Shown here piece after piece: positions 1 through 33,807 of a stretch of DNA of 33,807 bases. The notes below the pieces were generated by a model, which made no database searches, had not been told where the DNA came from, and worked only from the letters and a program-made list of their open reading frames with translations. The first letter of the stretch is position 1, and each line of letters starts with the position of its first letter. The position numbers and the translations under genes were made by a program. The stretch spans positions 1 to 33,807 of the forward strand of contig JAHFEE010000005.1 of assembly GCA_023248655.1 (NCBI GenBank), read 5' to 3'. Origin of the DNA: Myxococcales bacterium. GTDB taxonomy: Bacteria; Myxococcota; UBA727; JABDBI01.

Positions 1-1203
1 TTCTTTACATCCTACAATACAGAACAAGCATTTGAAATGTTAGAAGCAAATTCTTCTAAGAATGATAAGGATTATGTATTGACATTTAATTGGGTAGCTG
101 CTAAAAAATGTATGGATGATGGAAAGGCAAAACCCATCGCTGCAACCTATTTGCGTAATTTCAAACCTGAGAATAAGTATACTGAAACAACTAAATATAC
201 ATCAGTAAAATTACTTGATCCAAACGATTGCCCAGGAATAATGTATTATCTGCCTACTCCAAAAAATCCACACGGAGTAGATGTTGATCCAACAGGTGAA
301 TATATTGTAGCCGGAGGAAAACTTGCTGCAGTAATTCCTGTTCATTCTTTTAAGAAGTTTATCGCCTCTAAAGACGATAAAGATAATATAGTTGATGTCA
401 TTTCAGGAATTCCGGTTCTAAAGTATGAATCCACATTAGAAAAAGAAGTAGAGAAACCATGCTTAGGTCCCTTGCATACTGAATTCGATGGAAATGGATT
501 TGCTTACACTTCGTGTTTTGTTAGCTCAGAAATCGTAAAATGGAGCATGAAAGATTGGAAAGTGGTAGACCGAGTTCCGGCTTATTACAGCATTGGACAT
601 TTAAGCATTGCAGGTGGAGATTCTAAAACTCCAAGTCCAAAATATTTACTTGCTTTAAATAAAATAACAAAAGATCGTTACTTGCCAGTAGGAGCCGAAA
701 TTGCTCAAAGCGCACAGTTGTACACTATTACACCCAAGGGTATGAAATTGATTTTGGATTTCCCAACTACCGGAGAGCCACATTATGCACAGGGCATGCC
801 AGCAAGTCTGTTGTCTGCTAATGCACAAAAGATTTACAGATTAGAAGAAAATCAACATCCGTATGCAACTAAAAAAGAATCGGAAGCTAGAGTTGTTCGT
901 GAAGGAAACAATGTTCACGTTTGGATGACTGCAATAAGATCCCATTTTAAACCTGATATGGTTGAAGTTAATAAAGGGGATACGGTATTTTTTCATGTTA
1001 CTAATTTAGAGCAAGATTTTGATATTCCACACGGCTTTGCGGTGCAGGGTAATAAGAGTACCAATATCTTAATTATGCCAGGACAAACAAAGACGATACG
1101 TTTTGAAGCAGAACGTGCAGGAGTATTTCCATTCTATTGTACGGATTTTTGCTCAGCTTTACATCAAGAAATGCAACAATATATTCGAGTTAGGGATAAA
1201 TGA
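1..1203 (+). CDS. nosZ: Nitrous-oxide reductase, C-terminal part (5' truncated by window edge)
   Basis: Frame open from base 1; C-terminal cupredoxin CuA motif CTDFCSALHQEM; NosZ-like CFVSSEIVKWSMKDWKVVDRVPAYYSIGHL; followed by other nos genes. Confidence 0.96.
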   Translation, partial: FFTSYNTEQAFEMLEANSSKNDKDYVLTFNWVAAKKCMDDGKAKPIAATYLRNFKPENKYTETTKYTSVKLLDPNDCPGIMYYLPTPKNPHGVDVDPTGEYIVAGGKLAAVIPVHSFKKFIASKDDKDNIVDVISGIPVLKYESTLEKEVEKPCLGPLHTEFDGNGFAYTSCFVSSEIVKWSMKDWKVVDRVPAYYSIGHLSIAGGDSKTPSPKYLLALNKITKDRYLPVGAEIAQSAQLYTITPKGMKLILDFPTTGEPHYAQGMPASLLSANAQKIYRLEENQHPYATKKESEARVVREGNNVHVWMTAIRSHFKPDMVEVNKGDTVFFHVTNLEQDFDIPHGFAVQGNKSTNILIMPGQTKTIRFEAERAGVFPFYCTDFCSALHQEMQQYIRVRDK

Positions 1204-1805
1204 AATTATCTAGATCGAGTTCTTTATTGACAGGCCTCAGTACTATTTTTGTGCTGTTGGCCTGGTTTTTCCCTGTTTGGTCTATTAGGCTATGTGCCCC
1301 TCAGTACCCTGAAGGCCTTGGAATGAATTTATGGATGAATCATATAAGCGGAATTAATGAATTCGATATTGCTAATATGAATTTATTAAATCATTATATT
1401 GGCATGGCGGCTATTGATGAAAATAGTATTAAGGAATTCCACTATACGCCTTATATTATCGGTGTGCTTTGCGTGATTACAATATTGAATACCTATTTTA
1501 AGAAAACAATATTATTATATTTCCATTCTGCTTTTGTGGTTTTTTTTGGATTGATTGGATTGGCAGATTTTTGGTATTGGGGATATAGTTACGGCCACAA
1601 CCTTGATCCGCATGCTTCTATTCAGTTTCCAGGAATGAATTATCAACCTCCATTGCTTGGATGTAAGGAGATTTTAAACATTACTGCATGTTCGTATCCA
1701 AACATAGGAGCCTTATTGTTATTTTTAGCAGGTGTTTCTTTGGGTATATCAATTATAATAGCTTTAAAATGTCATAAGAAGAAAGGTATCGTAATTTGTG
1801 ATTAA
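1200..1805 (+). CDS. NosB-like integral membrane protein of clade II nos clusters
   Basis: Hydrophobic multi-TM protein directly downstream of nosZ with ATGA overlap; conserved-looking CAPQYPEGLGMNLWMNHISG...NLLNHYIGM segment; position matches nosB of atypical nos clusters. Confidence 0.7.
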   Translation: MKLSRSSSLLTGLSTIFVLLAWFFPVWSIRLCAPQYPEGLGMNLWMNHISGINEFDIANMNLLNHYIGMAAIDENSIKEFHYTPYIIGVLCVITILNTYFKKTILLYFHSAFVVFFGLIGLADFWYWGYSYGHNLDPHASIQFPGMNYQPPLLGCKEILNITACSYPNIGALLLFLAGVSLGISIIIALKCHKKKGIVICD

Positions 1806-2214
1806 TATGTATAGAGTGTTAAAAATCATGCCATTGATCTTATCTTTACTTGGTTGTGATGTGAAACATCCGGGTTTGTGGAAATCCGGAGAATATGATT
1901 GTAAACATTGTAAAATGCAAATAGAAGACCTTCGATTTAAAACAGCTGTTATAACCAAAAAGGGCAAGTTGGTTTCATTTGATTCAATAGAGTGTCTCTT
2001 GGAATGGTCAAAAAAAAATAATTTACAAATTAAAGATAGCTTTGTTGCTGATTTCAATCGGCCCAATGATTGGATTAAGTTCAAGAAATCTTTCATATTG
2101 CAAAGCAATAAACGTCCATCCCCTATGGGATCCGGGTTTTCTGCTTATTCTTCACAGGATGAATTATTAAAAGCACTTAACGTATTAGGGGGGAAACAAA
2201 TAAATATACCATGA
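1798..2214 (+). CDS. nosL: NosL-like copper lipoprotein/chaperone (GTG start; alternative ATG at 1807)
   Basis: Lipobox-like LLGC, CKHCKMQI metal motif, GSGFSAYSS segment; located between nosB-like and nosD. Confidence 0.85.
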   Translation: MINMYRVLKIMPLILSLLGCDVKHPGLWKSGEYDCKHCKMQIEDLRFKTAVITKKGKLVSFDSIECLLEWSKKNNLQIKDSFVADFNRPNDWIKFKKSFILQSNKRPSPMGSGFSAYSSQDELLKALNVLGGKQINIP

Positions 2215-3395
2215 AATGGATTTTATGTTTTTTTTCCCTGCAGCTTTTTTCTGGAAATCTTCAGGAATTGATCCGGAATGCCAAACCATTTGAAATTGTT
2301 AATGTCGATTCTGGAGTTTACCGAGAAGGTATGATTGTTATCGATAAACCGATTATCTTAAAAGGGATTGGCAGACCTGTCATTGATGGATCAAAGCAAA
2401 AAAATGTCATCAAAATAACATCCTCAAACGTAACAATTGAAGGATTTGAGATTCGTGCATCTGGCTATAGCGATATTGCTGAATATGCTGGGGTTAGAAT
2501 AGAAAATGCAAATAATTGCATTGTAAGAAATAATATCTTTAAAGAAAATGTTTATTCTGTTTATTTAGCTAAAGCTGAAAATTGCCTAATTGAGAACAAT
2601 GATATACATACTGTTTCAAATCGTGAGGCAACAAGTGGAAATGGAATTCACTTATGGAATTCCAAAAATACAAAAATCGTAAATAATTCAATAGAAGGTC
2701 ATCGAGATGGAATTTATATTGAATTTTCAGGGGATTCCTGGATAAAAGGTAATTCAGTAAAGCACAATATACGTTATGGCCTTCATTTTATGTATTCACA
2801 CGGAAACCAGTATATTGAAAATATATTTTCCGAAAATCAAACAGGAGTAGCAGTTATGTATTCAAAGCATGTTCATATGTTAAAAAATCGCTTTGAAAAA
2901 AGTTGGGGACATGCTTCCTATGGATTACTATTAAAAGATATTACTGATAGCGTTATCAGTGGTAATGTTTTCTTTGGAAATACAGTTGCTGTTTTGTTGG
3001 ATGCTGCAAATCGAAACAGATTCTACAATAATACTTTAGAAAAAAATGGCTGGGCTTTGCGGATACTCGGAAATTCAGAAGAAAACCTTTTCAAGAGAAA
3101 TCAGTTTATATCAAACTTTTTTGAAGTTACAACAAATTCCGAAAAATCAACAAATGATTTTAAAAATAATTTTTGGAGTACGTATCGCGGATATGATCTC
3201 GATAAGGACAATGTTGGCGATCAACCATTTAGACCAATGAAAATTTTTGGTCTCTGGGTTGCTAAATTCCCAGAGCTAGTCGTCCTGTTGGGTTCTCCAA
3301 TTGTTGAATTTCTTGAAATCGCGGAACGTGTTTTGCCTATTCTGACTCCTATAAATTTATTAGATTCAGCACCTTTAATCAGGAGGCCTTCTTGA
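2211..3395 (+). CDS. nosD: NosD, periplasmic right-handed beta-helix copper-site maturation protein
   Basis: Repeated N/I beta-helix rungs, YGLHFMYSHGN motif, nos cluster context. Confidence 0.93.
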   Translation: MKWILCFFSLQLFSGNLQELIRNAKPFEIVNVDSGVYREGMIVIDKPIILKGIGRPVIDGSKQKNVIKITSSNVTIEGFEIRASGYSDIAEYAGVRIENANNCIVRNNIFKENVYSVYLAKAENCLIENNDIHTVSNREATSGNGIHLWNSKNTKIVNNSIEGHRDGIYIEFSGDSWIKGNSVKHNIRYGLHFMYSHGNQYIENIFSENQTGVAVMYSKHVHMLKNRFEKSWGHASYGLLLKDITDSVISGNVFFGNTVAVLLDAANRNRFYNNTLEKNGWALRILGNSEENLFKRNQFISNFFEVTTNSEKSTNDFKNNFWSTYRGYDLDKDNVGDQPFRPMKIFGLWVAKFPELVVLLGSPIVEFLEIAERVLPILTPINLLDSAPLIRRPS

Positions 3396-4081
3396 ATTCA
3401 GCTCTTTCAATAGTAAATCTTGAAAAAAAATATGGAAAACAAGAAATTTTGCGAGGAATTGATCTTGAGATTTTAAAATCGTCCATCTATGCACTGCTTG
3501 GTCCAAATGGGTCCGGTAAGACAACGTTATTAAAGTCTATCCTTGGTATCGTTAAACCATCTTTTGTTGATGTCCTTGCCGTAGATTTGTCCACTGTGGG
3601 TTACATGCCTCAACAGCCAAATTTTCCACAAAATATGAGAGTTTTTGAATTATTAGATTTAATTATAATTTTGCGTAAAAAACCAGCAATTTATTTAGAT
3701 TATCTGTTGACGAAATTAGATGTTGGTAATTTTTATAAAAAATTTATTCGAGAGCTTTCGGGAGGAATGAAGCAGAAAGTTAACATTGTTCAGGCTTTTA
3801 TGTTTGAACAGTCGTTATTCTTACTTGATGAGCCTACGCTTGGACTTGATCCGCATCAGACTTATGTTTTAAAAGGTTTAATAAAAGAGAGGCGTTATTC
3901 CGGAGCAACTGTGGTTTTTAGCTCTCATATTATGAGTGAGGTTGAGGAACTTTCAGATGTGGTAGCATTAATAGTGGAAGGAGAGATCTATTTAAAAAAT
4001 TCCCCTGATACAATTAAGGCAATGGGTAATTTTAAAACCTTAGAAGAAGCGCTGCACAATTTTTGGGATGAAAAAATATGA
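3392..4081 (+). CDS. nosF: NosF, ABC transporter ATPase (TTG start)
   Basis: Walker A GPNGSGKTT, signature LSGGMKQK, Walker B LFLLDEPTLGLDP; AGGAGG 9 nt before TTG. Confidence 0.93.
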   Translation: MNSALSIVNLEKKYGKQEILRGIDLEILKSSIYALLGPNGSGKTTLLKSILGIVKPSFVDVLAVDLSTVGYMPQQPNFPQNMRVFELLDLIIILRKKPAIYLDYLLTKLDVGNFYKKFIRELSGGMKQKVNIVQAFMFEQSLFLLDEPTLGLDPHQTYVLKGLIKERRYSGATVVFSSHIMSEVEELSDVVALIVEGEIYLKNSPDTIKAMGNFKTLEEALHNFWDEKI

Positions 4082-4842
4082 AAACTTTGGCTTGGTTTGA
4101 ATTTAAAGAAACTATTCGACATAGATGGTGGTTATTTTACTCAATTTCGTTATTTTTACTCAGTTCATTGATTCTTTATATTGGATCAAGTGAATCAATG
4201 CGCGCAAATGCTTCACTACTTAATTTGGTTTTATTGTTAGTGCCACTGTTTTCATTAATTTTTGGCAATATGTGTTTTTGTGAATCTTTGCCCTTTCAGG
4301 AGATTCTCATAGCTTTATCTGTTTCTAGATTCCAAATATATTTTGGAAAATTGGTAGGACTTTTTTTAGCGTTATCTTCTGCTTTTGTAATTGGAATTGG
4401 TTTTTCTGCGTGGATTTTTTGGAGCGATATTTTTTTATTGCTCTTAATTGGAATTTTGTTAACTGCAATTTTTTTAAGTATAGCATTTTTTTTGTCAGCA
4501 ACCATTGATCGAAAAGAATTAGCTCTTGGTACTTTGTTAATAATTTGGTTATTTTTTTTCCTTATTTATGATATTTTAATTATGCAAATCGCATTAATTT
4601 TTGGAGACTACCCCTTAGAAATTCCTATGTTTATTATGATCTTTTTAAATCCTATCGATTTAGCAAGAATCCTTTTCACTATTCAGCTAGATTTATCGGC
4701 TATGATGGGGTATTCTGGGGCTCTTTTTCAAAAGTATCTCGGAGGATTTTTTGGTATTTCTATCGGAGTAATAGCATTATCAATATGGGTCATACTTCCT
4801 TCTTTTTTCGGTTATATTTTTTTTCAAGAAAAGGACTTTTAA
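4078..4842 (+). CDS. nosY: NosY, ABC transporter permease
   Basis: Multi-TM protein following nosF with ATGA overlap. Confidence 0.88.
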   Translation: MKTLAWFEFKETIRHRWWLFYSISLFLLSSLILYIGSSESMRANASLLNLVLLLVPLFSLIFGNMCFCESLPFQEILIALSVSRFQIYFGKLVGLFLALSSAFVIGIGFSAWIFWSDIFLLLLIGILLTAIFLSIAFFLSATIDRKELALGTLLIIWLFFFLIYDILIMQIALIFGDYPLEIPMFIMIFLNPIDLARILFTIQLDLSAMMGYSGALFQKYLGGFFGISIGVIALSIWVILPSFFGYIFFQEKDF

Positions 4843-4846
4843 TTTT

Positions 4847-5788
4847 ATGAAAATTGCAATAATTGGAGCAGGTAACATCGGGGGAATTGTTGCACTTTTG
4901 GCAATTCAGCGTAATTTGGGAGAAATTGTTTTATTCGATGTACTGGATGGAAAAGCAAAAGGAAAAGCCCTTGATTTAATGCAGATGGCAACATTATTAG
5001 ATAGAAAAAGTGTTTCAATATATGGTACCAGCAGTTATACTGATATTATCAACGCAGACATCTGTGTTATCACTGCCGGTGTCCCAAGGGCATCGGAAAA
5101 AGAAAGCAGAGAAGAATTGTTGCAAATTAATTTAGCAACGATAAGACAGGTTGCGTGCGGAGTTCGTGAATATGCTCCTAATGCATTTTGTATTATTGCA
5201 ACAAACCCAGTGAATGTAATGTCGTATATTTTTTATAAATTAAGCAAAATTTCTAAAAACCTTGTAGTTGGAATGGCGGGTATTTTGGATTCTGCGCGCT
5301 TTAGGACGTTTCTATCAGAAGAATTAAGAGTTAGTGCTAGAGATATTAGCACAATTGTGTTAGGAGATCATAATAAGAATATGATTCCATTAATTAATTT
5401 TTCAAGCGTGGCCGGGGTTTCGTTAATGGAATTGATTTCTATGGGATTTTTGAAAAAAGAGAAATTAGATAAGATTATTGAAAGAGTTAGGAATGGGGGA
5501 GAAGAAATTATGAATTTGACCGGAAATTGCTCGGCTTTTTATGCGCCTGCACTTTCTATTGTCGAAATGATGGAATCTTATATAGATGACAAAAAAAGGG
5601 TTTTACCCTGCTCGGCTTACCTTAACGGTGAGTACAGTCTTAGCGATATGTTTTTAGGAGTTCCGGTTATTATTGGCAACAAGGGGATTGAACAGATTTT
5701 AGAAATTCAACTTGAACCTGATGAAAGAATAAAATTAATTAATTCATCAGGTTCAATGCGAGAAACGATAAGTAAAATTAAATTATGA
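4847..5788 (+). CDS. mdh: Malate dehydrogenase (LDH/MDH family)
   Basis: N-terminal Rossmann GAGNIGG, ATNPVNVM, MAGILDSARFR, C-terminal KKRVLPCSAYLNGEY; divergent catalytic-loop motifs noted separately. Confidence 0.9.
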   Translation: MKIAIIGAGNIGGIVALLAIQRNLGEIVLFDVLDGKAKGKALDLMQMATLLDRKSVSIYGTSSYTDIINADICVITAGVPRASEKESREELLQINLATIRQVACGVREYAPNAFCIIATNPVNVMSYIFYKLSKISKNLVVGMAGILDSARFRTFLSEELRVSARDISTIVLGDHNKNMIPLINFSSVAGVSLMELISMGFLKKEKLDKIIERVRNGGEEIMNLTGNCSAFYAPALSIVEMMESYIDDKKRVLPCSAYLNGEYSLSDMFLGVPVIIGNKGIEQILEIQLEPDERIKLINSSGSMRETISKIKL

Positions 5789-5927
5789 ACAAATTGAACA
5801 AGGAGGTGCAATATTAAAAGAATTAATAATGCAAAATATGTTGAGATACTAAACATTAACTACAGTGCTAATGTTGAAAATTTAAATCAGGTAGCACTAA
5901 ACAAAGAAAGTAAAGGAGAAAATATTT

Positions 5928-6623
5928 ATGATAACGTTGATTGAATCAATTGAATCTAAGATTTGTACGTTAATTGAATCTAAGATTTCTATAGTTGGGT
6001 CTAAGGTCATAATGGCCCTCACAGGTGCCTGTTTGACCATGTTCATTTTGATACATCTGCTAGGCAACATGCAACTCTACGCGGGGAGGGATATTTTTAA
6101 CTCTTATCCGGAGCTGTTGAGAAATTTTCCAATTTCGCTATGGTTTGCGCGTATTTTGCTAATATTTACATTTATAAGCCACATATCTATGGCAGTATAC
6201 CTTGAAAGGAAAAATAAGTTAAGTAGAATTATACAATATAATAATGAATTAATTCCAATTGGTTCCAGTTTTGCATCTCGCACTATGTTATATAGTGGAT
6301 TTGTTATAATTGCCTTTGTTTTGTTCCATTTGATACATTTAACCTGGAAATGTTTTTATGTTCAAAATCCAAATTTGGATTTATATTCTCTTATGATTGT
6401 AAGTTTTAGAAATCCATTTATTACAATTTTTTACATTTTAGCACAAATATCATTGTTTTTGCATCTAAGTCACGGTTTTTCAAGCGCGGCACAAACATTG
6501 AGCTTAACTCGCAATAAATTGGCAAAAAATATACGTTTATTTGGATTTTGGTTTGCTTTTATTGTAACAATTCTGTATATTTCGATTCCAGTATCGATCT
6601 TGCTAAGGGTGATTCATGATTAA
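5928..6623 (+). CDS. sdhC: Succinate dehydrogenase/fumarate reductase cytochrome b subunit
   Basis: [23 protein letters not shown] motif, five-TM type B cytochrome b558 pattern, upstream of sdhA/sdhB; SD AAAGGAG. Confidence 0.92.
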
Positions 6624-8526
6624 TCCAAAGATTCCAAACGGTCCAATTGAAAACAAATGGGCTAATTATATAAATAATTCAAAACCTATTAACCACGCCA
6701 ACAGGTCCAAATATCACATAATCATTGTTGGAACTGGACTTGCCGGTGCATCAGCTGCTGCGTCTTTAGGAGAGCTTGGCTTCAGAGTCTCAAGTTTTTG
6801 TTTTCAGGATAGTCCAAGGAGGGCTCACAGTATTGCCGCTCAGGGTGGAATCAATGCAGCCAAAAATTATAAAAACGACGGAGATAGTGTTTGGCGGCTT
6901 TTTTACGATACAATAAAAGGAGGCGATTTCAGAGCTCGTGAAGCAAATGTGTACCGTTTGGCTCAACTTAGTGTTAAAATCATTGACCATTGTGTTGCGC
7001 AAGGTGTTCCATTTGCTCGTGAATATGGTGGGTTGTTAGACAATCGATCCTTTGGAGGTTCTCTTGTTTCTAGGACTTTCTATGCTAAAGGTCAAACAGG
7101 TCAACAGCTTTTATTGGGCGCTTACAGTGCCTTGAATCGGCAAATTTCCGCTGGGACTGTAAAAAGTTTTCCGAGAACAGAAATGCAGGATCTTATTGTT
7201 GTGGATGGTCACGCCAAGGGGATTGTTGCTAGAAATTTAATAACCGGAGAACTGCGTGCATATACAGCTGATGCTGTAGTATTGGCAACTGGTGGATATA
7301 GTCCTGCTTTTTATTTGTCTACCAATGCTATTGGCTGCAATGTTTCCGCTACCTATAGGGCTTATAAAAAAGGAGCCTTTTTCGCAAACCCTTGCTACAC
7401 ACAAATACATCCAACATGCATTCCTCAATCTGGAGAACATCAGTCAAAATTAACTCTTATGTCAGAATCTCTCAGGAATGATGGTCGTGTATGGGTGCCA
7501 TTAATGCATAATGATCATAGATCAGCTGAGCAAATACCAGAACAGGAACGTGATTATTACCTAGAGCGAAAATATCCAAGTTACGGAAATTTGGCACCTA
7601 GGGATATATCTTCCAGGGCTGCAAAGCAAGTTTGCGATGATGGTCGAGGAGTTGGTCCGGGAGGTAAGGGTGTGTACTTGGATTTTAGTAATGCCATTAG
7701 ACGTGTAGGAAAAAGTGTTATATCTGCTCGTTACGGTAATCTATTCGATATGTATATAAAGATAACCGGTGAAAATCCATATGATAAACCTATGCGCATA
7801 TATCCGGCTGTACATTATACTATGGGCGGTTTATGGGTAGATTATGATCTTATGAGCACTGTTCCTGGATTATTTGTTCTAGGTGAGGCGAATTTTTCTG
7901 ACCATGGAGCTAATAGACTTGGTGCTAGTGCTTTAATGCAAGGTTTAGCTGATGGATATTTTGTTTTGCCTAACACAATTGCTGGTTATCTTAATCAAAT
8001 CAAGCCGGGCCTTATCAAGGATAATGATTTACGTATCACGGAATCTGTGGATACATCAAGAGAATATATTAGGCGGCTTATGATGATCAAAGGAACAAAA
8101 TCACCGGATTATTTTCATAGAGAACTTGGAAAAATTATGTGGAATGATTGTGGAATGGCGCGAACAGAGTCTAGCTTAAGGCGTGCTCTGTCAGAAATTC
8201 CAAAAATTCGGGAAGCCTTTTGGAAAGATGTTAATATTCCTGGAAGCGATATGGAATTCAATCAGACGTTGGAAAAAGCAAATCGGGTTGCAGATTTCTT
8301 GGAATTTTCTGAACTTTTATGTTTAGATGCTTTAAAAAGAAATGAAAGTTGCGGTGGTCATTTTAGAGAAGAATATCAAACAATAGATGGTGAAGCACAA
8401 CGCAATGATGAGGAATTCTGTCATGTGGCGGCTTGGGAGTATAAAGGGCTAGGCAACGAACCTGTTCGTCATCAAGAGCAGCTTAAATTTGAAAATATAC
8501 ATTTAGCGCAAAGGAGCTATAAATGA
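6616..8526 (+). CDS. sdhA: Succinate dehydrogenase/fumarate reductase flavoprotein subunit
   Basis: [20 protein letters not shown] fold, [18 protein letters not shown] and [40 protein letters not shown]. Confidence 0.97.
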
Positions 8527-9272
8527 ATCTTAGAAATTATACATTGAAAATTTGGCGCCAGAAAGATAAATTTAGCCCATCTTACCTGGATACAATTCAA
8601 GTTAAGGACATATCTCCCGACATGTCTTTACTTGAAATGTTGGATGTAGTTAACAATCATCTAATCACAATAAATAAAGAACCCATAGCTTTTGAATCCG
8701 ACTGCCGGGAAGGCATTTGCGGTGCTTGTTCTATTGTCATAAACGGGATTCCTCATGGGAAGGAACGCGGCACAACTGCCTGTCAGCTTCACATGAGACA
8801 TTTTGAAGATGGTGAAACAATCACACTGGAACCATGGAGAGCAGAAGCATTTATCCCAATCAAGGATTTGGTTGTTGATAGAACTGCGTTTGATCGAATT
8901 CAGCAAGCGGGTGGTTATATATCGGTTAACACAGGATCTGCTCCCGATGCTCACTCTATGCTTATTCATAAAAATGCTGCCGATGAAGCATTTGATGCAG
9001 CGGCTTGTATAGGTTGCGGTGCTTGTGTTGCTGCTTGCAAAAATGCTTCGGCAATGTTATTTGTTGGTGCCAAAATTTCCCAATTAGCGCATTTGCCGCA
9101 AGGAGATCCTGAACGCAAAAGAAGAACAAATGCAATGGTTATGCAAATGGAAAAAGAAGGTTTCGGCTCATGTAGTAACACGTTGGAATGTGAAGCAGTT
9201 TGCCCGAAGGAAATTAGCACAAAGGTAATTGCAGAACTGAATTGGGAATTTATAAGATCAATAAATAATTAA
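8523..9272 (+). CDS. sdhB: Succinate dehydrogenase/fumarate reductase iron-sulfur subunit
   Basis: [15 protein letters not shown] 2Fe-2S motif, [14 protein letters not shown] and CEAVCPKEI clusters. Confidence 0.97.
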
Positions 9273-9300
9273 TCAATTGATAACAAATTGATAACATACA

Positions 9301-9341
9301 AGCAGGCGCGCAATCCTAAAGATTGCGCGCCTGCTTATTTT
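9301..9341 (+). terminator. Intrinsic terminator after sdhB
   Basis: Perfect 15-bp inverted repeat agcaggcgcgcaatc-ctaaa-gattgcgcgcctgct followed by tatttt. Confidence 0.92.
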
Positions 9342-9445
9342 AATATGAGCTCATATCTGCCTTATTTAATTTTCAAAGTTAGTCATGGTTAAGATTGGTG
9401 AGATATTTTCTTGATAATTTTAGCAATTCATTAATTTATTATTAA

Positions 9446-10402
9446 ATGTATATCCGGTTACTGTTTGTAGTTTTATTTGCCCAATTTATTTATGCTGGCG
9501 CAGATAAATCTTTGCAGGAATCTAAATTAATAATTAATACATATAAACATATTGATAAAACAAAAAATTCACAACTAAACGTAACCAATACAATATCGAA
9601 AAAGAATTTTAAATATAAGTATAACAAAAAACAAAAACCAAAAACAAAAGCTAATGATTTAAAAAAATTTGATTACAGTAAAAACAATATAACAATTGTT
9701 GTAGATCCGGGACACGGAGGAGAGGATCCCGGTGCAGTAGGCATGGGCGGCGCTAAAGAAAAAGACATAACACTGTCAATTTCCAAGCAAGTTAAATATA
9801 TTTTAACAAAAAACATGCCAGGAATTAGAATTTTTTTAACAAGAAACAAAGATATAACTATTTCTTTGCCGGCGAGGACGGATTTTGCCAATCAAATGCA
9901 AGCCACTGTATTTGTATCGCTACACGTCAATTCGTCATTAAATCGAGATATCTATGGTATTGAAACATATTATTTAAATATATCACACGATAAATATAGC
10001 TTAAGGCTAGCCGCCAGAGAAAACGCTATGACGGAAGAAGAAACGTCTAATCTGGAATTTATATTAGCTGATTTATCCATGAAATCCAGCGTGTATGATA
10101 GCTTCAATTTTGGAAGAATAATGCAATATTCTTTATGTGGTAACCTTGCCGAGCAATGGGACAATGTTAGAAATTTGGGAATTAAAAATGCTATGTTTTA
10201 TGTATTAATGGGGGCAAAGATGCCTGCGGTTTTAATAGAGGCTTCATTTGTTTCCAGTAACATAGAAGAGCAAAGATTGGAAAGTTGTGATTATCAGTAT
10301 GCCGCAGCGGAGGGTATTGCAAATGGAATTCAGCGTTTTGTAGAGGAAAAAATATTCAGTGATCAATTTGACACAAATAAACTTCGGAATAAATGGTCAT
10401 GA
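9446..10402 (+). CDS. N-acetylmuramoyl-L-alanine amidase (Amidase_3)
   Basis: Signal peptide, VVDPGHGGEDPGA, FVSLHVNSS, VLIEASFVSS motifs. Confidence 0.93.
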   Translation: MYIRLLFVVLFAQFIYAGADKSLQESKLIINTYKHIDKTKNSQLNVTNTISKKNFKYKYNKKQKPKTKANDLKKFDYSKNNITIVVDPGHGGEDPGAVGMGGAKEKDITLSISKQVKYILTKNMPGIRIFLTRNKDITISLPARTDFANQMQATVFVSLHVNSSLNRDIYGIETYYLNISHDKYSLRLAARENAMTEEETSNLEFILADLSMKSSVYDSFNFGRIMQYSLCGNLAEQWDNVRNLGIKNAMFYVLMGAKMPAVLIEASFVSSNIEEQRLESCDYQYAAAEGIANGIQRFVEEKIFSDQFDTNKLRNKWS

Positions 10403-10525
10403 TAACAAAAATGAAATTTCTTAAATTTTTTTTATCAACTGCTTTAATTAATGTGCATCAAAGTTAAAAATAGTTATTTTATTTAGTGCTGCGTATATTA
10501 TTTAACAATAAAAGGAAGTAGGGAA

Positions 10526-11188
10526 ATGACGGATAATGTAATTCTAAATTTCATATTCGTGGGCATTATGTTAATTTTCTCGTTGACAGTACATGAATTT
10601 TCCCATGTGTTAATGGCTAGATTTTTGGGGGATTTGACTGGAAAAAGGATGGGAAGACTTACATTGGATCCATTAAAACATATTGATTTTTTTTGGACGG
10701 TAATGTTTCCGATAATAATGTTAATAATTTCGTCAGTTGTTCCAATACCTGTATTTGCAGCTGGAAAACCGGCACCTTATAATCCAAAATTTTTAAAACG
10801 AAATTTTTTTGGAAATCCTCTTTCAAGAAAAACCGCCGTATCCCTTGTTGCTGTTTCTGGGCCGGTATCAAATTTAATTCTGGCGTTTTTAACAGCATTC
10901 ATCGTAAGTCGTAATTTAAATTCAGATTCGAGCTTGTTATTGCATTCATTTATTTCTTTAAATATTTCATTATTTTTATTTAACCTAATACCAATACCTC
11001 CTCTTGATGGGGAAAAGGTATTATTGGCTTTTTTGTCCAAGAAGGCGACTTACTATTATATAATTTTTCTAAATAAATTTTCATGGACATTGTTTATTCT
11101 TTTAATATTTCTTGCCAGTGGGCCATTGAAATATGCGGTTGATATAATTCATTTTAGACTTTTAAAGATATTAATTTGGTATATTTAA
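10526..11188 (+). CDS. Site-2 protease family (M50) membrane metalloprotease
   Basis: HEFSH zinc motif and NLIPIPPLDGEKVL motif, multi-TM. Confidence 0.9.
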   Translation: MTDNVILNFIFVGIMLIFSLTVHEFSHVLMARFLGDLTGKRMGRLTLDPLKHIDFFWTVMFPIIMLIISSVVPIPVFAAGKPAPYNPKFLKRNFFGNPLSRKTAVSLVAVSGPVSNLILAFLTAFIVSRNLNSDSSLLLHSFISLNISLFLFNLIPIPPLDGEKVLLAFLSKKATYYYIIFLNKFSWTLFILLIFLASGPLKYAVDIIHFRLLKILIWYI

Positions 11189-11304
11189 ATATATTTACAA
11201 AATTTATAAATTTAAACATTAATAGTGTTACATTGGATTTAATTACACCAGTCTCGTGTTTTCCTATTGCAAATACAAGCAAAAAGAATCATCTTTAAGG
11301 AAAT

Positions 11305-12078
11305 ATGGCCAAAGAGAGACTTCAAAAAATACTAGCTCATGCTGGAGTAGCATCAAGACGTAAAATAGAAGAAATGATTAATATGGGATTAATCAGCGTA
11401 AATGGAAAAACAATCACAAAACAGGGCACTGTTGCAGATGCAGATGTAGATAATATAATGTGCAACGGCGAGCACATTGGCACTGCGCAAGATATATTAT
11501 CAGAACGCACTTATTTATTGATGAATAAACCATACGGCGTGCTGTCTACAACAAAAGATAACACAGGCCGTAGAACGGTTACTGATTTGGTAAAATGTAT
11601 TAGTGAGACTCGCATTTACCCAATTGGCCGCTTGGATTATGATGCAGAGGGGGCGTTATTATTAACTAATGATGGAGCATTAACCAATAAATTAATACAT
11701 CCAAAATATCATGTTGAAAAAATTTATGAAGTTAAAATCAAGGGGTTACCAACAGGGGAACAGCTGGACAAGTTACGTAGAGGAATTTATCTGGAAGATG
11801 GACCAACCGGTCCGTGTAAAATAAAATTTATTAAAAGAGCAAAGATAAACACCTGGGTAAGAGTTATTCTTACACAGGGAAAAAATCGACAAATTAAAAA
11901 GATGTTTTGGCGAATAAAACATCCAGTTTTAAAGATTATTAGAACTCATTTTGCTGGTATTTATTTAGCCGATCTAAAACCAGGAGAATTCAGGAATCTT
12001 ACGAAGAAAGAACTTGGCACCTTGAAAAATTTATCATCTATTTCAAAAGTAGGTCAAGTTAATCGTGGTCGCAAATAG
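11305..12078 (+). CDS. rluB: Pseudouridine synthase, RluB/RsuA family
   Basis: N-terminal S4 domain (RLQKILAHAGVASRRKIEEMI), YPIGRLDYDAEGALLLTNDG catalytic motif. Confidence 0.92.
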   Translation: MAKERLQKILAHAGVASRRKIEEMINMGLISVNGKTITKQGTVADADVDNIMCNGEHIGTAQDILSERTYLLMNKPYGVLSTTKDNTGRRTVTDLVKCISETRIYPIGRLDYDAEGALLLTNDGALTNKLIHPKYHVEKIYEVKIKGLPTGEQLDKLRRGIYLEDGPTGPCKIKFIKRAKINTWVRVILTQGKNRQIKKMFWRIKHPVLKIIRTHFAGIYLADLKPGEFRNLTKKELGTLKNLSSISKVGQVNRGRK

Positions 12079-13063
12079 TATTACTTTAATTAGGATTTTT
12101 TTTCTTCCTATTCCTTGCCTAATTTTATTATTTTTTAGCCCAATATCATATTGGGCTGCTTTTATTTTATTTGTATTTCTTGGCGCAACAGATTTTATTG
12201 ATGGATCAATCGCCAGAAGAGAAGGACCAACTATTTTAGGTGCTTTTTTGGATCCTGTTGCGGATAAAATTTTTATTGCGGCAATAGTTCTGTCATTAAG
12301 TGGAAATAAATGGATTCCGTATTGGTTTCCAGCAGCAATTCTTTTTCGGGAATTTTTATTAACAGTTCTTAGAAGTAGTTTAATGTTAAGAAACGAATAT
12401 ATAAAAACGAGTTTATTTGCAAAAATTAAAACCATCATTCAAATGGGTGGTTTTGGGACGATTTTTATAACCTTATTTTTGCCACTTGGTTTCTCGATTA
12501 CCATTGCAGTACTTTTTTTTATGCTTTTTATTTTTATATATAGTTGGTATTTTTTGTTCAAAATAAATACACCATACTGGCTATCCACGATCATATTTGC
12601 TTTTTTGTACTGGTTTATACTTTTAATTCTAATACCAACAAAAATGGCCGTTACTATGCAATGTTACGTGATTCTAGGAATCACTTGGATTAGTTCTTTT
12701 GAGTATTTTAGGATTGGATTTCTTGTATATAAAAACAAAAAACCAGAAAAACAGGATATTGTGCGTCTTTTATGGGCAATAAGCCACAGCATATATATAG
12801 CAATCGCAACATTTCATGGTATAAGTTATATAATTCCCATATTAATCAATATTTCGTTTGAACTAGGACTTGGTGGCATTGATAACATTCTTGCCATTAA
12901 ACATAAACTTTTAAATTGGAAATTGTTTCTAGCTAGTTCATTGTCAATTTGTTTACTTTTACCATTCTTTAATCCAAAGATATCTGGAATATTAACTGGT
13001 ATAAGTGCTGCGTGTTTCTTGTATAGTGTTTTTAAGGTAAGACGAGAATTTGTTTCAATTTAG
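12065..13063 (+). CDS. pgsA: CDP-alcohol phosphatidyltransferase, PgsA-like, with C-terminal membrane extension (GTG start)
   Basis: CDP-alcohol motif DFIDGSIARREGPTILGAFLDPVADK; N-terminal NSITLIRIFFLP; overlaps rluB end by 14 bp. Confidence 0.85.
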   Translation: MVANSITLIRIFFLPIPCLILLFFSPISYWAAFILFVFLGATDFIDGSIARREGPTILGAFLDPVADKIFIAAIVLSLSGNKWIPYWFPAAILFREFLLTVLRSSLMLRNEYIKTSLFAKIKTIIQMGGFGTIFITLFLPLGFSITIAVLFFMLFIFIYSWYFLFKINTPYWLSTIIFAFLYWFILLILIPTKMAVTMQCYVILGITWISSFEYFRIGFLVYKNKKPEKQDIVRLLWAISHSIYIAIATFHGISYIIPILINISFELGLGGIDNILAIKHKLLNWKLFLASSLSICLLLPFFNPKISGILTGISAACFLYSVFKVRREFVSI

Positions 13064-13090
13064 AGAATTTGTTTCACCAACTGCCGCAAA

Positions 13091-13185
13091 CCCTCCTCTC
13101 TTTATTTTAACTTTAAAACATTTCGACTTTAAATTGATTTTTAAACTCAGCTTATTTATTTGATTAATAAATGAAGGGAGGAGGG
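13091..13185. repeat. Long-stem inverted repeat between convergent genes
   Basis: ccctcctctctttattt (13091-13107) pairs with aaatgaagggaggaggg (13169-13185): 17 bp with two G-U pairs when read as + strand RNA. Confidence 0.6.
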
Positions 13186-13205
13186 TATGAATCACGCGTC
13201 TGAAA

Positions 13206-13436
13206 TTATTTTTGTTCCTGAGCAGGTTCAGAGGTTGGTTCGGCAGAATGTTCGGAAGTAGTAGATTCGGATTGTGCTGGAGCTGCGGCTTCTTGAGATG
13301 ATTCAGCTGGTGCGGCAGCTTCGGATTGCACTGGTGCTGTCGTTGTAGTATCTACGGTCTTACTGTTATTTTTACATGCTGAAATAATGAATAACATTAA
13401 AGTTGTAGTAGTCAATAAGAAATAACGAACTCTCAT
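13206..13436 (-). CDS. Small Ala/Glu/Ser/Pro-rich lipoprotein
   Basis: Signal peptide with lipobox ISAC at residue 21, low-complexity tail. Confidence 0.7.
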   Translation of the reverse strand: MRVRYFLLTTTTLMLFIISACKNNSKTVDTTTTAPVQSEAAAPAESSQEAAAPAQSESTTSEHSAEPTSEPAQEQK

Positions 13437-13601
13437 TTAAAAAAATTCCTAATCTAAATAAAATTGCAAACAAGGACCATCATCACGGATTACCTCATCC
13501 ATCGCCATTTAATACCATTTGACCCAATTTTGAACAAGAAAATAAACGGAATTTCTTAATTTGCTTAAGTTCTTTAAATAAAAAACCATCGTACACTCGC
13601 C

Positions 13602-13995
13602 AATTGTTTAAGTGCATATTAAGCCGGGTTTTGTTTTGATCAATTGCTTAATCAATAATGGCCATTTGTCTAGGAATACTGTTACCAATATTCTCGAGCG
13701 GTCTTATTTAGAAATTTCATTTACGAGCAGTAAATCAATAAATTTCACCTTAACCTTTCACTGGGTTGGGTTTGCCATGCCAATCCTGTTTCCACGATTG
13801 CGGTGCGCTCTTACCGCACCTTTTCAACCTTGCCATTGGATTATCTACTTATACATCATATGGCGGTATATTTTCTGTTGCACTTTCCTTCAGGTCACCC
13901 TGACCGGCAATTAACCGGAACCTTTACTCTTAGTGCCCGGACTTTCCTCTCGTTTAATCTTAAAACCAGCGTCCATCTTTAGCACTTAAACAATT
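13602..13995 (-). ncRNA. rnpB: RNase P RNA (class A)
   Basis: Minus strand contains gaggaaagtccgggc and the 3' acccggcttaa segment; ends form a perfect 14-bp P1 helix (13602-13615 with 13982-13995). Confidence 0.95.
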
Positions 13996-14043
13996 ATCAT
14001 CAATTAGATAACAAATTGTATCTTTGCAATAGGGAAAATCATT

Positions 14044-15972
14044 TTAAATGGATTCAATGTTTAAGATTTGCAAAAATTCTTTTTCTGAAATAATTTTAAT
14101 CTTCATTTTTTTTGCTTTTTCATGTTTTAGACTATATTTATCACTAACGCTGCCAACTATTAGATAATCTGTAGACTTGGTCACAGAAGTTGCAATTTTG
14201 CATCCACATTGTAATGCTCTTTTTTGTGCTTCCTTGCGTCCAAGTTTTTCCAATGATCCAGTAAAAACTATTGTTTTATTTGAAAACAAATGATCAGCAC
14301 TTAAGGTATCTTTTTTAATTTGTTCTATTTGTACCTGGTTTAATAAATTTTTTATTTCTAATTCAAGTATCTTTAATTCTCTTACAATAGATTCTGAAAT
14401 TGAATTTCCAATTCCAAAATTTTGTTTAAAATCATCAATTTTAGCGTTTAAAATATTTTCCAATGTTTTAAAATAATCTGAAATTATTTTTGCTATTGCA
14501 TATCCTACCTCGCTTAATCCAAGTGATACTAAAAAATCAACTAATAAAATTTTTCTTTTATTGTTAATTTGATACATTAATTTGGTTGCAAGTTTTTCAT
14601 TTACCCGCTCCATTGAACAAAATTGCTGTTTTGTGATTTTAAAAAGATCTGCAGGCTCTTTTAGAAAATTTGCTCGCATTAGTTGATAAATAATTTTTTT
14701 TCCAATTCCATCAATTCTTAAAATTGTACAAAAATGTGCTAATCTAGAAGTTGCTGCACCTTGACAATTTTTAAAGTTTGAACAAAATAAAAACTCTTTT
14801 TCTACAATTGTGGAACTAAGACATGATGGACACTTGTTGGGATAGACATACAATTCCCCATGCGTTTGTAAGACTTTATTCACGTGGGGGATAACATTGC
14901 CGCGACGAGCAATCTCAATCACTGAGTTTTGTTTAAGTTTAAAATTTCTAAATATGCTTAAGTTATGTAGCGATGCTTTTGAAATCTTGGTGCCAGATAT
15001 GAAAACAGGGTCAAATATTGCAACAGGAGTTATAGTTCCAGTACGTCCAATTGACCATTGAACATTTGTTAACTTTGTATTAAAACAATTACCTTGAAAT
15101 TTGTATGCGATACTCCATCTCGGATGATGTGCAGTTAATCCAAGCAGCATTTGATCGTCGATGGAATTTGCTCGAAAAACAATGCCATCAATTTCGAAAT
15201 TTAACTCATTTTTTTGAAATTTCATTGTTTGATAAAACAATTCATATTCCTGTGCTGTTTTTAAAAATTTCACCGGTACAATCTTAAGACCAATTTGTTG
15301 TAAATAGTTGAATTTTTCTAGTTCAGTTTCAAAATCAATACCATAAATATTATATGTAAAAAATGAAAGATGACTTATTGCTGTGGATTTTTTTTTATCC
15401 TTAAGCTTCAGTGCCCCTGCTGCTAAATTTCGTGGATTTGAAAAACTATTTTGATATAAAATGTTAAATTTTGATATAGGTAAGTAAATTTCTCCACGAA
15501 TTTCGATCTCTGAAGACTGGCGATTGATTATTTTCGATGGAATATCGGGTATTCTTAGTACATTCTTTGTGATATCTTCGCCTTCTTTACCGTCGCCTCT
15601 GGTAACAGCAAACTTCAATATTCCATCAATATCGTAATGAATAGAGCAAGCAATTCCATCAATTTTCAACATTGAAACAATTGGCCCCTTTATCCTTTCA
15701 AACCATTTATTGAATGTTATAAAATCATAACATTTATCCAACGACAACATTGGATAAATGTGAGCAATTTTTTTTTCAGAATTTAAATCCGACCCAATCT
15801 GAACGAGAATTGGAGATTCTGGATTCAGCTTATGTAATTCTTGAACTAAATTATCAAATTCATTATCATCAATAGTCGGCTTATTTAAAACAAAATATTC
15901 ATAATTATGACGTTCTATTTTGGTCTCAAGATACTTAATTCTAGCATTATTTTGATAATTTTTATTAAACAT
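14044..15972 (-). CDS. ligA: NAD-dependent DNA ligase
   Basis: KIDGIA adenylation motif, four-Cys zinc finger CPSC...CSNFKNC, C-terminal BRCT (KTIVFTGSLEKLGRKEAQ). Confidence 0.96.
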   Translation of the reverse strand: MFNKNYQNNARIKYLETKIERHNYEYFVLNKPTIDDNEFDNLVQELHKLNPESPILVQIGSDLNSEKKIAHIYPMLSLDKCYDFITFNKWFERIKGPIVSMLKIDGIACSIHYDIDGILKFAVTRGDGKEGEDITKNVLRIPDIPSKIINRQSSEIEIRGEIYLPISKFNILYQNSFSNPRNLAAGALKLKDKKKSTAISHLSFFTYNIYGIDFETELEKFNYLQQIGLKIVPVKFLKTAQEYELFYQTMKFQKNELNFEIDGIVFRANSIDDQMLLGLTAHHPRWSIAYKFQGNCFNTKLTNVQWSIGRTGTITPVAIFDPVFISGTKISKASLHNLSIFRNFKLKQNSVIEIARRGNVIPHVNKVLQTHGELYVYPNKCPSCLSSTIVEKEFLFCSNFKNCQGAATSRLAHFCTILRIDGIGKKIIYQLMRANFLKEPADLFKITKQQFCSMERVNEKLATKLMYQINNKRKILLVDFLVSLGLSEVGYAIAKIISDYFKTLENILNAKIDDFKQNFGIGNSISESIVRELKILELEIKNLLNQVQIEQIKKDTLSADHLFSNKTIVFTGSLEKLGRKEAQKRALQCGCKIATSVTKSTDYLIVGSVSDKYSLKHEKAKKMKIKIISEKEFLQILNIESI

Positions 15973-16016
15973 GTCTAAAGATAAATTTAATTCCGAATTT
16001 TAAATTCTACAAACAG

Positions 16017-16346
16017 TTATTGTTTGGAAATTATGCTATTAAGTAAGCAATTGATTTCATCTGCATGTTTTACGGAATCATCTTGAACCCATTTTAATTC
16101 GGGAGTTATTCGTAATTTTAAACGATTTCCAACTTCCTTTCGTAAATTTTTTCTTTCTATGTCTAAAAATTTTAAAGTTTCATCACATTGCAGGTTACTA
16201 CCAAACAAAGAAAAATAAATCTTAGCTACACTTAAATCCGAATTCAATTTCACCTTTAAGATCGTTAGGATTGCAGGCGTTTTTAAAAGTCTGGTTGACA
16301 GCACTTTTCTAACTTCAGAAGCGATTCTGTCTTGGCGTTTGATCAT
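16017..16346 (-). CDS. rbfA: Ribosome-binding factor A
   Basis: R-x-R-I-A-S-E-V-R-K N-terminus, RLKLRITPELKWVQDDSVKHADEI; downstream of infB. Confidence 0.92.
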   Translation of the reverse strand: MIKRQDRIASEVRKVLSTRLLKTPAILTILKVKLNSDLSVAKIYFSLFGSNLQCDETLKFLDIERKNLRKEVGNRLKLRITPELKWVQDDSVKHADEINCLLNSIISKQ

Positions 16347-16372
16347 TAATTCAAAATTCCTTAAATTGGATA

Positions 16373-19132
16373 TTAAATATCTTTTATTGCCAAATCTAAT
16401 TTAGCTGCCACGTGTTTGACTTCAAAACATTCTAGTATATCGCCAATTTCAACATTTTGAAAATTACTTAAAGCAATTCCAAATTCGTAACCACTCGCAA
16501 TTTCTTTAATGTCATCCTTGAAGCGTTTTAGATTTTCAATATCGCAAATATGTATTATTTTTCCAGAACGTATAATTCTAATTTTTCCAGAACGAATTAT
16601 TTTACCATCCAAAACATAACAACCTGAAATTTTGCCAAATTTACTCATAGGAAAAATTACACGAATTTCAGCCCTACCTAAATAATGTTCTTCAACTACC
16701 GGCGAAAGTAGACCCGCCATTGCTAGCCTTATCTCGTCAAGCATAGTATAGATTATGTTATAATAACGAACATTTACCTTTTCTTGCATCGCTAAAATAT
16801 GTGCCTTACTGTCTGGCTTAACGTTAAATCCGATAATTATTGCTTTTGATGCAATGGCTAAATTGACGTCATTTTCAGTAATGGTACCTATGCCTGAATG
16901 AACAATTTCAATCGTTACCAGTTTTGTTGAAAGTCCTTGAACTGCTGCACCAAGCGCCTCAATTGAACCATAAACATCTGCCTTTATTATTAAACGAAGT
17001 ATTTTGCATTTATCTTTAAGAGAATTTTGTAAGAAATTTTCAAGCGTTACGCGAGAAAATTTTAGCAGTTCCTGCTCACGGTTTTTCATTGCACGGTGAT
17101 CAGCTATTATTTTTGCTGTTTTTTCATCCTGAATCACGTTAAACTTGTCCCCGGCCATAGGAACCCCTGAAAGACCAAGAATTTGTATTGCCATTGACGG
17201 AATTGCTTTTTCTACCTTTGCTCCATCAGAATCATACATCGCACGGATACGTCCAGAATATTCCCCCGCTACTATGTAGTCACCTTTCTTGAGAGTTCCT
17301 CCCTGAACTAATACGGTCGTTGCCGGACCTCGTCCTTTGTCTAATTTTGCTTCAAGAATAGTTCCGATTGATGGTTTGGAATAATTTGCCTTTAATTCCA
17401 TCATATCTGCCAAAGTAAGAATTCCATCCAATAACTCAGAAAGACCAATTTTCCTAAGGGCAGAAACACGAAAAACTTGCACATCTCCGCCCCATTCTTC
17501 AGGAACTATGCCATATTCGGATATTTGTTGAAGTACCCTATCTGGTTTAGAGCCTGGAAGATCTATTTTGTTGATGGCTACTATTATTGGTACATTTGCA
17601 GCTTTTGCATGATTAATTGCTTCAATTGTTTGAGGCATTATTCCATCATCTGCGGCAACTATTAAAACAACTATATCAGTTATTTTGGCCCCACGTGCAC
17701 GCATTTTTGTAAATGCTTCATGTCCAGGTGTGTCTAAGAAAGTAATTGAGCCCTTTTTTGTTTTGACGGTATATGCTCCAATATGTTGAGTAATTCCACC
17801 TGCTTCACCTGCTGCTACGTGAGTTTCTTTGATTGCATCTAATACGCTTGTTTTTCCATGATCAACATGACCCATAATAGTAACAACTGGTAACCTTGGA
17901 AGTAAATTGTCTGGAGTATCTTCTATTTCGTTAAGTAATGAAGTTTCAGCAAATTCTTTATTTTTGGTTTCGTAATTAAATTCATTTGCTATAATTGCGG
18001 CAGTATCAGGGTCAATTGGCTGGTTTGCGGTTACCATCATCCCCATGGTCATTAATTTTGTAACAAGTTGACTTGCTTTAACGGACATTTGATGTGCTAA
18101 ATCATTAACAATTATTGATCCGGATAACTCAACAATTCGTTTATGAGAAGCTGTTTGAATTAATGAAGCCGTCTTTTCTGATCTAATGTTGTTTTTTTTC
18201 TTCTTATTATTCTGGGACCAAAGTTCATATCCACCAGATCCCATTTCGGCACGATCTTTATTGGTGAAAGAATGATTTTCTTTTTTTACTTTTTTATTAG
18301 ATCTGGAAAGCGTTTTTTGGTTGGCGGATTGATTTGGTTTATAGGCACTATTGAAACCTTGATTCTTGGTTCGCATTTCACGAATAGTTGAAAAACCGGG
18401 CCTTGACCCAAACGGTAACTTATTCTCTCCAGCTCCAGGAGGTCTTATTCCTCCGCTAAAAGATCTTGTTGCAGATCCTGCTGTAAAAGGTTTTTGTTTG
18501 CCGATTGGATTTCTTGGTTTAAATGTTCTGTTTTCCTGAGCAAGTCTTGCTCTGATTGCATTCGGATCAATCATCCTAACCACATTATGTGCGATGAATG
18601 TTGATGGTTTTGTTATGAAATTAAAATGAGCAAGCGAAGCAGTTGTTGCTTGATCGGTAGAATTCCCAGCAGCTAAATTCTTTTTATTTTCATTATCGTG
18701 ATCTAATTGCGATAAAACTAATGGTTTCTTGTTGTCTGTTTGCGGTGTATTAAAATGGCTAAATTGAGAAGAATTTTCGTCAATCGATTTTTTTTCTACG
18801 TCGACCTCAAGCGCTTTAACAATTTCCCTATTTGAATTTAAATTAGCCGCAATATTTGAAATAGTGTCAGAAATTGAAGAAATAGTTGCATTATTTTCTG
18901 GTAATTTGTCTTTCTCTGTTACTCCATCAACCGTGTCCTTTCGGCGTCTTAGCAAGGTTTTTGGCTTGCTGGAAGACTCTTGAGGTGTTTGTAATATTTT
19001 CATGACTACCCCATCGTCAATGTTGCTGGAATGAGATTTAACAAAAATACCTCTAGAATTTAATCTATTAAGCAATTCCTGATTTGAAATAGCAAGTTTT
19101 TTTGCCAATTCATGTATGCGTATTTTCGCCAC
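16373..19132 (-). CDS. infB: Translation initiation factor IF-2
   Basis: [23 protein letters not shown] motifs, IF2 N-terminal domain. Confidence 0.98.
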
Positions 19133-19358
19133 TTGATACTCTTATACCTAAAATTTGTTTTTTGAAAGCCCTTGTAAAGCTTTTTTTATATATTGCTTGT
19201 TGTAAACATTCTTTTTTTTTGCACACATATGCTCCTCTACCATCTAAATTAAGAAATAGATCAAAGTTAACAATACCGTCTAACTCAAGCACGAAGCGCC
19301 AAAGTTGATTTATCTTATAAACAGAGCGGCACGATATACACATTCGTTCTATTTGCAT
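19110..19358 (-). CDS. ylxR: YlxR (DUF448) RNA-binding protein
   Basis: RMCISCR and GRGAYVCKKKECL motifs, between nusA and infB. Confidence 0.9.
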   Translation of the reverse strand: MQIERMCISCRSVYKINQLWRFVLELDGIVNFDLFLNLDGRGAYVCKKKECLQQAIYKKSFTRAFKKQILGIRVSSGENTHT

Positions 19359-20848
19359 TGTTTCTCTAAATAGTCCCTTGCTTTTGAAAAAATTTCTATC
19401 GATTTCTCTAACGTGAACCCGGTAATGTTAGACATATGTTCTGAAGTATCCAATATAATATCAATTATATCTTCATAAAAAGTATTTTTCAAAGCAATCA
19501 AATCATCGGTTGCTAATTCTAATTTTTCCAAATCATTATCTATTTCCTCAAAACCAAATAACCACCTAGAATACTCTCTGCCTGGCTTTGGTTTTCTTTG
19601 TTTTGTCAAGTGGATTGCATTTTGCTTAATGATTTCAATTTGCTCTTCTTTCATGTTCGGCAAAGTTCTTAAGAAATCTGAATTTGCATTAATTACATCG
19701 CTTATTTTCTTGAATCCGTAATTACACAAAGCTTGTATTTGCAATTCATTCAAACCCTCAATAAGAGATAAGGATAAGTAAGAATTTTCTCGCTCCTGTG
19801 CCGCTTTTGATTCTGCAATGATCTCTATTTTCCAGCCTGTTAATTCTGCTGCCAGCCGAACGTTTTGTCCGCGGCGTCCAATAGCAAGAGAAAGCTGTTC
19901 ATCGGGAACAACGATCAACATTGCATGTTCTAATTCATTAATTAACACACGGGTAATTTCTGCCGGCGCCAAGGAATTGCACACAAAGCGAGCATCATCT
20001 CTGTCGAATTGTGTAATGTCAATTTTTTCACCTCTAAGCTCCTGAACAACTTCCTGAACCCTTGCCCCCTTAAGACCAACACAGGCCCCTACGGGATCTA
20101 CATCATTGTCTTTAGAATATACTGCGATTTTACTTCTAAAACCAGGTTCTCTTGAAACCGCCTCTATACTTACTATTCCTTCAGTGATTTCTGGTACTTC
20201 TTGTTCAAAAAGCTTTACGACTAAATTTGGATGTGCTCGTGATAAGATAATTTGAAAACCTTTTGATTCTTCTAATACATCTAAAACGTAAGCAGTTATT
20301 CGATCACCTATGCGAATATCTTCCTTTGACACTTGTTCCCGAATTGGAATTATGGCCTCAGACCTACCCAGATCAACAACAATACTGCCTTTTTCAAATC
20401 TACGCACAGTTCCTGTTACTAACTCATCTTTTCTATCTTTGTATTCCTCATAGATTACCAAGCGTTCAGCTTCCTTAACCTTTTGAACTATAATTTGTTT
20501 TGCATTTTGTGCAGCAATTCTGCCAAATTTGTTAGAATTAATTCTTACACCCAAGTCCTCGCCGATAGAATCTTCCGTTAAAGAGGAATCAAGCTTTCTT
20601 GCTTCATCAAATGTAATTTCAGTTTTTGGATTTAAAACTTCTTTAACTATTTTTTTAAATTCGTAAACCTCTATTTCTCCTAACTCTTTATTGTAACGTG
20701 CTTCCAAATCAGCAGAGATACCAAGATTTTTCCTTGCGGCACTTAGCATCGCGGACTCTAAGGTCTTGATAATTATATCCTGACTTATGTGTTTTTCTTT
20801 TCCGACCAATTCGATAATTGACTTTAAATTTAAATTTCTACTTTCCAT
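19349..20848 (-). CDS. nusA: Transcription termination/antitermination protein NusA
   Basis: S1/KH architecture, DPVGACVGLKGARVQ, LAIGRRGQNVRLAAELTGW. Confidence 0.97.
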   Translation of the reverse strand: MESRNLNLKSIIELVGKEKHISQDIIIKTLESAMLSAARKNLGISADLEARYNKELGEIEVYEFKKIVKEVLNPKTEITFDEARKLDSSLTEDSIGEDLGVRINSNKFGRIAAQNAKQIIVQKVKEAERLVIYEEYKDRKDELVTGTVRRFEKGSIVVDLGRSEAIIPIREQVSKEDIRIGDRITAYVLDVLEESKGFQIILSRAHPNLVVKLFEQEVPEITEGIVSIEAVSREPGFRSKIAVYSKDNDVDPVGACVGLKGARVQEVVQELRGEKIDITQFDRDDARFVCNSLAPAEITRVLINELEHAMLIVVPDEQLSLAIGRRGQNVRLAAELTGWKIEIIAESKAAQERENSYLSLSLIEGLNELQIQALCNYGFKKISDVINANSDFLRTLPNMKEEQIEIIKQNAIHLTKQRKPKPGREYSRWLFGFEEIDNDLEKLELATDDLIALKNTFYEDIIDIILDTSEHMSNITGFTLEKSIEIFSKARDYLEKQCK

Positions 20849-20853
20849 TTAAA

Positions 20854-21333
20854 TTATCTCCCAGGATATGATGATAATATGTTTGCATCCAAAATATCAG
20901 CCCAACCAATATCCAGTTCGTGCCCAGTGATAGTTAAACCATGTTCATAATTCATGTTTTCCAGTACCCCTTGGATTTTCTTTATGTTGGTTTTTATTTG
21001 AATATTTTTGCCAATAGCGGCTAGAAAATGACTTTTTTTTGTTAAGGGCCTATTTAAACCAGGACTTGAAAGTTCTAATTGATACGATTTATCAAACCAA
21101 TTAAATTCAGCATTTCCAACATCTAATGCAGTAGATATATTACGACTAATGCTGACTATCTCATTTAGTGAGATTTTGTCTAAATATAATCTCAGCAATG
21201 GTTTTGATTTCAAGTTAAATAATTGCATTGCTATCAATTCGCACTTCTCAAGCTCCAAAATAGGTTCTATGAAATCTATAATTTTTTTTTCAGTGGCATT
21301 TGGAGATTTTAAAAACTGTTCTCGTTTATACAT
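20854..21333 (-). CDS. rimP: Ribosome maturation factor RimP
   Basis: YQLELSSPGLNRPL motif, upstream of nusA. Confidence 0.93.
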   Translation of the reverse strand: MYKREQFLKSPNATEKKIIDFIEPILELEKCELIAMQLFNLKSKPLLRLYLDKISLNEIVSISRNISTALDVGNAEFNWFDKSYQLELSSPGLNRPLTKKSHFLAAIGKNIQIKTNIKKIQGVLENMNYEHGLTITGHELDIGWADILDANILSSYPGR

Positions 21334-21344
21334 ATGTGATTGCC

Positions 21345-21384
21345 AAACTAACCCTGATTTAAAAATTTAAATCAGGGTTAGTTT
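21345..21384 (-). terminator. Perfect 19-bp hairpin between RRM gene and rimP (terminator or attenuator)
   Basis: aaactaaccctgatttaaa-aa-tttaaatcagggttagttt; 3' of the RRM gene, 11 nt upstream of the rimP start. Confidence 0.75.
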
Positions 21385-21434
21385 TAGTGATATTGCTAGT
21401 AATAGAATATCGCCTAAAGATTAAACAAACAATA

Positions 21435-21803
21435 TTAATTATTATTGCTACTGCTATCGTTATTGTTTTCACCACGATCCGAACGACCGAATCCACCGTT
21501 TCGATTCGATTTATTTGCTCCAAAGCCACCACCGCGACTATTATTATCTCGCGGAGTCATTGGTCTGGCTTCATTAACAGCAATCGTTCTTCCGTCAAGA
21601 TTAGATCCGTTCAGCTTTTGAATTGCTTGATCAGCACTTTCAGATGAAGACATTTCCACGAATCCAAAACCTTTACTTCTACCAGAATATCGATCCGTAA
21701 TTACGTTTGCAGATTCAACCTGACCAAATGTAGCAAAAGTTCTAGCTAACGCCTCATCTGTTGTTGAAAAAGAAAGATTACCAACATACAATTTCTTGCC
21801 CAT
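21435..21803 (-). CDS. RRM-domain RNA-binding protein, Gly/Asn-rich C-terminus
   Basis: KLYVGNLSF (RNP2) and SKGFGFVEM (RNP1); ATG at 21803 preceded by AGGAGG (shorter than ORF track entry). Confidence 0.93.
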   Translation of the reverse strand: MGKKLYVGNLSFSTTDEALARTFATFGQVESANVITDRYSGRSKGFGFVEMSSSESADQAIQKLNGSNLDGRTIAVNEARPMTPRDNNSRGGGFGANKSNRNGGFGRSDRGENNNDSSSNNN

Positions 21804-21991
21804 AATACCTCCTAGAAATGGGAACCGCTTCCGAAGGATTGAGCATTGCGCTAACAAACTTGAGTGAAGCGTTTACACATATCTCTACTTTATTATACTA
21901 GTGTTTTATTTTTGCAAGCCCGTAATTTTGTAAAACTTGTATTAAAATGTTTTAAATCTAAATTTAACGTATTCGAATTTTAATTAACTGG

Positions 21992-22315
21992 TCATTCTTC
22001 TTCTCCTGAAATCGTAACATCATAAGCTCCAAGGGCTTCTAGCAATTCCTCTAATGCATCAATAGCATTTGAAGAATCAAGTAAAATCATTACACGATTG
22101 TTATAGGATTTCACAAGAGGTGCATCTTCCCAGTTGGCTTCGTCTTTACTAATAAAATATTCTTCTGAAGAGATTCCAAAATCATCAAAAATATTCGGAA
22201 TTTCTTCATTTTGATTGTTTTCCATAATCCAAGAAAACCATGCATTTAGGGTTTTAGCTACTTGTTTTGCTGTTTCATCAGTATCAAATGTGGCAATTAG
22301 CTCGATTTCTTCCAT
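21992..22315 (-). CDS. Acidic hypothetical protein, 107 aa
   Basis: Complete ORF with GAGAAAT upstream of ATG; no family recognised. Confidence 0.65.
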   Translation of the reverse strand: MEEIELIATFDTDETAKQVAKTLNAWFSWIMENNQNEEIPNIFDDFGISSEEYFISKDEANWEDAPLVKSYNNRVMILLDSSNAIDALEELLEALGAYDVTISGEEE

Positions 22316-22587
22316 TCTATTTCTCCAATTTATAATAAGCTACAGTGTAAGAAAAAAATAAGAGAATTAAATAAAACTATTTTTAACAAAATAGCAATTA
22401 CAAATTGTGAAATAGAATTAATATCTTAGATTGCTTTTCGTCTTATCACTTTTATAATTTGACAATTTTCATTTTTTTATTTTTCTAAACGCTATCATCA
22501 GCCCAATTCATAATTCCTTAAGATATGAATTGAATTTCAAATATTGTTATTAAATTTTTGTATTATGTCTAGTGTTAAATCTGGCAT

Positions 22588-23499
22588 TTAAATTAAAATA
22601 TTGAGATAAATTATATTATTAGCAATTAATGCATTTAGTAAATTTTCAAAAATGAATAAAAGCGTTAATCCGGGCATCAGTAATGCAGATTGTGTTATTA
22701 AATTATTTAAAACCCGCCTTTCGGTTAAAATCGTAACAATCAACAAGGTTATCGATGTTACGATTGCTGATAAATAATAAGCAATCGTTGAAGATAATAC
22801 CATGCAATATACATACTCTTGATTTGCAAATTTGGGCCCAAATCGCACTGCTAAGGTTTTTTTATTTGCCTTGCGATCTTGTTCAATATCTCTGGAATTA
22901 TTTAAAACAAGTATGCTGCAAGCAATAAGTCCAAGCATTATTCCTGAAACAATGGTTATAATATTCCAATCCAAGGTTTGAATAAAATAAGTTCCAGCTA
23001 CCGCAATAGGCCCAAAAAAAAGAATAACAAAAATTTCCGCAAATCCAATATAAGCTAGAGCATAAGGTCCAGCCGTATAAAGAAAACCAAAAATCAATGA
23101 AAAGCTTCCTATGATGAATATTGGAGCACCACACCTATGAACAAGAATAGCACCTGTTATTGCTGCAAAAATAAAAAAAAATACAAAGCCTAATTTTATT
23201 TTTATGGGAGATATGAGCCCTGCTTGTGTTACACGAATGGGTCCAATTCTTTCTTCCGTGTCTGCTCCTTTCACGAAATCAAAATAGTCATTGCATAAAT
23301 TTGTTCCAATTTGAATTAATAATGCAGTAATGGCCGTCATGAAGAAATAAAACATATAAAAACAACCATGTTCACATGCCAACGCGCCTCCTAATAAAAC
23401 TGGAGACAAGGAAATTGTTAATGTTTTTGGGCGAATTGCTATAATCCAATACTTAAAAATGGTCCAATGCCTTAGAAGTTTTATTATGAAGTTTAACAT
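22588..23499 (-). CDS. menA: 1,4-dihydroxy-2-naphthoate polyprenyltransferase (UbiA family)
   Basis: AIRPKTLTISLSPVLLGGAL, NLCNDYFDFVKGADTEERIGPIRVTQAG, NNSRDIEQDRKANKKTLAVRFG. Confidence 0.92.
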   Translation of the reverse strand: MLNFIIKLLRHWTIFKYWIIAIRPKTLTISLSPVLLGGALACEHGCFYMFYFFMTAITALLIQIGTNLCNDYFDFVKGADTEERIGPIRVTQAGLISPIKIKLGFVFFFIFAAITGAILVHRCGAPIFIIGSFSLIFGFLYTAGPYALAYIGFAEIFVILFFGPIAVAGTYFIQTLDWNIITIVSGIMLGLIACSILVLNNSRDIEQDRKANKKTLAVRFGPKFANQEYVYCMVLSSTIAYYLSAIVTSITLLIVTILTERRVLNNLITQSALLMPGLTLLFIFENLLNALIANNIIYLNILI

Positions 23500-23538
23500 A
23501 AATTTATATTACAAATTATATTACAAATTTATGTTAAA
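23492..23538. repeat. 14-bp inverted repeat over the menA start codon
   Basis: tttaacataaattt / aaatttatgttaaa with 19-nt spacer containing tandem attacaaat. Confidence 0.6.
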
Positions 23539-23717
23539 TTTGTAAATTTCTGAATTCCAATATGACAAATTGAAACATTGGATCATTGCTAAGATTATTG
23601 CTATTCAAAATTATTAAATGATTTTGAATAATAGTTTTAAATATGCTTAGCAATATTAGCGATGAGGTTTACTTGCTAACGTTGCTCGTGTAATAAGAGT
23701 AACATATATAGAAATTT

Positions 23718-23792
23718 GGGCACATAACTCAGAGGAAGAGTGTTACCTTCACACGGTAAAAGTCATAGGTTCGAATCCTATTGTGCCCACCA
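23718..23792 (+). tRNA. tRNA-Val (anticodon CAC), encoded CCA
   Basis: Full cloverleaf: acceptor GGGCACA/TGTGCCC, anticodon loop TTCACAC, T-arm ATAGG TTCGAAT CCTAT, ACCA. Confidence 0.93.
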
Positions 23793-25361
23793 ATGAGATA
23801 TTTAGTAACCACGGCTCTTCCGTATGCGAATGGACCAATACATCTTGGTCATTTATTGGAACAAATTCAGGCAGATATTTTTGTTCGAGCTTTAAGAATG
23901 TCTGGAGACGATGTGATTTTCATATGCGGAGCAGATAGTCACGGCACTCCGATTGAAATTAATGCCCATAAGGCCAAACTACAGCCTTGTCATTATGTGG
24001 AGCAATGGCGTTTTGCGCAAGAACAATCTTTATCAAAATATTTAATTCAATTCGATAATGGATATGGCAGTACTCATACTGAATTAAATCAAAAAAACAC
24101 AGAACAAATTTTTAAAAAACTTTGCAACAATAAAGATATAATAACTAAGGAAATAGATCAATTTTTCGATACGCAAGCTAACAGATTTTTGCCTGATAGA
24201 TTCATCAAAGGAGAATGCCCAAAATGTTTTTCATTTGATCAATATGGAGATAATTGTGAAAAATGCGGCGCTGTATACAATCCAACAAATCTGATAAATC
24301 CAAGAAGTATACTGACAAATGAAACTCCGGTTATTAGAAGTAGTAAGCATTATTTTTTTAAATTATCTAAATACTCAAATAAAATAAATGAATGGCTTAA
24401 TAATTCTGATGTTTTTCAAGTAGAAGTTAAGAATTCACTAAAAGATTGGATAGGAACAGGTCTTAAGGATTGGGATATTAGCAGAGATTATCCTTATTTT
24501 GGATTCTTGATTCCAGGAGAAATTAATAAATATTTTTACGTTTGGTTAGATGCCCCAATTGGATATATTAGCTTATCGGAAGCCACTGGAAGAGAAAACA
24601 TCTGGATAGATTCTGAGACTAAAATTATCCACTTTATTGGGAAGGATATTATTTATTTTCATGGATTATTTTGGCCCGCAATCTTAATGAGTATTAATTA
24701 CAATTTGCCCAGCAAAGTCATGGTTCATGGAATGCTGACTATAGATGGTGAAAAAATGTCCAAATCTCGCAACACTTATATTTTGGCAGATCAATTTCAT
24801 TCAATTTTTAATCCAGAAGCATTAAGATATTATTTTGCTTGTAAATTAAGTGCCAATATTGAGGATATTGATTTTAATATTTCAGATTTGTGCTCACGGA
24901 TAAATTCGGATTTAGTTAATAAGATAATTAATCTTATAAGCAGAACGGTGCCTTTATTGCAGAAGAATTACAATGGTAAAATTACATCAATGGAACCTTT
25001 TATAGTTGATCGTGTTTGCGAAATTGCTAACAGTGTTGAAAATTACTATAGAGCTGGGCAAATAAATCAAGTAATTAAGAATGTAATACAGATAGCTGAC
25101 ATTTCAAATAAATTTTTACAAGACTTAAGTCCGTGGGATGCTTCCAAGTGTACAGCCAAAGATGCACATAAAGTTTTAAATACTGCGTTATGGTCTGGAA
25201 AGGTGTGTTTGGGATTACTAAAGCCAATTATACCAAATATTGCGGCAAAGATGGAAAATCTATTGGATTTGGAATTCGTTAATTTTAAAAATGTTTTAGA
25301 ACCATTAAGCAAACCAGTGCTTAAAAAATATATTCACTTATTTGAAAGAATTGTTGCATAA
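23793..25361 (+). CDS. metG: Methionyl-tRNA synthetase
   Basis: ALPYANGPIHLGHL (HIGH), CPKC...CEKCG zinc knuckle, GEKMSKSRN (KMSKS). ATG at 23793 taken as start rather than the TTG at 23781 that lies inside the tRNA. Confidence 0.95.
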   Translation: MRYLVTTALPYANGPIHLGHLLEQIQADIFVRALRMSGDDVIFICGADSHGTPIEINAHKAKLQPCHYVEQWRFAQEQSLSKYLIQFDNGYGSTHTELNQKNTEQIFKKLCNNKDIITKEIDQFFDTQANRFLPDRFIKGECPKCFSFDQYGDNCEKCGAVYNPTNLINPRSILTNETPVIRSSKHYFFKLSKYSNKINEWLNNSDVFQVEVKNSLKDWIGTGLKDWDISRDYPYFGFLIPGEINKYFYVWLDAPIGYISLSEATGRENIWIDSETKIIHFIGKDIIYFHGLFWPAILMSINYNLPSKVMVHGMLTIDGEKMSKSRNTYILADQFHSIFNPEALRYYFACKLSANIEDIDFNISDLCSRINSDLVNKIINLISRTVPLLQKNYNGKITSMEPFIVDRVCEIANSVENYYRAGQINQVIKNVIQIADISNKFLQDLSPWDASKCTAKDAHKVLNTALWSGKVCLGLLKPIIPNIAAKMENLLDLEFVNFKNVLEPLSKPVLKKYIHLFERIVA

Positions 25362-25530
25362 TATTCATTAGTCATCTTGTGTTGTTCTACGAGTCTGTAA
25401 ACAAACCATGGGTCCATGAACGAAACACGGACCTGGAAAAAACTGCTGAGGTTATTAAAATTTAAAAATCAAAGCTAGACAATCGAATTGTTTATATGTA
25501 TTTATTTACCAAGATAGTTGAAGCAACGGA

Positions 25531-25603
25531 GGGGTCATAGCTCAGCTGGGAGAGCGTATGAATGGCATTCATAAGGTCGGCGGTTCGAGCCCGCCTGGCT
25601 CCA
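25531..25603 (+). tRNA. tRNA-Ala (anticodon GGC), CCA not encoded
   Basis: Acceptor GGGGTCA/TGGCTCC, anticodon arm TATGA-ATGGCAT-TCATA, T-arm GGCGG TTCGAGC CCGCC. Confidence 0.92.
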
Positions 25604-25736
25604 TGTGATTTTAACATACAAGATTTCAACACTAAATACATGTATTGCACATTATACATGTTGCGAACTTGTAAATAGATTTTATTTGACAAGCATTAGT
25701 AATCTTTCTAAAAGAGATTACTGGGGAGTATTTAGT

Positions 25737-25934
25737 ATGCCCGTACCTTATGGACGTAAGTCTAGATCAAAAAGTAGAATGCAACGAGCCGCCAATATGC
25801 AATATAAAGCAAAACCATATAGTTTTTGCTCAAAATGCAAAGAATCCAAATTGCCCTACAATATATGCAAAAAGTGTGGGCATTATTCCAATAGGTTAAT
25901 TATAACAAAATTAGAATTGACAAAAAATTCCTAG
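25737..25934 (+). CDS. rpmF: Ribosomal protein L32
   Basis: MPVPYGRKSRSKSRMQRAANMQ, CSKC...CKKCGHY; start trimmed from the longer track ORF. Confidence 0.93.
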   Translation: MPVPYGRKSRSKSRMQRAANMQYKAKPYSFCSKCKESKLPYNICKKCGHYSNRLIITKLELTKNS

Positions 25935-26028
25935 CTGATTATCCAGGTTTTTTATTGCATTCTTGATGTGTCCGCAGTGTGCTTGCGATATGCTTACCTT
26001 ATTTTGAGATTTATTTAAAGCGATTTAC

Positions 26029-27069
26029 TTAAGGTTGATTTGTTTGTATTTGCAGTTGATTGATTAAATTTTGTAAATCACCTGAAAACAACTTTTCTAG
26101 ACCGTAAACAGTTACACCGAATCTGTGGTCAGTGCACCTGTCTTGAGGAAAATTGTAAGTCCTTATTTTGTCAGATCTGTCTCCCTTTTTAACCATTAAT
26201 TTCCTTTCTTCTGCACGTTCCTTGTTGACAGAGTCTTGTTTTGATTTTAACAATCTAGCACGTAAAACCTTCATAGCACGAGACTTGTTTTTTAATTGAC
26301 TTTTTTCATCTTGGCACTGAACAACAGTTCCAGTTGGTAAATGTGTGATTCTAACTGCAGAATCTGTTGTGTTTACTGATTGGCCACCTGGACCGCCTGC
26401 ACGAAAAACATCAATCCTAAGGTCCCTTTCTTCAATTTTAACATCTATTTCTTCTGCTTCTGGTAGAATCGCCACACTGCATGCTGATGTATGAATTCGT
26501 CCCTGGGTTTCAGTTGCCGGAATTCGTTGAACACGATGAACGCCAGCTTCATGTTTAAGCCAATGATAAACCCTTTTACCTGTTACTGCGGCTATGATTT
26601 CTTTGTATCCACCGTGTGATCCGTTAGATGTGCTTAAAATCTCCAATGTCCAATTCATCTTTTCGGAAAAATACAAATACATTTTAAACAATTCTCCAGT
26701 AAAAATACTTGCCTCATCACCGCCTGTCCCTGCGCGAATTTCTAGAATGATATTTTTTTTATCATCTGGATCTTTCGGAGTAAGGAGAATTGTTAGTCTT
26801 TGTTCTAATTGATTTATTTTTATATCAAGATTTTTAATTTCTTCTTTGGCTAATTCTCGTAATTCTAAATCATCACTTTTTATTAATTTTTGATTTTCTT
26901 TTTTTTCCAATTTTGCCAATTTTAGAAAATTGCATACTTCCGCAAGGGGCTCCAATTGAGCTAATTCCTTTCTTATTATCTGTGAATCGTTATGTTTTAA
27001 ATTGCTGTTATTAATTTGATCAATTATTATATTATAACGCTCTAGTATTTCATTGAATTTATCCGTCAT
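26029..27069 (-). CDS. prfA: Peptide chain release factor 1
   Basis: RIPATETQGRIHTSAC (PAT) and RAGGPGGQSVNTTDSAVRITHLPTG (GGQ). Confidence 0.97.
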   Translation of the reverse strand: MTDKFNEILERYNIIIDQINNSNLKHNDSQIIRKELAQLEPLAEVCNFLKLAKLEKKENQKLIKSDDLELRELAKEEIKNLDIKINQLEQRLTILLTPKDPDDKKNIILEIRAGTGGDEASIFTGELFKMYLYFSEKMNWTLEILSTSNGSHGGYKEIIAAVTGKRVYHWLKHEAGVHRVQRIPATETQGRIHTSACSVAILPEAEEIDVKIEERDLRIDVFRAGGPGGQSVNTTDSAVRITHLPTGTVVQCQDEKSQLKNKSRAMKVLRARLLKSKQDSVNKERAEERKLMVKKGDRSDKIRTYNFPQDRCTDHRFGVTVYGLEKLFSGDLQNLINQLQIQTNQP

Positions 27070-27166
27070 TATTGTTCCATGTTTTATAAATTACCCAAAC
27101 AGAAAATATTACTGGAATTATGAAAACTAAAATAAACGCAATGGTAACATAAATTAAATCAATCAT
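27059..27166 (-). CDS. Small single-TM membrane protein, 35 aa, overlapping prfA start
   Basis: Translates to MIDLIYVTIAFILVFIIPVIFSVWVIYKTWNNNDG; stop overlaps the prfA start region; not in the ORF track because of length. Confidence 0.5.
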   Translation of the reverse strand: MIDLIYVTIAFILVFIIPVIFSVWVIYKTWNNNDG

Positions 27167-27214
27167 TATTTTTAATATCCTATTTAAAGCTTTTTTGAAA
27201 CTAACTTAAGTTAA

Positions 27215-28198
27215 TCAGGTTCTATGAACTTTAGATTTGGCAGCGCGTTCAATTACGCTCTTGAGCGCCGCTAATGCAACTTCCAATTGATCACTGGTTG
27301 GCTCTTTAGTTGTTAATTTTTGCATTATTGTTCCAGGCAAAACCAGAATTTGAAATAATAATTTGTTTTGATTTTTCATTGAAATTTTTTGAATTTCATA
27401 AGCCAGGCCAGCTATTGGAAACATTAATGGAATTTTTAACATCATCAAAAACAAATTTTGTATTAAAACATCATTACTTATAATAGGAATATTTGGAAGC
27501 AATAACGAGAATAAGAAAATTGAAATCATTATTGTCAACAAGATTAAACTTGTGCCGCAACGCGGATGTATTCTAGATTGCATTTGAGCATATTGCACAG
27601 TTAATGGCAAATCGCTCTCAAAAACATGAACTGATTTATGTTCTGCTCCATGATACTTGAAAATATTTTTAACATCTTTAATTGTTGAAATTACAAAAAT
27701 ATACAAAATAAACAGAATTATTTTAATTCCACCATCAAGTAAATGAAACCATATAGACGTGACTGGCAGGGCAATATTTTGCTTTTGTTCCAGCCATTGA
27801 CCTAGCAAGTAAACGGCCATGTGTGGTATAAATTTAAAAAACATCGTACCTAAAAAAAGGCAGGATATTATTGTTACAATTAACGTCCAATCGAATTGAT
27901 TATCACTATCTTGACCTTTATTTGAAATTCCCAATGCTTGATCTGTGGAAAATTGCAATACCGATGTTCCATTATAGATACCCTCCAGAAGAGCAACTAT
28001 TCCTCTTACAAAAGGCCATTTCAAACATACGTTATTCTTTGAAAATGAAATCCACTTTCGTTCATAAATTTCAATTTTATTATTTTGTTTTCTGATAGCA
28101 ACCGAAAAATTTTCATACAATCGCATAGCAACCCCATCTACGACTGCTTGCCCGCCTACTAGCGGTTTTATCATTGCCAACAAAGCTAATTTAATCAT
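27215..28198 (-). CDS. YqhQ-like DUF1385 membrane protein
   Basis: VGGQAVVDGVAMR, KYHGAEHKSVHVFE, HPRCGTSL motifs; ATGA overlap with rpmE. Confidence 0.92.
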   Translation of the reverse strand: MIKLALLAMIKPLVGGQAVVDGVAMRLYENFSVAIRKQNNKIEIYERKWISFSKNNVCLKWPFVRGIVALLEGIYNGTSVLQFSTDQALGISNKGQDSDNQFDWTLIVTIISCLFLGTMFFKFIPHMAVYLLGQWLEQKQNIALPVTSIWFHLLDGGIKIILFILYIFVISTIKDVKNIFKYHGAEHKSVHVFESDLPLTVQYAQMQSRIHPRCGTSLILLTIMISIFLFSLLLPNIPIISNDVLIQNLFLMMLKIPLMFPIAGLAYEIQKISMKNQNKLLFQILVLPGTIMQKLTTKEPTSDQLEVALAALKSVIERAAKSKVHRT

Positions 28199-28407
28199 AT
28201 TTGTGACTTATTTTTTAAAATATATTTTTTTCTAAATTTATCAATTCTTCCCTCTGCATCAATTATCTTAGATTTCCCACTAAAATACGGATGACATGCA
28301 GAGCAGATATCTATATTATACTGTTTCGTGGAGCGTGTTTCATATTTAGCACCGCAAGCACAAGCTATGATGACCGATTGATATTGTGGGTGGATTTTTG
28401 ATTTCAT
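28195..28407 (-). CDS. rpmE: Ribosomal protein L31 (zinc-binding type)
   Basis: MKSKIHPQYQ, CACGAKYETRSTK, ICSACHPYFSGK; start trimmed. Confidence 0.94.
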   Translation of the reverse strand: MKSKIHPQYQSVIIACACGAKYETRSTKQYNIDICSACHPYFSGKSKIIDAEGRIDKFRKKYILKNKSQI

Positions 28408-28692
28408 ATTCCTAATTATTATATTATTAATTGCATTAATTGCAAATACCAATAGAGCAGATAATTGATTATTATTTTTTATAAATAATTTAATAATAAT
28501 TTACAGCAGTGATTGATTTAACAATTTTGCAAATATTTATCATATGAATGATGTAGAATGCAGAATAACGTAAGACAATGTTCAATTTGAGATATTGATA
28601 ATTTTTATTATTTGCAAGTTTTTAAGATAAATACTCTATTTAATTAAAGATATACCTATAAGATATGCATGATATTAATTTCAGATAAAATT

Positions 28693-28722
28693 TTGACAAT
28701 TACTGATATTATGAAATAGATT
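28693..28722 (+). promoter_or_regulatory. Candidate sigma70-like promoter for the nadE pair
   Basis: TTGACA (28693) - 18 nt - TAGATT (28717), about 57 nt upstream of ATG at 28780. Confidence 0.4.
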
Positions 28723-28779
28723 AAATCATAGGACGGCAGTATATATGTTTTGCATGTTTTGCAAATTTGAGAATTTCGT

Positions 28780-29562
28780 ATGAATGTTGTAGCCGTCTGT
28801 CAATTTAATCCAATCATAGGTGCTGTAGAATACAATTTAAAACAATTGCTCAAACTTGCTCGAAATGCCTTTCATATGGGTGCGGATTATTTTATCGCCC
28901 CAGAACTTGCCTTATGCGGATATCCACCCAAGGATATAATTTTAAATTATGATTTTATTAAAATTTGTAACTTTAATTTAAAGAAACTGGCAGAAATTTC
29001 ACCAATTCCTATATTACTTGGAGCACCGGAATGGGACGGTGGGCAAATTTTTAATTCAGCTTTTTTGTGTTTCAATGATAAAATTAACATTGTAGCAAGA
29101 AAGCAATTACTTCCCAATTACGGGGTGTTTGATGAAAAACGGTACTTTACTGCTGGAACGAAAACTAAATTTTATGGTTTTGAATCTGAAAACAAACGTT
29201 TTGGGGTCAGTATTTGCGAAGATGCCTGGGCTAATAGAATATTTTGCAAAGATTTATTACCAATTATTTATAATAATGATCCTATTAAAAATTTAGTATC
29301 AAAATTCAAGATTGACATTTTGATTAATTTAAATGCTTCTCCATTTGAAAAAAATAAAATAAAACTTCGTGAAACACTGTTTAGATGTTTGGCAAAATAC
29401 TATCGTAAGCCATTGATATCAGTAAGCCAAGTTGGTGCTAATGATGGGTTAATATTTGACGGTGGAAGCATGGCGATAAATCGAAAAGGAGATGTTTTAT
29501 CTAAGGTTGAAAATTTCAAAGAGGGTCTATTTTTAATAAATATTCAATCCTTGCTCAAATAA
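28780..29562 (+). CDS. NAD synthetase glutaminase (nitrilase-type) domain as a separate ORF
   Basis: Glu (APELALCGYPPKD), Lys (RKQLLPNYGVFDEKRYF) and Cys (FGVSICEDAW) nitrilase triad. Confidence 0.9.
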   Translation: MNVVAVCQFNPIIGAVEYNLKQLLKLARNAFHMGADYFIAPELALCGYPPKDIILNYDFIKICNFNLKKLAEISPIPILLGAPEWDGGQIFNSAFLCFNDKINIVARKQLLPNYGVFDEKRYFTAGTKTKFYGFESENKRFGVSICEDAWANRIFCKDLLPIIYNNDPIKNLVSKFKIDILINLNASPFEKNKIKLRETLFRCLAKYYRKPLISVSQVGANDGLIFDGGSMAINRKGDVLSKVENFKEGLFLINIQSLLK

Positions 29563-29670
29563 AGCTTGTAAAAACAGTTCTGAATAATATAGCAATGGTA
29601 CGAGGTGTTGGCTGGTAAATTTTATTGTCATTACATTGCAACATTAAACGTGTAAGCAGTTAAGCATATT

Positions 29671-30498
29671 ATGCAAAATTTAATTGAGGCGATAAGCGTA
29701 GGAATAAAAGATTTTATCATCAAAACGGGTTCTGCCGGTGTTTTGGTAGGACTATCAGGTGGAATTGATTCTTCTTTAACTGCCGCCTTGGCAGTAAGAG
29801 CCCTGGGGGCAAAATCCGTTATCGGTGTCAGGCTTCCGAGTCGTTTCTCATCTGCTCATTCATTGAGTGATGCAAAAGCTCTGGCTAGTAATTTAAATAT
29901 AAATATAAAGACTTTTAATATTGAATTATTAGCAGAACAATTTCGCCTACTTGTTAAAATGAGCAATCCGATATCTGATCAAAATTTACAAGCTAGAATT
30001 AGGGCAATAATATTAATGAGTATTTCAAACGAAACTGGACATTTGGTGCTTTCCACTAGCAATAAGAGTGAATTATCAATTGGTTTTGGTACGCTTTACG
30101 GCGATCTTTGCGGTGCCCTGATGCCACTTGGTGATGTATATAAAACTGAAATCTGGGAAATGGCACATGTGTTAAATCAAAATTGGCCAGTTATACCAAA
30201 GAACAGTATTATAAAGTTACCGAGTGCCGAATTGGCAGAAAATCAATTTGACCATGATACACTTCCCCCATATAAGATATTGGATCAAATTTTGAAATGT
30301 TTTATTGAAAAAAATATGAACATTGCCGATATTTCTAAAAAGATAAAAATTCCTATTAAAAAGCTCCGTGAAATTATTAATAGAGTTAATTTTTCTGAAT
30401 TTAAAAGAAAACAATCACCGCCAATATTAATGATTTCTAGGCAGGTTTTTGGAGAAAGCAGAAGGTGGCCGATAGTTACATCTTGTCAATTGCGCTAA
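29671..30498 (+). CDS. nadE: NAD synthetase ligase domain as a separate ORF
   Basis: GLSGGIDSSLTAALAV, MPSRF-like LPSRFSSAHSLSDA, STSNKSELSIGFGTLYGDLCGALMPLGDVYKT. Confidence 0.93.
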   Translation: MQNLIEAISVGIKDFIIKTGSAGVLVGLSGGIDSSLTAALAVRALGAKSVIGVRLPSRFSSAHSLSDAKALASNLNINIKTFNIELLAEQFRLLVKMSNPISDQNLQARIRAIILMSISNETGHLVLSTSNKSELSIGFGTLYGDLCGALMPLGDVYKTEIWEMAHVLNQNWPVIPKNSIIKLPSAELAENQFDHDTLPPYKILDQILKCFIEKNMNIADISKKIKIPIKKLREIINRVNFSEFKRKQSPPILMISRQVFGESRRWPIVTSCQLR

Positions 30499-30638
30499 AT
30501 ATTGTTATTAAAAGCAATTCGTATAAGATGTATGGAATGTAGGTAATAGACGCGCGCTTAAATAGTTCAGGTGTTTTAGTGAATAAGAACAGAAAATAAT
30601 ATTAGGCGTGGAGGTTAAACCTGAACAAGGAAATTTAA

Positions 30639-31511
30639 ATGGCAAAAATTGGAATGAGAGAAATGTTAGAAGCCGGTGCCCACTTTGGTCATCAGACTCA
30701 TCGTTGGAATCCCAAAATGAAGAAATTCATATTTGCGCCCAGAAACGGAATTCATATTATAGACTTACAACAAACTGTAGGTTTGTTGAATAAAGCATAT
30801 GACTTTATTGTAAATACTGTTAGTCAAGGTGGAAGAGTTTTATTTGTTGGCACAAAAAAACAAGCTCAAGATATTATTGCTCAAGAAGCATTAAGGGCAG
30901 GTCAGTACTATGTAAATAACCGTTGGCTTGGAGGCATGTTAACAAATTTCAAAACCATTAAACAATCAGTTGACAGAATGCGACGCCTGGAAGAAATGTC
31001 AAAAGATGGGACGTTTGATAAATTGCCTAAAAAGGAAGTGATTGGACTCAACAAGGAAATGGCAAAATTGGAAAAAAATCTTTCCGGAGTAAAGGATATG
31101 AACCGTTTGCCTAAAATTGTTTTCGTTGTTGATCCGAATCTTGAAAAAATTACAGTAAGCGAAGCACGTAAAATATCTATTCCCATTGTTGCCATGTTGG
31201 ATACAAATTGCGATCCAGACTTAGTAGAATTTCCAATTCCAGCAAATGATGATTCTGTGCGGTCAGTTGCCTCATTTGTAATGTGCATCGCCGATGCATG
31301 TATTGAGGGTTCTCTTAAATATGAAGAACTTTTAGTGCAAAAGCGTTTACTTGGTGAATCAAGAGAGTTACGTGAAGAAAAACCAATCTTTCATGATGAT
31401 AGGAAAACAAGAAAGAAACAACCTCAAATTGATATCATTGTAGCAACTAAGACCATTGTGACCGAGAATGAGTCTGACAAAATCCAAGGCGAGGTTAATA
31501 ATGCAAATTAA
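30639..31511 (+). CDS. rpsB: Ribosomal protein S2
   Basis: MREMLEAGAHFGHQTHRWNPKMKKFIF, RWLGGMLTNFKTI. Confidence 0.98.
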   Translation: MAKIGMREMLEAGAHFGHQTHRWNPKMKKFIFAPRNGIHIIDLQQTVGLLNKAYDFIVNTVSQGGRVLFVGTKKQAQDIIAQEALRAGQYYVNNRWLGGMLTNFKTIKQSVDRMRRLEEMSKDGTFDKLPKKEVIGLNKEMAKLEKNLSGVKDMNRLPKIVFVVDPNLEKITVSEARKISIPIVAMLDTNCDPDLVEFPIPANDDSVRSVASFVMCIADACIEGSLKYEELLVQKRLLGESRELREEKPIFHDDRKTRKKQPQIDIIVATKTIVTENESDKIQGEVNNAN

Positions 31512-32334
31512 TCCAGAAATAATACGTAATTTACGTGAAAGAACCGGCGCCGGGATAATGGATTGTAAAAATTCTCTCATAGAAACAAATGGTGATTTAG
31601 AGGCTGCTATAATTTATTTACGAGAAAAGGGGTTGGCTGATGCAGTTAAAAAAAGCAACCGTGTTGCTTCGGAAGGTTTAATTGGCATAAATATCGATAT
31701 CGATCAAAAAAGGGCTGCTATAATGGAAGTGAATTGCGAAACAGATTTTGTTTCGAGAAATTCCGAGTTCAAGAAACTAGTCGATGAATTGACAAAAAAA
31801 TCTCTAGGTGAGTCGAATATTGTAAACAACTCAAGAGATCTTATAAATTTAAGTGTCATTAAATTAAAAGAAAAAATAGCAATTAGAAGGTATTTTATTT
31901 TAGAAGACGGTGATTTTTACGGCGCTTATATTCATACCGGTGGCTCGGTGGGTGCGCTGGTCGAGTTTAGGGGTTTGTTTAGTGAATTTAATGATAATTT
32001 AGCAAAAAATATAGCCATGCAAGTTGTGGCATTGTCACCATCATATTTATCACGATCGAATATTAGTTCTAAAACTATTGAAACTGAACGTAATATTTTA
32101 AAAAATCAGATAGAGCAACAAAACAAACCTATCGACATGATTGAGCGTATTATTAATGGAAGAATGGAAAAGTATTACAGTGAATCCTGTCTATTGGAAC
32201 AAAAATTCATCAGAGATCCAAACATTACAGTTGGAGACATGATTAGAAAAGCCGGCTTGGAAATTTCTAAATTTATTCGTTTTAAAGTTGGGGAAGAAAT
32301 GAAAAATATTAACCTATTGGTTAATGATTATTAA
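31501..32334 (+). CDS. tsf: Elongation factor Ts
   Basis: LRERTGAGIMDCKNSL, EVNCETDFVSRN; start trimmed to ATG at 31501, overlapping rpsB by 11 bp. Confidence 0.96.
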   Translation: MQINPEIIRNLRERTGAGIMDCKNSLIETNGDLEAAIIYLREKGLADAVKKSNRVASEGLIGINIDIDQKRAAIMEVNCETDFVSRNSEFKKLVDELTKKSLGESNIVNNSRDLINLSVIKLKEKIAIRRYFILEDGDFYGAYIHTGGSVGALVEFRGLFSEFNDNLAKNIAMQVVALSPSYLSRSNISSKTIETERNILKNQIEQQNKPIDMIERIINGRMEKYYSESCLLEQKFIRDPNITVGDMIRKAGLEISKFIRFKVGEEMKNINLLVNDY

Positions 32335-32397
32335 GTAATACAACTGCGGCGATATGTAAAAAATGATTAGTGAAAATGGTCAGTTTAATTGCAATAT

Positions 32398-32420
32398 TGT
32401 ATTATCAATACACTTTTTAT
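32398..32420 (+). terminator. Weak terminator-like hairpin after tsf
   Basis: TGTATT-ATC-AATACA followed by CTTTTTATTT. Confidence 0.3.
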
Positions 32421-32484
32421 TTAAATATTTAACGTTCTTAAAACAACCGTGTTGTTGAATCTTTTATATAAACGGTCGGTAATC

Positions 32485-33003
32485 ATGAATCTCAATTTTA
32501 ATTTTTTAAATTTAAATAAGCTAAAGTTTGACGACAGAAATTACATTGTAGAGAAAAGTAATTTATTATCGAAAATTTCAGATGCAATTTGGCGAACCAA
32601 GAAGCCTTTTTATTATAATAGCAATAGAAAAGTGTTAGTGAATGTATTTTTATCAACTGACTCCGAAATCAAAAGTTTAAACAGAGAATGGAGAAAAGAA
32701 AATAAAATAACTGATGTATTGTCTTTTTCGTATTATGATGAAGAATGTGATGTAATAAGGCACCCTTCTGAAAACATTATAGGTGATATAATTATTTCAG
32801 TGAATACAGCATCTTTTCAATCAAAAAAATTCAGAAATTTTTTACATGAAGAAATTGCAATATTGTTAATTCATGGGTTAACGCATCTGTTTGGGTATGA
32901 TCACGAAAAAAGTCATTTTGAATCCCAGATTCAACAAAATGCAGAGATTTACTTATTGAATAAAATTAATTTGAATTCTGATTTGGCTCTATGTAGAAGA
33001 TAG
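32485..33003 (+). CDS. ybeY: Endoribonuclease YbeY
   Basis: HGLTHLFGYDH zinc motif, TDVLSFSY. Confidence 0.93.
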   Translation: MNLNFNFLNLNKLKFDDRNYIVEKSNLLSKISDAIWRTKKPFYYNSNRKVLVNVFLSTDSEIKSLNREWRKENKITDVLSFSYYDEECDVIRHPSENIIGDIIISVNTASFQSKKFRNFLHEEIAILLIHGLTHLFGYDHEKSHFESQIQQNAEIYLLNKINLNSDLALCRR

Positions 33004-33173
33004 CATAATTCTGTTATATGTTATTAGTGTAATATGGACGTAATTCAAACTTATAAAAAATCTATAAATATCAGTAAAATTGTTCTAATTTAATCGAGTA
33101 CTTAATTGTTTGGGTTAGCTTAAAAAAAAACATCTGAACCCAATTGACTCTACTTTGAAGCTTATTTAAAAGT

Positions 33174-33179
33174 TATAAT
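33174..33179 (+). promoter_or_regulatory. Candidate -10 element of the tRNA-tuf transcript
   Basis: TATAAT 13 nt before the tRNA-Leu 5' end; no convincing -35 at normal spacing. Confidence 0.35.
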
Positions 33180-33192
33180 TAATGCGTAGTGT

Positions 33193-33275
33193 GCGGCGGT
33201 GGTGGAACGGTAGACACGCTACCTTGAGGTGGTAGTGGTTTTAAAGCTGTGGGAGTTCAACTCTCCCTCGCCGCA
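33193..33275 (+). tRNA. tRNA-Leu (anticodon GAG), CCA not encoded
   Basis: GCGGCGG/TCGCCGC acceptor, anticodon loop TTGAGGT, long variable arm. Confidence 0.92.
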
Positions 33276-33302
33276 TTTATTGTAATGAAAATTATAATAT
33301 AT

Positions 33303-33374
33303 GCTGGTGTAGCTCAACGGTAGAGCATCTGATTTGTAATCAGAAGGTTGCGGGTTCAAATCCCATCGCCAGCT
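33303..33374 (+). tRNA. tRNA-Thr (anticodon TGT), CCA not encoded
   Basis: GCTGGTG/CGCCAGC acceptor, TCTGA-TTTGTAA-TCAGA. Confidence 0.94.
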
Positions 33375-33405
33375 TGAAAATTTTGTGTTATTGAAGTGTA
33401 TTTAA

Positions 33406-33491
33406 GGAGGGGTGCCCGAGCGGCCAATGGGAGCAGGCTGTAAACCTGCCGGCGCAAGCCTTCGAAGGTTCAAATCCTTCTCCCTCCACCA
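33406..33491 (+). tRNA. tRNA-Tyr (anticodon GTA), encoded CCA
   Basis: GGAGGGG/TCCCTCC acceptor, GCAGG-CTGTAAA-CCTGC, long variable arm. Confidence 0.95.
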
Positions 33492-33504
33492 TTAGATATT
33501 GGAT

Positions 33505-33580
33505 GCGGGAATAGCTCAGTTGGTAGAGCATCAGCCTTCCAAGCTGAATGTCGCGAGTTCGAGCCTCGTTTCCCGCTCCA
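33505..33580 (+). tRNA. tRNA-Gly (anticodon TCC), encoded CCA
   Basis: GCGGGAA/TTCCCGC, TCAGC-CTTCCAA-GCTGA. Confidence 0.95.
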
Positions 33581-33605
33581 AATTTATATATTGTGTAACT
33601 ATTGT

Positions 33606-33681
33606 GCTGCTGTAGCTCAGTTGGTAGAGCACGTCCTTGGTAAGGACGAGGTCACCAGTTCGATTCTGGTCATCAGCTCCA
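33606..33681 (+). tRNA. tRNA-Thr (anticodon GGT), encoded CCA
   Basis: GCTGCTG/CATCAGC acceptor, CGTCC-TTGGTAA-GGACG. Confidence 0.94.
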
Positions 33682-33711
33682 TGTATTTAAAAATTAAGGA
33701 GTATTTAAGAA

Positions 33712-33807
33712 ATGTCAAAAGAGAAGTTTACCCGCGATAAACCCCATGTAAATATTGGGACTATAGGTCATGTAGATCATGGTAAAACTACCCTATCAGC
33801 AGCTATA
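33712..33807 (+). CDS. tuf: Elongation factor Tu, 5' part (truncated by window edge)
   Basis: [31 protein letters not shown] after AAGGAG. Confidence 0.97.

Follow-up and report, generated by a model that had tools for sequence, protein, structure and literature searches.

What becomes of a message whose initiation codon directly follows the 3' end of a tRNA? The question is raised by a window of 33,807 nucleotides, contig 19 of its genome assembly (G000; 477,542 bases, 91.5% complete, 31.9% GC). On the forward strand, ARAGORN places a tRNA-Val(CAC) gene at 23718-23792, with the acceptor strands GGGCACA and TGTGCCC, the discriminator A, and an encoded CCA at 23790-23792. The metG gene, for methionyl-tRNA synthetase (MetRS), occupies 23793-25361 of the same strand, and the CCA and the metG ATG (23793-23795) together form a junction at 23790-23795 with a spacer of 0 nt. 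The letters read ...TTGTGCCCACCA up to the end of the tRNA and ATGAGATATTTAGTAACC from the start codon on. A preliminary description of this DNA had reported the missing spacer, and had remarked that no Shine-Dalgarno (SD) sequence for metG could lie outside the tRNA; both observations hold, as only the acceptor stem and the T arm are found upstream of the ATG.

Is the start codon correctly assigned? The 522-residue product scores 521.6 bits against TIGR00398 (cut-off 336) and 634 bits against NF001100 (cut-off 587), and Pfam PF09334 agrees with its identification as MetG. Its N-terminus, MRYLVTTALPYANG, aligns with those of its relatives from the first residue on, and no further ATG or TTG occurs in frame until after the HLGH catalytic (HIGH) motif, so that, judging from the sequence, the start at 23793 is near-certain. 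The sole in-frame candidate upstream is a TTG at 23781, 12 nt 5' of the ATG, which lies inside the acceptor stem and has no SD. At its other end, the window's MetG is about 125 residues shorter than the 647-residue homologue of G005, whose extra C-terminal domain is probably a tRNA-binding domain.

How widely is the junction shared? We sampled the window's family with eight genomes of 0.3-1.8 Mb. Among the seven with metG, tRNA-Val(CAC) and its CCA abut the metG ATG in five (G000, G003, G004, G005 and G007). The MetG proteins of the last four are 58-62% identical to that of the window, and the DNA upstream of their tRNA-Val(CAC) is unrelated to the window's, except for a TTGACA element. In G002, which is one contig of 311,743 bases, tRNA-Val(CAC) and metG are still neighbors; the tRNA has no encoded CCA, and 8 nt lie between the discriminator and the ATG. 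In G001 and in outgroups from the same order, no tRNA precedes metG. The comparison of spacers among relatives, which the preliminary description had proposed as a check, thus favors a conserved junction in five genomes of the family crown, and does not extend it to G002, G001 or the outgroups. A CAC valine tRNA had also been thought notable for an AT-rich genome. The tRNA is inherited from a common ancestor, and it precedes metG in G005 as well, where the GC content is 41.8%.

The junction is not specific to metG. The tRNA list of G000 and the thrS loci show a zero gap between tRNA-Val(GAC) and thrS in G000, G003, G004, G005 and G007. A family-wide search for the pattern T arm-acceptor-CCA-ATG, with ARAGORN and translation of the matches, adds tRNA-Cys(GCA) abutting mvaD in G003, G004, G005 and G007, and tRNA-Gln(TTG) abutting prs in G003, G004 and G007. 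In all, there are 17 intact zero-gap junctions, at four unrelated loci in five family genomes. A search for wider gaps, together with the tRNA list of G005, finds three near-zero loci: tRNA-Leu(TAG) followed after 1 nt by tig, tRNA-Met followed after 2-3 nt by leuS, and tRNA-Leu(CAA) followed after 2-5 nt by rmuC. The identities of thrS, prs, mvaD and tig rest on NCBIfam matches above cut-off, that of rmuC on a match below cut-off, and that of leuS on reading the protein; the downstream genes of these near-zero loci were read in G005 (leuS and rmuC also in G000) and are assumed to be the same in the other genomes. As far as the sequences tell, thrS and prs each have an unambiguous start codon, and that of mvaD is near-certain. 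The G004 thrS has a frame shift soon after its start, which may be an assembly error. In G000, what follows tRNA-Gln is a prs pseudogene, decayed and interrupted by many stops, and the CCA/ATG is still present (contig C15, from the complement of 11273 downstream). No intact copy of prs was found in the 471 kb of G000 that were read, and PRPP may be imported or made by another route.

Could chance have joined these genes, or is the junction a general property of small genomes? A search of 179 genomes of the phylum for CCA/ATG yielded 15 matches outside the family, of which seven are true tRNAs and none stands before a recognisable gene. This survey and the conservation at four loci in five genomes rule out chance as the cause of the zero gap. 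We also looked at the streamlined SAR86 family (107 genomes of 0.8-1.5 Mb), in which the CCAATG pattern matches 35 genomes. Fifteen loci were read, and at most of them the junction adjoins no gene; in a repeated tRNA-Trp case, another ATG in the same frame has an SD of its own. Two cases, both judged by eye, are possible: one has a long ORF resembling gamma-glutamyltransferase behind a tRNA-Arg, the other a NusG-like ORF behind a tRNA-Cys. Apart from these two, we do not recognise the same phenomenon in the SAR86 loci read. One SAR86-family locus (L267, contig C7 of G191) has a tRNA-like 3' end, probably of tRNA-Gln, a short gap and a prs-like ORF; the tRNA-Gln/prs neighborhood may be older than its zero gap. 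In the full-text literature, with subscription papers and preprints outside the scope of the search, we found no bacterial leaderless mRNA that derives from tRNA processing.

What evolutionary steps led to the junctions? The thrS locus retains a series. In the outgroup G010, a terminator-like hairpin with a T run lies between tRNA-Val(GAC) and a full-length thrS; in G006, 19 nt separate the tRNA from a full-length thrS; in the crown, the gap is 0. The crown thrS genes (G000, G002, G003, G005 and G007) are without the N-terminal TGS domain, which G006 keeps. Trees place G006 (thrS) and G001 (metG) outside the crown with 100/99 support, so that, most simply, the metG and thrS zero gaps would have arisen once, in the crown ancestor, and reopened in G002. 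A scenario for their origin is that spacers probably shrank in a streamlining lineage, and the median same-strand gap in G005 is 8 nt.

What signals, then, could bring a ribosome to the metG start? The tRNA-metG transcript has a probable promoter region at 23647-23717 of the forward strand, proposed from a consensus scan, in which the match is weak in the window; in four relatives the scan finds TTGACA about 40 nt 5' of tRNA-Val(CAC). In relatives with larger genomes, the junctions that were checked have a TTGAC element at about the same distance from the tRNA. With a spacer of zero, there is no terminator between tRNA and gene. The acceptor stem fills positions -12 to -7 of the junction genes (TTGTGC or TTGCGC; CCGTGC or CCGTGT; CCGCCC, CCACCC or CTACCC; TCGGCA), and a leaderless transcript started by RNA polymerase at the ATG is rejected, there being no -10 box at about -12 to -7. 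The junction genes have no SD and hardly any alternative start. Is this simply how the family initiates translation? It is not: SD-like motifs exceed the control in G005 (26% versus 8%) and in G000 (20% versus 4%), which rules out a family-wide absence of SD use, and TANNNT is only slightly above control in the family genomes checked. From these counts, leaderless translation is not the general mode of these genomes. Elsewhere in the window, at 33192-33807, a tRNA-Leu-Thr-Tyr-Gly-Thr cluster is separated by a 30-nt leader from the first part of a gene for elongation factor Tu, an ordinary spacing, unlike that of metG.

The most economical reading is the one that the preliminary description had put forward, in which processing of the tRNA 3' end would release a leaderless metG mRNA. 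The tRNA-Val(CAC) and metG would be transcribed together from the tRNA promoter, and an endonuclease would cut directly after the encoded CCA, producing in one step the mature 3' end of the tRNA and an mRNA that begins with AUG, bears a 5' phosphate, and would be translated by leaderless initiation. The thrS, prs and mvaD messages would be made by the same route, and those of tig, leuS and rmuC nearly so, with 1-5 nt left before the start codon. We put the probability of such tRNA punctuation in a bacterium at about 60%.

Which nuclease might make the cut? RNase Z (TIGR02651) was found in none of the eight family genomes, and the same profile matches 14 of 14 controls; E. coli RNase BN gave no tblastn match in three near-whole family genomes. 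RNase E/G (TIGR00757) is found in G000 and in G003 through G007, and by this profile it was not found in G002, nor in G001, which is 73% complete. With no RNase Z match in the family, RNase E or G would be the likeliest nuclease. RNase E cleavage leaves a 5' phosphate. Leaderless translation requires a 5' phosphate (PMC9031893), so that an end made by RNase E would suit it. The dominant signature of RNase E sites is U at +2 of the cut, with R at -2 in the consensus (PMC5222698). At every CCA/AUG junction, A is at +1 and U at +2; the nucleotide at -2 is C, where the RNase E consensus has R. According to PMC7479834, citing Mohanty 2016, RNase E can form mature CCA ends directly.

Two accounts would do without a precise cut at the junction. 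Perhaps deletion bias merely joined tRNA and gene, with no special processing, and initiation is weak or non-SD on RNA that is uncut or randomly cut. The small genomes of the family and the other short spacers agree with such pure compaction, as does the thrS series from terminator and spacer to 19 nt to zero. One would then expect the tightest junctions where coding density is greatest, and this is the opposite of what is found: G002 is the densest genome, with a coding fraction of 0.85 against 0.72 in G005 and 0.73 in G000, yet it has no gap below 6 nt (metG +8, thrS +7), while G005 has three zeros, although the contrast concerns one fast-evolving lineage whose joint losses may be unrelated. 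Nor do the 107 small SAR86 genomes, with the mostly geneless loci and the SD-bearing second ATG described above, look like a parallel outcome of compaction, and we consider pure compaction unlikely. In the other account, each transcript meets one of two fates: a cut inside metG followed by exonucleolytic trimming to the CCA by RNase PH, RNase R and PNPase, which destroys the mRNA, or no cut, so that MetRS would be made only from transcripts with the folded tRNA still attached. In E. coli, tRNA 3' ends are usually made in a similar way, by endonucleolytic cleavage further downstream and subsequent trimming (PMC4681348), and the account is in keeping with the absence of RNase Z matches and with the homologues of RNase PH, PNPase and RNase R found in G000 and G005. 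Such trimming does not explain why the spacer is exactly 0 nt at four loci in five genomes; moreover, an acceptor stem that stays folded up to position -5 would impede ribosome entry at the AUG, and the arrangement would be costly for two essential synthetases. We think it quite unlikely.

The remaining rivals concern where the message or the protein begins. A promoter inside the tRNA gene might furnish a separate metG transcript, leaderless or with a short leader, independent of tRNA maturation, and a fair sigma-70-like pair, TTCACA-17-TCGAAT, is indeed present in tRNA-Val(CAC), from which transcription would start about 10 nt before the metG ATG. The bases of the pair belong, however, to the conserved anticodon and T arms, where tRNA function fixes them. 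Scores are lower at the mvaD and prs junctions, and where a -10 box would have to lie to serve a start at the AUG itself there is acceptor stem; an internal promoter is thus very improbable. That the metG start is misassigned, and the true start lies elsewhere, is hardly credible: the upstream TTG is the one point in its favor, the lack of an SD at that codon and the loss of the HIGH motif from any downstream start speak against it, and the thrS and prs acceptor stems contain no in-frame ATG, GTG or TTG at all.

If a cut at CCA/AUG is the better reading, what does the distribution of encoded CCA tell us? CCA is encoded in 26 of the 31 tRNAs of G005, in 17 of 39 in G000, and in one of 44 in G002. 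In G005 the gaps from the CCA to long ORFs are 0, 0, 0, 1, 3 and 5, and then at least 16. For the tRNAs of G000 that bear a CCA, the gaps are 0 (metG), 0 (thrS) and 2 (rmuC), then 11 and 17; for those without a CCA, they are 9 (mvaD), 10 (leuS) and 42. In G002, where the CCA is all but gone, the searches found no RNase Z, no RNase E/G and no separate RNase PH. A broader proposal is that maturation of tRNA 3' ends, probably by RNase E/G at CCA/AUG, is this lineage's standard leaderless-mRNA route for several essential genes, that protein supply is thereby tied to tRNA promoters and to the processing enzyme, and that loss of the enzyme and of the CCA forced the junctions open in the most reduced member. 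We offer this proposal tentatively, and hold it at somewhat less than even odds.

Is the coupling a means of regulation? The preliminary description had linked MetRS expression to tRNA processing. As regulation, this link finds no support, because neither tRNA-Val is cognate to MetRS or to ThrRS; cognate control of either synthetase by the adjoining tRNA is rejected for the same reason, both tRNAs being valine tRNAs.

The closest likeness is to animal mitochondria, whose transcripts are reportedly punctuated by tRNAs, as Ojala, Montoya and Attardi are said to have proposed in 1981. In both systems, protein genes directly adjoin tRNAs at several loci, with spacers of zero or nearly zero, and tRNA excision would set the 5' end of a leaderless mRNA. 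Here, unlike in mitochondria, the chromosome is bacterial, only some genes are involved, and the CCA is encoded and kept at the junction; also, the mitochondrial 3' enzyme is RNase Z, which was not found in the window's family. E. coli has dicistronic tRNA-mRNA transcripts, such as thrU-tyrU-glyT-thrT-tufB and metY-nusA. These likewise have a co-directional protein gene 3' of a tRNA with no terminator between, but they have a leader and an SD, whereas the family's spacer is zero. Known bacterial leaderless mRNAs, such as lambda cI and the mycobacterial lmRNAs, are for the most part transcribed from the AUG onward. They share with the junction genes the AUG start, the lack of an SD and the helpfulness of a 5' phosphate; those of the family would come instead from tRNA processing. 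RNase E action on E. coli proline tRNAs (Mohanty 2016, cited in PMC7479834) is similar in forming the CCA end by one endonucleolytic step, and differs in that the downstream product is not the body of an mRNA, while that of the family would be a leaderless mRNA. The same paper cites Minagawa 2004 for the RNase Z of Thermotoga maritima, which cuts directly after the CCA. The position of that cut after an encoded CCA is the same; this candidate is rejected for the window's family, in which RNase Z has no match.

If correct, the proposed punctuation would be a bacterial parallel of the mitochondrial one, at essential genes: two aminoacyl-tRNA synthetases, PRPP synthase and an enzyme of the mevalonate pathway. 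The junctions are natural substrates for a simple question. Can a single nuclease cut complete a tRNA and at the same time give rise to a leaderless mRNA? They also bear on how ribosomes start at AUG ends carrying a 5' monophosphate, and on the fate of such junctions once RNase E/G and the encoded CCA have gone. The junction genes would be misjudged by annotation and expression models that require a leader.

Further observations on the window and the family may be noted. G007 (C35, 126826-127950) and G001 (C12, 4251-5396) each carry a second MetRS-like gene, which is divergent and falls short of the metG cut-off. At 37-4842 of the window there is a nitrous oxide reductase cluster, comprising a nosZ ORF, NosD and an ABC ATPase, in a reduced genome of 0.48 Mb. 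The nosZ ORF scores 540 bits against the profile of the Sec-dependent clade, below its cut-off, and matches from profile position 216 on; by this alignment, either its 5' part is missing or the contig end interrupts it. It is possible that the organism of G000 is a respiratory symbiont.
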